NCBI RefSeq assembly: GCF_011492945.1
Contig: NZ_CP045119.1
Span: forward strand, 4,154,001 to 4,218,000
Source of the DNA: Rubrobacter tropicus
Lineage (GTDB): Bacteria > Actinomycetota > Rubrobacteria > Rubrobacterales > Rubrobacteraceae
Reading direction: 5' to 3'
Length of the DNA stretch: 64,000 nucleotides
This document shows, in pieces, positions 1 through 64,000 of this stretch. Made by a program: the position numbers and the translations under genes. The first letter of the stretch is position 1. Every line of letters begins with the position of its first letter. Under the pieces are notes generated by a model that was given only the letters and a program-made list of their open reading frames with translations, ran no database searches and was not told the origin of the DNA.

Positions 1-99
1 GCTTTCTTGCTCTTGCTGAAAGCGGAGGCGAAGCCGCAGCGGGCTGATGGCTGATAGCGCTGATCGCAGTGGCTCAATGCCACTGCAATCGGCTTTATT
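1..99. repeat. Mosaic intergenic repeat, copy R1
   Basis: The stretch carries the words shared by the other intergenic repeats in the window: the core CTTGCTCTTGCTGAAAGC, then GCGGAGGCGAAGCCG, then GGGCTGATGGCTGATAGC. It ends in a hairpin module at 62-90 whose arms GATCGCAGTGGC and GCCACTGCAATC pair with one mismatch. The same stem module is perfect at 14972-15006 and 20638-20672. The copy runs off the left edge of the window. No coding sequence is apparent here. Confidence 0.8.
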
Positions 100-125
100 A
101 CGGCCCCGTCTTCCGGCGGGGCCGT
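100..125. terminator. Hairpin, possible terminator
   Basis: ACGGCCCCG and CGGGGCCGT form a perfect 9-bp stem around an 8-nt loop. It lies 22 bp past the stop of the small gene at 148-288 on the minus strand. Neither side has a clear T tract, so termination is a guess from position and stem strength. Confidence 0.45.
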
Positions 126-147
126 CGAGTGTCGAGCATGGTCTTTA

Positions 148-288
148 CTACTGGTGGTTGGGGCCGTGGGTGTTGCGGCGGTGGTGGCGGCGGCCGTGGG
201 TGTGGCGCCTCCTGCGCCTCCTGCCGTCCTCACGCCTGCGCCGAGAGCCAGACCGGCCCGCCGGTGCCATCCGGGTGAATTTTGCCAT
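148..288 (-). CDS. Arg/His-rich 46-aa basic protein, unknown
   Basis: This minus-strand ORF of 46 codons starts with ATG at 288-286 and ends at TAG 150-148. A near-consensus Shine-Dalgarno, AAAGGAGGT, sits 7 nt upstream (297-305), which is the main evidence that it is translated. The product has about 15 arginines and 7 histidines and almost no hydrophobic or acidic residues: a run of six Arg near the middle, then HTHGRRHH and NTHGPNHQ at the end. Nothing else is recognisable. It resembles nucleic-acid-binding or protamine-like peptides only in composition. A candidate promoter lies at 318-345 and a strong hairpin follows the gene. The antisense strand also has a short Gly/Cys-rich ORF, judged to be the shadow. 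Confidence 0.6.
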   Translation of the reverse strand: MAKFTRMAPAGRSGSRRRREDGRRRRRRHTHGRRHHRRNTHGPNHQ

Positions 289-317
289 CTTGCTTACCTC
301 CTTTCGTCTCTATCTGT

Positions 318-345
318 ACGTTACTCTCCGTGGCCGGGGGAACAA
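318..345 (-). promoter_or_regulatory. Candidate promoter of the 46-aa gene
   Basis: On the minus strand TTGTTC (345-340), a 16-nt spacer and TAACGT (323-318) make a weak sigma-70-like pair. Transcription would start near 311 and give a leader of about 22 nt holding the SD. The surrounding 280-400 region is more AT-rich than its neighbours. The 289-665 stretch otherwise holds only the palindrome and the 160-bp repeat. Confidence 0.35.
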
Positions 346-413
346 GGCCGGGACGATTAACTTCCTGTCATAAGCGTCTGCTGGCGATTAATAGGTTTTC
401 ATGGAACCGAGAA

Positions 414-439
414 CCGCCCGATCTGCGCAGATCGGGCGG
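414..439. repeat. Perfect 26-bp palindrome
   Basis: CCGCCCGATCTGC and its exact reverse complement abut with no spacer. The palindrome sits just before the 160-bp dispersed repeat copy at 445. It could form a hairpin in RNA or bind a dimeric protein; nothing decides between them. Confidence 0.7.
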
Positions 440-444
440 CTCCA

Positions 445-608
445 CAGCGGTTCGCGGAAGGATGGGGCCCGTGGCGAACGGGCCACGAGGTAGGGAGGTT
501 TTTAGGCTTTCAGGTTCTGGAGGCTTTTAGGGGTGGAGGGTCGGGGCCCCCTTTCGGTTTCGTGACGCACCCCCCAAGACCTCTATGCCTCAAAACCTAA
601 AAACCTTA
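445..608 (+). repeat. 160-bp dispersed repeat, copy A
   Basis: Copy A runs from CAGCGGTTCGCGGAAGGATG to about CTCAAAACCTAAAAACC. A second copy lies inverted at 20770-20927 and shares the first 22 bases, TTTCGTGACGCACCCC and the ATGCCTCA-AACCT end in the same order and spacing, with diverged sequence between. No ORF is conserved between the two copies, so this looks like a non-coding mobile or structural repeat rather than a gene. Confidence 0.7.
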
Positions 609-665
609 CCAACACCAGGGTTCGGTCCTTACGCAACCCGCTATCAGGACCCTTTTGGGGTGGCG

Positions 666-1142
666 TTAGCCGGGCTGGTGGACTATCAGGACCGGGCGTT
701 TGGAGTAGCGCGCCAGGCTCTCCGATTCGCTTCCGATCAGGGCTCGCTCCAGCGAGGTCATCCCGGTGGAGCCTATGACTACAAGGTCGGCGTCCACCTC
801 GTCGCAGACCTGGATGATCGCGCGGTGGGGCCTGCCGGTGGTGAGGATCTCCTCGCACTCCACACCGGCCGAATCTGCCATGGCCTTGACGGCCGCGGTC
901 GCCTCCCTACCGTTCTTCTCGAGCTCGGCCACCGCCTCGCCGAAGTGTATGCCCGCCGAGAAGGCCCGTTCGACGTTGACGGAGTTGACGGCGTACAACC
1001 GCGCGCCGAGTTCGCCGGCCAGGTAGACGGCGTGCGCCGCAGCCCTCTCAGAGCAACCGGAGCCGTCGGTGCCAACGAGTATCCTCCGGTACGGAACCGA
1101 AGCTCCGGCCGTCTCCGCGATGACCTTCTCTTGCCGATCCAT
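666..1142 (-). CDS. Universal stress protein, UspA family
   Basis: A single Usp domain of 158 aa, normal for the family. The first strand RILVGTDGS is at residues 20-28. The ATP-binding signature G-2x-G-9x-G-S is intact (G124, G127, G137), so this is the nucleotide-binding subtype. The ATG at 1142 has a GAGAGGAG SD about 9 nt upstream. It lies 132 bp after the tandem Usp gene on the same strand, probably as one operon. Usp proteins are cytoplasmic and accumulate under stress; the specific signal is not readable here. Confidence 0.92.
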   Translation of the reverse strand: MDRQEKVIAETAGASVPYRRILVGTDGSGCSERAAAHAVYLAGELGARLYAVNSVNVERAFSAGIHFGEAVAELEKNGREATAAVKAMADSAGVECEEILTTGRPHRAIIQVCDEVDADLVVIGSTGMTSLERALIGSESESLARYSKRPVLIVHQPG

Positions 1143-1274
1143 GTAGTCAGAGCTCCTCTCGTTTTGGCTGAAGCCGCGAACGAGCAGTGGCCTCGTAATC
1201 GGGGCCGGTCCTGGTCTCCGGAAGGACCGACCCTTCCCGGCCGCCGCCCGGTCGAAGATCGGGGTGGCGCTGGC

Positions 1275-2234
1275 CTAACCCTGGGCCGTCTCCTCGGTCG
1301 TCCGGGCGGGTGCGCCTTCGTCGTATTGGGTACTCCGCACCACCAGGACGGGGCAGTGGGCGTGACGGACCACGGAATCCGAGACGCTGCCGACGAGCGC
1401 GCGGCGGACGCCCCCGAGGCCGCGGCTGCCGATCACCACCATCCCCGCGTCGATCTCTTCGGCGAGTTCCACTATCTCCTCGTCGGGACGGCCCACTCCG
1501 AGGTACGTCTGGGCGACCGCGCCCCCGGCCGAGCGCACGCTTTCGGCCTGCTCGTCGAGGAACCTCCTCGCCTGCGCCCTGGCCTCTTCCAGGAGGGACT
1601 TCTTTACGTCCTCCGAGTACGAGTGGTGGCCGTAGAGCCGGGACTCGGTCGGCATCACGTAGATCACGTGCACGGGAGAGCCGGAGGCGGCGGAGATCTC
1701 GGCCGCGGCCCGGACCGCCCGTTTCGACTCCTCCGAACCGTCCACGGCGAGCACGACCGGGCCGCCCAGATCGGCGCCGTCTCTGCCACCGTCGCGCACG
1801 ACCAAGACCGGGCAGTGGGCGTGGTGGACCACGGAGCCGGAGACGCTACCCATGACGGCCCGCCTTATGGGGCCGAGGCCCCGGCTGCCCACGACGATCA
1901 GCCCGGCCCGAACCTCCTCGGCGACCCGCACTATCTCGGCGTCGGGCCGTCCGACCGGGGCGTGGGTGGCCGCCACTCTGCCCGACGCTCCGACGGCCTC
2001 CGCTTCCGCCTCGAGCTTCTCGCGGGCCCTGCGCCTGGCCGCCTCGCGCACCTCTTCCCGAAGGTCCGGGTCGTAGATGACGGCTTCGGGGTAGGCGTGG
2101 ACGCTCGGCATAGGCTCCGCGTGGATCAGGTGCAGCTCGGAGTCGAGCCCCTCGGCCAGGCTCATCGCCAGGCGCGCGGCCCGGCGCGCCTCCTCCGATC
2201 CGTCTACCGCCAGCAGTATCTTCGTCGGGAACAT
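1275..2234 (-). CDS. Tandem universal stress protein (two Usp domains)
   Basis: 319 aa with two Usp domains. Each starts with a LAVDGS strand (near residues 8 and 155) and ends with an ATP-binding loop: GSRGLGPIRRAVMGS in the first and GSRGLGGVRRALVGS in the second. Both keep G-2x-G-9x-G. The ATG at 2234 was chosen over one 23 codons upstream because GGAGGAG lies just before it. The second domain resembles the single-domain protein at 3617-4087 closely, including the shared HHAHCPVLVV-type end, suggesting local duplication. Confidence 0.92.
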   Translation of the reverse strand: MFPTKILLAVDGSEEARRAARLAMSLAEGLDSELHLIHAEPMPSVHAYPEAVIYDPDLREEVREAARRRAREKLEAEAEAVGASGRVAATHAPVGRPDAEIVRVAEEVRAGLIVVGSRGLGPIRRAVMGSVSGSVVHHAHCPVLVVRDGGRDGADLGGPVVLAVDGSEESKRAVRAAAEISAASGSPVHVIYVMPTESRLYGHHSYSEDVKKSLLEEARAQARRFLDEQAESVRSAGGAVAQTYLGVGRPDEEIVELAEEIDAGMVVIGSRGLGGVRRALVGSVSDSVVRHAHCPVLVVRSTQYDEGAPARTTEETAQG

Positions 2235-2427
2235 ACCCGCCTCCTCCGTAGCCGTTTCCTCACCCGCTCTAAGCATCTTAAGCCCGTGAAACTTCTCGCG
2301 CATCTTAAGCCCCCGAGACCGCCGCGTCGTGGTCAGGGAAGCTCATCTGCCTGGGCAAGATTGTTCATTGTCGCCGTGCGGGCCGAGAGGGACGCCGGCC
2401 GCGCGCCTGGGCCGCGCGCCCGGACTA

Positions 2428-2474
2428 TTCCGTTTTACGGAACAGCGGACGCGACACGCGGGACGCAACACGCG
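2428..2474. promoter_or_regulatory. Inverted-repeat operator candidate and tandem 14-mers
   Basis: Within the 342-bp divergent gap (2235-2576), TTCCGTTTTACGGAA (2428-2442) is a perfect 6-bp inverted repeat with a 3-bp centre, a TTCCG-N5-CGGAA shape like many IclR-family operators. Right after it, GGACGCGACACGCG and GGACGCAACACGCG lie in tandem (2447-2474) with one mismatch. CAAGATTG (2356) and its inverse (2484) flank the region. The rest of the gap shows nothing recognisable. Likely controls the FAD-oxidase/Usp operon. Confidence 0.4.
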
Positions 2475-2576
2475 CAGGATGGTCAATCTTGTTCTACCGA
2501 ACCGTCAAATCGGCTCAGGCCCCGCCGCCTTCCCGGGCGTAGGCTGACCACGACGACTACAGATGGGGGTGCGACC

Positions 2577-3620
2577 GTGGCCGAGACCCGGTACCAGGAG
2601 GCGATAGAGGCTTTGGCAGCGGCGTTCGGGGACCGCCTCGGGCTGACCCGGCCGGGTGGGGAAGCGTTCTTGTCGCCGGCGGGCGTAGAAGAGGCCAGGC
2701 TGATGGCCGAGATCTCCAACCGCTACTCGGTGCCGCTCGTTCCGCTCGGCGCGGGAACGGGGAACGGCTCCACCCCGGAGGGTCCCACCCCGGAGCGCGG
2801 CGTCCTCGTCCGCTTCGACCTGATGCAGGACGTTCGCCTGCCGGAGAACGATGAGACCTGGGTCGAGGCCGGGCCGGGGGCGTCCTGGCTGAACCTCGAC
2901 GACGAACTTCGTGCCCGGGCCAGGGGGCTCGCCGTGTACCCCACGAGCGCCCCACGGGCGACGGTGGGCGGCTGGCTCGCAACCGACGGCCTCGGCGTTG
3001 GCTCCTTCGAGTTCGGACGGCTGCGCGAGAACGTCCTGTCGGCGACCGTGGTCTCAGCGCGAGGAGACCTCCGCGAGATACCGGGCGAAGATTTGGCCTC
3101 GCTGTCCCGGCCCGAAGGCTCAGGTAGCATCGTCGTGGGAGCGCGGCTGCGGACCAGACGGGCCGACGCGGACGCTCCATTAGCCGCCGCTTTCGGCAGC
3201 GCGGCGAACCTCGCGGCAACGGTCGAGAGCCTCTCCGATTCGCGGCCACCGCTCTGGCACCTGGCCTTCCTCAATCCCGTCCTTGCGCGGGCCAGGCACC
3301 TCGAAGGCGAGTACCTGCTTTTCGGAGCCTACCCGAGAGAAAGGGAAGAGGGCGTCGCGGGCCCCCTGGGCGAGGCGGTCGGGAAGAACCGGGGCCGCCT
3401 TCTCTGCGCGGCGGACGCGTACAGGGTCTGGGGCGAGCGGTTCTTCCCCGTGACGCCGTCCGCCGCCTCCGTGCCGGAGGTCGTCAGGGAGGTGGTGCCA
3501 CTGACGGAGGTCCGGGACGCGCTGGCGCGGGCCGAGGGCCGGGGGACCGTCGCGACGCAGGGCTCGGTCTCCCGCTCCGGCGAGGCGCTGTTGCTGACGT
3601 TCGAGGAGGAAAGGCTATGA
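2577..3620 (+). CDS. FAD-binding oxidase N-terminal domain protein (GlcD/VAO-like)
   Basis: 347 aa. The PCMH/VAO FAD-binding fold is visible: the pyrophosphate loop VPLGAGTGNGSTPEG near residue 50, then WVEAGPGASW, and YPTSAPRATVGGWLATDGLGVGSFEFG near 120-150, matching GlcD-type oxidases. The usual C-terminal substrate domain (total near 450-500 aa) is largely missing and the last 150 residues are not recognisable, so activity is uncertain. GTG at 2577 is the first plausible start; the SD (ATGGGGGT) is weak. The stop overlaps the start of the next Usp gene by 4 bp, implying coupled translation. Confidence 0.75.
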   Translation: MAETRYQEAIEALAAAFGDRLGLTRPGGEAFLSPAGVEEARLMAEISNRYSVPLVPLGAGTGNGSTPEGPTPERGVLVRFDLMQDVRLPENDETWVEAGPGASWLNLDDELRARARGLAVYPTSAPRATVGGWLATDGLGVGSFEFGRLRENVLSATVVSARGDLREIPGEDLASLSRPEGSGSIVVGARLRTRRADADAPLAAAFGSAANLAATVESLSDSRPPLWHLAFLNPVLARARHLEGEYLLFGAYPREREEGVAGPLGEAVGKNRGRLLCAADAYRVWGERFFPVTPSAASVPEVVREVVPLTEVRDALARAEGRGTVATQGSVSRSGEALLLTFEEERL

Positions 3621-4087
3621 GCGGATTCCCGACAAACGTGCTGGCGGCCACCGATGGCAGCCCGCAGGCCCACCTGGCGCTCCAGATGGCGGTAGACCTG
3701 TCCTCGCGCACGGGGGCAGAGCTCCACGTAGTCCACGTCGGAGAGCTTGCGGCGATGTACCACCCCGAGATGCGGGGGTACGCGTACAGGCACGAGGCGA
3801 GCGAGCAAGAGGCGCGCCGCCTCCTCGACGAGGAGTCGGCGCGTCTCCGGGCTGCGGGCGTAGACGTCGCGAAGGCGCACCTGCGGATGGGCCGCGCCGA
3901 CGTAGAGATAATCGAGCTCGCAGAGGAGCTCGGCGCTGACGTGATCGTCGTCGGAAGCCGCGGCCTGGGGGGCATCCGCCGCGCGCTCGTCGGCAGCGTC
4001 TCCGACTCCATAGTGCATCACGCCCACTGCCCCGTCCTCGTCGTCAGGAAAAAGGATGCCCGTGGCGACCCCGAAGGGCGGGGCTAA
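3617..4087 (+). CDS. Universal stress protein, UspA family
   Basis: 156 aa single Usp domain. It begins NVLAATDGS and carries the ATP loop GSRGLGGIRRALVGSVSDS with all three spaced glycines. Its start overlaps the FAD-oxidase stop (ATGA) and AGGA lies just upstream, so it is translationally coupled to a redox flavoprotein. That pairing suggests a redox or energy-stress role, which is inference. It is close in sequence to the second half of the tandem Usp at 1275-2234. Confidence 0.92.
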   Translation: MSGFPTNVLAATDGSPQAHLALQMAVDLSSRTGAELHVVHVGELAAMYHPEMRGYAYRHEASEQEARRLLDEESARLRAAGVDVAKAHLRMGRADVEIIELAEELGADVIVVGSRGLGGIRRALVGSVSDSIVHHAHCPVLVVRKKDARGDPEGRG

Positions 4088-4129
4088 AGGCCAATTTTCC
4101 GGGGCCGCGGGTCGGGGCAGATCCCGACA

Positions 4130-4166
4130 GAGCCCCGGCGGGGAGGATGGGAAAACGCCGGGGCTC
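4130..4166 (+). terminator. Strong hairpin after the Usp gene
   Basis: GAGCCCCGGCG (4130-4140) and CGCCGGGGCTC (4156-4166) form a perfect 11-bp stem around a 15-nt loop. No T tract follows. It separates the FAD-oxidase/Usp pair from the small winged-helix gene. Confidence 0.5.
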
Positions 4167-4286
4167 CGCCACGAATTGTACGCGAGGGTGAAGATTTCCC
4201 GACCCCCGAAACGTGACGGCGCCTCTTGCGTAACAAGAGACCACGCGAAAAACTCGGCCGCTTTGTGGGCCGGAAGTGAGGGAAAG

Positions 4287-4532
4287 ATGAACCTGAAAGA
4301 CAAGGTCCTTGGCTTCGCGCTCAGGGCGGCTGGCTCGGCGGGGGTCGCCTTCAAGGAGTTCGCGCGGTGGCTGTCGCCCTTCGGCTGGACCCGGCGGGAC
4401 CTCTCCCCCGTGCTGCGCGGGATGCGCGAGGAAGGCCTGGCCGAGCTTACCGAAGACCCGGACGGCGAGATACTCGACGTGCGACTCACCGAGAGGGGCG
4501 AACGCAAGATGGCCGAGACGGCCTCCCGCTAA
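4287..4532 (+). CDS. Small winged-helix-like protein
   Basis: 81 aa from ATG 4287, with SD GAGGGA 4 nt upstream. The pattern DLSPVLRGMREEGLAEL, then a DGEILDVRLTERGERKMAE end, reads as recognition helix plus wing of a winged-helix fold, as in MarR/PadR-type or helix-turn-helix accessory proteins. It has no effector domain, so it may be an accessory or a minimal DNA-binding protein. Identification is by pattern only. Confidence 0.6.
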   Translation: MNLKDKVLGFALRAAGSAGVAFKEFARWLSPFGWTRRDLSPVLRGMREEGLAELTEDPDGEILDVRLTERGERKMAETASR

Positions 4533-4541
4533 AGGGCGGCA

Positions 4542-5045
4542 CTACCCCCGGAACCCGTAAGCCCCGACCGGCTCCCACGGCCCCCCGAGATACCGCCACA
4601 ACAGCAGCCCCTCGGCCCCTACCTCGAAAGGCGCGAACGCCCCTTCGAGGCGACGGTGCAGGGCGCGCGCCTCTTCCGGCTGGACCTTGTTCTGGACGGT
4701 CACGTGCGGGCGGAAACCTTTTCGGTCCTGGGCGCCGAGCCAGGGCCACCACCCGTCGGCCAGCTCCCTTCTTACGGCCGTCAGCCTCGGGGATTCGAGC
4801 CTGTAGCCGACGCCCCTTCCCATAAAGACGAGCCCCGTCGCGGTCAGGGAGAAAGGCTCCTGTTCGCGGCAGTGGTCTCGCAGGTTCTCCCCTATCTCGC
4901 CTTCCCGGTCGCCCGGCAGTTTGTGGAAGAGGGTCAGGTGGGCCGGGATGAAGTTGCGCTCTTTCGGGAAGTGGTCTTCGCGCAGGCGGTCGAACCTCTC
5001 CTGTGAAAGATCGTCCATCTTGAGCGTCAGGATCAAAGGTTCCAT
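4542..5045 (-). CDS. 2H phosphoesterase (2'-5' RNA ligase family)
   Basis: 167 aa with the two HxT motifs of the 2H superfamily: AHLTLFHKL near residue 32 and PHVTVQNK near 121. Members act on 2',3'-cyclic or 2'-5' phosphodiester bonds in RNA; the true substrate here is unknown. ATG 5045 was chosen because AAAGGGGG lies about 10 nt upstream, and earlier in-frame starts add a Pro/Arg-rich shadow sequence. It converges on the small winged-helix gene, 9 bp away. Confidence 0.8.
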   Translation of the reverse strand: MEPLILTLKMDDLSQERFDRLREDHFPKERNFIPAHLTLFHKLPGDREGEIGENLRDHCREQEPFSLTATGLVFMGRGVGYRLESPRLTAVRRELADGWWPWLGAQDRKGFRPHVTVQNKVQPEEARALHRRLEGAFAPFEVGAEGLLLWRYLGGPWEPVGAYGFRG

Positions 5046-5133
5046 CCTCGTACGGCCCCCTTTGCAGAAGGATTTACAGGGGATCATAGGACGGTCCGGC
5101 GGCGGGGGCCGGGTGAGGCCGCACATCGTGTAA

Positions 5134-7656
<2,523 letters not shown>

Positions 7657-7659
<3 letters not shown>

Positions 7660-7798
7660 AGCGGTTTGCGAAGAGGTTGGGCCTCTTTGCAGGGCTATCG
7701 GCTTTCGGCGGTCAGCCTTCAGCAAGAACAAAAAGCCGACCGCTGACCGCCGAAAGCGGAGGCGAAGCCGGAGCGGGCCGATAGCTGCTCTAAAGCGG
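7657..7798. repeat. Mosaic intergenic repeat, copy R2
   Basis: Begins with the ligA stop as TAAAGCGGTTTGCG, forms the small stem GAGG/CCTC, then a 15-bp perfect stem (7702-7716 with 7742-7756) enclosing the core CAGCAAGAACAAAAA, then the GCGGAGGCGAAGCCG word. An outer GCTATCGGC/GCCGATAGC pair frames it. It ends inside the sulfatase stop on the other strand. It may act as a bidirectional terminator for the convergent genes. Confidence 0.85.
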
Positions 7799-9376
7799 CG
7801 GCTTCGAGGTTCGCCTGGGGAACTTCGACCAGGCCCCGGCGAGGTGCATTAGCAGCTCGTTCTGGAGGCGCTCCCTCGTTTCGAGGTGCTTCGGGTCTTC
7901 GTAGAGGTTGGTGGACTCGTTGGGGTCGTTCTTCAAGTCGTAGAGCTCGCCTTTGGCCTCGTCTGCGCGGGAGATCGCGCCGGCGGCGGTGCCGGGTGTG
8001 TGGGTGATGAGCTTCCAGTCGCGCTCGCGCCACATGTAGGCCGGGGCCTGTTCGCGCGGCTCGTAGCCGGTGCCGTGCATCTCGCAGAAGGCGCCGGAAC
8101 GGTTGGGCTCGGCGAGGAGGCTCCTTCCGGGCAACTCCGGCGGCTTGGACCCGCCGGAGACGGAGAGGAGGGTCGGCAGGACGTCCACGAGTTCCGCGGG
8201 GCGGTCGTCGGTGGTGTTGCGGAGGCTTTCCGGGACGCCGGCTCCGGCCAGGATCATCGGCACCCGCACGCTCGGGTCGTAGAGGCAGTACTTGCTGAAA
8301 CGCTGGCGGTCGCCGAGCATCTCGCCGTGGTCGGAGACGAAGACAACGAAGGTGTTCTCCGCCTCCCCCGTCTCCTCCAGCCTGTCCAGCACGCGCCCGA
8401 ACTGCTCGTCTGCGTAGGTGCAGAGGGCGTAGTAGCGCAGGGTCGTCCGTCGGCGCTCCTCTTCGGTGGTCGAGGCGAGCCACTTCTCCCACTGCCACGG
8501 GTCGGCGTGGCCGGAGAGGTCAGCGTTCGGAGGGGGTTTTGTGGGCGGCGGCATGTCTTCGAGGTCGTAGAGGTCCTCGTAGCCGGGCGGAACGTTGAAG
8601 GAGGCGTGGGGGAAGTCGAAGGAGAGGTAGAGGAAGAAGGGGCGATCTCCGTCCCTGTCGTTCTCCAGGAAGTCTAGGGCTTCGTCTGTCAGCCAGGCTT
8701 CGGTGTGTTTTTCGGGTGGGACGGAGCTTGTGAGGCCCCTGTAGCCCCCGATGGTCTCGCCGGAGCCGAAGGGGCGCCGCTCGGCTTCGAGGGCGGCGAA
8801 GGCTTCGGGGAGCTCGTCGCCCATCTGGGCGGCGCCCGGCTCGACGCGGCCCGGCTCGTCGGTGTTGCGCATGGCCCGGACCTCGAAGCCGCGCCTGGAT
8901 GGCTCCACTTCGGCGTTGGGGGCGAGGTTCTCGCCCATGTACCAGTGGGTCTTGCCGAAGCCCGCCGTCTGGTAGCCGGCGTCGAGCAGGCGCTGGGCCA
9001 TGACGGGGGCCGGGAGCCCGTCGTCGGTCGGGATCATCTGCGCGTTGTGCCTGACGCCGACCTGGGAAGGGTAGAGTCCAGTCATCATGGAGTAACGGCT
9101 CGGCACGCACATCGGCGCGTTGCAGACGGCCTGCGTGAACCTGACGCCGCGGGCGGCGAGCCGGTCCAGGTTCGGCGTCCGGACCAGCGGGTCGACGCTC
9201 CCCAGCGCGTCGAAGCGGTGCTGGTCTGTCATCAGGAAGAGGATGTTCGGCCCCCTGGCCCCGGGCGCCTCCTCCCCCCCGCAACCGGCAAGGCCCAAAG
9301 TGTAGGCCCCGGCGAGCAGGCCGCCCGAGGCCTTGAGGAAACCCCGGCGCGTCAGACGGCGGCCGGGTTCAGCCAC
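7790..9376 (-). CDS. Sulfatase, Tat-exported lipoprotein
   Basis: 528 aa. The N-terminus has a twin-arginine motif (TRRGFLK) followed by a hydrophobic stretch and lipobox LAGC near residue 31, so it should be exported folded and anchored outside. The alkaline-phosphatase-fold start NILFLMTDQHRFDALG and the sulfatase signature CVPSR (C107 region) are present; that Cys must become formylglycine, and the matching enzyme lies at 13294-14304. Later GSxxTxK-like and VSDHGEMLGDRQ metal-site sequences fit. The substrate is unknown. The start overlaps the end of the upstream glycosyltransferase gene by 8 bp. Confidence 0.93.
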   Translation of the reverse strand: MAEPGRRLTRRGFLKASGGLLAGAYTLGLAGCGGEEAPGARGPNILFLMTDQHRFDALGSVDPLVRTPNLDRLAARGVRFTQAVCNAPMCVPSRYSMMTGLYPSQVGVRHNAQMIPTDDGLPAPVMAQRLLDAGYQTAGFGKTHWYMGENLAPNAEVEPSRRGFEVRAMRNTDEPGRVEPGAAQMGDELPEAFAALEAERRPFGSGETIGGYRGLTSSVPPEKHTEAWLTDEALDFLENDRDGDRPFFLYLSFDFPHASFNVPPGYEDLYDLEDMPPPTKPPPNADLSGHADPWQWEKWLASTTEEERRRTTLRYYALCTYADEQFGRVLDRLEETGEAENTFVVFVSDHGEMLGDRQRFSKYCLYDPSVRVPMILAGAGVPESLRNTTDDRPAELVDVLPTLLSVSGGSKPPELPGRSLLAEPNRSGAFCEMHGTGYEPREQAPAYMWRERDWKLITHTPGTAAGAISRADEAKGELYDLKNDPNESTNLYEDPKHLETRERLQNELLMHLAGAWSKFPRRTSKPPL

Positions 9377-10841
9377 GCTCGTCCACGCGGAACTCGGCCA
9401 CCCACGTCCCGTAAAACGGCCTGTAGCCGACGAGGTCGAACTCCGTCTTTAGTTTGGAGACCAGCTCCGGGGTCGGCTGCTTGTGGGACATGAAATAGAA
9501 GATCTCGCTGTACCCGTCCTCCTCTACCCGATCCATCAGGGCGGGAAAGTCCTCCGCGGTGCAGGCGTCCGCGTCCCCGCGCTCGCCCGGCACACCGTCG
9601 TTGAGGTAATAGTCCAGGCGGTCGTCGATGTCGCAGCGGACGAGGAGGGTCTGGGGGGTCTCGTTCTCGTTTATGTATGCTGCGGCTGCCCGGATCTGCT
9701 CCTTGTTCGGCTGGGAGTAGTAGCCAAGGTTGACGAAGAGGTTGAAGAGGCTCGCGGCGGCGAAAACGAGTACCAAAGACCACTGAAGAGCCGTACCGGC
9801 GGTCTTGCCCGGAAGCACGGCGGTCGTCCCGCGCGCGACCAGCAGGTACGCGGCGGGCATCGAGACGAGCAGGTTCTTGTGCGTAAGCAACTGGACCGAG
9901 GACTGGGAGAGGGCGTAGCCGACTACGAAAGGCCCGACGAACCAGGCCAGGAGAAGCAGGCCCGTCGGGAAGGGGGCCTGCTTCTCCTCCCGGCGCTTCC
10001 GGAAGAAGGAAAGGATCAGGAGCGGGACGCAGAGCGCTGCGGCCATCAACGCGAGGAGTTCGGAGCGTCCGAAAATGAAGAGGACGTAGTTGGGAAAAGT
10101 GGAGAGGGTGGCGTCTCCGATCCAGGCCCCCTGGGCCGTGCTGTTGCGCATCTGGTAGGCCATGCCTGGCAACCACGGGGCGTAGGCAAGGGAGATGGGA
10201 ATATAGATCAGGGCTATCTTCAAGGGAGCGCGGTACGCCAGAAAGACCAGCGCCGCGCCCTGAAGGAAGATCAGGAGCGCCCCGAAGTAGTGGACGTAGG
10301 CGCAGAGCGTGGCGGCCAGGATATAGGCGATGGTTTCGGCCGTGGGAAGTCTGCTTTCTTCGCGGAGGCCCCGCATCACGCCCAACCAAAGGTAGGCCGT
10401 GACTATGGAGAGCAGGATCAGGACCGAATAAGACCGCGTCTCCTGGCTGAAGTAGACGCCGGCCCAGGAGACGGCGACGAGAAGGGCCGCGATGAGCCCC
10501 TCGCGCTCGGAGTAGATCCTACGCCCGAGCAGGTACATCGCGGGTATGCAGAGCCACCCGGCGATGGCCGAAGGCAACCTCAACGCCCACTCGGAATCCC
10601 CGAAGACGTTTTGGGCGAAGTGCAGGATAATGAAGTACCCGGGCGGGTGTATGTCCTCCCGCACGTTCGAGACGACGCCGAGCACCCCGTCGGCGCGGCT
10701 GAAATACCAGCTCGCCAGCTCGTCGCTCCAAAGCGACTGGATGCCGAGACCGTAAAACCGCAAGGCCCCGCCGAGGACCATGACGGCCCCGAGCGCCAAC
10801 GGCGCCCAACTTTTTCGCAGGAACACGACGGCGTCCGACAC
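9369..10841 (-). CDS. GT-C glycosyltransferase, family 39/PMT_2-like
   Basis: 490 aa, polytopic membrane protein. The N-terminal hydrophobic segment leads to SLWSDELASWYF, the acidic loop motif of lipid-sugar-dependent GT-C enzymes, and EDIHPPGYFIILH follows as in dolichyl/undecaprenyl-phosphate mannosyl- or arabinosyltransferases. About ten further hydrophobic segments and a soluble C-terminal domain are evident. GTG 10841 is the start. It is co-transcribed with the sulfatase downstream (8-bp overlap), which suggests decoration of a cell-surface polymer; sugar and acceptor are not readable. Confidence 0.85.
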   Translation of the reverse strand: MSDAVVFLRKSWAPLALGAVMVLGGALRFYGLGIQSLWSDELASWYFSRADGVLGVVSNVREDIHPPGYFIILHFAQNVFGDSEWALRLPSAIAGWLCIPAMYLLGRRIYSEREGLIAALLVAVSWAGVYFSQETRSYSVLILLSIVTAYLWLGVMRGLREESRLPTAETIAYILAATLCAYVHYFGALLIFLQGAALVFLAYRAPLKIALIYIPISLAYAPWLPGMAYQMRNSTAQGAWIGDATLSTFPNYVLFIFGRSELLALMAAALCVPLLILSFFRKRREEKQAPFPTGLLLLAWFVGPFVVGYALSQSSVQLLTHKNLLVSMPAAYLLVARGTTAVLPGKTAGTALQWSLVLVFAAASLFNLFVNLGYYSQPNKEQIRAAAAYINENETPQTLLVRCDIDDRLDYYLNDGVPGERGDADACTAEDFPALMDRVEEDGYSEIFYFMSHKQPTPELVSKLKTEFDLVGYRPFYGTWVAEFRVDERG

Positions 10842-11093
10842 TTACGGACGCATCTCGGATTCCGGATACTTAACGGGAACACGAGGCGGACGGTTGCCGC
10901 TTTTCTCTAACGTTCGGGGCTGCAATTCTTTTGCGCTCCGTCTCTTTCGGGTGATCCCCGGCGGGGCTCGAACGGTAGGATGTTAGCGCGATCGCGGCAA
11001 CGCTATGTAAACGTTCTGTAAAATCTGTTCGAAGGCCTCTGTGGTGCTGGTAAGCTGTTCCGGTGCGGCGGCTGAGGGACACGGGGACCGGGC

Positions 11094-13235
11094 GTGCTCT
11101 CTGACCTGATCCTGACCCTCCCGGTCGCGCTCCTCGTCGGCGTGGCCCCCGGCTACTTCTGGGCTCGACTCCTCTCCCCGAACTCGGGATGGGCCGAACG
11201 CCTGGCCTGGTCGTCGGCGCTCTCCCTGAGCCTGGTTACGGTCCTCGCGTTCGCGCTGGCCAGGATTTCGGGGGGTGGCGTCACGCTCCCAATCGCCGTC
11301 GCCGCCCCGCTGGTCGTGCTCGGCGCGGGCGTCGCGGCCTTCGCCCGCTTCGGCCCGCCGAAAGGGAAAGACGAGCCACTCCTGACCCCACCACGGGGGA
11401 TGCCCGTTCCCGCGCTCGCTCTGGTGGCCGTCGCGTTCGCGCTCGTCGCGGCATCCGTCCTGCTTGACCCATCCGGGTTCTGGCTCGCCGGGGCGTGCGA
11501 GGGATGGCCCACCGGCACCTGCCGGACGGCCGGGGAGGCGCAGCGGTTCGTGCTGCCCGTAGCGCTTCTCCTGGCAGGCGCCGGGGCCGCGCACCTCGTC
11601 TTTTCCCGCCGGGACCGGGAGCCCGGCGAGACCCCGGAGACCGGACCTTCCGCGGCTCTCACGGGCGTCCGGTTCCTGCTTCCTGCGGTGCTCTTGCTCG
11701 CGCTGGTGCGGGGATATATCGGGCCGATCCTGCATGATTGGCCCTTCGTCAGGGGGCTCGACCACTACTCACACGCCGTCATGACGGACATGATGCTGAC
11801 GCGGGGGGACACGGGCTCGTACCTGGTCTATCCGCCCGGGTTCCACGTTTTCACGGCGATCATCTCGCGCCTGACCGGGTTGGAGCCGCTGGAGATCTTC
11901 CCGGTCCTCGGCCCTTCCCTGATGGTTCTTCCAGCCCTGGCCCTGTACGTGCTCGGGAACCGCCTCTGGGGCCCCGTCTACGGGATCGCCGCCGCCTTCT
12001 TCACCGTGCTAGCCGGCGGGACCTACTACTTCTACAACGACGCCATGTACCCCAACCAGGTCGCATCCCAGTTCCTGATGGTTCTCGCCGTGGTCGCCTT
12101 GCTAAAGTCCTATTCCGCGCCCACCATCCGCAACGGCCTGCTCCTCGCCGTTGTCGGTTCCGCCGTCGTCTTCTACCACCAGGTCTCGGGCCTCTACCTC
12201 GCTTCGCTGCTCGCGGTCATCGGCCTGATCTTCGTCCCGTACCTCCTCCTGCGCCACGGGCGCACCGGGCTCGTGCTGCTCGCCTCGCTGGCCCTGCTCG
12301 GCCTTCTATCGGTCGCCTACGCCTGGGATACCTACGATCTGGGACGGGAGATGGCCGGGCTCATAGGAGCGTCAGAGGCCGCTGGCACGACCTCGGACGT
12401 CGGCGCCGTCTTCGGCTCGCAGCCGGCATACAGCGTGGGGTCCTTGATCGGGGCGATACTCTCCCAGCCCGTCGCCTGGCTCGGCCTGCTCGGCGCCCTC
12501 TTGCTACTCGCCGATCCGGCAAGACGGCCGCGGGAGGTGCTCGTGCGCGCCACGCTGCTTGCGTGGGTCCTGATCCTGTTCGCCGGCAGCCGGACCTCCC
12601 TGAGTGGCTTCCCCCAACGCTTCGGCCGGGACCTCGGCATCCCGCTCTCCCTGCTCGGGGCCCTGGCTTTCGTGGTCCTTCTGGCAACGCTGCTCAAGAG
12701 ACGAAGCTCCGGGCCAGCGGTCTTCGCCGGCTCGATGGCCGTGCTCCTGGCGGTCTCGCTCGTGGGCCTGCGCGGGGCACAAAGCTTCGACCAGGCCGCC
12801 GGAGAGAGCCCCCACCTCTTGATGTCATCCGGCATCGCCGAGGCCGGAGAATGGCTGGCGGCGCGCAACGAGGGCGGGAACATCATGGTCAGCCCGCAGG
12901 AGAACCAGGTGCCGAGCCGCATGATGCTCGCCATGGGCCACTACGACGCGCTCCAGTCCTACCCCGAGAACGGCATCAGGGACCCCAGGCACATGCCCCC
13001 CTCGGGCCCCGACCCCCTATGGGACACCCTCTGGGTCATGTACCACCCGGTCGGGGAGAAGACGCAAGACCTCCTCGAAAAACACGACGTACGATACGTG
13101 GTGCTGTACAAGAAGATGCCGGACCGTCCGGTTACGCCCTTCTGGAGGCTCTTCGAGCCACAGGTCGACCTCTACGAAAACGTCTTCGAGAACGAAGCCG
13201 TCCTGATAGTGAGACCCCGCCTCAGCGGGGTCTAG
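11094..13235 (+). CDS. Polytopic membrane protein, GT-C-like (DUF6541-type)
   Basis: 713 aa with many hydrophobic segments over the first 550 residues and a soluble C-terminal part. RGLDHYSHAVMTDMMLTRGDTGSYLVYPPGFH around residues 220-260 has the acidic loop and PPGFH pattern typical of GT-C type transferases. It is divergent from the GT-C/sulfatase pair and upstream of the formylglycine enzyme. GTG 11094 was chosen; a TAAGCT box at 11051 could also serve a tiny 13-codon ORF at 11063-11104 overlapping this start. Function beyond sugar-lipid transfer is inference. Confidence 0.7.
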   Translation: MLSDLILTLPVALLVGVAPGYFWARLLSPNSGWAERLAWSSALSLSLVTVLAFALARISGGGVTLPIAVAAPLVVLGAGVAAFARFGPPKGKDEPLLTPPRGMPVPALALVAVAFALVAASVLLDPSGFWLAGACEGWPTGTCRTAGEAQRFVLPVALLLAGAGAAHLVFSRRDREPGETPETGPSAALTGVRFLLPAVLLLALVRGYIGPILHDWPFVRGLDHYSHAVMTDMMLTRGDTGSYLVYPPGFHVFTAIISRLTGLEPLEIFPVLGPSLMVLPALALYVLGNRLWGPVYGIAAAFFTVLAGGTYYFYNDAMYPNQVASQFLMVLAVVALLKSYSAPTIRNGLLLAVVGSAVVFYHQVSGLYLASLLAVIGLIFVPYLLLRHGRTGLVLLASLALLGLLSVAYAWDTYDLGREMAGLIGASEAAGTTSDVGAVFGSQPAYSVGSLIGAILSQPVAWLGLLGALLLLADPARRPREVLVRATLLAWVLILFAGSRTSLSGFPQRFGRDLGIPLSLLGALAFVVLLATLLKRRSSGPAVFAGSMAVLLAVSLVGLRGAQSFDQAAGESPHLLMSSGIAEAGEWLAARNEGGNIMVSPQENQVPSRMMLAMGHYDALQSYPENGIRDPRHMPPSGPDPLWDTLWVMYHPVGEKTQDLLEKHDVRYVVLYKKMPDRPVTPFWRLFEPQVDLYENVFENEAVLIVRPRLSGV
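13212..13233 (+). terminator. Hairpin ending on the stop codon
   Basis: AGACCCCGC and GCGGGGTCT form a perfect 9-bp stem with loop CTCA. The 3' arm reaches the T of the TAG stop of the membrane protein gene, so the hairpin lies inside the last codons. A weak repeat with CAGC words and TTTTTGG follows to 13276. Confidence 0.55.
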
Positions 13236-13293
13236 CTGGTCAGCATTTCAGCCGGTCGGCTTGTCAGCTTTTTGGAGGTGTTGGTAGGCTATT

Positions 13294-14304
13294 GTGGCGG
13301 GGTCTCGGTACGGTGATGATGGGAGGATGCTGGGTAGTAGGGAGAAGCGACGAGAACCGCGGCAGGGCGAGTCCTCGTGCTGCGTGCCCACGCGGTCCTC
13401 GGGGGAGGTCTCGCGGGCGCCGGGGCCATCGATAGACACGCGCCCTACGCCAGGGATGGTCCGGCTCCCCGGCGGCGAGTTCCTAATGGGCGCGGACGAC
13501 GGCAAGGGTTTCCCGCGGGACGGCGAGGGTCCCGTCCGAAGGGTCAGGCTCTCGCCGTTTTCCATCTCCCCCCACGCGACGACGAACGCCGAGTTCTCCC
13601 GCTTCGTGGAGGAGACCGGCCACAGGACCGAGGCCGAAGAGTTCGGCTGGTCCTTCGTCTTCTACGGGTTCGTGCAGCCTGGCGCGAAGGTGAAGGGCAT
13701 GATCGGGGACGCCCCCTGGTGGAAGGGCGTCGACGGCGCCTACTGGCGGGAACCGGAGGGACCCGGATCGGGCATAGACGGCCGCATGGACCACCCCGTC
13801 GTCCACGTTTCGCACGACGACGCCGTTGCCTACTGCGCCTGGGCGGGCGTGCGGCTACCGACGGAGGCCGAGTGGGAGTACGCCGCCAGGGGCGGCCTAA
13901 AGGGACGTCGCTTTCCCTGGGGCAACACCCTGACCCCGAACGGGGAGCACCGCTGCAACATCTGGCAGGGCGAGTTCCCGACCCGCAACACCGCCGAGGA
14001 CGGTTACGGGGGCACCTGCTCGGTCGACGCCTTCCCGCCCAACGGCTTCGGGCTCCACAACGTCTCCGGCAACGTGTGGGAGTGGTGCTCGGACTGGTTC
14101 AGCGCTACGTTCCACAGGGACGGCGGCAAGGGCGTTCGGGAAGATCCCTCCGGGCCGCAGAAGGGGACGGTCAGGGTGATCCGGGGCGGCTCCTACCTGT
14201 GCCACAAGTCCTACTGCAACCGCTACCGGGTGGCTGCCCGCTCGTCCAACACCCCCGACTCGTCCACCGCCAACACGGGCTTCCGCTGCGCGGCCGATGG
14301 CTAG
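13294..14304 (+). CDS. Formylglycine-generating enzyme
   Basis: 336 aa. FGE-sulfatase domain from [16 protein letters not shown] (near residue 55) to the end. It oxidises the CxPxR cysteine of sulfatases to formylglycine, using O2 and copper. The catalytic pair is intact in [19 protein letters not shown] near 300, and the neighbouring [18 protein letters not shown] is nearly that of the human enzyme. GTG 13294 is a guess; ATG 13327 is possible, and the first 50 residues (with a CC pair) are poorly constrained. It would activate the sulfatase at 7790-9376, whose motif is CVPSR. Confidence 0.95.
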
Positions 14305-14872
14305 CATCGCGCTGCCGTTCGCGTTGCGCGGTCTCGACGGCCTCGTGACGGTGGAGAGGGTCGTTAACGACGATCCGCGGCGCTGGGGCTACGACGTGCT
14401 TGGAAGATTCCCGGCGGACCAGGCCGAGGGCTTCCCGGTGGTCAGGGCCTCGGTGGGCTACCCCGCCGAGGGCTACCGCTCCGCGATGGGTTGGATCCAG
14501 CTCGTGTACCACGGCGAGGACCCGGAGAACCCCGAGGTTCTGGTGGACCTGCCCCCGCAGCACGCCGACGCGGGCACGCCCTACGCATTCTGGGGGTTCT
14601 GCCCGTCCTTCTTCGACGCCCCGTCCACGCGGCAGGCAGATATTCACTGGGTCGCGGACGCGTTTTTGGCGACGAGTCCCGACGCGCTCATGACCCGTAC
14701 GGTCATGCCGGTCTGCGGCTTCAGGTGGGGGTACGCCACCACCCGAAAACCGCCCGTGCTGTCGCCGCTGGAGCGGGTCGGGGCCGAAGCCTGGGACCGG
14801 GCACGCGCCGCGCTGATCGAACGCTGCCCGGGCTGGGAATTCCTCGAAGCCGACGAGGCTTTCGGCGTCTAA
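14297..14872 (+). CDS. Conserved-looking protein of unknown function
   Basis: 191 aa, soluble, not recognised. The ATG overlaps the end of the formylglycine enzyme gene by 8 bp, so the two are co-translated. Visible features: an N-terminal half rich in Gly/Tyr and aromatic clusters ([36 protein letters not shown]), and Cys residues at [15 protein letters not shown] and RCPGWEF. The tight coupling suggests a role with sulfatase maturation or an adjacent process, but nothing in the sequence proves it. Its TAA stop opens mosaic repeat R3. Confidence 0.7.
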
Positions 14873-15010
14873 AGCGGTTTGCAGAGAGTTAGAACCTCTT
14901 TACAAGGCTATCAGCGGTCGGCTTTCAGCAAGAACAAAAAAGCCGACCGCTGATGGCTGATAGCTGACGGCGCGGATCGCGGTGGCTCAACGCCACCGCG
15001 ATCCGCTCTA
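14870..15010. repeat. Mosaic intergenic repeat, copy R3
   Basis: Starts with the stop codon as TAAAGCGGTTTGCA. It contains a perfect 16-bp stem, 14910-14925 with 14939-14954, around the core loop CAGCAAGAACAAA, then GGCTGATAGC, then a perfect 15-bp stem (GCGGATCGCGGTGGC at 14972-14986 with 14992-15006, loop TCAAC). It ends in the stop codon of the convergent small gene (TAG-AGCGG on the minus strand). Confidence 0.88.
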
Positions 15011-15229
15011 AGCGGGATCGGCCCCTTCTCGGGATCGCCGGCCCTTCTCCCTGGCCCGTTCGATGTACTTCTCCGCGGCCTCCGGGTTGTTGTAGCTGAG
15101 GACTCCGCCGGTCATGGGGTTGTTGATCTCGTAGTGTCCCCCGGCCTCGTGGTCGATGATGACCGGATAGTAGCGGTCGCCCACCTTCTTTATGCCGTAC
15201 TCCGTGACGCCCCTGTTCTCGTCTTCCAT
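15008..15229 (-). CDS. Small hypothetical protein
   Basis: 73 aa, acidic start then mixed. Not recognised. The central stretch GDRYYPVIIDHEAGGHYEINNP looks like a compact beta-rich fold, and the C-terminus is charged and probably helical. ATG 15229 has an AAGGAGA SD 7 nt upstream, which supports translation. No membrane segment or cysteine. The stop lies in mosaic repeat R3. Confidence 0.6.
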   Translation of the reverse strand: MEDENRGVTEYGIKKVGDRYYPVIIDHEAGGHYEINNPMTGGVLSYNNPEAAEKYIERAREKGRRSREGADPA

Positions 15230-15349
15230 ACCGTCTCCTTCCGTCGTGCGAAGTTACCACACGGTCTTTTCGTCCGAGGTTCCGGTTTAAATATCGGGCG
15301 TAGTTGGTAGGGTTTAGGTTCGTAATGCACGCTCCGAACGGGAGAAGGC

Positions 15350-15655
15350 ATGATCACGGTAACCGAAGAAGCCAGGGAGCTCTTCCTGAGCGTCGAGCGT
15401 CCCGAGGGGACCATCTTGCGCCTCGACCCGGTGATGGACGAGAGCACGGGCGAGACCCAGATCGGGCTCTCCGCGGGCGAACCGCAGGGCGACGACCAGG
15501 TAGTCGAGCACGAAGGCGAGAGCCTACTGCACATCGCCGGCCCCGTCAGCGAAGCCCTCGACGGCAGCACCCTGAACCTAGTGGACACCCCCGACGGCCC
15601 GGCCATAGGCCTCGCCACTCCCGACCAGGGTCCGTCCGTCAACGGGTCCTCGTAG
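15350..15655 (+). CDS. HesB/IscA-fold-like small protein lacking cysteines
   Basis: 101 aa. ITVTEEARELFLSV at the start and a later VVEHEGESLLHIAGPVSEALDGSTLNLVD follow the A-type scaffold (HesB/IscA) layout, where the target would be Cys-G-Cys. None of the three cluster-binding cysteines is present, so it cannot bind Fe-S in the usual way. SD GGGAGAAGG precedes ATG 15350 closely. It is divergent from the small gene at 15229. Assignment to the fold is tentative. Confidence 0.5.
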   Translation: MITVTEEARELFLSVERPEGTILRLDPVMDESTGETQIGLSAGEPQGDDQVVEHEGESLLHIAGPVSEALDGSTLNLVDTPDGPAIGLATPDQGPSVNGSS

Positions 15656-15743
15656 AGACGCACCACCGGGACGCCATCACGAGGCGGGCGTCGGTCTCGG
15701 ACGTGCCGCGATCAACCGCGAACGGCACGGGGCCGGCGTCTTC

Positions 15744-16214
15744 TCAACGGAGGTCCCTCCGAAATAACACCTTCTCCTTACCGTCACCGTCGTAGTCCGA
15801 GTGGACGCTCACGCCGTCCGTTTCTAGATCCCCCTCCACCACCTCGAAACCCATCCGCCCGTGAAAGGCAACGGACCCTTTGTTGACCGGGGAGGTGATG
15901 GCCCGCACCGAACGGCACCCCCGGCGGCGGACCTCCCCGAAGAATTCCTCGTACAACCGGCGCCCGAGCCCACCCGGCCTGTGCCCCGGATGGACCCCGA
16001 CGAAGTGAACGTAGGCCTCCTCGCCGTGACTCCCGACGATGCCCACCAGAAACGCGACCAGCTCGCCGTCCTCCTCGACAGCGAAGCTCGTCTCCCGGAA
16101 GAGCCGGAAGAAGAGGCGCGGCAGCTTATCCGCCACGCGGCGCCCGCCCCACCATCCATCGACGACGGCGACGACGGCCGCGTGGTCCGATTCGCGGAGC
16201 TCCCTGAACTTCAT
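15744..16214 (-). CDS. GNAT family N-acetyltransferase
   Basis: 156 aa. The acetyl-CoA-binding turn is at VHPGHRPGGLGRRLYEEFF (about residues 74-92), preceded by the strand AYVHFVGV, with the terminal GFEVVEGD beta bulge. Substrate unknown. The start ATG 16214 has a TATAGA box 9 nt upstream (16224-16229) and AGGGG just before it. Convergent with the HesB-like gene, 88 bp away. Confidence 0.82.
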   Translation of the reverse strand: MKFRELRESDHAAVVAVVDGWWGGRRVADKLPRLFFRLFRETSFAVEEDGELVAFLVGIVGSHGEEAYVHFVGVHPGHRPGGLGRRLYEEFFGEVRRRGCRSVRAITSPVNKGSVAFHGRMGFEVVEGDLETDGVSVHSDYDGDGKEKVLFRRDLR

Positions 16215-16271
16215 ACCCCTGAGTCTATAGGCGACGCCTGTGGATCGCCCGGGGCGGTCTTCGAAACGTCT

Positions 16272-16676
16272 TCAGACGGCCTGCGTCAGCGCGGCGACCT
16301 CGGCGGGGTCCAGGGGTTCGCGGCGTGAGGTCCCGAGGGTAACGCGCCGGACGAAGCCCGCGCCCACGAGCTTCGGGCTGTAGGAGGGGAACGTGTGGAG
16401 AAAGTACTTGCCCGGGCCGCGGCGGCGGGCCGGGCGGTGCTCGATCCAGAGTACAGGACGCGCAAGGTCGGGCAGACCGTCTGGAAAGTGGTCCCGGATG
16501 ACCTCGGCCGCCAGGTAGCCGGTCGTCTCCTTCGTGACGGCGCCCCCGACCTCGGGAAGCGCCTCGCAGACCACGACCGGCGCGTCGCCACCTGCGCCTT
16601 TGTAGACCCGGATCCAACAGCAAGAACCGAGCCCGTAACCGGTCCGGTAGTGCATGTACTCGTGCGTGAGGTTCAT
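16272..16676 (-). CDS. Hypothetical protein
   Basis: 134 aa, not recognised. It opens HEYMHYRTGYGLGSCCWIRVYKG, with HxxMHY and adjacent cysteines, and has RPARRRGPGKYFLHTFPSYSPK in the second half. No signal peptide or membrane helix. SD GGGAGG lies 5 nt before ATG 16676, so translation is well supported. It follows the epimerase gene on the same strand by 24 bp and is probably in its operon. Confidence 0.65.
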   Translation of the reverse strand: MNLTHEYMHYRTGYGLGSCCWIRVYKGAGGDAPVVVCEALPEVGGAVTKETTGYLAAEVIRDHFPDGLPDLARPVLWIEHRPARRRGPGKYFLHTFPSYSPKLVGAGFVRRVTLGTSRREPLDPAEVAALTQAV

Positions 16677-16700
16677 ACCACCTCCCTCTTTCCCGTGCCC

Positions 16701-17684
16701 CTACAGGTTGGACCCCCGCCAGGCCCGGAGCAACTCCCGCTCCCGATCTCGCGCCATACCCGCCTCGATCCCAGCCTCGTGACCATCGCCTTCGAGAGCG
16801 CCGCGAACGGTCTCGGTCAGCGGCCTGAAGGCGAGCCCGGCCCTCAAAGCCTCGTCCACGCTTACGGAGAGGATGCCGGCCATCTCTTCGGGGACCCAGA
16901 ACGGCAACTCTTCCCACGTCCGCACGCCCGCGTCGAGAAGGAACTCTTCGGGGGTCCACACGAACCCGGCGTCGCTGCCCGTGGCCTCGCGGATACCTTC
17001 CAGCATCCCGCGCATGGTGAGCTCATACTCGGGGCCCGTGGCGTTGTACACGCCCGTGCTTCGGCCCTCCGCCATGCGCAGCATCCAGCCCGCCAGGTCG
17101 CGGACGTCGATGAGTTGCACCGGCCTGTCGGGGTCCCCGGGGGCCAGGATCTCTCCCCCTTCCGCGACCCGACGGCACCAGTAGGAGAAACGGTTCGTGC
17201 GGTCGTTCGGGCCGACGATCATGCCGGGGCGGACCACGAGCGTCCGCCCCGGCATCGCGGCCTCGGCCGCCCGCTCGCACCCGATCTTCAACTCCCCGTA
17301 GAGCTCGATACTCGACTCCTCCGGCTCGGGGTCCGGCGGCGCGAGCACCGGCGCGCCCTCGTCCATGCCCACGCGCCCGAAATCCCCGTAGACGGAGATG
17401 CTCGATACGAACGTGTAATGCTCGACCGACTCGGCCAGGAGCCCGGCCGAAGCCCGCACGTCGCGGGACAGGTAACCGCTCGTGTCGATGGCCGCGCTCC
17501 AGCTTCGCCCCCGCAGCGCGGAGAGGTCTCCCGCGCGCTCTCCGCGCAACTCCTCGACGTCGGGGAACGGGCCGGGGTTGCTCTTCCCCCGGTTGAAGAG
17601 CGTGACGCGGTGGCCACGTTCGAGCGCCGCGCGGGTGAGGTGAAGGCCGAGGAACCTGCTGCCGCCCAGGATCAGGAGGTCCAC
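16701..17684 (-). CDS. NAD-dependent epimerase/dehydratase (extended SDR)
   Basis: 327 aa. The Rossmann motif is degenerate but clear: LILGGSRFLGLHLTRAALERG at the N-terminus (GGSxFLG, as in extended SDRs), followed by TFVSSISVYG and the catalytic YGELK near residue 149. It would act on a nucleotide sugar or similar. GTG 17684 follows the phosphoesterase stop directly, so the genes are coupled. The last 40 residues are highly charged. Confidence 0.85.
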   Translation of the reverse strand: MDLLILGGSRFLGLHLTRAALERGHRVTLFNRGKSNPGPFPDVEELRGERAGDLSALRGRSWSAAIDTSGYLSRDVRASAGLLAESVEHYTFVSSISVYGDFGRVGMDEGAPVLAPPDPEPEESSIELYGELKIGCERAAEAAMPGRTLVVRPGMIVGPNDRTNRFSYWCRRVAEGGEILAPGDPDRPVQLIDVRDLAGWMLRMAEGRSTGVYNATGPEYELTMRGMLEGIREATGSDAGFVWTPEEFLLDAGVRTWEELPFWVPEEMAGILSVSVDEALRAGLAFRPLTETVRGALEGDGHEAGIEAGMARDRERELLRAWRGSNL

Positions 17685-18383
17685 CTACGCCTCCTTCCAA
17701 AGTCCGGCCCACCATCCCGCGTGCGGCATGCCGCTGTCCAAGGCTTCGCGCCGGATCTTCTCCGTGTCGAGTGGCAGCCGGCGCAACTCCACCGCCAGAC
17801 GTCTGTCCTCGAGATCGACGAGCGCGTACTCCGCCACCGGCGGATTCAGCCCGACGCTGCCAGGGTTGATCAGCGTGGTCTCTCCGTACTGCCTCACGAA
17901 TTGCTCGTGCGTGTGCCCGCCGGCCATCACGGCGGTCTCGCGTTCGGAGAACATACGGGCCAACTCCTCTTCCGGGGTCGTGACGATGATGCTGTCGTCG
18001 AACGAGAGCGGCGAGCCGTGGAAGCACAGAAGCTCGCGGCCAGAACCGAGCGAAATCTCCAGCGTCGGTTGGAACTCGCGCAGGTAGTCGAGGTGCTCGG
18101 GCGCGAGTTGCTCGGCGCACCAGCGGTCGATCTCGACGATCCTGCGCCCCTCCTCGTCTCTGGCGTCTGGTGTTTCCCGCAACAGCTCGTCGTCCGCGTT
18201 TCCCATAACGACGGGGCACCCGACCCCGCGCAGGCGTTCGACGGTCTCGCGCGGTTGCGGGCCGGTGGCGGCCACGTCGCCGAGGCACAGAACGCGGTCG
18301 GGACGCCCGCGATAGAGGTCTTCGAGCACGGTCTCCAGGGCGGTCAGGTTGCCGTGGAGGTCCGAGATCAGGGCTACCCGCAC
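17685..18383 (-). CDS. Metallophosphoesterase, YfcE/MJ0936-like
   Basis: 232 aa. Calcineurin-like metal sites in order: ISDLHGN (residue 6-12), CLGDVAATG, GNADDE, CFHGSP and GGHTHEQ near 170. These bind two metals and hydrolyse phosphomono- or diesters. GTG 18383 has GGGAGGA 7 nt upstream. It abuts the epimerase gene with no gap and is 35 bp after clpP, so all three may be one transcript. Confidence 0.88.
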   Translation of the reverse strand: MRVALISDLHGNLTALETVLEDLYRGRPDRVLCLGDVAATGPQPRETVERLRGVGCPVVMGNADDELLRETPDARDEEGRRIVEIDRWCAEQLAPEHLDYLREFQPTLEISLGSGRELLCFHGSPLSFDDSIIVTTPEEELARMFSERETAVMAGGHTHEQFVRQYGETTLINPGSVGLNPPVAEYALVDLEDRRLAVELRRLPLDTEKIRREALDSGMPHAGWWAGLWKEA

Positions 18384-18418
18384 GAGCGTCTCCTCCCGTA
18401 GGCCCGATTCGGGCCTCG

Positions 18419-19033
18419 CTAACCCGCCTCTCCGGGCCGGGTGACCACCCTGTCGATGACGCCGTACTCGACCGCCTCCTCGGGGCTCAGGATGTAGTCG
18501 CGGTCGGTGTCGCGTTCGATCTTCTCGAAAGGCTGGCCCGTCGCCTCCGCCATGATCTCGTTGATCCTGCGCTTGGTGAAGACGATCTCCTTGGCGTGAA
18601 TCTCCACGTCTGACGCCTGACCCCCGATCCCACCCTGGATGGCCGGCTGATGAAGCAGTATCCGCGTGTTCGGCAAGGCGCTCCTCTTGCCCTTCGTCCC
18701 CGACGCGAGCAAGAACGCCCCGGCCGACGCCGCCATCCCGAGCGCCGTCGTCGCCACGTCGGCGTTTACGAAGCGCATGGTGTCGTGCATCGCGAGCATC
18801 GCGGAGATGCTCCCGCCGGGCGAGTTTATGTACATGTTGATGTCCTGCTCGGGGTCCTCGGAGTCGAGGTGGAGGAGCTGCGCCATCACCACGTTCGCCA
18901 CCTGGTCGTCCACCGGCGTGCCGAGGAAGATGATCCTGTCTTTGAGCAGCCTGGAGTAGATGTCCATCGTCCGCTCGCCGCGCGGGCTCTGCTCCGTGAC
19001 GTACGGGATTACCAGCCTCGGATCGAAACTCAT
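18419..19033 (-). CDS. clpP: ATP-dependent Clp protease proteolytic subunit
   Basis: 204 aa, normal size. The serine nucleophile is in [14 protein letters not shown] near residue 99, the histidine in LLHQP near 124, and the aspartate in RDTDRDY near 173. INSPGGS marks the handle entrance. ClpP forms the protease chamber used by ClpX/ClpA/ClpC. ATG 19033 was chosen over GTG 19045 because the SD AGAGAGG sits at proper spacing from it. No clpX is adjacent here, and the divergent neighbour is an XRE regulator. Confidence 0.97.
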
Positions 19034-19088
19034 CGTCAAGCCCACCTCTCTCTCGCCTACGGGCTATACTTCGGGAGAGTAACATTGA

Positions 19089-19120
19089 TGCAGTGTTTCG
19101 GCAAGTTTTTTGCAGTGTTT
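19089..19120. promoter_or_regulatory. Direct repeats, candidate operator
   Basis: TGCAGTGTTT occurs at 19089-19098 and 19111-19120, starts 22 bp apart or two helical turns. It lies between the divergent clpP and XRE genes and just upstream of the XRE SD (TTGGAGG), the usual place for autoregulation. Confidence 0.4.
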
Positions 19121-19135
19121 TGGAGGTAAGGGGTT

Positions 19136-19408
19136 ATGGAGCCGGATCGTTTGCGGGTGCTCAGGCTGCGGGCGGTGATGAGCCAGGAGCAGTTGGCGGA
19201 CAGGAGTGGTGTGGCGCGGGACACGATCTCCAAGCTGGAGACGGGCCAGCGCAGGGCTTACCCTTCCACGATCCGCAAGCTCGCCCTCGGCCTCGACGTG
19301 AAGCCGCAGATGCTCATGGGTGGCGTAGAATACCTGGATGAAAGACCCGTGGAGGAGGCTGAGAAGGTTTCGGAGAAGCCCGAGGCCGACAGGAAGATCG
19401 GGTTCTAG
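19136..19408 (+). CDS. XRE-family transcriptional regulator
   Basis: 90 aa with a lambda-repressor-like HTH: LRVLRLRAVMSQEQLADRSGVARDTISKLETGQRR (residues 6-40), then a helix ending at LGLDVKPQMLMGG. No effector domain. ATG 19136 has GGAGG 8 nt upstream. Divergent from clpP across a gap with direct repeats, so it may control itself and clpP. Its tail overlaps the next gene's likely start by 71 bp. Confidence 0.9.
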   Translation: MEPDRLRVLRLRAVMSQEQLADRSGVARDTISKLETGQRRAYPSTIRKLALGLDVKPQMLMGGVEYLDERPVEEAEKVSEKPEADRKIGF

Positions 19409-20564
19409 GACCATCTCTTTCGCGGGTACGTTGCGCGTCGGCCTGATCGACGCCGTGGAGCAGGTAGGCGAGGCGGCCTGGCGCGCGCTTGAGCCCCCGG
19501 ACTTCCCGTTCTTCGACTACGAGTTCCTCGACGCCCTTGAGAAGTCGGGAAGCGTGGGCCCCGGCACCGGCTGGTCGCCGGTACACCTCGTCTGCGAGAG
19601 CGAGGGGCGGCTCGTCGGCATCATGCCCCTCTACCTCAAGACAGACTCTTACGGGGAGTACGTCTTCGACTGGGAGTGGGCGCACGCCTACCACCAGCAC
19701 GGCGTCCCCTACTACCCGAAGCTCGTCGCCGCCGTGCCGTTCACGCCCGCGACCGGGCCGAGGATCCTCGTCAGGCCAGACGTGGACAGGGAGGCCATCG
19801 TCCGTACGTTGCTCGACGCGGCGCGGGAGGTCGGCGAGGAGAACCGGGCAAGCTCCACGCACGCGCTCTTCGTGCCGGAGGGGGACCTCGAAGACTTCCA
19901 GGAACGCGGGTTCGCGGTGCGCCACTCGTTGCAGTTCCACTGGCGCAACCGGGGTCACGCATCGTTCGACGACTATCTTGAGACGCTCGTGAGCAAGCGC
20001 CGGCGTCAGATCTCGCGCGAGCGCCGCCAGCTCGCCGAAGAGAACCTGACGATAGAGCGCCTGACGGGCGAGGCGCTCGAACCGTCCCACGCCGACACGA
20101 TGTACCGCTTCTACATGGCGACCGCCGACAGGAAGTGGGGCTCTCCGTATCTGAACAGGGCCTTCTTCAGAGAAGTCTTCAGCACCATGAAAGACCGCCT
20201 CCTCTTCGTGCTGGCCCGGGACGAGGCGGGGCGTCCCATAGCCGGCACCATCAACTTCTACAAGGACGCAGCCCTCTTCGGCCGTCACTGGGGCGCCGTC
20301 GAAGACCGCCGCAACCTCCACTTCGAGCTCTGCTACTACCAGACCATCGAATTCGCCATCGAGCGGGAGATAAAGCTCTTCGAGGCGGGGGCCCAGGGCG
20401 AGCACAAGCTGGCGCGTGGTTTCCTCCCCACCCTCACCCGCAGCGCCCACGAGCTCCGCCACCCGGCCTTCAGGCGGGCCATCGAGCGCTTCGTCGAAGA
20501 GGAGAAGGAGTACCTCGATCAGGCCGTGGAGGAGTACTCCAGGCACGACCCTTACAAGAAATAA
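19338..20564 (+). CDS. Peptidogalycan/DUF482 (FemAB-like GNAT) protein
   Basis: 408 aa. Matches the DUF482 pattern throughout: FFDYEFLDALEKSGSVG near residue 57, LVGIMPLYLKTDSYGEYVFDWEWA near 90, SKRRRQISRERRQ near 217, and the acetyltransferase-like AGTINFYKDAALFGRHWG and FEAGAQGEHKLARGF. Biochemical role unproven; FemAB relatives transfer aminoacyl groups in the cell wall. ATG 19338 lies inside the XRE gene; TAGAAT (19326-19331) ends 6 nt before it, so it may be leaderless. TTG 19431 is the alternative. Confidence 0.85.
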   Translation: MKDPWRRLRRFRRSPRPTGRSGSRTISFAGTLRVGLIDAVEQVGEAAWRALEPPDFPFFDYEFLDALEKSGSVGPGTGWSPVHLVCESEGRLVGIMPLYLKTDSYGEYVFDWEWAHAYHQHGVPYYPKLVAAVPFTPATGPRILVRPDVDREAIVRTLLDAAREVGEENRASSTHALFVPEGDLEDFQERGFAVRHSLQFHWRNRGHASFDDYLETLVSKRRRQISRERRQLAEENLTIERLTGEALEPSHADTMYRFYMATADRKWGSPYLNRAFFREVFSTMKDRLLFVLARDEAGRPIAGTINFYKDAALFGRHWGAVEDRRNLHFELCYYQTIEFAIEREIKLFEAGAQGEHKLARGFLPTLTRSAHELRHPAFRRAIERFVEEEKEYLDQAVEEYSRHDPYKK

Positions 20565-20630
20565 CCGTCCGCGAAGGTTTACTGGTTTTAGAGCGACTCC
20601 CGTAAGAGATGAACCGGGAGGTTCGTGAGG

Positions 20631-20773
20631 CTCTAAAGCGGATCGCAGTGGCATTGAGCCACTGCGATCCGCGCGGTCAGCTATCAGCCCGCTTCGGCTC
20701 CGCCTCCGCTTTCAGCGGTCAGCTTCTTTGCTCTTGCTAAAAGCTGATGGCTGATGGCTGATGGCTGATAGCC
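20631..20773. repeat. Mosaic intergenic repeat, copy R4
   Basis: Starts CTCTAAAGCGG, then a perfect 15-bp stem GCGGATCGCAGTGGC (20638-20652 with 20658-20672, loop ATTGA), then the GCTTCGGCTCCGCCTCCGC word, then the core TTCTTTGCTCTTGCTAAAA, then four copies of the heptamer GCTGATG/A (20743-20770). The 66 bp before it show nothing recognisable. Its end merges with 160-bp repeat copy B. Confidence 0.85.
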
Positions 20774-20927
20774 TAAGGTTCTGAGGCATTCAGGTTCAAA
20801 GGGGTGCGTCACGAAACTTCGGGCAAGACCCATCCCCCACCCCCAAGAGCCCAAGAACCCGAAAACCTGAAGCACTCTACGACCCTTGGCCTATTCGCGA
20901 AGGTTCCCATCCTTCCGCGAACCGCTG
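20770..20927 (-). repeat. 160-bp dispersed repeat, copy B
   Basis: Reading the minus strand from 20927, the copy opens CAGCGGTTCGCGGAAGGATG and later shows TTTCGTGACGCACCCC and ATGCCTCAGAACCTTAGG. These match copy A at 445-608 in order and spacing; the middle (Gly/Pro-rich when translated) is diverged. It is opposite in orientation to copy A and 20 kb away. Confidence 0.7.
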
Positions 20928-20942
20928 CAGGGGGTATCGCTG

Positions 20943-21410
20943 TTACGGGCGGTGGCGGGTCAGGGCGGAGAAGATCAGACCCCACGCGGCGCCGAAGACG
21001 GCGTGGTCCAGCACGGGTAGAAGGACCTTGACGGTCTGCTGCTCCCACGGCGGCGAATGAACGCCCGCGAGCGGCAGCCAGCTCGACCACCCCACGCCCC
21101 AGGCGAGTACACCCAGCGACGAGCCAACCGCGGCCTCTTCGCCCGCCCCGCCGCCCTCCCGGCGCAGGAGGCCGAAGGCCACTCCTGCGCCGACGCCGTA
21201 GGAGACGTGCGCGGTGGCGGCCAGGGCCCGCCGGGTGTTCGGCGATAGCCCGTCCGCCGCGAAAACCTCCTCGACCCGGTCGACGACCTGCGTCGGGGCC
21301 GTATCGAAGACGACGCCCGTCTTCTTCAAGACCCCGCGCAACGCCGACAGGACGAGCGTGCCCCCTGCCCCCCCGAGCGCCCCGGCAAGGATTCTGCCTC
21401 TCGCGTCCAT
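20943..21410 (-). CDS. Small integral membrane protein, unknown
   Basis: 155 aa with about four hydrophobic segments (residues 8-25, 62-80, 98-113 and the C-terminal VFGAAWGLIFSAL). A YagU/DUF1440-like look (GGAGGTLVLSALRGVLKK start, AHVSYGVGAGVAFGLL, then SWLP) is possible but unproven. ATG 21410 was chosen for its GAGGAGG SD 7 nt upstream. Located after the ABC transporter operon with a 60-bp gap; no functional link is visible. Confidence 0.65.
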   Translation of the reverse strand: MDARGRILAGALGGAGGTLVLSALRGVLKKTGVVFDTAPTQVVDRVEEVFAADGLSPNTRRALAATAHVSYGVGAGVAFGLLRREGGGAGEEAAVGSSLGVLAWGVGWSSWLPLAGVHSPPWEQQTVKVLLPVLDHAVFGAAWGLIFSALTRHRP

Positions 21411-21470
21411 GTGGCATCCTCCTCGTTTGCCGGGCCCCGTCAAATCAGGTTGTACCCAGAGGCGGGGCAT

Positions 21471-22394
21471 CTACTCCTTGCGGTAGGGCTTGCCGATGGC
21501 GGCGGGGGCGATGGCGCGTCCGCCGAAAGCGGCGAGGGCGACGATGGTGAGCACGTAGGGAATCATCTGTAAGAACTCGTTGGGTATGACCTCCTGTGGG
21601 GCCCTGAAGGTGACGGCCAGGGCGAAGCCGAAAAGCAGGGCCGCCCCCGCGGCGCCTATGGGGTTCCACCGGCCGAATATGAGGGCCGCCAGCGCGATAA
21701 ACCCCCTGCCGTTGGTCATCCCCTCGGTGAAGGCGGAGAGGAGGCCCATCGAAAGATATATACCGCCCAGAGAGGCCAGAAGCCCCGAGAGCGCGACGCC
21801 GTAGTAGCGCATCCTGCCCACGCTCACGCCGGCTGTGTCAACCGCCTCGGGAGACTCGCCCGTCGCCCGCAGCCGGAGCCCGAAGGGGGTTCGGAAGAGT
21901 ACGAAAAACGTGACGGGGACCATCACGTACATCAGGTAGACCAGAACGCTCTGGGAGAAGAGAGCGGGGCCTACAACCGGGATGCTGCTGAGGAGAGGTA
22001 TCGGAACCTCGCCGAAACCCTCGACGCGCGGGGAGGTTCCGCCGGAGCCGAAAACCGAGACCATCAGGAAGCCCGTTCCGCCCAGAGCCAGCAGGTTAAT
22101 GGCGGTGCCGGATATGATCTGGTCGGCCTCGAACGTGACGCACATGAGCGCGTGGATCAGGGCGAAGAGGAGGCCCGCCGCGAGCGCGAAGCCAAGGGCG
22201 ACCACCGCGCTCCCCGAGAGAAAGGCCCCCACAACACCAGCGAACGCGCTGATAAGCATCAGCCCTTCCAGGCCGATGTTTACCACCCCGCTCCTCTCGC
22301 TGAACATGCCGCCAAGGGCGGCGAAGACGAGCGGCGTGGCGTTCCGGATCGTCGAGGCGAGGAGTTGGCCGGGGGCGCCGAAGATCTCGTCCAC
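21471..22394 (-). CDS. ABC transporter permease, BMP/nucleoside type
   Basis: 307 aa, polytopic. Matches branched-chain/BMP permeases: MFSERSGVVNIGLEGLMLISAF, and the EAA-like cytoplasmic loop LRATGESPEAVDTAGVSVGRMRYYGV near residue 165. It pairs with the permease just upstream (2-bp gap) to form the channel of the importer. Confidence 0.9.
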   Translation of the reverse strand: MDEIFGAPGQLLASTIRNATPLVFAALGGMFSERSGVVNIGLEGLMLISAFAGVVGAFLSGSAVVALGFALAAGLLFALIHALMCVTFEADQIISGTAINLLALGGTGFLMVSVFGSGGTSPRVEGFGEVPIPLLSSIPVVGPALFSQSVLVYLMYVMVPVTFFVLFRTPFGLRLRATGESPEAVDTAGVSVGRMRYYGVALSGLLASLGGIYLSMGLLSAFTEGMTNGRGFIALAALIFGRWNPIGAAGAALLFGFALAVTFRAPQEVIPNEFLQMIPYVLTIVALAAFGGRAIAPAAIGKPYRKE

Positions 22395-22396
22395 TA

Positions 22397-23482
22397 CTAA
22401 CCCAACCCTTTCTCAAGGCGGGCGCCGGCCAGGGCGCGGGCGCGCTTGCCGAGCAGGAGCTCGACGAGCTTGGTGGCGGTAACGAGCAGCAGGATCACCG
22501 CGAGCAGCACGTTGGTGAGTTGCAACGGCACGTCCGTCGAGAACTGCATCTCCTGCGCGCCCGAGGCGAGCCCGCCGAAGAGCAGGGCTCCGAGCACCAC
22601 GCCTGCCGGGTGGTTGCGCCCGAGCAGCGCCACCCCGATGCCGTTGAAGCCCAGGTTCGTGACGAACGGTATCGTCATCTTGCCGTAGACGCCGAGAACC
22701 TCGACCCCGCCGCCGATGGCCGCGAAGGCCCCGCCGATGGCGAGGGCGAGGACGGTGTTGGTCCCGATGCCCATGCCGGCGTAGTTCGCGGCGCCCGGCG
22801 AGAGGCCGACCGCCCGGATCTGAAACCCCCTTCTGGTCCTCCACAGCAGCAGGTAAGCCACCACCGCCGCGACGAGCGCGAGCAGGAACCCGTAGTTGGC
22901 CCGCCCGAGCCCCAGCCCGACAAACGGGATGCGGGCCGCGAAATCTATGGCGTCGGTGCCGGGGACGAGACCTTCGGTTCTCAGGGGCTTGAGCGCCAGG
23001 TAGGTGGCCAGGTTGATCCCTATAAAGTTCAGCATGATAGTGGTGATGACCTCGTGCGCCCCGAAACGCGCCTTGAGGACACCCGGTATCGCGCCCCACA
23101 AGAAGCCCGTCACGACGCAGGCGAGCAAGACCAGCGGTATCGAGAGGGCGCCGAGGGAGCCCAGAGTCACCCCGAGCCAGGCGGCGGTGATGGCCCCGAT
23201 ATAGAGCTGGCCCTCGCCCCCTATATTGAAGAGCCCGGCCCTGAAGGCGACGGCGACGGCGAGGCCGGTGAAGATCAGGGGCGTCGCCCCGAGCAGCGTC
23301 CGGCCTATGGCGGTCGGGGAACCCACGGCCCCCCGCACGAGCGCGGAGTAGGCCGTCAACGGGTTGTTGCCCGTCGCAAGCACGATCAGTGCCCCGAGCA
23401 CGAACGAGATGAGAATGGCGATGAGGGGGAAAACGAGCGCGCCCCCCGCGTCCACCAGCGCCCGGCGCAGCCTGTTGCTCAA
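22397..23482 (-). CDS. ABC transporter permease, BMP/nucleoside type
   Basis: 361 aa, polytopic. Shows FNIGGEGQLYIGAITAAWLG (family signature of inner-membrane BMP permeases) near residue 87 and the loop IRAVGLSPGAANYAGMGIGTNT near 225. The start overlaps the ATPase gene stop by 4 bp. Together with the smaller permease it forms a heterodimer in nucleoside importers such as NupPQ. Confidence 0.9.
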   Translation of the reverse strand: MSNRLRRALVDAGGALVFPLIAILISFVLGALIVLATGNNPLTAYSALVRGAVGSPTAIGRTLLGATPLIFTGLAVAVAFRAGLFNIGGEGQLYIGAITAAWLGVTLGSLGALSIPLVLLACVVTGFLWGAIPGVLKARFGAHEVITTIMLNFIGINLATYLALKPLRTEGLVPGTDAIDFAARIPFVGLGLGRANYGFLLALVAAVVAYLLLWRTRRGFQIRAVGLSPGAANYAGMGIGTNTVLALAIGGAFAAIGGGVEVLGVYGKMTIPFVTNLGFNGIGVALLGRNHPAGVVLGALLFGGLASGAQEMQFSTDVPLQLTNVLLAVILLLVTATKLVELLLGKRARALAGARLEKGLG

Positions 23483-25038
23483 GCGTCCTCCCTGCCAACC
23501 CGCCCGGCCATCAACAGGCCGAGCTCCTCGTCGGTCGCGTCCGGGCCGACCTCGCCGACGATCCTGCCGTCGTAGATGACGGCTATGCGGTCGGAGAGCG
23601 AGCGGACCTCTTCGAGCTCCAGGGAGATTAGCAGGATGGCCTTACCGCGGGAGCGCTGGTCGAGGAGCTGGCGGTGGATGAACTCGATCGCGCCGACATC
23701 CACGCCGCGGGTCGGCTGGGCGGCGATGATGACGCCGGGGTCGCCGGAGAGCTCGCGGGCGAGCACGGCCTTCTGCTGGTTTCCGCCGGAGAGTGAGCCT
23801 GCCCTCGCGTCGGGGTCGGGCGGTCGGACGTCGTAGGCGCGCAGGGATTCCGCCGCGCGGCGGCGCATGGCCTTGGGGAAGATCCAACCCCACCTGGAGA
23901 ACGGGGCTTCATCGTAGGTCTTTAGCGCGTAGTTCTCCGAGAGGGAGAAGTCCTGGACGAGTCCCTTCGTCCCCCGGTCCTCGGGCACGTAGGCTAGCCC
24001 GCGGCCCTGGCGGCCGTTGGCCCCCACCCGCGTCACGTCCTCGCCGTCGAGGTAGACCCTGCCCTCCTCGATAGGCCGGGTTCCGGCGAGCGCCTCGGCG
24101 AGCTCCGTCTGGCCGTTGCCGTCCACGCCTGCTATACCCAGTATCTCCCCCCCGCGCACCTCTAGGCTGATCCCGTCGACCGCCCTCGTCCCGGAGCCGG
24201 ACAAGACGACGAGCCCCTCCGCCGAGAGCCGCGGCTCCCCGACCTCGGCCTCCGTCTTCTCGACGCGCAAGAGGACCTCGCGGCCGACCATCAGGCGGGC
24301 GAGCTCCCCCTCGTCCGTCCCGGCGGTCTCGACCGTCTCAACCACCTTGCCGTCGCGGATGATGGTGATGCGCTCCGAGATACCCAACAGCTCGCCCAGC
24401 TTGTGGGTTATCAGGATTACGGAGAGGCCGTCGGCGACGAGCTCCTTCAGTACGGAGAAGAGGTCTTCGGTCTCCTGCGGGGTCAGGACGGCGGTCGGCT
24501 CGTCGAGGACGAGGATGCGGGCCTCGCGGTAAAGGGTCTTCAAGATCTCGACCCGCTGCTGCTCGCCCACCGAGAGTTCCGCGACCCGCGCCCTCGGGTT
24601 CACCCGCAAACCGTAGCGCCCGGAGAGTTCTTCGGTGTCCTTTATGGCCCTCGCGAGGTCGAGGGTGGCGCCCTTGCGGGGTTCGGCGCCGAGCACGATG
24701 TTCTCGGCCACGGTGAGGGCCGGGATCAGGGTGAAGTGCTGGTGGACCATCCCGATGCCGCGGGAGACCGCGTCCTTGGGGTCCTTGATCTCGGCCCGCT
24801 CCCCATCGACGAAGATCTCGCCCTCGTCCGGCGAGTAGAGGCCGTACAGGATCTTCATCAGGGTGGATTTGCCCGCCCCGTTCTCGCCGAGAAGACCAAG
24901 TATCTCACCCCGCCCGAGCGTGATCGAAACGCCGTCGTTCGCCCTGACCGGCCCGAACGTCTTGGTTACGCCTCGCATCTCGAGGACGACCGGGGCCTCG
25001 ACCCTGGCCGCGCCCCCGCTCGCGCGCTCCTCCGTCAA
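23479..25038 (-). CDS. ABC transporter ATPase with two nucleotide-binding domains
   Basis: 519 aa with two ABC domains, as in sugar/nucleoside importers. First domain: Walker A GENGAGKST near residue 54, signature LSVGEQQRVEI, Walker B ILVLDEPTA. Second domain: degenerate Walker A GVDGNGQTE near 301 and signature LSGGNQQKAVLARELSG with IAAQPTRGVD in place of a normal Walker B, so only the first site is likely to hydrolyse ATP. 18 bp after the binding-protein gene. Confidence 0.95.
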   Translation of the reverse strand: MTEERASGGAARVEAPVVLEMRGVTKTFGPVRANDGVSITLGRGEILGLLGENGAGKSTLMKILYGLYSPDEGEIFVDGERAEIKDPKDAVSRGIGMVHQHFTLIPALTVAENIVLGAEPRKGATLDLARAIKDTEELSGRYGLRVNPRARVAELSVGEQQRVEILKTLYREARILVLDEPTAVLTPQETEDLFSVLKELVADGLSVILITHKLGELLGISERITIIRDGKVVETVETAGTDEGELARLMVGREVLLRVEKTEAEVGEPRLSAEGLVVLSGSGTRAVDGISLEVRGGEILGIAGVDGNGQTELAEALAGTRPIEEGRVYLDGEDVTRVGANGRQGRGLAYVPEDRGTKGLVQDFSLSENYALKTYDEAPFSRWGWIFPKAMRRRAAESLRAYDVRPPDPDARAGSLSGGNQQKAVLARELSGDPGVIIAAQPTRGVDVGAIEFIHRQLLDQRSRGKAILLISLELEEVRSLSDRIAVIYDGRIVGEVGPDATDEELGLLMAGRVGREDA

Positions 25039-25056
25039 CGCCTGATCCCCCGCCCG

Positions 25057-26118
25057 CTACTGCGGCGCTTCGGGGACCTCGATGTCGCCGTTTATGATGC
25101 CCTTCTGGGCCGCGTCCACCTCGTCCTTGACCTCCTGGGGGACGTCGTTGTCGAAGCGGCCGAACGGCGCCAGGCTCAGGCCTTTCTCCTTGAGGCCGAG
25201 GTCGATGACCTCACCGCCGGGGAAGTTGCCGTCGTTGGCGTCGCTTATGGCCTGGTAGACCGCGTTGTCCACGCGCTTGACTACCGAGGTCAGGATCGGG
25301 GCGTCGGGGACCAGCTTGCCCTGGTCGGCGTCTACGCCGATGGCGAAGGCGTCCTGTTCCTTGGCCGCGTCAAAGAGGCCGGCGCCCGTGGCGCCGGAGG
25401 CGTGGTAGATGATGTCCGCGCCGTCGTTGATCTGCTGCAGCGAGATCTCCTTGCCCCTCGCCGGGTCGTTGAACGCGTCAGGCGTCGAGCCGGCGTACTG
25501 GACGAGCACCTCGCAGTCCGAGCACACTGACTCGACCCCCGCGACGTACCCGGCCTCGAACTTGCCTATGAGGTCCGACTCCTGTCCGCCGAGAAAGCCC
25601 ACAACCTTGTCGTCGGGGGTGGTGTACTGCGTCTCTTCCTGGGTCATGAGCCCGGCGACGACGCCGGCGAGGTAGCTGCCCTCCTGCTCCCTGAAGACGA
25701 GGCTCGCCGCGTTCTTGGGCTCGACCACGGAGTCCACGATGGCGAAGTTGGTGTCAGGGTACTGCGGGGCGATCTCGTTGACCGCGTCTGTCATGAGGAA
25801 CCCGACGGCGAACACGGGGTCGTACCCCTGGTCGGCGAGCTGGGTGAGGTTGTTGACGTAGTCGGTGGCGGCGCTTGACTCCAGGGTTTCGGTCTCCGCA
25901 TTGAACTCTTTCTTGGCCCTCTGCAGCCCGGCGTAGGCCGAATCGTTGAAGCTCTGGTCGCCGAGGCCGCCGACGTCGAGCACGAGGGCCGGGCGCACGT
26001 TCGAACCACCACCGCCTCCTCCTCCGCCCTGGTCCCCGCCGCCTCCACCGCCGCCGCATCCTACGGCCACCAGCGCCGCAGCTAGTGCCAGTGAGATCGA
26101 ACCAACTCTGGTACGCAC
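25057..26118 (-). CDS. BMP-family substrate-binding lipoprotein
   Basis: 353 aa. Signal peptide and lipobox VAVGC near residue 21, then a Gly-rich linker of about 20 residues, then the BMP core: PALVLDVGGLGDQSFNDSAYAGLQRA, VFAVGFLMTDAV, EGSYLAGVVAGL, GADIIYHASGATGAGLF. The family binds purine nucleosides or related molecules outside the membrane. GTG 26118 has AAAGGAGGT 5 nt before it. It leads the importer operon and faces the SAH hydrolase-like gene. Confidence 0.93.
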   Translation of the reverse strand: MRTRVGSISLALAAALVAVGCGGGGGGGDQGGGGGGGGSNVRPALVLDVGGLGDQSFNDSAYAGLQRAKKEFNAETETLESSAATDYVNNLTQLADQGYDPVFAVGFLMTDAVNEIAPQYPDTNFAIVDSVVEPKNAASLVFREQEGSYLAGVVAGLMTQEETQYTTPDDKVVGFLGGQESDLIGKFEAGYVAGVESVCSDCEVLVQYAGSTPDAFNDPARGKEISLQQINDGADIIYHASGATGAGLFDAAKEQDAFAIGVDADQGKLVPDAPILTSVVKRVDNAVYQAISDANDGNFPGGEVIDLGLKEKGLSLAPFGRFDNDVPQEVKDEVDAAQKGIINGDIEVPEAPQ

Positions 26119-26178
26119 AGGACCTCCTTTTTCGCCAACCGCCTCCCGCGCGTGACCCGCCGGGCTTCCGGTCTCAAC

Positions 26179-26208
26179 GTGACAGATCGTTGACAGGCAT
26201 CATATAGA
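26179..26208 (+). promoter_or_regulatory. Promoter and TGACAG direct repeats
   Basis: GTGACA (26179-26184), an 18-nt spacer and TATAGA (26203-26208) would start transcription near 26215, ahead of the SD-led CTG at 26240. TGACAG occurs twice, 11 bp apart (26180 and 26191), in the gap between the divergent BMP importer and SAH hydrolase-like genes. Confidence 0.4.
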
Positions 26209-26239
26209 GTCAGGGCCAACCGCGCAAAGGAGAAGACTA

Positions 26240-27373
26240 CTGCAACCTCCACGAGACGACGACTTCGCCCGCGAGCTGGAATGGCTCCGCTATTTCACGC
26301 CGGCCACGGCCGAGGCCGCCAGGACCCTGCCCTCTCTAACCGGCGAACGCCTGCTCGTCGTCTGCCACCTCGACCTGAAGATGGTCCCCTACTTCGAGGC
26401 CCTCCTCACGGCCGGCGCCGAGGTCCACGCCTGCGCCGCCAACCCGGCCACGACGAGGAACGACGTCGCCGAACACCTCGAGACGCTCGGCGTAAGAGTC
26501 CCTGCCCGCAAGGACGACCCGCCGCAGCGCCACGCGGCCCACCTGCGGACGGCCATCGAAGCCGGTCCCACCCTGCTCTCCGAGATGGGCGCCGATGCCA
26601 CGGCCGCGACGGGCGGGAGGCTCGCCACCGCGCGCGGCGGCCTTGAGGCAACAGGCACGGGCATAGCCCGCCTGAAGGAACTCGACCTCTCCTACCCCGT
26701 CTTCGACTGGGATTCGGTCCCCATGAAGCAGGGCCTCCACAACCGCCACCTCGTCGGCCTGATGGCGGCGAACACCTTCCTCGACGTCACGGGCCTCTCC
26801 CTCTACGGCAAGACGGTCCTCGTCGTCGGCTACGGGCCCGTCGGCCGCGGTATCGCCGACGCGGCGCGCTCCTTCGGCGCCGTCGTGGAGGTCTGCGACC
26901 CGGATCCCGCCGCCCGACTCGCCGCGGCCCACCTCGGCTTCCCGACCCCGACCCTCGAGGCCGGCCTACCCCGCGCCGACGTCGTATTCACCGCCACCGG
27001 CCGAGACGGGGTCATCCCCATCGAGGCGCTCTCCTGCTGCAAGAACGATGCCTTCCTCGCAAACCTCGGCCACACGAGCGGCGAGCTACCCGTCGAAGAT
27101 CTGCGCCGGCACGCCGTGGGCCGTCCGCGTCGCCACGTCGAGCGGATCACGTTGGACGGTAAGGCGCTCTACCTGCTCGCCGGCGGCGCGATGTTCAACC
27201 TGGCGGCCGGGCCCGGAGACCCCTACGACACCTTCGACCTCGTCACCGCGCTCGTGATCGAGGCGACGGGCTTTCTAGCGACAGAAGGCGTCGAGTACCC
27301 GCCAGGCATCCACCCGCTGCCCAAAAAGGTTCAGGACCGCGCGGCCAGAGGCCGCCTGGAGTCCGGGGCATAG
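26240..27373 (+). CDS. S-adenosylhomocysteine hydrolase-like protein, probable CTG start
   Basis: 377 aa from CTG 26240; the first ATG in frame (26381) would cut into conserved sequence. AAAGGAGAAG lies 5 nt before the CTG and no ATG, GTG or TTG exists upstream in frame. The AdoHcyase pattern is recognisable: SVPMKQGLHN (cf. SVTKSKFDN), the NAD-binding VVGYGPVGRGIADAARSFGA, TGRDGV, and FLANLGHTSGEL. The Asp after the catalytic Lys seems replaced by His, and the protein is about 50 aa short of the usual size, so SAH hydrolysis is unproven. Divergent to the nucleoside-type importer. Confidence 0.8.
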   Translation: MQPPRDDDFARELEWLRYFTPATAEAARTLPSLTGERLLVVCHLDLKMVPYFEALLTAGAEVHACAANPATTRNDVAEHLETLGVRVPARKDDPPQRHAAHLRTAIEAGPTLLSEMGADATAATGGRLATARGGLEATGTGIARLKELDLSYPVFDWDSVPMKQGLHNRHLVGLMAANTFLDVTGLSLYGKTVLVVGYGPVGRGIADAARSFGAVVEVCDPDPAARLAAAHLGFPTPTLEAGLPRADVVFTATGRDGVIPIEALSCCKNDAFLANLGHTSGELPVEDLRRHAVGRPRRHVERITLDGKALYLLAGGAMFNLAAGPGDPYDTFDLVTALVIEATGFLATEGVEYPPGIHPLPKKVQDRAARGRLESGA

Positions 27374-27376
27374 AAC

Positions 27377-27574
27377 CTACTGCAACAACTTCCTGAGGTT
27401 CTCTTCGAGGTAGTCGGCCGTGACGGGGCCTTCGGGATGGTAGGCGACGGCCTCCTTGCAGAGGTGGTAGAGGGCCAGGGTGCGGGTCGGGGTGAGCCGG
27501 CGGCTCCCGGCCTGCTCCAAGACCAGGCGCATAAGTTCCAGGGCGACCTCGGCCTCGCTCTTCTGTGGCTCCAC
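27377..27574 (-). CDS. Small hypothetical protein
   Basis: 65 aa, Leu-rich and probably all helical: VALELMRLVLEQAGSRR and TLALYHLCKEAVAYHPEGPV, then LEENLRKLLQ. GTG 27574 has GGGGAGGAG 8 nt upstream, strong support for translation. Not recognised. It is convergent with the SAH hydrolase-like gene with 3 bp between the stops. Confidence 0.6.
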   Translation of the reverse strand: MEPQKSEAEVALELMRLVLEQAGSRRLTPTRTLALYHLCKEAVAYHPEGPVTADYLEENLRKLLQ

Positions 27575-27699
27575 GCGCGCGTCTCCTCCCCTGGTTTGCC
27601 GGCCCGATTATATCGGCCCGGGGCGGCGCTATGGTAAACTTTTGGTCGCTTTGATCTTACCGAGCGGCCCTAGAACGGACCCGGCGACCGTCCCCGACC

Positions 27700-28383
27700 A
27701 TGCGTGCGAGAACCGTGGGTAGGTCGGGCCCGAGCCACGTTACGTGTCCCGTCTGCGGGTATGCTTTCAGGGCCTCTCACGTCGGCACCTACGTCACCAT
27801 CGGCAGGGAGTCGGACTTTTGTCCCAAGATCCCGGGCCGTCCGTCCGACGGCGCGCGCCTGATCCGGAACGGCATCACCATGTGCCCGGCCTGCTCTTTC
27901 GCCGCCGGCGAGGACTTCGGCGGCCTCTACCTCTCCTTCGACGAGCGCTACGACGTGGAAGTGCGTTTGGAAGAGGACGGCCTGCTCAGGGTCTTCCGGT
28001 CGAACTCCCCGCCGTGGCTCGCCTTCCACGCGGCCGAGATCTGCGGCAAGGCCCGCGGCGCCCGTTCCCGCGACCTCGGCGACCTGTGCCTGCGCGCCTC
28101 CTGGGTCTGCCGCAAAGAACGCGAACGCCCCTTCGAGAGCACCTTCCAGCTGAGGGCCGTCCGCCACTTCATCCGCTCCCTCCAGGACGAGAACCTCGTG
28201 GGACGCGAACTCTCCGTCACGGCCTACCTCGTCGGCGAGCTAAACCGCCGTCTCGGCAACCACCGGGAAGCCCTCAACTGGTACGTCAACGCGGGCCGCA
28301 CCACGGAAGGAGACCCCCGCGTCGCCTGGCTCGACAGGCTCATAGACAAACAGAAGAAGCTGGCCGAGGAGCAGGCGGCCTGA
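27700..28383 (+). CDS. DUF2225 family protein
   Basis: 227 aa. Two zinc-ribbon-like cysteine pairs: CPVCGYAF at residue 16 and MCPACSFAA near 61. FESTFQLRAVRHFIRSLQDENLVG and LVGELNRRLGNHREALNWYVNAG follow the DUF2225 arrangement, whose second half is a short TPR-like helix set. The biochemical role is unknown. No SD; TATGGT/TAAACT boxes lie near 27631-27643. Confidence 0.8.
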   Translation: MRARTVGRSGPSHVTCPVCGYAFRASHVGTYVTIGRESDFCPKIPGRPSDGARLIRNGITMCPACSFAAGEDFGGLYLSFDERYDVEVRLEEDGLLRVFRSNSPPWLAFHAAEICGKARGARSRDLGDLCLRASWVCRKERERPFESTFQLRAVRHFIRSLQDENLVGRELSVTAYLVGELNRRLGNHREALNWYVNAGRTTEGDPRVAWLDRLIDKQKKLAEEQAA

Positions 28384-28410
28384 ACAGGCGCCGGGTTTCG
28401 GGGGCCGCAC

Positions 28411-28439
28411 TTGCTCTGCGGTCCGGCCGCGCATAAGAT
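28411..28439 (+). promoter_or_regulatory. Leaderless-type promoter
   Basis: TTGCTC (28411-28416), a 17-nt spacer and TAAGAT (28434-28439). The next gene's ATG is at 28446, 7 nt after the -10 box, with no SD, so the transcript should start at the codon. Confidence 0.65.
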
Positions 28440-28445
28440 TGGCGT

Positions 28446-28868
28446 ATGTCCTCTAGCTTCATGAGCCTGCCGTTCTGGATCCCGCGCGGCCTGGGCGTCG
28501 TCGACGGTATTGCAAGGGTCTACGAATCGGAGCTGGTGCTCGAGTTCGAGGTAAATGAGAGCATGTTCAGGATAGGGACCAGGGAGGTCGTACTCCCCTT
28601 CGAAGAGATCGAGTCCGTCTCCTTCAGGAGGCGAGGCCTGCTCAGGAACGCCCTGCTCTTCAGCGCCAGGCGCCTGCACCCGGCCAGCAGCGTCCCCGGC
28701 AGCAGGGCCGGGCAATTTGCCCTCTACGTCACGCGCGAGCACAAAAACAAGGCCAGGGAGGTCGAATCCCTGGTGTCCTACGGGCTCGCCCGGAGGGACC
28801 TGAGCGGCATGAGAGACGCGCTGACCCCGCGCCGCAGAAACCTTCGGACGTTCGACGACATCACGTAG
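28446..28868 (+). CDS. Hypothetical protein, possible PH-like fold
   Basis: 140 aa, not recognised. Residues 18-75 alternate hydrophobic residues as beta strands (GVVDGIARVYESELVLEFEV, FRIGTREVVLPFEEIESVSFRRR), reminiscent of small PH-like domains in bacterial DUFs, then FALYVTREHKNKAREVESLVSYGL. No membrane segment. Probably transcribed without a leader. The stop is followed by a short hairpin (ACACCCG/CGGGTGT). Confidence 0.6.
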   Translation: MSSSFMSLPFWIPRGLGVVDGIARVYESELVLEFEVNESMFRIGTREVVLPFEEIESVSFRRRGLLRNALLFSARRLHPASSVPGSRAGQFALYVTREHKNKAREVESLVSYGLARRDLSGMRDALTPRRRNLRTFDDIT

Positions 28869-28890
28869 GACACACCCGGCGACCTCGGGT

Positions 28891-29532
28891 GTCGACCCGT
28901 ACCGCGTCACGCCGGAAGACGACCTCCACAACGCCCGGACACGCCGGCTGCTGGAGCGGGCCTACCTGGAGGCCGAAGATCCACGCGCGGGCTCCGGCTT
29001 CCGGGGAGACGCGAACCGTTGGGAACTCGCCCGTAGGCCCATCGCCTCCGCGATAGACCGAAACGGGGCCTTTCTCGACGTAGGCTGTGCCAACGGGCTC
29101 TTGATGGAGAGCCTCTTCGAATGGTCAGAAGAAGACGGGTTTCGGATCGAGCCGTACGGCCTTGAGCTCATCCCCTCCCTGGCCGCCCTGGCCCGGAAGC
29201 GGTTGCCCCGCTGGAAAGGCAGGATCTTTGCAGGCGACGTCATGAGCTGGGAGCCGCCGCTCCGCTTCGACTTCGTGCGCACAGAGCTTGAATACGTTCC
29301 CAGGCATCGCCGAAAGGGCATGATCGAACGCCTGCTCCGCGACTACCTGGCCCCCGGCGGACGCCTGATCCTCTGTTCCTACGGCAGCTCCCGCCGCCCC
29401 GAACCCAGGGCCGAACCAGTCGCCGATATGCTGAACGATTGGGGCTACGAGATAGCCGGCGAGACCGAAGCCGCCGACACCAACAACGTAGTCATAACCC
29501 GCGTAGCCTGGACCGACCGGCCCGCAAGCTGA
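28891..29532 (+). CDS. SAM-dependent methyltransferase, start unresolved
   Basis: The frame is open from 28825 to the stop at 29532. Motif I reads FLDVGCANGLLMESLF (about 29074-29115), preceded by a plausible N-terminus YRVTPEDDLHNARTRRLLERAYLEAED that matches class I methyltransferase leaders; later GDVMSWEP, LAPGGRLILCSYG. No ATG, GTG or TTG occurs in frame before motif I; the first is TTG 29101, which would remove it. CTG at 28948 or 28951 is possible. Either a non-canonical start or a frameshift is needed. The coordinates given begin at the first family-like residue (GTC 28891). Confidence 0.65.
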   Translation, partial: VDPYRVTPEDDLHNARTRRLLERAYLEAEDPRAGSGFRGDANRWELARRPIASAIDRNGAFLDVGCANGLLMESLFEWSEEDGFRIEPYGLELIPSLAALARKRLPRWKGRIFAGDVMSWEPPLRFDFVRTELEYVPRHRRKGMIERLLRDYLAPGGRLILCSYGSSRRPEPRAEPVADMLNDWGYEIAGETEAADTNNVVITRVAWTDRPAS

Positions 29533-29586
29533 AACGCTGACAGGCTGAAAGCGCAGGCGAAGCCGAAGCGTGCTGACCGGCTGAAT
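29533..29586. repeat. Mosaic intergenic repeat, short copy R5
   Basis: ACGCTGACAGGCTGAAAGCG then CAGGCGAAGCCGAAGCG and GCTGACCGGCTGAA. It keeps the TGAAAGC and GGCGAAGCCG words but lacks the CTTGCTGA core and the long stems. Confidence 0.6.
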
Positions 29587-29588
29587 CG

Positions 29589-30422
29589 TTATTCGACCGT
29601 CCGCGCCACCACCTCGTCCCCTGCCTGTTTGTCAGGTACCCAGTAGGAGATGCCTTCTATGTACTGCGGGGCGCCGGGGTAGAGTTCGGCTTCTTCTATG
29701 CCGGAGAGGCGGGTGCGGATGCCGAACCGGGCGGCCTGTAGGGGGTTCATGTTGGTGTCGATGTTACGCCAGGTCGCGCGGGCCGTCGCGGGCAGGCGGG
29801 GAAGGTTGGCCGGAGACGTGGACTCCCGGGCGAGCTGCTGGAGAAACTTCTGCTGGCGGCCGATGCGGCCTATGTCTGCGGTGGGACCGCCCCTGTAGCG
29901 GACGTAGGCGAGGGCTTCAAAGCCGTCGAGCTCGCGGGTGCCGGCCGGGATGGAGACGCGCCGGCCCTCTATGCCGACCTCTATCGGCTCGTTCACTTCG
30001 AGGGTGATGCCGCCCATGGCGTCCACTATGTCTTTTACGCCGCCGAAGTTCACCACCACGTAGTCGTCCACGGGGACGCCGGTGAGGTTCTCGACGGTCT
30101 CGACGGTGAGATCGGGGCCGCCGGTGGCGAAGGCGGCGTTGATCTTGTCCTCCCCCACGCCCGGTATGTCGACGAGCGTGTCGCGGGGAACGGCGAGCAT
30201 CCCGCCCCCCGCCTTCGTGAGCACGATCGTGTCCGACCGCGACGCCCCGCCCGCGGACGCGTCGCTACCGAGCAACACGGCCCGCTGCGTTCCGAAAGGG
30301 AGGAACAGGTACGCGAGCAGGAGCAGGAAGAGGAGAAGCAGGAAGAGCACCGCCAGTTTCAGCAGACCGCCGCGGCGCTTCTCCCCCGCCGGCCTTCCCG
30401 CTTTGAAGACCTTCATGCCCAT
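29589..30422 (-). CDS. LytR-CpsA-Psr (LCP) family phosphotransferase
   Basis: 277 aa. Short cytoplasmic N-terminus, one membrane helix (residues 21-42), then the extracellular LCP domain: SDTIVLTKAGGG, LAVPRDTLVDIPGVGEDKINAAFATGG with the catalytic Arg, and FGGVKDIVDAMGGITLEV. LCP enzymes attach wall teichoic acid, arabinogalactan or capsule to peptidoglycan. ATG 30422 chosen: TAGAAG (30436-30431) ends 8 nt before it and no SD is seen. Confidence 0.92.
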   Translation of the reverse strand: MGMKVFKAGRPAGEKRRGGLLKLAVLFLLLLFLLLLAYLFLPFGTQRAVLLGSDASAGGASRSDTIVLTKAGGGMLAVPRDTLVDIPGVGEDKINAAFATGGPDLTVETVENLTGVPVDDYVVVNFGGVKDIVDAMGGITLEVNEPIEVGIEGRRVSIPAGTRELDGFEALAYVRYRGGPTADIGRIGRQQKFLQQLARESTSPANLPRLPATARATWRNIDTNMNPLQAARFGIRTRLSGIEEAELYPGAPQYIEGISYWVPDKQAGDEVVARTVE

Positions 30423-30518
30423 GGAGCCAACTTCTACCACGCGAAAGGACGCCGCGGCGGGTGGCCGGGTGATATTTCACCCAACTTTGGGGGCCGGCAT
30501 GTGGGTATACTGGTCGTC

Positions 30519-31349
30519 ATGGAGAAGCTCAGGACAGAGTCGTTCGGGCTCGAAGAGGAGCGGGTGGCCTGGGAGGGCCTGGCCGCCTCCTGCGCCGGGC
30601 CGATCCGGCGCGCCGGGGCCTTCTTGCTTGTCGGCTTCGTCTTCTTCGTCGCGGCGACGACGGCCGTCGTCCTGTTCTACAACCTTTTCGGCTCCAGCTA
30701 CGTCGAGGGCGCCGGCGTGACGGTGCCGCAGGGGGCGTTTTACGCAACGATGCTTCTGGGCCTGGCGCTCGCCGTCGGCGGCTACCTGGTCTGGCTCTTC
30801 AAGAGCCTCCGCTCCTTCCGGGGGTTTCGACGCGTGCTCCTTCGGGGCGGGATCGACCCGAAGCGCCCGACCTCCGGCGGCCTCAAGGCATACTCGGACG
30901 AGCAGCTACTGGAGTTGCGTTCCAGGTACGAGCGGATGCCCGTGGGCGGGCTCAGGGACCGCTTCGAACGCACCTTCGGCTTCCACAAGGGCGATTCCTT
31001 CTCGCTCGGGCCGCTGAGCGTCATGCCCGGCACCTTCGAGATGGGGTCTTTAAGAATGGAGTGGGAGACGCAGGGCATCCTGCGCTCCGGCGAGCCGATG
31101 CAGCCGATCGGCTGGTGGACCGAGGGACGCCGCCGCCTCCTGCCGCGCAAGCCGGACGAGGTCCGTAAGCTCGTCTACACCCTCCGCTACACGGACGCCT
31201 CCGTGCGCGAGCTCAAGCGCCGCTACGGCTACCGCACCGAGCGCTGGTACGCCACCGTCCCCGAAGGAAAGCTCTTCGATGCCGTCCGCGACCTTGAGAC
31301 TTCCCAGCGAATTCACGTCGCCCTCGGCCGCCGCTCGCTAGTCAGCTAG
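30519..31349 (+). CDS. Membrane protein with two N-terminal helices, unknown
   Basis: 276 aa. Two hydrophobic helices (about 28-55 and 75-98) are followed by a long basic soluble part with RGGIDPKRPTSGGLKAYSDEQLLELRSRYERMP and a conserved-looking GWWTEGRRRLLPRKPDEVRKLVYTLRY. Not recognised. TATACT (30506-30511) ends 7 nt before ATG 30519 with no SD, so it is probably leaderless. Divergent from the LCP gene, but no functional tie is visible. Confidence 0.7.
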   Translation: MEKLRTESFGLEEERVAWEGLAASCAGPIRRAGAFLLVGFVFFVAATTAVVLFYNLFGSSYVEGAGVTVPQGAFYATMLLGLALAVGGYLVWLFKSLRSFRGFRRVLLRGGIDPKRPTSGGLKAYSDEQLLELRSRYERMPVGGLRDRFERTFGFHKGDSFSLGPLSVMPGTFEMGSLRMEWETQGILRSGEPMQPIGWWTEGRRRLLPRKPDEVRKLVYTLRYTDASVRELKRRYGYRTERWYATVPEGKLFDAVRDLETSQRIHVALGRRSLVS

Positions 31350-31432
31350 TCAGCACGCTCCGGCTCCGCCTACGCTCTCGGCGCGCTTCGCCCTGCTTCG
31401 CAGGGCTCGCTTTCAGCTTGTCAGCTTTTTGG
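31346..31432. repeat. Mosaic intergenic repeat, copy R6
   Basis: Contains GTCAGCTAGTCAGC, CTCCGGCTCCGCCTACGCTCTC, CGCTTCGCCCTGCTTCGCAG and CTTTCAGCTTGTCAGC. It has the GCTTCGGCTTCGCC-type word and CAGC spacing but no CTTGCTGA core. It starts in the last codons of the preceding gene. Confidence 0.6.
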
Positions 31433-31531
31433 TTTGTTGGCGGATGTACTTTGGGATGGGTTTTTCTGTGGGTCGCCGTGTTTGGGCGTTGTGGGCGCGA
31501 AGATGCGGCGGGGTGCTGTTAGAGTAGGCGG

Positions 31532-32620
31532 ATGGAGAACGCTTTCGGCGTCGGTCCGGCGTATACCGTTGGGATCGAGGAGGAGTTTCAGCTAGTAGAT
31601 CCTTCCTCTCGCGCGTTGGTCCCGGCGGTGGAGCGGGTGATCTCATCCGGAGGCGGCACGGGCCTCGTTACCTCGGAACTTTCGCGGTCCTGCGTGGAGA
31701 TGGTCTCGCCGGTCTTCGGAAACGTCGCCGATCTCGCGAGGGAGTTGCCCCTTCTGCGCCGGGAGGTCTCGGGGCTGGCGCGGAACGGCGGGGCCGAGAT
31801 CGTCGCGGCCGGCACGCATCCTTTCTCTGACCCGACGGAGCAGCCGCTCGCGGATGGCGACCACAACGCCCGCATAGAGGAGGAGATGGGCTGGGTGGCC
31901 CGGACCCAGGCGATCTACGGCCTGCACATCCACGTCGCTGTCTCCGACGGCGAGGCGGCGATAGGGGCCGTCAACGAGCTTGCCCGGTGGGTGCCGCTCC
32001 TCGTCGCGCTCTCTGCCAACTCCCCGTTCTGGCGCGGGTCCGACACCAGGCTCGCCTCGACCCGCATCAAGATCTTCGAGATGTTTCCCCGCTCCGGCCT
32101 GCCGCCGGCCTTTCGCGACTGGGAGGACTTCGTCGAACACGTCGAGACCCTCATCGCCTGCGGAAGCATCCCCGACTACTCCTGGTGCTGGTGGGACGCC
32201 CGTCCCCACCTCAAGTTCGGCACGGTCGAGCTCCGCGCCCCCGACGTCCAGACGGACGCCTCCCACACCGCCTCCCTCGTCGCCCTCGTCCAGTGCCTCG
32301 TCGCGAGCGCCGACGGCCGCGAGCCGGAAGACCCCCTCTTCATCGCCGAGAACAAGTGGCGCGCCGTCCGACGCGGCCTCGACGCGACCTTCTACGACTT
32401 CCCCGCCGGGGAGTCCGTCCCGGCCCGCGCGATGGCCCGGACGCTCGTCGAAGAATTGCGCCCCGTCTCGCAAGGACTCGGTTGTGAGGCCGAGCTCGAA
32501 GGCATCCTGGAGATCGCGGACCACGGCAACGGGGCCGAACGTCAGCGGGAAGCCTTCGGGAGAAACGGCTCGCTGGAGGATCTGGTCGACCACGTCGCGC
32601 GCGCCACCACGCCCGGCTGA
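31532..32620 (+). CDS. Carboxylate-amine ligase, GCS2 family (YbdK-type)
   Basis: 362 aa, standard length. The GCS2 N-terminus GIEEEFQLVD is at residue 12-21. Then VEMVSPVFGNVADL, TQAIYGLHIHVAVSDGEAAIG, CWWDARPHLKFGTVELRAPDVQT and RWVPLLVALSANSPFWRG follow the family. YbdK has weak glutamate-cysteine ligase activity; the physiological substrate here is unknown and mycothiol or gamma-glutamyl compounds are both possible. TAGAGT (31520-31525) ends 6 nt before ATG 31532; no SD, so leaderless. Confidence 0.93.
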   Translation: MENAFGVGPAYTVGIEEEFQLVDPSSRALVPAVERVISSGGGTGLVTSELSRSCVEMVSPVFGNVADLARELPLLRREVSGLARNGGAEIVAAGTHPFSDPTEQPLADGDHNARIEEEMGWVARTQAIYGLHIHVAVSDGEAAIGAVNELARWVPLLVALSANSPFWRGSDTRLASTRIKIFEMFPRSGLPPAFRDWEDFVEHVETLIACGSIPDYSWCWWDARPHLKFGTVELRAPDVQTDASHTASLVALVQCLVASADGREPEDPLFIAENKWRAVRRGLDATFYDFPAGESVPARAMARTLVEELRPVSQGLGCEAELEGILEIADHGNGAERQREAFGRNGSLEDLVDHVARATTPG

Positions 32621-32668
32621 CAGGCTGAAAGCCGCCGTTGGGCGGCGCGCTGACTGGCTGACCAGCTC
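32618..32668. repeat. Mosaic intergenic repeat, short copy R7
   Basis: TGACAGGCTGAAAGCCGCCGTTGGGCGGC then GCTGACTGGCTGACCAGC, beginning inside the ligase stop codon. The GGCTGAAAGC and CTGACTGGC words recur in R5. Confidence 0.55.
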
Positions 32669-32671
32669 CCC

Positions 32672-34252
32672 TCACCCGCCGATACGGGACTCCTCTAGAT
32701 CCAGGTCTCGTTCGATACGGCGCATGGTCTCGGGGCTGATCTCACCCATGTCCCGCATCCGGATGATGGCCTCCCGCTCGGCCTCGATGAGGTCCCGGCG
32801 CCAGTTGCGCCAGGTGGCGGAGCTCTCGGCGTACTCCCGGGTTACGCCGCCGGCCTCGATGCCGGATTCGTAGCGTCGGATGCGGTCTTCGTAGTAGTCC
32901 CTCATGCCCTGCTCGTTTTGCGGCGGGAGGCTGTTCTCCGCGCACATCCTCTCAAGCCGGTCGAGGGCCGCGCGGGCGCCTTCGAGGCGGGCCCGAAGCT
33001 CGGCGGTGGTATCCGTCTCGCCTTCGAGGCGAAGGCGGTTTATGAGGGTAGGGAGGGTGAGCCCCTGCAGAACCAGCGTAGCCAGGATCACGGCGAAGGT
33101 TATGAAGAGGATCAGGTCTCGGACCTCATAGGCCTGGCCGTCGACGACGGTGGGCACGGTAAGGGCCGCCGCCAGCGAGACGCCACCCCTCATGCCGCTC
33201 CAGCTCATCACCAGGTACTCCTGCGGGGTGCCGCGCCCGTACCGGCTGCGGAGGAGCCGGTCGAAAACGGGGTGCAGGTAGGGCACCGTGAAGAAGAAAG
33301 CCGTGCGCGTGAGCAGGAGGGCGACGTAGACGAGGGCGGCGTAGAGCAGGATCTGCCAGAAGGCGTACTCCCCGAGGTTCCCGATAATCGAGGGTAGCTG
33401 CTGGCCGACCAGGACGAACAGCAGCGCTTCCAGAACGAAGACCAGCACGCCCCAGAACGCGACGGCCTGGATGCGCGTCGAGGCGTTCGCGAAGAGCCTC
33501 GGGGCCCGCCAGCCCTGGACCATCCCGTAGGCGACCACCGCCAGGATGCCGGAGACGCCGAGAAGCCGCTCCGAACAGATGTAGACGCCGTACGGGATCA
33601 GGACGGAGAAGGTGATCTGGATGGACGGGTCCCGCAGCCTCCCCCACAGCGGCAGCACGACCCTGGCGACCACGAGGCCGAAGAGGATCCCACCCCCGCC
33701 GACGAGCAGAAAGTCCAACCCGGCCTCCCACAACGAGAACGTCCCCGTGGTCACGGCGACCAGCGCGACCCTGAAGGCGACGAGGCCGGTGCCGTCGTTG
33801 ATAAGGCTCTCGCCGCCGACGACCGTGCCGACCCTCTCCGGGACGCCGAGGCGGCGGAAGATCGCCTCCGCGGCCACAGGGTCCGTGGGGGCGAGTATGG
33901 CACCGAGCACGAAGGAGGCCGCCCACGGCAGCCCGACGACGAAGTGGGCGACCGCGGCGACACCCAAGGTCGTCAGGAGGACCAGGCCCACCGAGAGAAG
34001 CGTTATCGCCCGGAGGTGGGCGCGCAGGTCCAGCGGCGAGAAGGCGTAGGCCGAGGAGTTCAGGAGGGGGGGCAGGAAGATCACGAAGATAACCTCGGGC
34101 GGTATCTCCACCGTCGGAAGCCCCGGCGTGAAGCCGAGCGTGAGCCCGCCGAGGACCAAAAAGATCGGGTACGGAACCCGGGCGACCCGCGCCAACTGCG
34201 CGAGCAGCGCCGCCATCCCGAGCAGGAAAATGAGCGCTTCTATCTGTCCCAT
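32672..34252 (-). CDS. Na+/H+ antiporter, CPA1 (NhaP) family
   Basis: 526 aa: about 12 membrane segments followed by a soluble, charged C-terminal region of about 120 residues. The ion-binding signatures are LGAILAPTDPVAAEAIFRRLG near residue 118 and GGESLINDGTGLVAFRVAL near 148. Na+ or K+ is exchanged for H+; which cation is not readable. The C-terminal part probably senses pH or regulates. Confidence 0.94.
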   Translation of the reverse strand: MGQIEALIFLLGMAALLAQLARVARVPYPIFLVLGGLTLGFTPGLPTVEIPPEVIFVIFLPPLLNSSAYAFSPLDLRAHLRAITLLSVGLVLLTTLGVAAVAHFVVGLPWAASFVLGAILAPTDPVAAEAIFRRLGVPERVGTVVGGESLINDGTGLVAFRVALVAVTTGTFSLWEAGLDFLLVGGGGILFGLVVARVVLPLWGRLRDPSIQITFSVLIPYGVYICSERLLGVSGILAVVAYGMVQGWRAPRLFANASTRIQAVAFWGVLVFVLEALLFVLVGQQLPSIIGNLGEYAFWQILLYAALVYVALLLTRTAFFFTVPYLHPVFDRLLRSRYGRGTPQEYLVMSWSGMRGGVSLAAALTVPTVVDGQAYEVRDLILFITFAVILATLVLQGLTLPTLINRLRLEGETDTTAELRARLEGARAALDRLERMCAENSLPPQNEQGMRDYYEDRIRRYESGIEAGGVTREYAESSATWRNWRRDLIEAEREAIIRMRDMGEISPETMRRIERDLDLEESRIGG

Positions 34253-34389
34253 GCATTCTCTCTAGAAGCCGTGAGGAACTCCTGACGGAAGCATCTTACA
34301 GCACGCCCGCTTCGGGAAAAACGGACCACGGAAACGCTATACTGCGCCGCAGGGTAGGGAAGCATGTTTCGCGCGAGGAGGGGAGTATT

Positions 34390-35985
34390 TTGACCGAAGA
34401 CGTGAGGCCGGGCGGCACCTACAAGACCCTTGCAGAGCAAAGAGAGGTGCTCACGCCTGCGGAGGAGCGCTTCGAGAAGATACGCCAGACGAGCGGCCTC
34501 TTTCTCGGCCCCATAGTCTTCCTCATCATGTACCTGTTGCCGCTGCCCCTGGACGCGAACCAGCAGACCCTGGCCGCCATCCTCTCGTTCACCATAGTCT
34601 ACTGGCTCTCCGAGGCGATCCCGATCCCCGTTACGGCGGTCCTGGCGCTCGCCCTGTGCGTGCTCTTCAACGTACCGGGCGTCGGACCGAACGCCGACGA
34701 CGCTCCGGGCGACGTGGTCTTCGGGGGCTTCATAGACCCGGTCATCTTCCTGTTCATCGGGGCTTTCATTATCGCGCAGGCCATGATCACGCACGGTCTG
34801 GACAGGCGCTTCGCCTTCCTGGTCCTCTCCATCCCCGGCGTCGCCAAGTCAACCTACGGCGTCATCATCGCCTTCGGGGCGATAGCCGCCTTCATCAGCG
34901 CGTTCATCTCGAACACGACCACGGCCGCGATGCTGCTGCCCATCGGCCTGGGCATGATGGGGGCATTGGGCGGGATGGTGAAGGAGCAGTCAGACACCGA
35001 CAGGGACACGAGCCGGCTGCGCTTCGGCACGGCGCTGATGCTCATGATCTCCTACGGCGCCGGCGTCGGGGGGCTCCTCACCCCTATCGGCACCCCCCCG
35101 AACCTTATAGGCATAGCATTTATCGAGGAGGAGACGAACGTCAGGATCACGTTCTTCGACTGGGTCCTCACCGCCGCCCCGATAGTCTTCCTGATGTTCG
35201 TGGCCCTGTGCTTCATCCTGATCCTGCTGAACCGCCCCGAGACTCGCCGCCTCGAAGGCGCCGACGCGTTCATAGCCGAGCAGCGCCGCGGCCTCGGCTC
35301 CTTCTCGACGGGCGAACGCAACACCCTCATAGCCTTCTTGGTCGCCGTTACCCTGTGGACCCTCCCGGGTCTCACGGCCCTGATCTTCGGCGACGAGTCC
35401 ACGGTCTACAGCGTCCTCTACAGCCGCCTGGACGAGGGCACGGTCGCAATCGTCGCGGCGGCCCTGCTGTTCCTGCTGCCGATAAACTGGGCAGAACGCC
35501 GCTTCACCCTGAACTGGAACGACGCGGCCCGCATAGACTGGGGCACCGTCATCCTCTTCGGCTGCGGCATCGCGCTGGGCACCCTACTCTCCGACACGGG
35601 CCTCGCGGAGGTCATAGGCAAGGGCATCGCAGACCTCTTCGGCTTTACGAGCCTGCTCGCGGTCTCGGCGGTCTCCGCCCTGATCGCCATCGTCATCTCC
35701 GAGACGACCAGCAATACCGCGAGCGCCACGATCGTCGTGCCCATAGTCATACCGATAGCCGCCGCCGCGGGCCTCGACCCGCTGGTTCCGGCGCTTGCCG
35801 CCGTCTTCGGGGCCTCGTTCGGCTTCATGATGCCGGTCTCGACGCCGCAGAACGCCGTCGTCTACGGATCGGGCATGATCCCGATAACCAAGATGGTCCG
35901 CTCCGGCATAGTCTTCGACATCATCGGCCTGATCCTGATAGTCCTCCTGATCCCGATCATGGCGGGTATCTTCCTGGCCGGTTAG
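34390..35985 (+). CDS. DASS family (SLC13/INDY-type) carboxylate transporter
   Basis: 531 aa, polytopic. Both SNT substrate/Na+ motifs are present: FISNTTTAAMLLPI near residue 178 and ETTSNTASATIVVPI near 439, with PIGTPPNLIGI after the first. It would import dicarboxylates such as succinate or related anions by Na+ symport. TTG 34390 is the start; GAGGAGGGGAG lies about 5 nt upstream. A TATACT box is near 34337. Confidence 0.93.
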   Translation: MTEDVRPGGTYKTLAEQREVLTPAEERFEKIRQTSGLFLGPIVFLIMYLLPLPLDANQQTLAAILSFTIVYWLSEAIPIPVTAVLALALCVLFNVPGVGPNADDAPGDVVFGGFIDPVIFLFIGAFIIAQAMITHGLDRRFAFLVLSIPGVAKSTYGVIIAFGAIAAFISAFISNTTTAAMLLPIGLGMMGALGGMVKEQSDTDRDTSRLRFGTALMLMISYGAGVGGLLTPIGTPPNLIGIAFIEEETNVRITFFDWVLTAAPIVFLMFVALCFILILLNRPETRRLEGADAFIAEQRRGLGSFSTGERNTLIAFLVAVTLWTLPGLTALIFGDESTVYSVLYSRLDEGTVAIVAAALLFLLPINWAERRFTLNWNDAARIDWGTVILFGCGIALGTLLSDTGLAEVIGKGIADLFGFTSLLAVSAVSALIAIVISETTSNTASATIVVPIVIPIAAAAGLDPLVPALAAVFGASFGFMMPVSTPQNAVVYGSGMIPITKMVRSGIVFDIIGLILIVLLIPIMAGIFLAG

Positions 35986-36059
35986 CGGGAGCCGGGAAAC
36001 GGGGATTCGCGTGAACGGACAGGCATGCGCCTGGCCCGTTCCTGACGCATAATCACCGC

Positions 36060-37733
36060 ATGAACCCCAAACTGATACTCGGCCCGCTCTTGCGCTACGC
36101 CGGCGACACGGACGCCACGATCTGGGTGGAGACGCAAACTCCCTGCGAAGTCGAAGTGACCGCGGACGGCGCCGCGCACCGCTCGCCCACCTTCGCGGTC
36201 GAGGGCCACCATTACGCGCTCGTACGCGTCACGGGCCTGCAACCCGCCTCCCTCTACGAGTACTCGGTCAGCGTGGACGGCGAGACGGTCTGGCCCGAGA
36301 CCAACTCGGACTTCCCGGCCTCCACCATAAAGACGACGGGGTCGGACGGGGAGATGGTCCTGGCCTACGGCTCCTGCCGGGTCGCCGTCCCGCACGAGCC
36401 GCCCTACACTTTAGAGCGCGGCATCGTCAAGCGCGGCGGCCTGGACGACCAGAGCTTCGAGCGCGACGCCCTCTTCGCCCTCGCCCACGAGATGATGGGG
36501 AGCCCCAGGGCAGGCTGGCCCGACGCCCTGCTGATGCTCGGAGACCAGATCTACGCCGACGAGCCGTCCCCCGGGACCATGGACTTTATCCGCTCCCGCC
36601 GCGACCCGGACCATCCCCCGGGTGTCGCGGACTTCGAGGAGTACACCCGCCTCTACCGGGACGCCTGGGGCGACCCGACGATTCGCTGGCTCCTCTCGAC
36701 CCTCCCCTCGGCCATGATCTTCGACGACCACGACGTCCACGACGACTGGAACGCCTCCAAGACCTGGGTCGAGACCATGCGCGCCAAACCCTGGTGGGAG
36801 GAGCGAATAGTCGGGGCTTTTTCGTCTTACTGGGTCTACCAGCACCTCGGCAACCTCTCCCCGCAAGAGCTCGAAGACGACGAGCTCTTCAACCGCGTCG
36901 GCGAAGCGGACGACGCAACCCGCATCCTGCGCGAGTTCGCCTACAGGGCGGACCGCGAGGTGGGGGGTACCCGCTGGAGCTTCCACCGCGACTTCGGCCG
37001 GGTGCGCCTGATCGTCGCCGACTCCCGCGCCGGCCGGATCCTGACGCCGGGCAAGCGCTCGATGCTGGACGAGAGGGAGTGGGAGTGGCTCCGCGAGAAG
37101 GCGACGGGCGACTTCGACCACCTCCTCTTCGGCACCTCGATGCCCTTTCTCCTCTCCCCCGGATTCCACCACCTCGAAGCGGCGAGCGAGGCGATCTGCG
37201 ACGGCGCCCTGGGCCGCCGGGCGGCGAAGGTCGGCGAGTTCCTGCGCCAGAACGTGGACCTCGAACACTGGCCCGCCTTCAACGCCTCCTTCAGGGACCT
37301 CGCCTCCCTCCTCCGCTCCGTGGCCGCCGGCGAACGCTCCGAAGACGGCGCCCCTGCCACCACGGTAGTCCTCTCCGGCGACGTCCACCACGGCTACCTC
37401 GCCAGGGCGACCTTCGGCGACGGCGCCCACAACCCCGTCTACCAGGCCGTCGGCTCCCCCCTGCGCAACCCTTTGGGCGTCCCGGAACGCCTCTTCATGC
37501 GCGCCGGATGGTCGAGCCCGGTCGAAAGGTTCGGCAGGTGGCTCGCCCGCCTCTCCGGCGTGACCGACCCGCCCGTCAGCTGGCGCCTCGTCCACGAAAA
37601 GCCCTGGTTCCGCAACCACGTCTCGACCATAAGGCTCCGCGGCCGAAACGCCGTCCTGAAGGTCGAGAGAACGACGCCCGAAGACGCAGAAAGCCCGCAC
37701 CTGGAAGAGCTCCTGGAACACAGGCTTGCCTAA
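36060..37733 (+). CDS. PhoD-like phosphatase, no export signal
   Basis: 557 aa. Fibronectin-like N-terminus, then PhoD metal motifs: YGSCRV near residue 104, LMLGDQIYADEPS near 164, MIFDDHDVHDDWN near 220 and VLSGDVHHGYL near 440. Unlike exported PhoD enzymes, no Tat or Sec signal is visible, so it is probably cytoplasmic. CATAAT (36048-36053) ends 6 nt before ATG 36060 with no SD. A different, Tat-exported PhoD is at 52693-54423. Confidence 0.88.
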   Translation: MNPKLILGPLLRYAGDTDATIWVETQTPCEVEVTADGAAHRSPTFAVEGHHYALVRVTGLQPASLYEYSVSVDGETVWPETNSDFPASTIKTTGSDGEMVLAYGSCRVAVPHEPPYTLERGIVKRGGLDDQSFERDALFALAHEMMGSPRAGWPDALLMLGDQIYADEPSPGTMDFIRSRRDPDHPPGVADFEEYTRLYRDAWGDPTIRWLLSTLPSAMIFDDHDVHDDWNASKTWVETMRAKPWWEERIVGAFSSYWVYQHLGNLSPQELEDDELFNRVGEADDATRILREFAYRADREVGGTRWSFHRDFGRVRLIVADSRAGRILTPGKRSMLDEREWEWLREKATGDFDHLLFGTSMPFLLSPGFHHLEAASEAICDGALGRRAAKVGEFLRQNVDLEHWPAFNASFRDLASLLRSVAAGERSEDGAPATTVVLSGDVHHGYLARATFGDGAHNPVYQAVGSPLRNPLGVPERLFMRAGWSSPVERFGRWLARLSGVTDPPVSWRLVHEKPWFRNHVSTIRLRGRNAVLKVERTTPEDAESPHLEELLEHRLA

Positions 37734-37868
37734 GGAAGCTTGTCAGCCTGTCAGCCCGCTGCGGCTTCGCCTCCGCTCTCAGCCGTCAGCTTTTTGCCCT
37801 TGCTGAAAGCTGACGGCTGAAAGCTGACAGCCCTGCGAAAAGGCCCTGCCTCTTCGCAAACCGCTTTA
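37734..37868. repeat. Mosaic intergenic repeat, copy R8
   Basis: Follows the phosphatase stop. Contains GCTGCGGCTTCGCCTCCGC, then a perfect 14-bp stem CAGCCGTCAGCTTT (37780-37793 with 37806-37819) around TTGCCCTTGCTG, then GCTGACAGC, then the R2-like CGAAAAGG...CCTCTTCGCAAACCGC and the TTTAAA that supplies the stop of the convergent NrfD gene. Confidence 0.85.
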
Positions 37869-38906
37869 AACCTTATCCTCCGGCTGCGGGGCGTTCTCGC
37901 CGCTGGTGAAGGTAAAGTAGGCCTCGGGGTCGTCGGCGCTGATCCTGCCGGCCCGGATCATGGCGAAGCGGAACGCGAGGCCGCCGATCAGGACGAGTAC
38001 GGAGGCGAGGATGCTCTTCCGCCGGTCCTCCTCGCCACGGAGCAGCGCGAACGGGGCCGCGATGCCGCCGATAAGCGTTCCCCCGACGAAGAGCGGGGCG
38101 ACGGTCTTCGAGAAGAGGGGTTTCGCCCACCGGCTCATACGGAAGAGGGAGGCCGCAATCAGGCCGGCTTCTATGAGGATGGTAGCCTTCTCCGCCCGGT
38201 GAAGGGCGTGCAACGTCTCCGGCCTGCCCGACCGCGTCAGGCGCAGGTAGAGCGAGAGCCAAGAGAGCGCCGTCGATAGGCCCGAGGTCAGAAAGACGGG
38301 CCCCATAAAGACCCAGTTGCGCGCCCAGATCGGGACGGAGGTCGCGCTTATGAGGTTGCCGGTGTTCGAGCCGACGTTCAGGCCGACGGGCAGGGCGAGC
38401 AGCGAGAGCAGCCGGTCCGGGATGAGCTTCGTGAGGCGCACCAGGACGTTGTCCGTGCCCAGGAGACCGTCTTCCGCGGCCTGGCGGGCGGCTATGAGGC
38501 CGGCCAGGTTCCCGAAGGCTACCAGCGACCAGCTCTGGGTGGACATCGGGGAGCGGAGCTTGATGACGCGCATCATGTTGAGGAAGCGTTCCGGGCGGCC
38601 GAGGTCCCAGATCAAAAGTATCGGGCTCAGGACCATGGTGACGAGCACGGTGTAGCGGCTGACGCGCTGGAGGTCCTTGTCCCCGTGGCCGAGGATCTGG
38701 GCCACCGTCGAGAACATCTGGACGCCGGCCCCGATGCCCCCGATCCAGAAATACACGGGCACCTGCCACGTCCAGTGCGCGTGCTTTATCGGCGGGATCC
38801 CGTAGTAGTGCTTGTCTTTCCGGTTGGGATCGGTCTCCGGATGGTGGGAAGTCTGTACCTTCCCGTTGCCCTGCTGCACCGAATCCTGTCGCGTCGTCTC
38901 GCTCAC
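37866..38906 (-). CDS. NrfD/PsrC-type membrane subunit of formate dehydrogenase
   Basis: 346 aa. After a 40-residue soluble lead (ending THHPETDPNRKDKHYYG), eight to nine hydrophobic segments match polysulfide-reductase NrfD: WQVPVYFWIGGIGAGVQMFSTVAQ, LRSPMSTQSWSLVAFG, MGPVFLTSGLSTALSW. It would take electrons from the Fe-S subunit and pass them to menaquinone. It has no haem-binding histidine pattern of the cytochrome FdnI type. GTG 38906 has a GGGGGAT SD. 86 bp after the Fe-S subunit gene in the same operon. Confidence 0.9.
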   Translation of the reverse strand: MSETTRQDSVQQGNGKVQTSHHPETDPNRKDKHYYGIPPIKHAHWTWQVPVYFWIGGIGAGVQMFSTVAQILGHGDKDLQRVSRYTVLVTMVLSPILLIWDLGRPERFLNMMRVIKLRSPMSTQSWSLVAFGNLAGLIAARQAAEDGLLGTDNVLVRLTKLIPDRLLSLLALPVGLNVGSNTGNLISATSVPIWARNWVFMGPVFLTSGLSTALSWLSLYLRLTRSGRPETLHALHRAEKATILIEAGLIAASLFRMSRWAKPLFSKTVAPLFVGGTLIGGIAAPFALLRGEEDRRKSILASVLVLIGGLAFRFAMIRAGRISADDPEAYFTFTSGENAPQPEDKV

Positions 38907-38992
38907 TTATATCCCCCTACCCTGTACAAAGGACCGACTCCAACACCGCCACCCGGCAACAAACCCGGAAGCTGTATGTTGAGAGTTGATAG

Positions 38993-39829
38993 CTAATCCC
39001 TGAACGCTAGCGCCACGACCGCGCCGAGCACCGTCGCCGCGACCGCGCTGGCTATGACACCCCCCCTGAACTTCTCTTGCGGCAAGAACGGGTGGCGGGG
39101 CAGGTTGTAGACCTCGGGCTCGTCCATGAGGATGAACTTGGAGTGGTTGCCGTCTATGCCGCCCGTCCCCCCGACCTCCGGCGTCCCCCAGACGTAGGCC
39201 TGCGTGTAGCCCTTGTCCTGGAGTTCTTGGACGCGCTGCTCGGCTATGACCTTTAAATCTTCGACGTCGCCGAACTGGATGGAGTTGGTGGGGCAGGCCT
39301 TGGCGCACGCCGGCTCCAGGCCGTCTATCTGACGGTCGTAGCATAGGGTGCATTTGAAGGCGCGGCCGTCGTTTGGGACCTGGGTTATCACGCCGTATGG
39401 GCAGGCCGGGACGCAGTAGCCACAACCGTTGCAGATGTCGGGCTGGATGTAGACGTTGTCGAACTCGTTGCGGATGATCGAGCCGGTCGGGCACGCCTGC
39501 TGGCACGGTGCGGCGACGCAGTGCTTGCACACGTCGCTCATAAACGCCCAGCGACCGAGGGCGTCGAGTTCGGCGCCGCCGGGGAGGGGCTCCGTCACGT
39601 CCTCAGCTAGCGCGACGAGGTCGACGTCGCCGGTGAGGCGGCGCTTTTTCGGGTTCTCTATGAACGCGACGTGGCGCCAAGTCGTTCCGGACAACTGCTT
39701 GGTGTTGTCGTAGGAGTCGCCGGTGAACTCGTAGCCGTCGGCGGGGAGCTGGTTCCACTGCTTGCAGGCCACCTCGCAGGCCTTGCAGCCGATGCAGACC
39801 GTGGTGTCGGTCAGGAATCCCGTTGCCAT
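38993..39829 (-). CDS. Formate dehydrogenase iron-sulfur subunit
   Basis: 278 aa. Sixteen cysteines in four [4Fe-4S] clusters: CIGCKACEVACKQWN (residue 12), CKHCVAAPCQQACP (about 97), CNGCGYCVPACP (about 130) and CTLCYDRQIDGLEPACAKACP (about 155). The C-terminus has one membrane helix (SAVAATVLGAVVALAF). It wires electrons from the catalytic subunit to the NrfD protein. Direct neighbour (no gap) to the 122-aa protein upstream. Confidence 0.95.
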   Translation of the reverse strand: MATGFLTDTTVCIGCKACEVACKQWNQLPADGYEFTGDSYDNTKQLSGTTWRHVAFIENPKKRRLTGDVDLVALAEDVTEPLPGGAELDALGRWAFMSDVCKHCVAAPCQQACPTGSIIRNEFDNVYIQPDICNGCGYCVPACPYGVITQVPNDGRAFKCTLCYDRQIDGLEPACAKACPTNSIQFGDVEDLKVIAEQRVQELQDKGYTQAYVWGTPEVGGTGGIDGNHSKFILMDEPEVYNLPRHPFLPQEKFRGGVIASAVAATVLGAVVALAFRD

Positions 39830-40198
39830 CTACTTCCCTCCCAGGATCTTACGCCGGATCTCCGCCACGGGCGCCGCCGGATCGCTGCTGACGCGGAACA
39901 TCTTGTGCCCGAGCGCTACGCGTTGTTGCCGGTACACCCTGTCCACCATGCCCGTCCCCATGTTGTAGTAGACGCCGGGCTCGAGCACCTTCGCGCTCCT
40001 TATCGGCTTGAGGCGCTTCTTGGCCATCGCGGGGTTGTCCGCGAGGTACTGGCCCAACTCCATGAGGTCCTGGGTTATGGCCTCCCGGCGCGTACTCTCG
40101 GCGAGCCACGTCTCGCTCGGGGTGTCTGCCGGGGAGACGCGCGTGCCCCTGGGGGTCCGCACGTCCCCCGCTTCCTGGGTGTCCCTGTAGTCGGTCAC
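39830..40198 (-). CDS. Small protein of the formate dehydrogenase operon, unknown
   Basis: 122 aa, no cysteines, no signal or membrane segment, highly charged. GTG 40198 overlaps the catalytic subunit stop (GTGA) and the gene ends one base before the Fe-S subunit start, so it is locked into the operon. Contains RREAITQDLMELGQYLADNP and YNMGTGMVDRVYRQQRVALGHKMFRVS. I do not recognise it. Candidate roles: assembly factor, cofactor or selenoprotein helper, or structural subunit; none is shown. Confidence 0.75.
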   Translation of the reverse strand: MTDYRDTQEAGDVRTPRGTRVSPADTPSETWLAESTRREAITQDLMELGQYLADNPAMAKKRLKPIRSAKVLEPGVYYNMGTGMVDRVYRQQRVALGHKMFRVSSDPAAPVAEIRRKILGGK

Positions 40199-43100
40199 AC
40201 CTTGCCCGCTTCCAGGTTGGCGGTGAAGGCCTTGGCCTCGTGGATGGCGACGTTGGCCTCCAACGCGACCGGAATCAGGTTGTTTACCACGTCGCCCTTG
40301 ACCACGCCGTTCGGGCCCCAGTGGTAGGGGAGGCCGATGGTGTGGATCTGACGCCCGTCCAGGTTGTAGACGGGGATGCGGTCTGAGACCAGCGCCCTGC
40401 AGTGGACCTTGCCACGGCTCGTAGAGACGGTGACGAAGTCCGCGTTCTCGACGCCCACCTCGGCGGCGAGGGTCGGGCTGATCTCGCAGAACAACTCCGG
40501 CTGCAACTCCGAAAGCCACGGAAGCCAACGGCTCATCGCCCCGCTGGTGTGGTGCTCGGTGAGCCTGTACGTGGTGACCACGTGCGGGAACCTCGGGTCC
40601 ATCGGTTTGTTGTACGGGTTGTCGGGCCGGTCGAAGAGCCTGGCGGTCGGGCTGTACTGGACCTCGTCGTAGAGCAGGTTCGGCACGGGGGACTCGACGG
40701 GCTCGTAATGGATCGGCAGCGGCCCGTCCTTGAGACCGACCGGCGCGAAGAGCCAGCCCTTCCCGTCGCCCTGCATGATGAAGGGGCCGTCGCCGGGGAT
40801 GGCGTCGACGCCCTTCGCGTCCGGGTCCGGGCGGTAGTCCGGGCGCTTGTCCGCCTGGAAGTCGGGGACGTCATTGCCCACCCACTTGCCCTGATCCTCG
40901 TCCCACCAGACGAACTTTTTGCGCTCCGACCAGGGCTTACCCTCGGGGTCTGCGGAGGCGCGGTTATATAGGACGCGCCTGTTTGCCGGCCACGCCCAGC
41001 CCCACTCGGTGGCGACGTTCGGCTGCTCGGTCCAGGGCTTGCGGCGCCTGGCCTGGTTGACGCCGTTGGCCATAACGCCCGAGTAGATCCAACCCCCGCA
41101 AGCGGTCGAGCCGTCGTCCTTGAGCGCGGCGAAGCCTGCCACCGGCGAGCCGTCGGCGACGTTGTAGCCGTTGACCTCCCTGGTGATGCTCTCTATGTTG
41201 GGCTCGTCGTGCTCGCCCTCCAGGGGGTAATCCCAGGTCATCGCCTGGATGAGCGCGTCGCGCTCGTCGGCCGAGTCCTTGTACAGCTCCTTGATCCTGC
41301 GCCCCAGGTGGTAGACGAACCACGCGTCGCTTCTCGCGTCGTCCGGCGGCTCGACGGCCTTGTCGTGCCACTGGAGCATGCGCTGGGTCTGGGTGAAGGA
41401 GCCGTCTTTCTCGGCGACGAGGGCGGCCGGGATAAAGAAGACCTCGGTGCCGCACTCCTCCGGCTTTACGCCGTCCATCTTCCAGGCCGTGGCCGTCTCT
41501 ATCTCGTAGGCGTCGACGACGACCAGCCAGTCGAGGGCGCGCAGGGCGTCGCGGGCGAGGTTGGCGTGCGGCCCGCCGACGGCGAAGTTCTGGCCGAAGT
41601 TGAAGGCGCCCTTCACCTCGCGGTCCTTCATCGCCATGATCGAGGGGTAGTACGAGTGGTCCCCGTTTATGCGCGGGAAGCGGTCGAAGAGCGCGCCCTC
41701 TTCCGGATCAAACGCCTCACCGTACCAGGCCTTCATCAGGCTGGTGGCGTACTTGGGGAAGTTGGCGAGCCAGCCGGTGCCGGCCGTCCCGTCTTCTATG
41801 TAGTCGCGCCAGGTGTCGTGGTTCTTGTTGGCGTCGGGCATCCCGAGGTAGCCGGGCAGGATGTTGTAGAGGGTGGCTATGTCCGTCGAGCCCTGGATGG
41901 TCGCGTGCCCGCGCAGGGCCATGATGCCGCCGCCGGGACGTCCGATGTTGCCGAGCAAAAGCTGGAGGATGGCGGCCGTCCGGATCAGCTGCACGCCCTT
42001 GGAGTGCTGGGTCCAGCCGACGGAGTAGACGAGCGCGGTCGTCCTGTCGCGGCCGGAGTTCTCGGTGATGAGCCTCGCGACCTCCAAAAAGGCCTCGCGC
42101 GGGGTGCCGCAGACCTTCTCGACCATCTCAGGGGTGTACTTGGCGAAGTGGCGCTTGAGGATCTGGAAGACGCAGCGCTCGTGCTGAAGGGTCATGTCCG
42201 TCGGGCGAGGCTGGTCGGGGGGCATCTCGCTCTGCCCGCCCGACTCTCCGACGATGTTCCCCTGGCTCCCGCCGACGGCGGCGTAGTCTATGGGGTGGCC
42301 CTCGTAGCGCCAGCTCGACGGGTCGTACTGGGTCCTCTCCTCGTCCCACCCGGAGAAGAGGCCCGTCGCCCCCGCGTCTTCGAAGTCCTCGGAGACTATC
42401 GTCGCCGCGTTCGTGTAGGCTTTGACGTACTCCTCGAAGTGCTCCTCGTTCTGGAGGACGTAGTTGATCAGGCCTCCCAGGAACGCTATGTCCGTGCCCG
42501 GCCTGATGGGCGCGTAGACGTCGCACAGGGCGCTCGTGCGGGTGAAGCGGGGGTCTATGTGGATAAGCTTCGCCCCGTTCTTTTCCTTGGCGATCATGGG
42601 GTGGCGGAACCCGACCGGGTGCGCCTCGGCCATGTTCGAGCCCTCTATGAGGATGCAGTCGGCGTTCTGGAGGTCCTGAAGCGAAGTGGTGGCCCCACCC
42701 CTACCGTACGTGATGCCCAGACCGGGCACCGTGGAGGAGTGTCATATGCGCGCCTGGTTGGTTATCCGGGTAAAGCCCATCGAGTGGAAGAGCTTGGTGA
42801 TGAGGTAGTTCTCCTCGTTGTCTATCGTGGCCCCGCCGATGGAGGAGACGGCCTGGGAGCGGCGGAGCTTCTTGCCGCCTTCGTCGTCCTCCTCCCAGTT
42901 CGCGTCGCGGGTCTCCTTCATGCGCGCGGCGATCATGTCGAGCGCCTCCTCGAGCGAGAGGTCTTCCCACTCGCCCGAATACGGGCGCCTGTACCGGACC
43001 TTCGTCCAGCGGTAGGGCGAGTTGTGCAGGCCGAAGGTGGCCGAGCCCTTGGGGCAGAGGGTTCCCGCGTTCACCGGGGAATCGGGGTTGCCCTCGATAT

Positions 43101-43308
43101 CTATGATGCGCCCGTCGCGGTGGTAGACGAGGGTGGAGCAGCCTACCGCGCAGTACGGGCAGACGCTCACCGCTTTCTTCACGCCGTCGTCCGAAAGACG
43201 CGAGCGGATGTTGCGGGTCGCCGGGCTTACCGGGTGTTCGACCGTCGTTCCGACGTGGTTCCGGATCTTCTTCCAGAGCCCGTCCTTTTCCGTGAGCTTG
43301 AGAAACAC
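40195..43308 (-). CDS. Formate dehydrogenase catalytic subunit, selenocysteine-containing
   Basis: 1037 aa if the TGA at 42744-42742 is read as selenocysteine (residue 189); it would otherwise stop there. NQARI-U-HSSTVPGLG aligns with E. coli FdnG at Sec196, and the conserved His follows. N-terminal [4Fe-4S] ligands: CPYCAVGC and TLCPKG. Molybdopterin-binding regions: GSNMAEAHPVGFRHP, IHIDPRFTRTSALCD, VYSVGWTQHSKGVQLIRTAAILQLLLGNIGRPG. It oxidises formate to CO2. There is no Tat signal, so it should face the cytoplasm, unlike FdnG. GTG 43308 follows a GAGGAG SD. Confidence 0.97.
42706..42741 (-). promoter_or_regulatory. SECIS-like hairpin after the Sec codon
   Basis: Right after TGA, the minus-strand RNA runs 13 nt and then forms UGCCC-GGUCU-GGGCA, a perfect 5-bp stem with loop GGUCU (42728-42714). 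The loop begins 18 nt after UGA, the same distance and loop sequence as in the E. coli fdhF element, where SelB binds the GGUC loop. Its bases also code for Gly-Leu of the protein. No selA, selB or selC lies in this window. Confidence 0.85.
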
Positions 43309-43489
43309 TCCCCGCTCCTCTCTCTATTCCTGGTAAACCCCGGGGCTAACGCGAAGCCGTCCGCAAGACCGGCCTCTCCCCTTCCACCTTCATACTATGC
43401 TCCCCCCATTCTAGCGCGGTGAAACCCGCTACGAAACACCCCCTTTCGTGAAGGGCCGAAGGGCGCCCGAATCTGGAGCGCCAGATACG
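43309..43489. other. Divergent intergenic region, formate and formaldehyde genes
   Basis: This part of the 368-bp gap has no ORF with support. On the minus strand, TAGAAT and TAGTAT-like boxes near 43396-43424 could drive the formate dehydrogenase operon. CCCCTTTCGTGAAGGG and GCGAATCTGGAGCGCCAG show only weak dyads. Confidence 0.35.
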
Positions 43490-43518
43490 TTGTGCGGGGT
43501 CCGGGCATCTGCTACGGT
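43490..43518 (+). promoter_or_regulatory. Promoter of formaldehyde dehydrogenase
   Basis: TTGTGC (43490-43495), a 17-nt spacer and TACGGT (43513-43518). Transcription from about 43525 would give a 150-nt leader. Confidence 0.4.
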
Positions 43519-43528
43519 GTCCAGATAA

Positions 43529-43672
43529 CCGGTGAATCGACTACCGGGAGAAAGGGAAAGGAGGTCGTCCAGAAGCAGAAGCCCCCGTCTCTGGCGGAGG
43601 GCTTTAGCGACGCGCCAGAGGGGCGCTTACATAGGTCAATGCATGTAGGCGGAGTTCTAGATAGGAGCCTTA
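43529..43672 (+). ncRNA. Structured 5' leader with competing hairpins
   Basis: CCGGT...ACCGG forms a small stem near 43530-43548. Hairpin 1 pairs AAGCCC/CCG (43579-43587) with CGG-A-GGGCTT (43595-43604). Hairpin 2 pairs CTCTGGCG (43589-43596) with CGCCAGAG (43613-43620), extended by CCCC/GGG. They share bases and cannot form together. SD AGGAG follows at 43664. The layout looks like a switch or attenuator; no known riboswitch consensus was matched. Confidence 0.4.
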
Positions 43673-43676
43673 GTTT

Positions 43677-44882
43677 ATGGCCGACAACAGAGTAGTGGTC
43701 TACAAAGGACCGGGAGAAGTAGCCGTAGAAAACATCGAGTACCCGAAGCTCGAGGTGCCGCAAGAAGTGGCGAGCGCGATGGGGATGAGCGTCGCCGCCC
43801 CGCACGCCGTGATACTCAAGATAGTCTCGACCAACATCTGCGGTTCGGACCAGCACATGGTCAGGGGCCGGACGACGGCCCCCGTGGGGCAGACCTTGGG
43901 GCACGAGATCACGGGCGAGATCGTCGAGAAGGGCGACGACGTCCAGTTCCTCGACGTGGGCGACATCTGTTCCGTCCCGTTCAACATCGCCTGCGGGCGT
44001 TGTAGGAACTGCAAGGAGCGCAAGACCGGCGTCTGCCTGAACGTCAACCCGGCGCGGGCCGGCAGCGCTTACGGCTACGTGGACATGGGCGGTTGGATCG
44101 GCGGCCAGGCCGAGTACGTGCTCGTCCCGTTCGCGGACTTCAACCTCTTGAAGTTCCCCGACCGCGAGCAGGCGCTGGAGAAGATCCTCGACCTGACGAT
44201 GCTTAGCGACATCTTCCCGACCGGCTACCACGGCGCCTACACCGCCCAGGTGACCACGGGATCTACGGTCTACGTCGCCGGCGCCGGCCCCGTCGGGTTG
44301 GCCGCGGCCCACGCGGCGCAGTTGCTGGGTGCGGCCGTCGTGATCGTGGGCGACCTCAACGAGGAGCGTCTGGCGCAGGCGAGGTCCTTCGGATGCGAGA
44401 CCGTCGACGTTTCGCAGGGGCCGCTCGAGGAGCTGATCGCGGGCATCGTGGGCGAGCCCGAGGTGGACTGCGCGGTCGACGCGGTGGGCTTCGAGGCCTC
44501 GGCCAAGCCCGGCGAGGAGGCCCCGGCGGTGGTCCTCAACCAGATCCAGACCGTCACCCGCGCGGGCGGCTCGCTCGGCATCCCGGGCCTGTACGTCACG
44601 GGCGACCCCGGTGCCGCGGACCCCGAGGCGCAGGAGGGGACGCTCAAGATAAGGTTCGGCCTCGGCTGGGCCAAGAGCCACGCGTTCTTCACGGGCCAGT
44701 GCCCGGTGATGAAGTACAACCGCGGGCTGATGATGAGCATCCTGCACGACAAGGCCCAGATCGCCAAGGCCGTCAACGCCACGGTGATCTCCCTCGACGA
44801 AGCCCCGCAGGGCTACAAGGACTTCGACAAGGGTGCCGCCAAGAAGTACGTCCTCAACCCGCACGGCATGATCCCGGCCTAA
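43677..44882 (+). CDS. fdhA: Formaldehyde dehydrogenase, glutathione-independent
   Basis: 401 aa. Zinc-dependent medium-chain dehydrogenase of the Pseudomonas FdhA type. Catalytic zinc: NICGSDQHMV (C near residue 60) and GHEITGEI; structural zinc loop CGRCRNCKERKTGVC at about 106-120; NAD-binding YVAGAGPVGLAAAHAAQ near 200. It oxidises formaldehyde to formate with NAD+ held in the protein. ATG 43677 has AGGAG 9 nt upstream. Divergent from the formate dehydrogenase that would use its product. Confidence 0.95.
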   Translation: MADNRVVVYKGPGEVAVENIEYPKLEVPQEVASAMGMSVAAPHAVILKIVSTNICGSDQHMVRGRTTAPVGQTLGHEITGEIVEKGDDVQFLDVGDICSVPFNIACGRCRNCKERKTGVCLNVNPARAGSAYGYVDMGGWIGGQAEYVLVPFADFNLLKFPDREQALEKILDLTMLSDIFPTGYHGAYTAQVTTGSTVYVAGAGPVGLAAAHAAQLLGAAVVIVGDLNEERLAQARSFGCETVDVSQGPLEELIAGIVGEPEVDCAVDAVGFEASAKPGEEAPAVVLNQIQTVTRAGGSLGIPGLYVTGDPGAADPEAQEGTLKIRFGLGWAKSHAFFTGQCPVMKYNRGLMMSILHDKAQIAKAVNATVISLDEAPQGYKDFDKGAAKKYVLNPHGMIPA

Positions 44883-44908
44883 ACAGAACGGACATAAAGG
44901 CGGTAACG

Positions 44909-44940
44909 GAAGGGCCGGAGAGATCCGGCCCTTCTTCTTG
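44909..44940 (+). terminator. Intrinsic terminator of formaldehyde dehydrogenase gene
   Basis: GAAGGGCCGG (44909-44918) and CCGGCCCTTC (44925-44934) form a 10-bp stem with a 6-nt loop, followed by TTCTTG. Confidence 0.85.
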
Positions 44941-44989
44941 TCCCTGCGCGGCTATAGAATCACGGCGTAGGCGCCGAAAAGGACCCCAG

Positions 44990-45631
44990 ATGGAGACGGT
45001 CAAGAGCCCGGCGGAGCAGAAGGTCATCCTCCACAACGCGAGTTGGGAGACCTACGAGCGCCTCATGGACGAGCGTGGGGATCGTCGGGTGCCGCGGTTT
45101 ACCTACGACCGGGGAGAGCTGGAGATTATGAGCCCGTCCACGGAGCGCGAGAGCATCGCCTGCTTCCTGGAATTGCTAGTGGCTTTGGTCGCCGGAGAGA
45201 CGGACGTAAACGCGTACGGTGTCGGTTCCACGACCTTCAAGCGCGAGGACCTGGAACGCGGCTTCGAGCCCGATGCCTGCTTCTACGTGCAGAACGAGGA
45301 ACGCATCCGCGGCAAGCCCAGGATAGAGCTTGGTATAGATCCGCCGCCCGATCTGGTAATCGAGGTTGATATAACGAGCCCATCGCTGTCCAAGTTCTCT
45401 GTCTGCGCGCGGATCGGGGTCCCCGAGATCTGGCGTCACGATGGGGAGCGGGCGTCGGTTTTCGTACTGCGAGAGGGCGGGTACGCGGAGGTCGCAATGA
45501 GCGAGGTCCTACCGTCCCTCTCCGGCCCGGTCCTCTCGCGCTTCGTCGAAGAGAGCCGGTCCCTGGGTAGCGCGGCCTGGATACGCGAAGTTCGCGGGTG
45601 GGCACGGAGCAACGCCGGGGCATCCGGCTAG
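44990..45631 (+). CDS. Uma2-family (DUF820) PD-(D/E)XK-like protein
   Basis: 213 aa. RFTYDRGELEIMSPSTERES near residue 35, the acidic FEPDACFYV near 95, and DLVIEVDITSPS near 122 reproduce the endonuclease-like core D-(D/E)xK pattern, with the active-site EVD but Ile-Thr where Lys is usual. Function unknown; often linked to mobile DNA. AAGGA SD 5-6 nt before ATG 44990. TAGAAT (44955-44960) would start the message. The stop overlaps the convergent small gene by 4 bp. Confidence 0.8.
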   Translation: METVKSPAEQKVILHNASWETYERLMDERGDRRVPRFTYDRGELEIMSPSTERESIACFLELLVALVAGETDVNAYGVGSTTFKREDLERGFEPDACFYVQNEERIRGKPRIELGIDPPPDLVIEVDITSPSLSKFSVCARIGVPEIWRHDGERASVFVLREGGYAEVAMSEVLPSLSGPVLSRFVEESRSLGSAAWIREVRGWARSNAGASG

Positions 45632-45846
45632 AGTTGCTGCCCTCGCCTCACCTCGTACCCGATCTCCTGCAGCCGCGCCATGAGCCACAACTCGGCCGCC
45701 TCCTCGTCTCCTCCAACGTATTTCAGCGGAACGGTCATGGTCTGCTCCTGGCCGAGACCGCCGAAGAGGATGGTTATGGCCTCCTCGTCGCGGGAGACCT
45801 CGGCCTCCGGGTAGCGGGCGACGTTCGGCAGGCCGGTTAGTCTCAA
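45628..45846 (-). CDS. Small hypothetical protein
   Basis: 72 aa, acidic and soluble: EEAITILFGGLGQEQTMTVPLKYVGGDEEAAELWLMARLQEIGYEV. Looks like a compact alpha/beta protein. TTG 45846 has GGAGAAG 5 nt upstream, good evidence of translation. Not recognised. Convergent with the Uma2-family gene. Confidence 0.6.
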   Translation of the reverse strand: MRLTGLPNVARYPEAEVSRDEEAITILFGGLGQEQTMTVPLKYVGGDEEAAELWLMARLQEIGYEVRRGQQL

Positions 45847-45932
45847 CGCTTCTTCTCCGTTCGGAACATGGCGCGCATATTAGCACCTGGCCCCTGCTAA
45901 ACTTCGCGAAAGGGTCGGATACGGAGAAACGG

Positions 45933-46814
45933 ATGCTACAGAAGACCGGCAGGGCGCGGAGCGGCAACAAGACCAAGGCGCGGGTGAGGGTCGTCGAAGA
46001 CGGCCGGGCGCGCGTAAAGTCCGACCACCTCGCGACCGAAGAGCCGATGGAGATCAGGCTCGTGACGGGCGGCGGGAGGCAGACCGTAGCCGTCACCATG
46101 CGCACGCCCGGCGCGGACTTCGAGCTGGCGGCGGGTTTCCTGTACGGGGAGGGCATCATCTCCTCGCGGGAGGAGGTAAAGAAAATCAGCTACTGCGTCG
46201 ACTCCGACGTCGACGCCGAGCAGCGCTACAACATCGTCAACGTGGAGCTGAGGGGCGACCGGGAGTACGACCTGCGCTCCCTGGAGCGCCACTTCTACAC
46301 CACGAGCGCCTGCGGGGTGTGCGGCAAGGCCAGCCTGGAGCAGTTGGAGTTGCGCGGTTGCCCCGTGGTGCCGCCCGGGCCGGAGGTCTCATCGGAGACG
46401 ATCTACTCGTTGCCGGAGAAGTTGCGGGAGGCGCAGGGCCTCTTCGAGGCGACGGGCGGGCTTCACGCGGCGGCGCTCTTCGACGCGGAGGGGAACCTTC
46501 TGGCGACGCGCGAGGACGTGGGCAGGCACAACGCGACAGATAAGCTCGTCGGGTGGGCCTTGCTCGAAGACAGGTTGCCGCTCTCGGAGAACGTGGTGAT
46601 GGTGAGCGGACGGAGCTCGTTCGAGATCCTGCAGAAGTGCCTGACGGCAGGGGTGCCCGTCGTCTGCGCCGTCTCCGCCCCGAGCAGCCTCGCCGTCGAC
46701 GTCGCCAGGGAGTTCGGGATGACGCTCGTCGGGTTCTTGCGCGGGGGGCGGTTCAACGTATACGCCGGGTTTGATAGGATTCTCCTCGGAGAGGGTAAAG
46801 AGCCCGCAACGTAG
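45933..46814 (+). CDS. fdhD: Formate dehydrogenase accessory sulfurtransferase
   Basis: 293 aa. The CxxC pair of FdhD, SACGVCGKASL, is near residue 130, with REDVGRHNATDKLVGWALL and VVMVSGRSSFEILQK later. FdhD passes sulfur from IscS to the Mo/W-bis-MGD cofactor, a step needed for formate dehydrogenase activity. The first 30 residues are basic and variable. SD GGAGAAA precedes ATG 45933. TAAACT (45897-45902) is a possible -10. Confidence 0.96.
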   Translation: MLQKTGRARSGNKTKARVRVVEDGRARVKSDHLATEEPMEIRLVTGGGRQTVAVTMRTPGADFELAAGFLYGEGIISSREEVKKISYCVDSDVDAEQRYNIVNVELRGDREYDLRSLERHFYTTSACGVCGKASLEQLELRGCPVVPPGPEVSSETIYSLPEKLREAQGLFEATGGLHAAALFDAEGNLLATREDVGRHNATDKLVGWALLEDRLPLSENVVMVSGRSSFEILQKCLTAGVPVVCAVSAPSSLAVDVAREFGMTLVGFLRGGRFNVYAGFDRILLGEGKEPAT

Positions 46815-46914
46815 TCCGGCAAAAGAGGAGGCCGGCGGGACAAAGGGGAGGATCTCAGGAGAACATCCGCAGGCTCGTTCGTTCAAGGTGTTTCGATGAC
46901 AGGGGAGGAGTTAG

Positions 46915-48186
46915 ATGGCAAGTCAGACGGCCAACGATGCCGGTAACAGGGTGATCATTGCTATCGCGGGGGTAGTCATGCAGGTGGCGCTCGGGGCGGT
47001 CTACGCCTGGAGCGTGTTCCGCGACCCGCTGGCGCAGGCGTACGGCGGCGCCTCGGCGACCGCCGTCAACACGACGTTCAGCATCACGATCTTCACGCTC
47101 GGGTTCGCCGCCTTTGCCGGTGGCCTGTGGATGGGTCGCTCGGGGCCGCGCATCGTGGCGCTCACGGCCGGGGTGCTCTACGGGCTGGGGATCTTCCTGG
47201 CGAGCTTCGCCGAGGGTAGCCTGGTGCTGCTGTACCTGACCTACGGCCTGATCGCCGGCGCCGGCATCGGCCTCGGCTACATCGTGCCGGTCGCCACCCT
47301 TATCAAGTGGTTTCCCGACAAACGCGGCTTCATAACGGGCATCGCCGTGGCGGGCTTCGGCGGCGGGGCGTTCGTGACGGCGTTCGTAGCCCGCGGGCTC
47401 GTCGCGTCCTCAGGACCTTTCTCGGCCTTCGCCATCCTCGGCATCGTCTACCTCGTCATGGTCGTCGGCGCGGCGCTGTTCATGCGGAACCCGCCGGAGG
47501 GCTACCGCCCCCCGGGCTGGGAACCGGAGGAGAGCGGGACGGGTGGCGCCTCGGCCGCGAACTACGATCTGGGCGGCGCCCTCAAGACCTGGCAGTGGTT
47601 CGCGCTCTGGGCGCTTCTCTTCCTCAACGTCACGGCCGGCATCGCCATCATCACGGAGGCCGCGCCGATAGCGCAGACCATCTCGGGCGTCAGCGCCGCC
47701 GTCGCGGCCTCGCTGGTGAGCATCATCTCCGTCGGCAACGCCCTGGGCAGGTTCTTCTGGGCCTGGCTCTCGGACGCCATCGGCCGCAAGTGGGTCTTCT
47801 TCGTCATGTTCCTCCTGCAGGCGGTGCTCCTGGTGCTACTGCCGCTCCTGGGAGCCGCGTCGTTCGTGCTGCTCGCGATCCTCGCCTTCATCGTCGTCTC
47901 CTGCTACGGCGGCGGGTTCGGGACGATGCCGGCGTTCAGCGCCGACTACTTCGGCTCGGCGAACGTCGGCAAGATCTACGGCCTCATGCTCACCGCCTGG
48001 AGCTTCGGCGGCGTGCTCGGGCCGCTCCTGATCTCCTACATCATCGACTCGACCGACTCGTACTCGCTAGCCTTCTTTATCCTCGCCGGGATTATGGTAG
48101 GCAGCGCGGTCGTCGCCTTTATCGTCCGCCCGCCGAGGCGCGGCTCGGAAGTCCCGGCCGCCCAGCCCGAAGGGGCCAGGGCTTAA
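46915..48186 (+). CDS. Oxalate/formate antiporter family MFS transporter
   Basis: 423 aa, 12 membrane segments. GNRVIIAIAGVVMQVALGAVYAWSVFRDPL and ATLIKWFPDKRGFITGIAVAGFGGGAF are OFA-family signatures; conserved GRFFWAWLSDAIGRKWVF is in the second half. It exchanges or imports small carboxylates. Position next to fdhD and the formate dehydrogenase block suggests formate or oxalate as cargo, but this is inference. Confidence 0.9.
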   Translation: MASQTANDAGNRVIIAIAGVVMQVALGAVYAWSVFRDPLAQAYGGASATAVNTTFSITIFTLGFAAFAGGLWMGRSGPRIVALTAGVLYGLGIFLASFAEGSLVLLYLTYGLIAGAGIGLGYIVPVATLIKWFPDKRGFITGIAVAGFGGGAFVTAFVARGLVASSGPFSAFAILGIVYLVMVVGAALFMRNPPEGYRPPGWEPEESGTGGASAANYDLGGALKTWQWFALWALLFLNVTAGIAIITEAAPIAQTISGVSAAVAASLVSIISVGNALGRFFWAWLSDAIGRKWVFFVMFLLQAVLLVLLPLLGAASFVLLAILAFIVVSCYGGGFGTMPAFSADYFGSANVGKIYGLMLTAWSFGGVLGPLLISYIIDSTDSYSLAFFILAGIMVGSAVVAFIVRPPRRGSEVPAAQPEGARA

Positions 48187-48209
48187 GGACCATCACGGCC
48201 GGAGCATCC

Positions 48210-48246
48210 GAACCCCCCGCGCCTTCGGGCCGGGGGGTTCTCTCTC
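48210..48246 (+). terminator. Intrinsic terminator after the OFA transporter
   Basis: GAACCCCCC (48210-48218) pairs with GGGGGGTTC (48232-48240), loop with CTTCGGG, followed by TCTCTC. Confidence 0.75.
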
Positions 48247-48272
48247 GCCGCGGCCCCTTTCGTGTACGCCGA

Positions 48273-48312
48273 AGCGTATACGCTTGACTGTATACAAGGC
48301 ATCCCATATAGT
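48273..48312 (+). promoter_or_regulatory. Strong promoter with GTATAC operator half-sites
   Basis: TTGACT (48284-48289), a 17-nt spacer and TATAGT (48307-48312) form one of the best sigma-70 promoters in the window. AGCGTATACGCT (48273-48284) is a perfect palindrome that overlaps the -35 box, and GTATAC recurs 14 bp downstream (48290-48295). Such GTATAC words are typical of FadR/GntR-type repressor sites, so this is a candidate operator. Confidence 0.6.
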
Positions 48313-48346
48313 GCCCATTCGTTCGGGAAAGGACGAAAGGAGCAGG

Positions 48347-48673
48347 GTGGAGCGTAATGACGAGTGGGTTCGCGTCGAGCGGACTTCAGCGTTCAAGGAA
48401 TTGATGCGAAAGAAGAAGGCTTTCATCTTACCTGCGATGATCTTTTTCTTCGTCTTCTACTTCACGCTGCCGTTCTTGACGGCTTTTACTACGGTGTTGA
48501 ACGCCACGGCGTTCGGGCCGATATCCTGGGCGTACGTGTACGCCTTCGCGCAGTTCGTCATGACGTGGGGTCTCGCCTACGCGTACATAGGCCAGGCGAA
48601 CAAGTGGGACGACCTGGTGGATGACGCCCGGCGAGAGGCGGCGCAGGGGTCCGCGGAAGGGAGCAGGGCATGA
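48347..48673 (+). CDS. DUF485 family membrane protein
   Basis: 108 aa. Two hydrophobic helices (about 25-50 and 62-85), with KELMRKKKAFILPAMIFFFVFYFTLP and TWGLAYAYIGQANKWDDL typical of DUF485. Members sit before acetate permease actP and act with it. GTG 48347 was chosen because AAAGGAG lies just upstream; the TTG at 48284 is inside the promoter. The last 4 bp overlap the symporter gene. Confidence 0.88.
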   Translation: MERNDEWVRVERTSAFKELMRKKKAFILPAMIFFFVFYFTLPFLTAFTTVLNATAFGPISWAYVYAFAQFVMTWGLAYAYIGQANKWDDLVDDARREAAQGSAEGSRA

Positions 48674-50256
48674 GCACGACCGACATCACCGCCTTCGCGT
48701 TCTTTATCCTGATCATCGCCATCACGCTCGCCATCACCTACTGGGCGGCCAAGCGGAACACGGACACCAGCCACCACTACGTGGCGGGGGGCGAGATCAC
48801 GAGTTGGCAGAACGGCCTCGCCATCTCCGGCGACTACCTCTCGGCGGCATCCTTCCTCGGCATAGCCGGGGCGATAGCCCTCGAAGGCTTCTCGGGTTTC
48901 TACCTTTCGATCGGCTTTCTGGTGGCGTTCTTGGTGGTCCTCCTGCTCGTGGCCGAGCCCCTGAGGAACCTCGGCAAGTACACCGTCGGCGACGTGCTCA
49001 CGGCGCGGTTCAACGCCCGCGGGGTGCGCTCGGCATCGGCGCTCAACACGCTGGCGATCAGCATGTTCTACATGATCGCTCAGCTCATCGGCGCGGGCGC
49101 GCTCATAAGCCTGCTGTTGCCGATCTCGTTCAACCTGGCGGTCATCATCGTGGGCGTCCTGATGACCGTGTACGTCGTGGCCGGCGGGATGGTGGCCACC
49201 ACCTGGATCCAGATCACCAAGGCCGTCTTGCTGATCTTGGGCTCCATCGGCCTGTCGATCGCCGTGCTCGCCCAGTTCGGCTTCAACCCGGTAGCGCTCT
49301 TCGCCGCGGTGGAGAGCGAGGTCGGCCGCGAGGCGATCGTGCCCGCCCCGCCCGGCGGCCTCGTGCCCGGGCTTGACACGATCTCGCTGAACATCGCCCT
49401 GGTCCTTGGGACGGCGGGGCTGCCGCACATCCTGATCCGGTTCCTCACGGTGCCCGACGCGAAGGCGGCCCGCCGCTCGATCATCGTGGCGACGTGGGTG
49501 ATCGGGGGGTTCTACCTCCTGACCCCTATCCTCGGCTACGGTGCGACGCTCCTGGTCGGCCGGGACACCATCGCCCAGCAGGACCCGGGCGGCAACCTTG
49601 CCGCCCCGCTGCTCGCGGAGGCCCTCGGCGGCCCGATCTTCCTGGCGTTCATCTCGGCGGTCGCCTTCGCGACGATCGTGGCCGTGGTGGCGGGCCTCGT
49701 CATCGCCGCCTCCAGCGCCTTCGCCCACGACTTCTACACCAACGTGATACGCCACGGCGAGGCGTCCGAGCAGGAGCAGTTCAAGGCCGCCCGCTACACC
49801 TCCGCGGGCATCGCGATCACCGCCATAATCCTGGCCCTGCTCCTGCAGGGCGCGAACGTGGCGTTCCTCGTGGCGCTGGCCTTCGCCGTCGCCGCGAGCG
49901 CGAACGTCCCGGTCATCCTGCTCCTGATATTCTGGAAAGGCTTCAACACGGCCGGCGCGATCGCCGGCATGCTGACCGGCCTCATATCCTCGGTCGGCCT
50001 GGTGGTCCTGAGCCCCACCATCCTTGGCGACGCGGCCATCTTCCCCCTGACGAGCCCGGCCATCGTCTCCGTACCCTTGGGCTTCCTTGCCTGCTACCTG
50101 GGCACCAAGCTCGGCGGCAAGAGCGCCGAACGCGAGATGAGAGAGGGGCGCCAAACGTCCTACGACGAGATCTACGTCCGCGCCAACACCGGCATCTCCA
50201 ACATCGAGCAGGAGATCCGGGAATCCGCCCCGGAGACGGGGCAGCGCACCTCGTAA
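48670..50256 (+). CDS. actP: Sodium:solute symporter, acetate permease (ActP) type
   Basis: 528 aa, about 13 membrane segments. SSS-family start HHYVAGGEITSWQNGLAISGDYLSAASFLGIAGAIALEG near residue 35 and PLRNLGKYTVGDVLTARF near 97; sodium-site regions LPHILIRFLTVPDAKAARRS near 235. Overlap with the DUF485 gene supports the acetate/short-chain acid assignment. A GntR-like operator precedes the pair. Confidence 0.92.
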   Translation: MSTTDITAFAFFILIIAITLAITYWAAKRNTDTSHHYVAGGEITSWQNGLAISGDYLSAASFLGIAGAIALEGFSGFYLSIGFLVAFLVVLLLVAEPLRNLGKYTVGDVLTARFNARGVRSASALNTLAISMFYMIAQLIGAGALISLLLPISFNLAVIIVGVLMTVYVVAGGMVATTWIQITKAVLLILGSIGLSIAVLAQFGFNPVALFAAVESEVGREAIVPAPPGGLVPGLDTISLNIALVLGTAGLPHILIRFLTVPDAKAARRSIIVATWVIGGFYLLTPILGYGATLLVGRDTIAQQDPGGNLAAPLLAEALGGPIFLAFISAVAFATIVAVVAGLVIAASSAFAHDFYTNVIRHGEASEQEQFKAARYTSAGIAITAIILALLLQGANVAFLVALAFAVAASANVPVILLLIFWKGFNTAGAIAGMLTGLISSVGLVVLSPTILGDAAIFPLTSPAIVSVPLGFLACYLGTKLGGKSAEREMREGRQTSYDEIYVRANTGISNIEQEIRESAPETGQRTS

Positions 50257-50280
50257 CACCCTGCTAGCCCGCACCAACCG

Positions 50281-50314
50281 GAGCCCCCGTCTTCACCGGC
50301 GGGGGCTCTCCTTG
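50281..50314 (+). terminator. Intrinsic terminator after actP
   Basis: GAGCCCCCG (50281-50289) pairs with CGGGGGCTC (50300-50308), followed by TCCTTG. Confidence 0.8.
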
Positions 50315-50343
50315 TATGCTCACCCCGCTATGGGAGCCCACCC

Positions 50344-50838
50344 GTGGACATAACGGTCAGGCACGCCGAACCCTCGGACGCCGATGCCCTGCACCGCATC
50401 TTCCAAGCACGCTCCGTCGTGGCAGGCACCCTGCAACTCCCCTTCCCGAGACTAAGCCTCTGGCAGGAGCGTCTCCGAAACCCGCCGGAAGGCCTCTACC
50501 AGCTAGTCGCCTGCGTCGAAGACGAGGTAGTCGGAGAACTGACCCTCAGCACCACCCCGAACCGCCCGAGGCTGGGCCACGTCGGGAGCATCGGCATGGC
50601 CGTGCGCGACGAGTGGCAGGGCAAGGGCGTCGGGACCGCGCTGATGGAGGCCGCGCTCGACCTCGCACACAACTGGCTGGCCCTCACCCGTATCGAGCTA
50701 GAAGTCTACACGGACAACGCGGCCGGCATAGCCCTCTACGAGAGGTTCGGCTTCGAGAGGGAAGGAACCCACCGCCGCTACGCCTTCCGCGACGGCGGGT
50801 ACGTTGACGCCTATTCCATGGCCCGCCTGAAAGGGTGA
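50344..50838 (+). CDS. GNAT family N-acetyltransferase
   Basis: 164 aa. Acetyl-CoA loop RDEWQGKGVGTALMEAALDLAHNWL near residue 85 and the C-terminal GFEREGTHRRYAFRDGGYVDAY of SpeG/RimJ-like enzymes. Substrate unknown. GTG 50344 has a GGGAG element upstream. Very similar in its second half to the GNAT at 55396-55887, but diverged in the first 60 residues, so the two are paralogues with different acceptors. Confidence 0.85.
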   Translation: MDITVRHAEPSDADALHRIFQARSVVAGTLQLPFPRLSLWQERLRNPPEGLYQLVACVEDEVVGELTLSTTPNRPRLGHVGSIGMAVRDEWQGKGVGTALMEAALDLAHNWLALTRIELEVYTDNAAGIALYERFGFEREGTHRRYAFRDGGYVDAYSMARLKG

Positions 50839-50941
50839 GCCTGGAGCCGTCAGCCATCAGCCCGCTCCGGCTTCGCCTCCGCTCTCGGCGGTCGGCTTTT
50901 TGCCCTTGCTGAGAGCCGACCGCTGATGGCTGACGGCTTTA
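50839..50941. repeat. Mosaic intergenic repeat, copy R9
   Basis: Outer 15-bp perfect stem GCCGTCAGCCATCAG (50846-50860) with 50923-50937; inner 10-bp stem GCGGTCGGCT with AGCCGACCGC (50914-50923) around TTTTGCCCTTGCTG. Has the CTTCGCCTCCGCTCTC word. Its right end supplies the TAA of the convergent OsmC gene. Confidence 0.85.
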
Positions 50942-51376
50942 GTCCAGGGTGGCGTTTACCCGGACGTCGACGTTGCCGCGCAGGGCGTTGGTTACGGGGC
51001 AGACCTGATCGGCCTGCTCGACGGCCTGCTGGAAGCCGTCGGCGTCGAGGCCGGGGACGCGGCCGCGGACGTCAAGGGTCTCGGTCGTGATCTTCAGGCT
51101 CCCCATGTCGAGCACGCAGGTGGCGTTTATCCTGAGCTCCTCAGGGTCGTTGCCGCCCTCATGGAGCACGTTGGAGAGCGCCATCGCGTAGCAGGAGGCG
51201 TGGGCGGCCGCTATCAACTCCTCGGGAGAGGTGTTGCCGTTCGGGTTCTCCGTACGGGTGGCGAAGCTTACGTTGGCCCCCGACCAGGCCCCGCTGCTCG
51301 CGAGGTCGAAGGTGCCGGAGCCGCTCTGCAGGTCGCCGTTCCAGACCACTTCCGCACGCCGTTCCGCTGTAGCCAT
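50939..51376 (-). CDS. OsmC family peroxidase
   Basis: 145 aa. Catalytic cysteines: AAHASCYAMALSNVL near residue 60 and VCPVTNALRG near 124, as in OsmC peroxidases that reduce organic hydroperoxides. ATG 51376 has GGAGAAGG just before it; an upstream start adds only four residues. Tandem with a second OsmC gene 62 bp upstream. Confidence 0.93.
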   Translation of the reverse strand: MATAERRAEVVWNGDLQSGSGTFDLASSGAWSGANVSFATRTENPNGNTSPEELIAAAHASCYAMALSNVLHEGGNDPEELRINATCVLDMGSLKITTETLDVRGRVPGLDADGFQQAVEQADQVCPVTNALRGNVDVRVNATLD

Positions 51377-51438
51377 GCCCTTCTCCAATCTGTTTTTTCG
51401 GATACTACGCCGTCCATCCTACCCGGGTGCGGCGGGAT

Positions 51439-51882
51439 CTAATCCGCAAGCGTGGTGTTGACCCTGATCTCGACGTTCCCTTTGAGGGCGTTGGAGACCG
51501 GGCATACCTGGTGAGCGCTTTCGGCGGCATCCCGAAAACCCTCGGCGTCCAGTTCGGGCACCCTCCCCCGGACTTCGAGGTCTATCGTCGTGATCCTGAA
51601 GCCTTCGGGGGTCTGGTCGAGGGTACACTCGGCCTCGACGTCGATGTTCTCCGGCGGCGTTCCGCGCTCGGCGAGGACGAGCGAGAGGGCCATCGCGTAG
51701 CAGGAGGCGTGGGCCGCGGCTATTAGTTCCTCGGGGCTCGTGGTCTCCTCCGCGGGGCTCGTGCGCGAGGCCCACGTCACCGGAACTTCGCCCACCATCC
51801 ATTTACCAACGGTGAAGCTGCCGCGTCCCTCTTCGAGGGTTCCCTTCCAGTCCACCTCGGCCCGCCGCTTCGCAAGCGCCAT
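51439..51882 (-). CDS. OsmC family peroxidase
   Basis: 147 aa. Same arrangement as its neighbour: AAHASCYAMALSLVL and VCPVSNALKG hold the two active cysteines. Pairing of two OsmC genes fits local duplication followed by divergence (about 60 percent of the core residues look alike). They could have different peroxide ranges. Confidence 0.93.
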   Translation of the reverse strand: MALAKRRAEVDWKGTLEEGRGSFTVGKWMVGEVPVTWASRTSPAEETTSPEELIAAAHASCYAMALSLVLAERGTPPENIDVEAECTLDQTPEGFRITTIDLEVRGRVPELDAEGFRDAAESAHQVCPVSNALKGNVEIRVNTTLAD

Positions 51883-51937
51883 AGCGCTCCTTCCCTGATA
51901 GGTACGAGCCCGAATGCTACCAGAGCCGGGGGAACGT

Positions 51938-52591
51938 TTACCCGTTGCGGGCGGCCTCCTCCATCTTGCTCCGGTAGGCCTCGGGGTCTGCCCCTTCCAG
52001 ACGCAGGGCGCCCGAGGTCGTGATCGCGCCGTTGAAAAGGAAAGCCGTCTGGCGGAGGGATGACTCGAGGTCGAACGGGTCGAGGGCGGAGGTGGCGTCT
52101 TTGGGGATGACTACGTCGTACCAGCGCAGCGCGGCGCTCGCGGCCGTGTAGTGGACGCAGATGTTGGCGACCGTGCCGCAAAGTACGAGCGTCTTGGTGT
52201 CCCACAGCCTCAAGAAGTGGTCCAGGTGGGTGCCGTAGAAGGCGTCGTAACGGACTTTCTTTATCACGAGCTCGTCCTCGCGCGGCGCCAGCTCGTCGAC
52301 TATCTCCCAGCCCCACGACCCATCGCGGGCGTGCTCGGGCCAGATCTCCCACTCCGGGTCGCCCTCCGAGTGCGTGTCCTGGGTGAAGACGACCTTCGCC
52401 CCGGCCCTGCGGGCCGCCTCGATCAAACCCCGGATCGCCGGGATGGTCCCCTCCGCGTCGGGGACGACCAGCGAACCGCCTTCTTTGACGAAGTCGTTCT
52501 GCATGTCCACCACGACGAGGGTCGTGCTCGCCGGGTCGAGGCGAAGCTCCCCGTGTACCTCGTACTGCGGAACCTCCACCATACGGGCCAT
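51938..52591 (-). CDS. Isochorismatase-family cysteine hydrolase
   Basis: 217 aa. Catalytic triad: TTLVVVDMQNDF (Asp near 29), VIKKVRYDAFYGT (Lys near 120) and CGTVANICVHYTA (Cys near 155). Related to nicotinamidases and carbamoyl hydrolases; substrate unknown. ATG 52591 has GAGGAGG 6 nt upstream; a longer in-frame extension is shadow. A TAGACT box follows the hairpin at 52632-52664. Confidence 0.9.
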   Translation of the reverse strand: MARMVEVPQYEVHGELRLDPASTTLVVVDMQNDFVKEGGSLVVPDAEGTIPAIRGLIEAARRAGAKVVFTQDTHSEGDPEWEIWPEHARDGSWGWEIVDELAPREDELVIKKVRYDAFYGTHLDHFLRLWDTKTLVLCGTVANICVHYTAASAALRWYDVVIPKDATSALDPFDLESSLRQTAFLFNGAITTSGALRLEGADPEAYRSKMEEAARNG

Positions 52592-52631
52592 ACGGACCTC
52601 CTCAAGATCGCAGGAATCACCGTACAGTCTA

Positions 52632-52664
52632 CCGCCCGGACGGTATGGTACGCCGTCCGGGCGG
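52632..52664 (-). terminator. Hairpin between PhoD and hydrolase genes
   Basis: CCGCCCGGACGG (52632-52643) and CCGTCCGGGCGG (52653-52664) form a perfect 12-bp stem with a 9-nt loop in the 101-bp gap downstream of the PhoD gene. No strong T tract. Confidence 0.6.
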
Positions 52665-52692
52665 TCGGGATAGGGCGCGTGAAGAGAACCCG

Positions 52693-54423
52693 TTAGCGGC
52701 GGTTCTTCCTGCGGCCGGCCTCTTCCTGGGCTTTGATCCTCTTGGCGTCCGACTCGACGAGCGCGGAGGAGACGCGCGTGCCCTGAACGGCGTTGGCGTC
52801 CACCTGCTGAAGGCCCGGGTTCCCTGCCTCGATGGCGAAAGACGCCCTGGTGTAGACCGGCGCCCCCGGCTGCTTGACGAAAGGCAAGACCCTGTAGTCC
52901 GCGCGCCACTGCTCGGGCGTGAGGGTGCAGCGCACGTAGCCGCGCTGGCCGTTGAAGAACTTTATGTGTGGGTTCTCCGCGACTACGTTCTCCTGATTCG
53001 GGCTAGTGTCCGCGCCGTCGCCGCCGGAGGTTACGGAGGTGCCGACGAACTCGCTGCCGAACGTCGCGGAAGCCGGATCATCGTAGTTCGCCTTCAGGTC
53101 GCACGCCCAGTTGTTGTGAACGTCGCCGGTCAGGACCACCGGGTTGAGAGAGCCGCGCTCCTGGATAAAGTTCGAGATGCGGTTCCGCGAGCCGACGTAG
53201 CCGTCCCAGGCGTCCATGGAGAAGCGCTGGGTGTCGTCGGTATTGAAGTCCCGCTGGGCGAAGAAGACCTGCTGGGCGAGCACGTTCCAGGTCGCCCCGG
53301 AGGCGGCGAGCCCGTTAAGGAGCCACTGCTCCTGCTCGTTGCCGGTGAGGGTGCGATTGGGATCCAGGCTCTCCGGATTGGGCGGATCGGTGCCGTCGTT
53401 TGCGGCCTGGTCGTCGCGGTACTGGCGGGTGTCGAGCACGTTGAACTCGGCGAGGTTGCCGTAGGCCAGGCGCCGGTAGAGGAGCATGTCCGGGCCGGTT
53501 GGTACCGAGGACCGCCGGAGGGGCATATGCTCGTAGTACGCCTGGTAGGCCGCCGCCCGCCGTCTGAGGAACGCCTCGGTGGTCGGCGTCGGGGTCCTCG
53601 CCTCGGGGACCTCGTCGGCGTAGTTGTTCTCGACCTCGTGGTCGTCCCAGGTCACAGCCCAGGGGAACGCCGCGTGCGCCGCCTGGAGATCCTCATCGGT
53701 ACGGTACTGGGCGTGGCGGTTGCGGTAGTCCGAGAGCGTGACGATCTCGGGCCCCGAGTGCGCCCGGACGTTGCCGCCGGGAGCCACGTACTCGTTGGGG
53801 CCGTACTCGTAGATGTAGTCCCCGAGGTGGAAGACGAGGTCGAGCTGCTCCTGCTCGGCCATCCTGCGGTAGGCCGTGAAGTAGCCGTGCTCGTACTGCT
53901 GGCACGAGACGATGGCGAAGCTCATCTCGGCCAGGCCAGCCCCGGCCGCGGGCGCCGTCTTCGTGCGGCCCACGGGCGAGAGGTCCCGCCCGGCCCGGAA
54001 GCGGTAGAAGTACTCGCTACCCGGGTTCAGCCCACCGACCTCGACGTGCACGGAGTGGGCGAGCTCGGGGCGGGCGAACGTGGAACCCTCCAGCACGACG
54101 TTGCTGAATCCCTCGTCGGTGGCGACCTGCCACTGGACGGGCACCTTCTTGTCCGGCATCCCGCCGCCGTTGAGCGGATCGGGGGCCAGCCGCGTCCAGA
54201 GCACGACGCCGTCGGGCAGGGGGTCCCCCGAGGCGACGCCGAGCTTGAACGGGTAGTCCGGGAATCGCGGTTGAGCCCAGACCCTCTCGGTAAACGGCCC
54301 GTAGCCGAAGATCAGGGCCGCGGCACCCGCCCCGCCCAGCTTCACGAACGTCCTGCGGTCGATCTCGCCCATGCGCGAGACCGCCTCCACGCGCCGCTGC
54401 TCCCAGTTGCCCCGAATCGTCAC
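52693..54423 (-). CDS. PhoD-type alkaline phosphatase, Tat-exported
   Basis: 576 aa. Tat motif DRRTFVKLGGAGAAALIFG near residue 20. Then the PhoD N-terminal fibronectin-like domain (FKLGVASGDPLPDGVVLWTRLAP), metal sites FAIVSCQQYEHG, VFHLGDYIYEYG, VTWDDHEVENNYADE and VVLTGDVHNNW. It releases phosphate from phosphodiesters outside the cell using Ca2+/Fe. GTG 54423 has GGAGGGG 5 nt upstream. Overlapping earlier ATG would add 14 unrelated residues. Confidence 0.94.
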   Translation of the reverse strand: MTIRGNWEQRRVEAVSRMGEIDRRTFVKLGGAGAAALIFGYGPFTERVWAQPRFPDYPFKLGVASGDPLPDGVVLWTRLAPDPLNGGGMPDKKVPVQWQVATDEGFSNVVLEGSTFARPELAHSVHVEVGGLNPGSEYFYRFRAGRDLSPVGRTKTAPAAGAGLAEMSFAIVSCQQYEHGYFTAYRRMAEQEQLDLVFHLGDYIYEYGPNEYVAPGGNVRAHSGPEIVTLSDYRNRHAQYRTDEDLQAAHAAFPWAVTWDDHEVENNYADEVPEARTPTPTTEAFLRRRAAAYQAYYEHMPLRRSSVPTGPDMLLYRRLAYGNLAEFNVLDTRQYRDDQAANDGTDPPNPESLDPNRTLTGNEQEQWLLNGLAASGATWNVLAQQVFFAQRDFNTDDTQRFSMDAWDGYVGSRNRISNFIQERGSLNPVVLTGDVHNNWACDLKANYDDPASATFGSEFVGTSVTSGGDGADTSPNQENVVAENPHIKFFNGQRGYVRCTLTPEQWRADYRVLPFVKQPGAPVYTRASFAIEAGNPGLQQVDANAVQGTRVSSALVESDAKRIKAQEEAGRRKNRR

Positions 54424-54521
54424 GAAGACCCCTCCAGTGATTCTCTTGCACGCCGCGGCAAGCATAGCAACGGGCCTTTCGAGATAGGTTTAATGGAAGT
54501 AAGTTTTGCTTTAAGGCTTGG

Positions 54522-55388
54522 TTAAACGCCCTGTTTCTTTCCCCGCCGCAGGACGGGCAGGACCTCCCCGATCGCGAGCGCGGAGAGGATGAGGGCCGCG
54601 CCGAAGATCTGGACCGCCACGAGCCTGTCGCCCGCGAGCCAGTAGCCGAAGAGTGCCGCGAAGACGGGCTCCATGGTCAGTATGATCGCGGTCCGCGCCG
54701 CCGGGATACGTTGCTGCACCGTCGTCTGGACCAGGAACGCACCCGCCGAGGCGAGAAGCCCCGTTACGAGCAGCGCTACCCAGACCTCGGGCGGCGGAAA
54801 GGTAACGGGGGCGAAGAAGGGCCAGGCGACTACGAAGAGCAGGGCCATCGCCAGGATCTGGGCCAGGGTCAGACCGCCCGCGTCGTGGCCGGCCGCGTAC
54901 CGGGAGAGGAGCGCGATGTGCAGGCCGAGCGCCGCCGCGCAGAAGAGGGTGAGCAGATCCCCCCAGTTGGCGCCCTCCGGCCCGCCGCCCGCCAGAAGGA
55001 CCATCCCGACGAGGCTCAACACGACGGCCACCAGGACCTGCCGCGAGGCGCTCGCCCCGAAGAGTACCCTGTCGGCTAAAGGGGCGAAGACCACGAAGAG
55101 GCCCGTGATGAGGCCCGAGTTGGTCGGCGTCGTGAAGAGCAGGCCCGTCGTCTGGAACAGGTAGCCCGCCGCGAGCACCACCCCGATGCCGCCCCCCACG
55201 AGCAGCGACCGCCGGGTGAGCCTGCTGCCGTAGACCGGGGCGAGCGCGGCGCCCGCCAACGCGAACCGAACGGCCAGGAAAGGCAGCACGCCGTAGAGCG
55301 CGATGGCGTCCTGGACGACCACGAAAGTCCAGCCCCACACGGCCGTGACGGCGACGAGCAGAAGCGTGTACACGAACCGGACGCCCAT
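54522..55388 (-). CDS. EamA/DMT family transporter
   Basis: 288 aa with ten hydrophobic segments in two EamA repeats. Opens VTAVWGWTFVVVQDAI, and the second repeat ends VQQRIPAARTAIILTMEPVFAALFGYWLAGD, the conserved loop of drug/metabolite exporters. Cargo unknown. ATG 55388 sits 8 bp after the GNAT stop, so the two are likely co-transcribed. Confidence 0.9.
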   Translation of the reverse strand: MGVRFVYTLLLVAVTAVWGWTFVVVQDAIALYGVLPFLAVRFALAGAALAPVYGSRLTRRSLLVGGGIGVVLAAGYLFQTTGLLFTTPTNSGLITGLFVVFAPLADRVLFGASASRQVLVAVVLSLVGMVLLAGGGPEGANWGDLLTLFCAAALGLHIALLSRYAAGHDAGGLTLAQILAMALLFVVAWPFFAPVTFPPPEVWVALLVTGLLASAGAFLVQTTVQQRIPAARTAIILTMEPVFAALFGYWLAGDRLVAVQIFGAALILSALAIGEVLPVLRRGKKQGV

Positions 55389-55395
55389 CAGGCGG

Positions 55396-55887
55396 TCACT
55401 TTAGACGGGCCATGGCGTGGGCGTCCACGTACTCGCCGTTTCGGAAGGCGAACCGCCTGTGGGTCCCTTCCCTCTCGAAGCCGAACCTCTCGTAGAGGGC
55501 TATGCCGGCCGCGTTGTCCGCGTACACGCACAGGTCCAGCCTCGTGAGGCCGAGCCAGTTGTCCGCGAGGTCGAGCGCGGCCTCCATCAGCGCGGTCCCG
55601 ACGCCCTTCCCCTGCCAGTCGTCGCGCACGGCTATCCCGAAGTGCCCCGAGTGCCGGGTCCTCGGGTTCGCGTAGACCATGAGCGCGAGGTGCCCGACGA
55701 CCTCGCCCCGCACGTAGGCCACGAGGGGGACGTTGTCGTCCCGTCGTCCTGAGAGCTCCTCGCGCCAGTCCTCCTCCGAAGAGAAAGGTATACCGAGCGT
55801 CCCTGCCATCGCGTTCGGGGAGGAGTAGACGAGGTGTACGGCTTTGTAGTCCTCGGGTTCGGCACGTCGAACTACGACTTCGCGCAC
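55396..55887 (-). CDS. GNAT family N-acetyltransferase
   Basis: 163 aa. Acetyl-CoA loop RDDWQGKGVGTALMEAALDLADNW near residue 85. GTG 55887 was chosen for its GGAGGAG SD 7 nt upstream. The last 80 residues are nearly the same as the GNAT at 50344-50838, including LYERFGFEREGTHRR, while the first half differs. Lies 8 bp before an EamA exporter gene, which suggests exporting or protecting against a substrate it acetylates. Confidence 0.88.
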   Translation of the reverse strand: MREVVVRRAEPEDYKAVHLVYSSPNAMAGTLGIPFSSEEDWREELSGRRDDNVPLVAYVRGEVVGHLALMVYANPRTRHSGHFGIAVRDDWQGKGVGTALMEAALDLADNWLGLTRLDLCVYADNAAGIALYERFGFEREGTHRRFAFRNGEYVDAHAMARLK

Positions 55888-55935
55888 GCCCGTACTCCTC
55901 CTTCGCAAGCTCGAAAAGCACGGGCGCCAGTCTAC

Positions 55936-57021
55936 CTACAATCGCCCCGAGACGTCGGCCTTCGCGAAGCGCGGGTCCTCGGCCCGGAAGCTGTCCGGGT
56001 TGGTCCCGCGCGCGAGCGCGAGGTGGTAGGAGAATAGTTGCAGCGGAACGAGGCAGGTGAGCGCGGAGAAGGGTTCCGGAACGGGGGGTACCGTCAGCCG
56101 CGCGGCGCCGGCCGGCACGTCACCCGAGCCGTCGTCCACCACGATGACCGCGGCGCCGACATCTTCGGCAAGGTCGGCTATCTCGAGGGTGCGTTTCCGC
56201 GCCGGTCCCTCCGGGGCTATCAGGACGAAAAGGTCATCGGCCTCGACGCACTGGAAGGGGCCGTGGAGCATCGTTTCCGTGGGGAGGCCCTCCGCCTGGA
56301 GGTAGGAGGTCTCCTTGATCTTGAGCGCTATTTCCGCCGCCGTCACCGCGTTCGGCCCGGCCCCAACCAGCCAGATCCTGCGCCGGCCCAGATGCTTCCT
56401 GGCGAGATCCGTCACCCCGTCCTCGACCCCAAGCGCCATCCGCAGCGCGGCCGGGATCTCATCTTCCAAAACACCGACGCCCAGCGTCTCCGCGCCGGTC
56501 CGGTGGCCTCCCAGCCGTCCGGCGAGAAGGGCGAGGACGGCTACGGCGCCCGTGTAGCTGACCGTGTGGGCCGCGGATCTCTCCTGGGCCACCGTCCTGA
56601 ATAGGAAGTCCACCTCAGGCGTCTGCGCGTCTCCTTCGCCGGTTATGAGGGCAGTCTTGCAGCCCGCATCTCTGGCGCGGTTTAGCGCGAGGGCGGTGTA
56701 GCGCTTGGTGCCGCGGTGGCTCACGGCGACCACGCAGTCGTCGGGACCTAGCTCGGGACCGTAGAGCGCGAAGTCGAAGGAGTGAGCGGCGCGCGTGTCG
56801 ACCCCGCCGCCGTAGGCGCGGGAGAGGTGCTCACCCACGAGGGCCGCGTGATGGGAGGTGCCGATGCCGACGATGAAGAGCCGCCGGCAGGAGGCCGCTT
56901 CCGCCGCGAAGGCTTCCGCGTCCGTCTCATTGCGTTCCAGCGCGCGGGCGAAGGCGTCGGGCTGAGCCTGGATCGCGTCGTGCATGTGGTACGGGTGCTC
57001 GTGTCTGGGTCCGTCGTTCAT
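55936..57021 (-). CDS. SIS-domain sugar isomerase-like protein (GlmS/AgaS type)
   Basis: 361 aa. Two SIS domains: CRRLFIVGIGTSHHAALVGEHLSR then VVAVSHRGTKRYTALALNRARDAG, and second GRRRIWLVGAGPNAVTAAEIALKIKE. It lacks the glutaminase part of GlmS, so it may be a sugar-phosphate isomerase or a deaminase. ATG 57021 has AAAAGGAG 5 nt upstream. It follows the GST gene by 11 bp. Confidence 0.85.
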   Translation of the reverse strand: MNDGPRHEHPYHMHDAIQAQPDAFARALERNETDAEAFAAEAASCRRLFIVGIGTSHHAALVGEHLSRAYGGGVDTRAAHSFDFALYGPELGPDDCVVAVSHRGTKRYTALALNRARDAGCKTALITGEGDAQTPEVDFLFRTVAQERSAAHTVSYTGAVAVLALLAGRLGGHRTGAETLGVGVLEDEIPAALRMALGVEDGVTDLARKHLGRRRIWLVGAGPNAVTAAEIALKIKETSYLQAEGLPTETMLHGPFQCVEADDLFVLIAPEGPARKRTLEIADLAEDVGAAVIVVDDGSGDVPAGAARLTVPPVPEPFSALTCLVPLQLFSYHLALARGTNPDSFRAEDPRFAKADVSGRL

Positions 57022-57032
57022 GATGCTCCTTT

Positions 57033-57644
57033 TCAGCCCTGCGTTATTGGTATGTATCCGGGTTGGTTTGCGACGCGCTCGATCCAGCCCCGAACGGCCG
57101 GATAGCCGGCGAGGTCGAAGCCGCCTTCGTGGGCGACGTGGGTGTAGGCGTAGAGGGCGATGTCCGCGACGGAGTAGCGCCCGCCGACGAAGTAATCGTT
57201 GCCGTTGAGATGCCCCTCCATCACCCCGAGCGCCTCGTGGCCGAGCTTGCGTTTGGCCTCCAGGGCGAGACGGCGCTCCCCGGTCATCTCCAGGCCGAAG
57301 ACGTGGACCCAGGCGCGGGCCACCGCTATGTTCGGCTCGTGGCTGTACTGCTCGAAGAACATCCACTGCAGGACGCGTGCGCGCTCCAGTCGTCCTTCCG
57401 GGAAGAACCGCGTGCCATCCGCCAGGTAGAACAGGATCGCGTCCGACTCGGCCAGGAACTCGCCTTCGTCCGTTTCGAGCACGGGGACGCGTCCGTTGGG
57501 GTTGACCCGTTGCAGGAACTCCGGGGTGCGCGTCTCGCCCAGGGTTACGTCGTACTCGATCCTCTCGAAGGGGATGCCGAGTTGCGTCAGCAAGAGCCTG
57601 ACCTTGTAGCCGTTCCCGGAAGGCAGGTAATCGTGCAGGATCAC
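57033..57644 (-). CDS. Glutathione S-transferase-like protein
   Basis: 203 aa. N-terminal thioredoxin fold: ILHDYLPSGNGYKVRLLLTQLGIPFE, NPNGRVPVLETDEGEFLAESDAILFYLADG (GSH-site cis-Pro and ES). C-terminal helical GST domain with YFVGGRYSVADIALYAYTH. Actinobacteria often lack glutathione, so a different thiol may be used. GTG 57644 overlaps the DUF1272 gene stop by 4 bp. Confidence 0.88.
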   Translation of the reverse strand: MILHDYLPSGNGYKVRLLLTQLGIPFERIEYDVTLGETRTPEFLQRVNPNGRVPVLETDEGEFLAESDAILFYLADGTRFFPEGRLERARVLQWMFFEQYSHEPNIAVARAWVHVFGLEMTGERRLALEAKRKLGHEALGVMEGHLNGNDYFVGGRYSVADIALYAYTHVAHEGGFDLAGYPAVRGWIERVANQPGYIPITQG

Positions 57645-57826
57645 TTCGCCCCCAGACCGCGCCTCGGCCGCGCCACGAGCTCGCCGCCGCAGTTCGGGCA
57701 GGCCCTTCCCGCGTCGGCCGCGCAGCCCTCGCAGAAGGTGCACTCGTGACTGCAGATAGTCGCCGGCCCGTCTTCCGCGAGGCCCTTGCCGCACCGTTCG
57801 CAACGCTCGCGCATCTCCAGGCTCAC
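57641..57826 (-). CDS. DUF1272 small zinc-ribbon protein
   Basis: 61 aa. CERCGKGL, CSHECTFCEGCA and CPNCGGELV supply seven or eight cysteines for two zinc ribbons, the pattern of DUF1272. GTG 57826 overlaps the cupin stop; the gene end overlaps the GST start, so all three are co-translated. Function unknown. Confidence 0.85.
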   Translation of the reverse strand: MSLEMRERCERCGKGLAEDGPATICSHECTFCEGCAADAGRACPNCGGELVARPRRGLGAK

Positions 57827-58176
57827 GCCCCCTCCTCTCCGCCCTCGGGGCCGTAGAAGACCACCCACACGACGAGGTCATCCGTGAAACTCTCGAAGCG
57901 GTGCTCGACGCCGGCCGGAACGAACAGGGCGTCACCGGGTCCGAACGGGTGGCGGTCCGGGCCGTTGACGAACTCGCCGCTTCCCGAGACCACGAAGTAC
58001 AGCTCGTCTTTGGTGTGGGGCTGTTGCGGGTCCCGCCCGCGCGGGGCGTAGACCTCGACCTCCATGCTCCCGTGCCCCAGCACCCTCGCGAACCTCTCAC
58101 CGTCCGGCCCGGGAAGCCTGGTAAGCGCCGCCTCGACCGTGGCCCGATGACCTCGATCTTTCACCCGTTCACCCAT
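57823..58176 (-). CDS. Cupin domain protein
   Basis: 117 aa. Single cupin: MEVEVYAPRGRDPQQPHTKDELYFVVSGSGEFV has the metal ligands (H, E) of motif 1 and GDALFVPAGVEHRFES motif 2 has the second His. Enzymatic or metal/ligand-binding role unknown. ATG 58176 has a GGGAGG element nearby and lies 16 bp inside the GNAT gene before it. Confidence 0.82.
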   Translation of the reverse strand: MGERVKDRGHRATVEAALTRLPGPDGERFARVLGHGSMEVEVYAPRGRDPQQPHTKDELYFVVSGSGEFVNGPDRHPFGPGDALFVPAGVEHRFESFTDDLVVWVVFYGPEGGEEGA

Positions 58177-58793
58177 CCTGCCCCCTCCCTTCCGGCCAAC
58201 AAGTCCAGCCGCCGCCGGAGGTTTTCCTCCACCTCGGGCCACTCGTCGTCGGTGATGCTGTAGTAGGCGGAATCGCGCACGCTGCCGTCGGGCAGGATCA
58301 TGTGTTTGCGGAAGATGCCCTCGAATTTGGCCGGAAGAGCCTCCATCGCGCCCCGGGAGCGTTCGTTGCGGCGGTCGGTCTTTAGCTCGACCCTCATGCA
58401 GCCGAGTCGTTCGAAGGCGTGGCCCAGCATCAGGAGCTTCGCTTCGACGTTCGCGCCCGTCCTCCAGTACGTCGGCGCGAGCCAGGTCCACCCGATCTCG
58501 AGCCCCCGGTGCCCGGGACGCAGGGCCAGATAGCGGGTGCTGCCGATGGGCTCCCCGCTCCCAATGTCGATTGTGGCGAACGCGCCCTCGAAGCCGGCCG
58601 CCGAACGGCTTATGGCGTCGTCTATCCACGAGCCGAACTCTTCGCGACCGAGGGCGGTCCCGTACTGCATCCAAGCCCAGATCCTCTCGTCCCGCGCGGC
58701 CTCGAAGAGCCCTTCTTCGTGCCGCTTCGCCAGCGGCTCCAGCCGGACGATCCCACCCTCCAAAACTTCCGTCAGGTTCTCCCACACGGCCAT
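58161..58793 (-). CDS. GNAT family acetyltransferase, RimJ/SpeG-like
   Basis: 210 aa. GIVRLEPLAKRHEEGLFEAARDERIWAWM near the start, GLEIGWTWLAPTYWRTGANVEAKLLMLGHAFERLG near 100-135 and the N-terminal ribosomal-protein-type ending NERSRGAMEALPAKFEGIFRKHMILPDGSVRDSAYY. Substrate unknown. ATG 58793 overlaps the previous GNAT stop by one base. Confidence 0.9.
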   Translation of the reverse strand: MAVWENLTEVLEGGIVRLEPLAKRHEEGLFEAARDERIWAWMQYGTALGREEFGSWIDDAISRSAAGFEGAFATIDIGSGEPIGSTRYLALRPGHRGLEIGWTWLAPTYWRTGANVEAKLLMLGHAFERLGCMRVELKTDRRNERSRGAMEALPAKFEGIFRKHMILPDGSVRDSAYYSITDDEWPEVEENLRRRLDLLAGREGAGWVNG

Positions 58794-59647
58794 CACCCTT
58801 TCCCCAGGCTGAACAAACCCCACAACGACTCCGGGCGCCACGGCAACGGTTCGCCGCGGGCCATCCTGGGCAAGCGCCGGACTGCCTGGAAGCCCATCTC
58901 TTCCATGAGGCCCAAGCAGGCACCGTTCATTTCGGTGATCCAGAAACGCGCAGTCTCGTCTGGACCGACCAGGGTCCGCGCGAGGCGCGTCAACGCCTTG
59001 GCGACGGTGGGGTCGGGCGTGATCAGGGGCCCACCGCCCCACGGTACGGGCAGGTAGTAACCGCGCACCCTTCCGTCTTCGCCTTCGACCACCCATCCTG
59101 GCCCCGCAAGGGCGCGCAGCAGGTGTCCGCGGTCTTCGCCGGTCATGCGCCGGTCGAGATCGCACACCGAAGGCAGGTCCTCCGGCCGCATCCGGCGCAG
59201 ACCGGGCGGTAGCGGCCCCGGTTCGAGGCCAGGCCCCGCAAAACCCCGGTAGTGCGTCTCGGTCGAAAAGCCGAGCCTCTCGTAGACGCGACGGCCCATC
59301 TCGGTGGCGGTCAAGATCAGGGTCCGGCAACCGCGCTCCTCCATAAGCTTCGCCACGCGTTCGGTGATCGCGGCTCCTATACCGCTGCCCTGGTAAGCCG
59401 GCCTGACGCAGACCAGGCCGATCCAACCCACCGCCCCGTTCCGCGTCCCGAACCCGATACCAACGACCTCTCCCCCAGCCTCAGCCGCCACGGCCTCGCA
59501 AAACGGGTGACCCACAAAGAACCCGAACCGCCGCTCCCGCCCAGGCCACCCGACCTCGGCCCCGACGGCGGCAGCGGTAGGGACGTCTTCTGACGTCATG
59601 GCCCTCATCAGCACCGCGTGGTCCTCTCGAACGCCCATGCCCACCAT
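58793..59647 (-). CDS. Two-domain GNAT acetyltransferase (YitH-like)
   Basis: 284 aa. N-terminal GNAT domain with VCVRPAYQGSGIGAAITERVAKLMEERG near residue 75; C-terminal Acetyltransf_18-like domain ending GACLGLMEEMGFQAVRRLPRMARGEPLPWRPESLWGLFSLG. ATG 59647 lacks a clear SD. Shares an upstream gap with the MocR regulator, suggesting control by it. Confidence 0.85.
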   Translation of the reverse strand: MVGMGVREDHAVLMRAMTSEDVPTAAAVGAEVGWPGRERRFGFFVGHPFCEAVAAEAGGEVVGIGFGTRNGAVGWIGLVCVRPAYQGSGIGAAITERVAKLMEERGCRTLILTATEMGRRVYERLGFSTETHYRGFAGPGLEPGPLPPGLRRMRPEDLPSVCDLDRRMTGEDRGHLLRALAGPGWVVEGEDGRVRGYYLPVPWGGGPLITPDPTVAKALTRLARTLVGPDETARFWITEMNGACLGLMEEMGFQAVRRLPRMARGEPLPWRPESLWGLFSLGKG

Positions 59648-59673
59648 GTTAGTTCGGGTGCGGACTCCCTACC

Positions 59674-59706
59674 AGATCCACTATTATGTATTCCGACTAG
59701 ACCACT
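59674..59706. promoter_or_regulatory. Direct repeats, candidate MocR operator
   Basis: AGATCCACT (59674-59682) and AGACCACT (59699-59706) are direct repeats about 25 bp apart, flanking the ATTATG box between divergent GNAT and MocR genes. MocR regulators usually bind such repeats to control themselves and a neighbour. Confidence 0.4.
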
Positions 59707-59723
59707 AAGATCGGGGGTGCAGG

Positions 59724-61205
59724 GTGACCAGGCGGGCGGCCGAGGTACCGGCCTGGGTGAAGCTTGACCCGCTCTCGGAGACGCCTTTCTACAGGCAGTT
59801 GTACGAGGGGATGCGGGCGGAGATCCTGGCCGGCCGGCTCCCGGCGCGGGCGCGGCTGCCTTCGACGCGGGCCGTGGCGGCGGAGCTTGGGGTCTCGCGC
59901 ACGACCGTCGTCGCGGCCTTCGACCAGTTGCTCGCGGAGGGTTACCTGGAGGGGAGGGCGGGCTCTGGCACGTACGTTGCCCCTTCCCTGCCCGACGACA
60001 TGCTCGGGGTACGGGGCGTGGCGCGTTCGAAGGTGCGTGCGTCTGGTGGCAGGCGCGCGTTGAGCAGGCGGGGGGAGGTGATGGCGGCGACGCCCACGTC
60101 GGTCGCGAGGGACCGGGGGGTTCCCCGCGCTTTCCGGCCTGGCGTTCCGGCGACACAGGAGTTCCCGTTCGGGGCGTGGCGGCGGCTGGTTGGGAGGGTG
60201 TGGCGGCGGCCCTCGGTCGGGTTGCTCGGGTACGGGGAGCCGGCGGGGTACGGGCCGTTGAGGCGTGAGATCTCGGCCCACTTAGGTCCGGCGCGGGCGG
60301 TCAGGTGCGGGCCGGAGCAGGTGATAGTCGTCTCGGGCTCCCAGCAGGCGTTGGACCTCTGCGCGCGGGTGCTCCTGGATCCCGGAGACGCGGTCTGGGT
60401 CGAGGAGCCGGGCTACCGGGGCGCCAGGGCCGCGCTCCTCGGCGCCGGCGCCACGCTTGTCCCTGTGCCCGTGGACGCGGAAGGGCTCGACGTCGGGGTG
60501 GGGATTGGGCGGGATCCGGACGCGCGGCTCGCGTGCGTTACGCCCTCCCACCAGTACCCGCTCGGGGTGACGATGAGCCTCGCAAGACGGCTGGAGCTTC
60601 TCCGCTGGGCCGGGCGCTCCTCGGCCTGGATACTGGAGGACGACTACGACTCGGAGTACCGTTACTCGGGCAGGCCGCTCGAAGCGCTGCAGGGTCTGGA
60701 CACTGAGGGGCGCGTCATCTACGTCGGCACCTTCAGCAAGGTCCTCTTCCCGTCGCTCCGGCTCGGCTACCTCATCGTCCCGCCCGACCTCGTGGACGCC
60801 TTCACGGCGGCCCGCGAGCTCTCCGACAGGCAGCCGCCGGGGATGGAGCAGGCCGTGCTCGCCCACTTCATGGCGGAGGGCCATTTCGCCCGCCACGTCC
60901 GCCGCACGCGCTCCCTCTACGCGGAGAGACAGGCGCTGCTCGTCGAGGAAGCCGCCAAACACCTCTCCGGACTCCTCGACGTCCCGCCCGCCGGCGCGGG
61001 CATGCACCTCGTGGGCCGTTTACCGGCGGGCAAAGACGACCGCGAAGCATCCCGCCGCGCCGCCGGGCGGGGCGTAGAAGCGCCGGCGATCTCCCTCTAC
61101 GGAAAGCCGTCCGACGGCCGTGGCGGCCTCATGCTCGGCTACGCGGCCGTCGATGAGGCCGGGATCCGTCAAGGCGTGCGCCGCCTCGCCCAAGCGCTGG
61201 AATAA
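59724..61205 (+). CDS. MocR/PdxR-type transcriptional regulator
   Basis: 493 aa. N-terminal GntR winged helix: FYRQLYEGMRAEILAGRLPARARLPSTRAVAAELGVSRTTVVAAFDQLLAEGYLEGRAGSGTYV (residues 22-86). C-terminal class I aminotransferase fold with the PLP lysine in YVGTFSKVLFPSLRLGYL near 338. Such proteins sense PLP or an amine. GTG 59724 lies at the end of a short leader. Divergent from the GNAT genes, so these are its likely targets. Confidence 0.93.
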   Translation: MTRRAAEVPAWVKLDPLSETPFYRQLYEGMRAEILAGRLPARARLPSTRAVAAELGVSRTTVVAAFDQLLAEGYLEGRAGSGTYVAPSLPDDMLGVRGVARSKVRASGGRRALSRRGEVMAATPTSVARDRGVPRAFRPGVPATQEFPFGAWRRLVGRVWRRPSVGLLGYGEPAGYGPLRREISAHLGPARAVRCGPEQVIVVSGSQQALDLCARVLLDPGDAVWVEEPGYRGARAALLGAGATLVPVPVDAEGLDVGVGIGRDPDARLACVTPSHQYPLGVTMSLARRLELLRWAGRSSAWILEDDYDSEYRYSGRPLEALQGLDTEGRVIYVGTFSKVLFPSLRLGYLIVPPDLVDAFTAARELSDRQPPGMEQAVLAHFMAEGHFARHVRRTRSLYAERQALLVEEAAKHLSGLLDVPPAGAGMHLVGRLPAGKDDREASRRAAGRGVEAPAISLYGKPSDGRGGLMLGYAAVDEAGIRQGVRRLAQALE

Positions 61206-61207
61206 AG

Positions 61208-61350
61208 GCTTCAGGTGTCAGGCATCAGGTTTCAGGGAACGTAAACACGAAAATGGTCTTGCCAGGACGATACTATCGGTGGCGGTTTTCGTGGGGATAG
61301 CCGACGTTAAATCAAGAAGCCGATGGCTGACACCTGTAACCTGAAACCCA
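61208..61350. repeat. Inverted CAGGTGTCAG/CTGACACCTG repeat region
   Basis: CAGGTGTCAGGCATCAGGTTTCAGG (61212 onward, written here in two joined words CAGGTGTCAG and GCATCAGGTTTCAGG) recurs inverted near 61323-61350 as TGGCTGACACCTG and CCTGAAACC. The middle is AT-richer with no gene support. These look like a variant of the mosaic family with CAGGT instead of CAGCT words. Confidence 0.5.
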
Positions 61351-61366
61351 AAACCAAGGAGATAAC

Positions 61367-62164
61367 GTGGCGGATAGCAGAAACTTCGGCGTGTCCATGT
61401 GGTACAGGGAGGTCGGCGAGGGACCGGCCGATCCGCTCGTCTTGCTGCACGCCTTTCCGCTCAACGGGAAGATGTTCGAGCCCCAGTTGGAGGCCCTGTC
61501 CGCGGATCGCAGGGTCGTCGTGCCGGACTTCCCCGGTTTCGGGTACTCGCCGAGGACCCCGGCCCAGCCCGACGTGGGCTATTACGCGGGGTGCGTGCTG
61601 GGCCTGCTGGACAGGTTGGAGATCCCGCGCGTCGTGCTCGGCGGCGTCTCGATGGGCGGGTACGTGGCCTTTGAGTGCGTGAGGTCGTTTCCCGAAAGGA
61701 TCTCGGGCCTCATTCTCGCCAACACCCGTCCCGACCCCGACTCGGAGGAGATCCGGAAGACCCGCAAGGAGATGGCCCTCAGGGTCGCCAGGGAGGGCAT
61801 CGGGATCCTGCCGGACCTCCAGATGGAGCGCCTCCTCTCCCCCCACACCCGCGAGAACGACGGCGGGCTGGCTGAGAAGGTGCGGGCCATTATCCTGGAG
61901 AACACGCCGGACGGGGCCGTCGCCGCCCTCGGCGCTATGCGCGAGCGCCCGGACTCTGAGACGACCCTTGGGGAGATCTCCGTCCCGACCCTCGTCATCG
62001 GCGGCGAGGACGACGCGATCTCCTCCCCCGGGGTGATGGGCGAGATGGCCGGCAAGATCCGCGGCTCGCGCCACGTAACCCTCACCAACGTCGGCCACCT
62101 CTCGAACCTCGAAGACCCCGAGGGTTTCAACGGGGCCGTGAAGGAGTTCCTGGGAGGACTGTAG
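61367..62164 (+). CDS. Alpha/beta-fold hydrolase
   Basis: 265 aa. Oxyanion/HG region LVLLHAFPLNGKMFEPQ, nucleophile elbow GGVSMGGYVA (Ser near 94), Asp in IGGEDDAISS and His in NVGHLSNLEDPEGF. Esterase, lipase or dehalogenase-like; substrate unknown. GTG 61367 has AAGGAG 6 nt upstream. Confidence 0.9.
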   Translation: MADSRNFGVSMWYREVGEGPADPLVLLHAFPLNGKMFEPQLEALSADRRVVVPDFPGFGYSPRTPAQPDVGYYAGCVLGLLDRLEIPRVVLGGVSMGGYVAFECVRSFPERISGLILANTRPDPDSEEIRKTRKEMALRVAREGIGILPDLQMERLLSPHTRENDGGLAEKVRAIILENTPDGAVAALGAMRERPDSETTLGEISVPTLVIGGEDDAISSPGVMGEMAGKIRGSRHVTLTNVGHLSNLEDPEGFNGAVKEFLGGL

Positions 62165-62209
62165 GCGGCGGGTTTCTAGAGCCGCGCCGTTCCGGTAGAA
62201 TCCTGCCCC

Positions 62210-63076
62210 GTGACTACCCTGGTTCATGTGTCGGACCTCCACTTCGGGCGGCCAGCCGTCGCGGAGCGGCTCGACGCGCTGCGAGAGTTTATAGAAGGCA
62301 TCGAGCCAGACGGCATCGCCGTATCGGGAGATCTGACGCAGCGGTGTACCAACAGGGAGTTCGCGCAGGCGAGCGCGTACCTGGGTTCGCTGCGCGAGAT
62401 AGCGCCCTACGTCGTCATCCCCGGTAACCACGACATCCGCTGGCTCGGCGCGGTGGCCCGGAACCTCGGCTTCGCGGGGCTCCTCCGCAAGGGGGCGCAC
62501 AACTTCAAGTACTCCCGGTACCGCAGGCACATCTCCGACGACCTCAGCCCCTCACTCGAGGTGCCGGGGGCGGTTATCGCGGGCCTGAACACGGCGCACG
62601 GCATCTCGCGCGGGTCGCTCACGAAGAGGTTTCGGGACCTCGGCGTGATCGGGCACGTCAAGCACGCGGACATCCAACGGGTAAAGGCCGCCTTCGAGGC
62701 CGCCGACCCCGGGGCGGCCAGGATCGTCATGATCCACCACAACCCGATCCGGGGCGAACTCTCGGGCCGCCACGGCCTCGCCAACACCGAGCAGGCCCTC
62801 CACTCGTTCTCGGACCTCGGCACCGAACTCGTCCTCTGCGGCCACGACCACCAGGACGCCGTCCACACGATAGAGAAGGGCGCCCACGGCCTCGTCATCT
62901 CGACGGCCGGCACCATCTCGAACCGCATCAAACCCGGCAGGGCCTCCTCCTTCAACCTCGTCGAGACCGACGAAGACAACCTCCGCATCATCGCCCACTC
63001 CTGGAAAAAGGGCGTAGGCTTCGTCCCCTCAGAGGACCGATCCTTCCCCAGGCGTACCCTCTCCCGCCCCACCTGA
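62210..63076 (+). CDS. Calcineurin-like metallophosphoesterase (CpdA-like)
   Basis: 288 aa. Metal motifs: HVSDLHFG (residue 6), SGDLTQRC, IPGNHDIRW, IHHNP and CGHDHQDAVH near 205. Similar to cyclic nucleotide phosphodiesterases, but the substrate is not established. TAGAAT (62196-62201) ends 8 nt before GTG 62210 and no SD is present, so it is probably leaderless. Confidence 0.9.
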   Translation: MTTLVHVSDLHFGRPAVAERLDALREFIEGIEPDGIAVSGDLTQRCTNREFAQASAYLGSLREIAPYVVIPGNHDIRWLGAVARNLGFAGLLRKGAHNFKYSRYRRHISDDLSPSLEVPGAVIAGLNTAHGISRGSLTKRFRDLGVIGHVKHADIQRVKAAFEAADPGAARIVMIHHNPIRGELSGRHGLANTEQALHSFSDLGTELVLCGHDHQDAVHTIEKGAHGLVISTAGTISNRIKPGRASSFNLVETDEDNLRIIAHSWKKGVGFVPSEDRSFPRRTLSRPT

Positions 63077-63133
63077 TACCGGAACCGACTGTATAATCCG
63101 GCGCTAATGTGACCCGTCACGGAAGGGACCACC

Positions 63134-63346
63134 ATGTGGAGCAGACTCACCCGCGGCGGCGACGGGCTGCCCCGCGAAAAAGTGGACGCCATCGTGCGCC
63201 TGATCGATCAGTACCTCTCCGAGGAGGCGAGCCTGCGCAACCTCCAGTCGGACAAACAGACGATCCACCCCCGTGATCTTCCACCAGACAAACGCGAAGC
63301 CCTCATAGAAGAGATCTTCGAGATCCTCAAAGACGCCCAGAGGTAG
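63134..63346 (+). CDS. Small hypothetical protein
   Basis: 70 aa, helical and acidic: EKVDAIVRLIDQYLSEEASLRNLQ and PPDKREALIEEIFEILKDAQR. GGAAGGGA lies about 6 nt before ATG 63134 and TATAAT is at 63092-63097. Not recognised. Confidence 0.6.
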   Translation: MWSRLTRGGDGLPREKVDAIVRLIDQYLSEEASLRNLQSDKQTIHPRDLPPDKREALIEEIFEILKDAQR

Positions 63347-63507
63347 GTTTCAGCCCGGCGCTTCGCGCCTCTTAGCACGTCCCCTTCGGGGACTCTCAGC
63401 CCGCTTCGGCTTCGCCTCCGCTTTTAGCCATCAGCTTTCAGCCAAGAACAAAAAGCTGACCGCTGATGGCCGACAGCGTTTGCAGGGGACATCCCCTGCA
63501 AACATCT
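63347..63507. repeat. Mosaic intergenic repeat, copy R10
   Basis: GCTTCGGCTTCGCCTCCGC, TAGCCATCAGC, the core TTTCAGCCAAGAACAAAAAGC and CCGCTGATGGCCGACAGC, then a perfect 12-bp hairpin GTTTGCAGGGGA (63478-63489 with 63492-63503). This last stem resembles the GTTTGCGAAGAGG module of R2/R8. No gene here. Confidence 0.8.
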
Positions 63508-64000
63508 CTAGTCGGCCCGCGGCGGTCCCTGTTTTATGCGGCGGCTGAGGTCTTCGGGGGAGTTGGGCGGGGTCCAGGGCGCCTCTATCCACCACGTCGC
63601 CCCAGCCTCCGCGTAGGGACGAACCATCGAGGCGGCCGCCGCGGGATCTTCACCCGGCGTCTCGCCCTCCCGCACGATGTCGAAGGCACCCTCTTTGCCG
63701 CTCTTTTCTACGTAGCTTTTTATCTCCCGGATCGTCTCCGGCGTGACGCCCGGCTCTTCTAACGTTCCACCCACCCTGGCCGCCAGGACGCCGTCGTAGC
63801 GCAGCGCGCGGCCCATGGACTTCTCGCTCGGCCAGGCGCCGACAACCCAGATCGGGATTCGAGGTCTCTGAACCGGCCTCGGCAAAAACGTCATCTCCTC
63901 CAACCGGTAGTGCCTCCCCTCGTAGGAGAACGGCTCCCCGCTCCACAACCCGGTCAGGATTTCCAGGCTCTCGTCCAATTTTTGCGCCCTGGTCTTCCGG
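63508..64000 (-). CDS. LLM-class flavin-dependent oxidoreductase, partial
   Basis: C-terminal 164 residues; the gene runs off the right edge, so its start is not visible. KLDESLEILTGLWSGEPFSYEGRHYRLEEM and RPRIPIWVVGAWPSEKSMGRALRYDGVL are bacterial luciferase-like (F420- or FMN-dependent) signatures. The TTG at 63978 is an internal Leu codon, not the start. Ends ...SRRIKQGPPRAD before repeat R10. Confidence 0.85.
   Translation of the reverse strand, partial: RKTRAQKLDESLEILTGLWSGEPFSYEGRHYRLEEMTFLPRPVQRPRIPIWVVGAWPSEKSMGRALRYDGVLAARVGGTLEEPGVTPETIREIKSYVEKSGKEGAFDIVREGETPGEDPAAAASMVRPYAEAGATWWIEAPWTPPNSPEDLSRRIKQGPPRAD

Follow-up and report, generated by a model that had tools for sequence, protein, structure and literature searches.

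An in-frame UGA codon, a SECIS hairpin and the selenocysteine machinery support a selenoprotein formate dehydrogenase in Rubrobacter tropicus

The 64,000-nucleotide stretch of the Rubrobacter tropicus genome analyzed here (the window) carries on its reverse strand an fdhG-like gene for the catalytic subunit of a Mo/W-bisPGD formate dehydrogenase (positions 40195 to 43308; GTG start, 1,037 residues including Sec189). This is almost certainly a bacterial selenoprotein gene, in which a SelB-bound hairpin would allow UGA 189 to be read as selenocysteine, placing this residue in the active site of a formate dehydrogenase associated with the membrane. The same reading had been proposed in the first-pass annotation of this DNA, and it is supported here in all parts that can be tested in silico.

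The fdhG reading frame and its UGA codon

The frame runs from 43308 to 40195 and ends at a TGA at 40197 to 40195. Its sole interruption is a TGA at 42744 to 42742 (codon 189), which lies in the context NQARI-U-HSSTV. The read-through protein passes the curated cut-offs of two NCBIfam models, namely, NF041513 for actinobacterial formate dehydrogenases (1511.3 bits; cut-off, 1400) and TIGR01553 for the FDH-N alpha subunit (982.3 bits; cut-off, 814). It also aligns with E. coli FdnG (1kqf; E value, 2e-219) on both sides of the UGA, bearing out the first-pass view that family sequence continues through the codon. In this alignment, residue 189 stands opposite the nonstandard residue (X) of 1kqf_A, which is Sec196 of FdnG, the counterpart named in that annotation. 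Together with its conservation in relatives, described below, this predicts that UGA 189 is read as selenocysteine. In two other molybdopterin oxidoreductases of the same genome (L019 and L020), the aligned codon is TGC; these are Cys enzymes. A long antisense ORF on the forward strand (41209 to 43422) was attributed to high GC content.

Six codons before the GTG start the frame contains a TAG, and the reading begins approximately 43 residues ahead of the Fe4S4 domain. No twin-arginine leader was found at the N terminus (VFLKLTEKDGLWKK...), which thus lacks the Tat signal peptide that marks FDH-N of the E. coli type.

The first-pass annotation further expected automatic pipelines to split such a gene or to call it a pseudogene. 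This was too strong as a general statement, since RefSeq annotates the relative from Arthrobacter sp. YA7-1 (WP_264638076.1) as one coding sequence through a TGA at codon 189.

A covarying hairpin downstream of the UGA

The predicted SelB-binding element is an apical hairpin, UGCCC-GGUCU-GGGCA, at positions 42714 to 42728 on the reverse strand. The UGA is followed by CACUCCUCCACGG (13 nt), UGCCC, GGUCU and GGGCA, so that 13 nt separate the UGA from the stem and 18 nt separate it from the loop, exactly the spacing initially described. RNA folding recovers this hairpin, lengthened by extra pairs (-24.1 kcal/mol). This energy is unexceptional for GC-rich sequence (z score of -0.95, with 31 of 200 shuffles as good), and free energy alone was therefore dropped as evidence for a SECIS. 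When codons were redrawn synonymously at the frequencies found in this gene, 17% of draws contained the 5-bp stem by itself, and 1.2% contained the stem together with GGUC at the same distance. The Rfam SECIS_3 model matches at exactly the hairpin site, with 27.4 bits (E value, 0.0037), under its gathering score of 63. The evidence for a SECIS from the window sequence alone is modest.

The comparison with relatives is more informative. TGA occupies the aligned position in 90 genes, including that of the window, which represent 78 distinct sequences from Rubrobacteraceae, other Actinomycetota, Chloroflexota, Eremiobacterota and Occallatibacter. A [G/A]GU[C/U]U loop is present in 74 of the 78 (GGUCU in 55, AGUCU in 9, AGUUU in 9 and GGUUU in 1), and the remaining four have a GC-variant loop. 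The Gly codon in the loop is GGT throughout the 23 closest genes, while GGT accounts for only 7 of the 93 Gly codons of the window's fdhG. In the stem, the wobble positions of a Val codon and a Gly codon form a standard pair in 69 of 74 sequences, as G:C (32), C:G (21), U:A (14) or G:U (2). This covariation of synonymous positions points to selection on RNA structure rather than on protein. Among 30 sequences, 89% of cells are paired; shuffles give 71 ± 2.4%, and slid controls do not exceed 56%. The covariation score of 0.494 likewise stands above the shuffles (0.176 ± 0.032) and the slid controls (no more than 0.117). None of 500 shuffles reaches either value; kinship among the sequences inflates this control and leaves the slid one unaffected. 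Conservation and covariation in relatives thus confirm, at the level of sequence comparison, that the predicted hairpin is beyond chance.

Three Cys homologues (L030, L088 and L104) provide a natural counterpart. They carry TGC or TGT at the UGA position and have lost the GGU of the loop, with GGC or GGG there instead. The E. coli fdhF SECIS, to which the original description likened the element, has a short stem and a GGUCU loop 18 nt after the UGA. The window hairpin shares these features and differs in the sequence of its stem and in its lower stem.

Selenocysteine machinery and alternative readings of the UGA

Family searches located selA, selB, selC and selD in the window's genome. The first three form a single cluster on one strand, in the order selA-selB-selC (C1:2568590-2571895), which matches the earlier expectation that the host encodes them elsewhere. 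The cluster comprises selC, a tRNA-Sec with anticodon UCA (C1:2568590-2568679; 65.6 bits; cut-off, 47), full-length selB (C1:2568733-2570532; 312.8 bits) and selA (C1:2570573-2571895; 492 bits). ARAGORN found no tRNA in the window itself, selC being located elsewhere in the genome. The fourth gene, a selD of the Sec type (C1, about 2796833-2797756; L026:1480-2520, forward strand; 352 bits), likewise contains an in-frame TGA (U18), which stands opposite the catalytic Cys of E. coli SelD (3U0O) in the alignment. Approximately 19 nt downstream of this UGA lies a strong hairpin of the type GCUCCAG-GGGUC-CUGGAGC (z score of -2.5). With fdhG and selD both containing an in-frame UGA, the genome holds at least two selenoproteins. 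A genome search with a covariance model of the formate dehydrogenase hairpin yielded nothing else that rose above noise and failed to recover the selD hairpin, showing that the model is too specific to formate dehydrogenases for a census of the selenoproteome.

No selA was found in the genomes of the two Cys homologues searched of the three, L104 (G030) and L030 (G038), while it is present in 54 of the 56 other formate dehydrogenase genomes that were searched. The two exceptions among these 56, G036 and G170, carry the UGA form. G036 is a fragmented draft and G170 a draft that is 83% complete, and the missing selA is probably due to this incompleteness.

These data bear on whether the UGA is decoded as selenocysteine at all. 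One alternative is a pseudogene of a Cys-type enzyme, with the UGA arising by nonsense mutation or as a sequencing error; it has nothing in its favor but the stop codon itself. The frame is intact downstream of the UGA, selABCD are present, and TGA recurs at the same codon in 78 distinct sequences from several phyla; this conservation refutes the pseudogene interpretation, which we consider extremely improbable. Decoding of the UGA as an ordinary amino acid, by means of a suppressor tRNA or a changed genetic code and without SelB, could draw on the presence of a tRNA with anticodon UCA. However, that tRNA fits the tRNA-Sec family above its cut-off and adjoins selB and selA, fdhG itself terminates at TGA, and the hairpin covaries; we consider such decoding extremely improbable. 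In the preferred selenoprotein reading, the hairpin 3' of UGA 189 would bind SelB carrying Sec-tRNA-Sec during translation, the UGA would be decoded as selenocysteine, and Sec189 would coordinate the active-site metal of a membrane-associated enzyme composed of FdhG, FdhB and an NrfD-type subunit.

Genomic context and predicted role of the enzyme

The gene heads an fdhG-orf122-fdhB-nrfD operon on the reverse strand. The gene orf122 (39830 to 40198) encodes a small conserved protein of 122 residues between fdhG and fdhB, with no match in Pfam or NCBIfam. Its likely start is the GTG at 40198, overlapping the fdhG stop codon, and was preferred over the longer mechanical frame at 39830 to 40528. 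It is followed by an fdhB-like 4Fe-4S electron-transfer subunit with a C-terminal hydrophobic segment (38993 to 39829; PF13247, 1.4e-22; TIGR01582, 2.4e-49, under cut-off) and an NrfD/PsrC-type membrane subunit (37866 to 38906; PF03916, 2e-28). Divergently upstream, on the forward strand, lie a glutathione-independent formaldehyde dehydrogenase (43677 to 44882; TIGR02819, 715.7 bits; cut-off, 637) and then fdhD, for the accessory sulfurtransferase of formate dehydrogenase (45933 to 46814; NF001943, 318.8 bits; cut-off, 269; PF02634). This gene order is kept across Rubrobacteraceae, including R. marinus (L100), and the formaldehyde dehydrogenase adjoins fdhG in nearly all Rubrobacteraceae loci with enough flanking sequence. 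Among the loci compared, orf122 stands beside fdhG in Rubrobacteraceae only, where its copies are about 47 to 91% identical to that of the window. The fdhB-nrfD gap in the window (38906-38993) is 86 bases, compared to approximately 460 bases between the corresponding matches in two loci from metagenome-assembled genomes with fdhG approximately 95% identical (L060:4810-5276 and L090:2539-3001).

The proximity of the operon to formaldehyde dehydrogenase and fdhD suggests a locus for the oxidation of formaldehyde via formate to CO2. The adjacent formaldehyde dehydrogenase is the likely source of the formate, which the enzyme would probably oxidize, likely passing the electrons to the quinone pool. 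Metal-dependent formate dehydrogenases related to the fdhG product can run in reverse, and this reversibility leaves room for an enzyme that mainly reduces CO2 or acts on another substrate. The equivalog-level match to formate dehydrogenase families and the neighboring formaldehyde dehydrogenase and fdhD argue against such a role, which we regard as unlikely.

The enzyme shares its catalytic subunit family with E. coli FDH-N (FdnG, 1KQF), which has Sec at the aligned position. It differs from FDH-N in the missing Tat-type leader, in a membrane subunit of the NrfD rather than the FdnI type and in the extra orf122. From the first two differences, the fdhG product is predicted not to be FdnG-like in topology, and the absent leader suggests a catalytic subunit that faces the cytoplasm, unlike that of FDH-N, which is periplasmic. 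A more tentative proposal, which we hold to be somewhat less probable than its opposite, is that orf122 encodes a subunit or assembly factor, specific to this lineage, of a Sec formate dehydrogenase that faces the cytoplasm, is anchored by NrfD and couples the detoxification of formaldehyde to the quinone pool.

The closest known systems are the NF041513 Sec formate dehydrogenases of Rubrobacter and other Actinomycetota, which have the same protein, UGA and hairpin, with sequence differences only. The fdhG of R. marinus is 72% identical, and those of two Rubrobacteraceae metagenome-assembled genomes (L059 and L060) are 95 to 96% identical; TGA is present in all of these. The selD of the window's genome encodes a Sec-type SelD, already known as the second selenoprotein in genomes of this kind (PMC1794560). 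In the actinobacterium A. chiangmaiensis DSM 45062, formate oxidation that depends on selenium has been demonstrated and attributed to Sec formate dehydrogenases (PMC7176365), and the tRNA-Sec of Rubrobacter xylanophilus has been described (PMC5330540).

The fdhG gene is a typical representative of the selenoprotein most common in bacteria, and its mechanism shows no anomaly. General understanding is little changed, because Sec formate dehydrogenase (FdhA) was already recognized as the bacterial selenoprotein with the widest distribution (PMC1794560, PMC5029168) and R. xylanophilus was already listed in 2006 with five selenoproteins (PMC1794560). For R. tropicus, the reading of a single gene is corrected, and the genome is shown to use selenocysteine.
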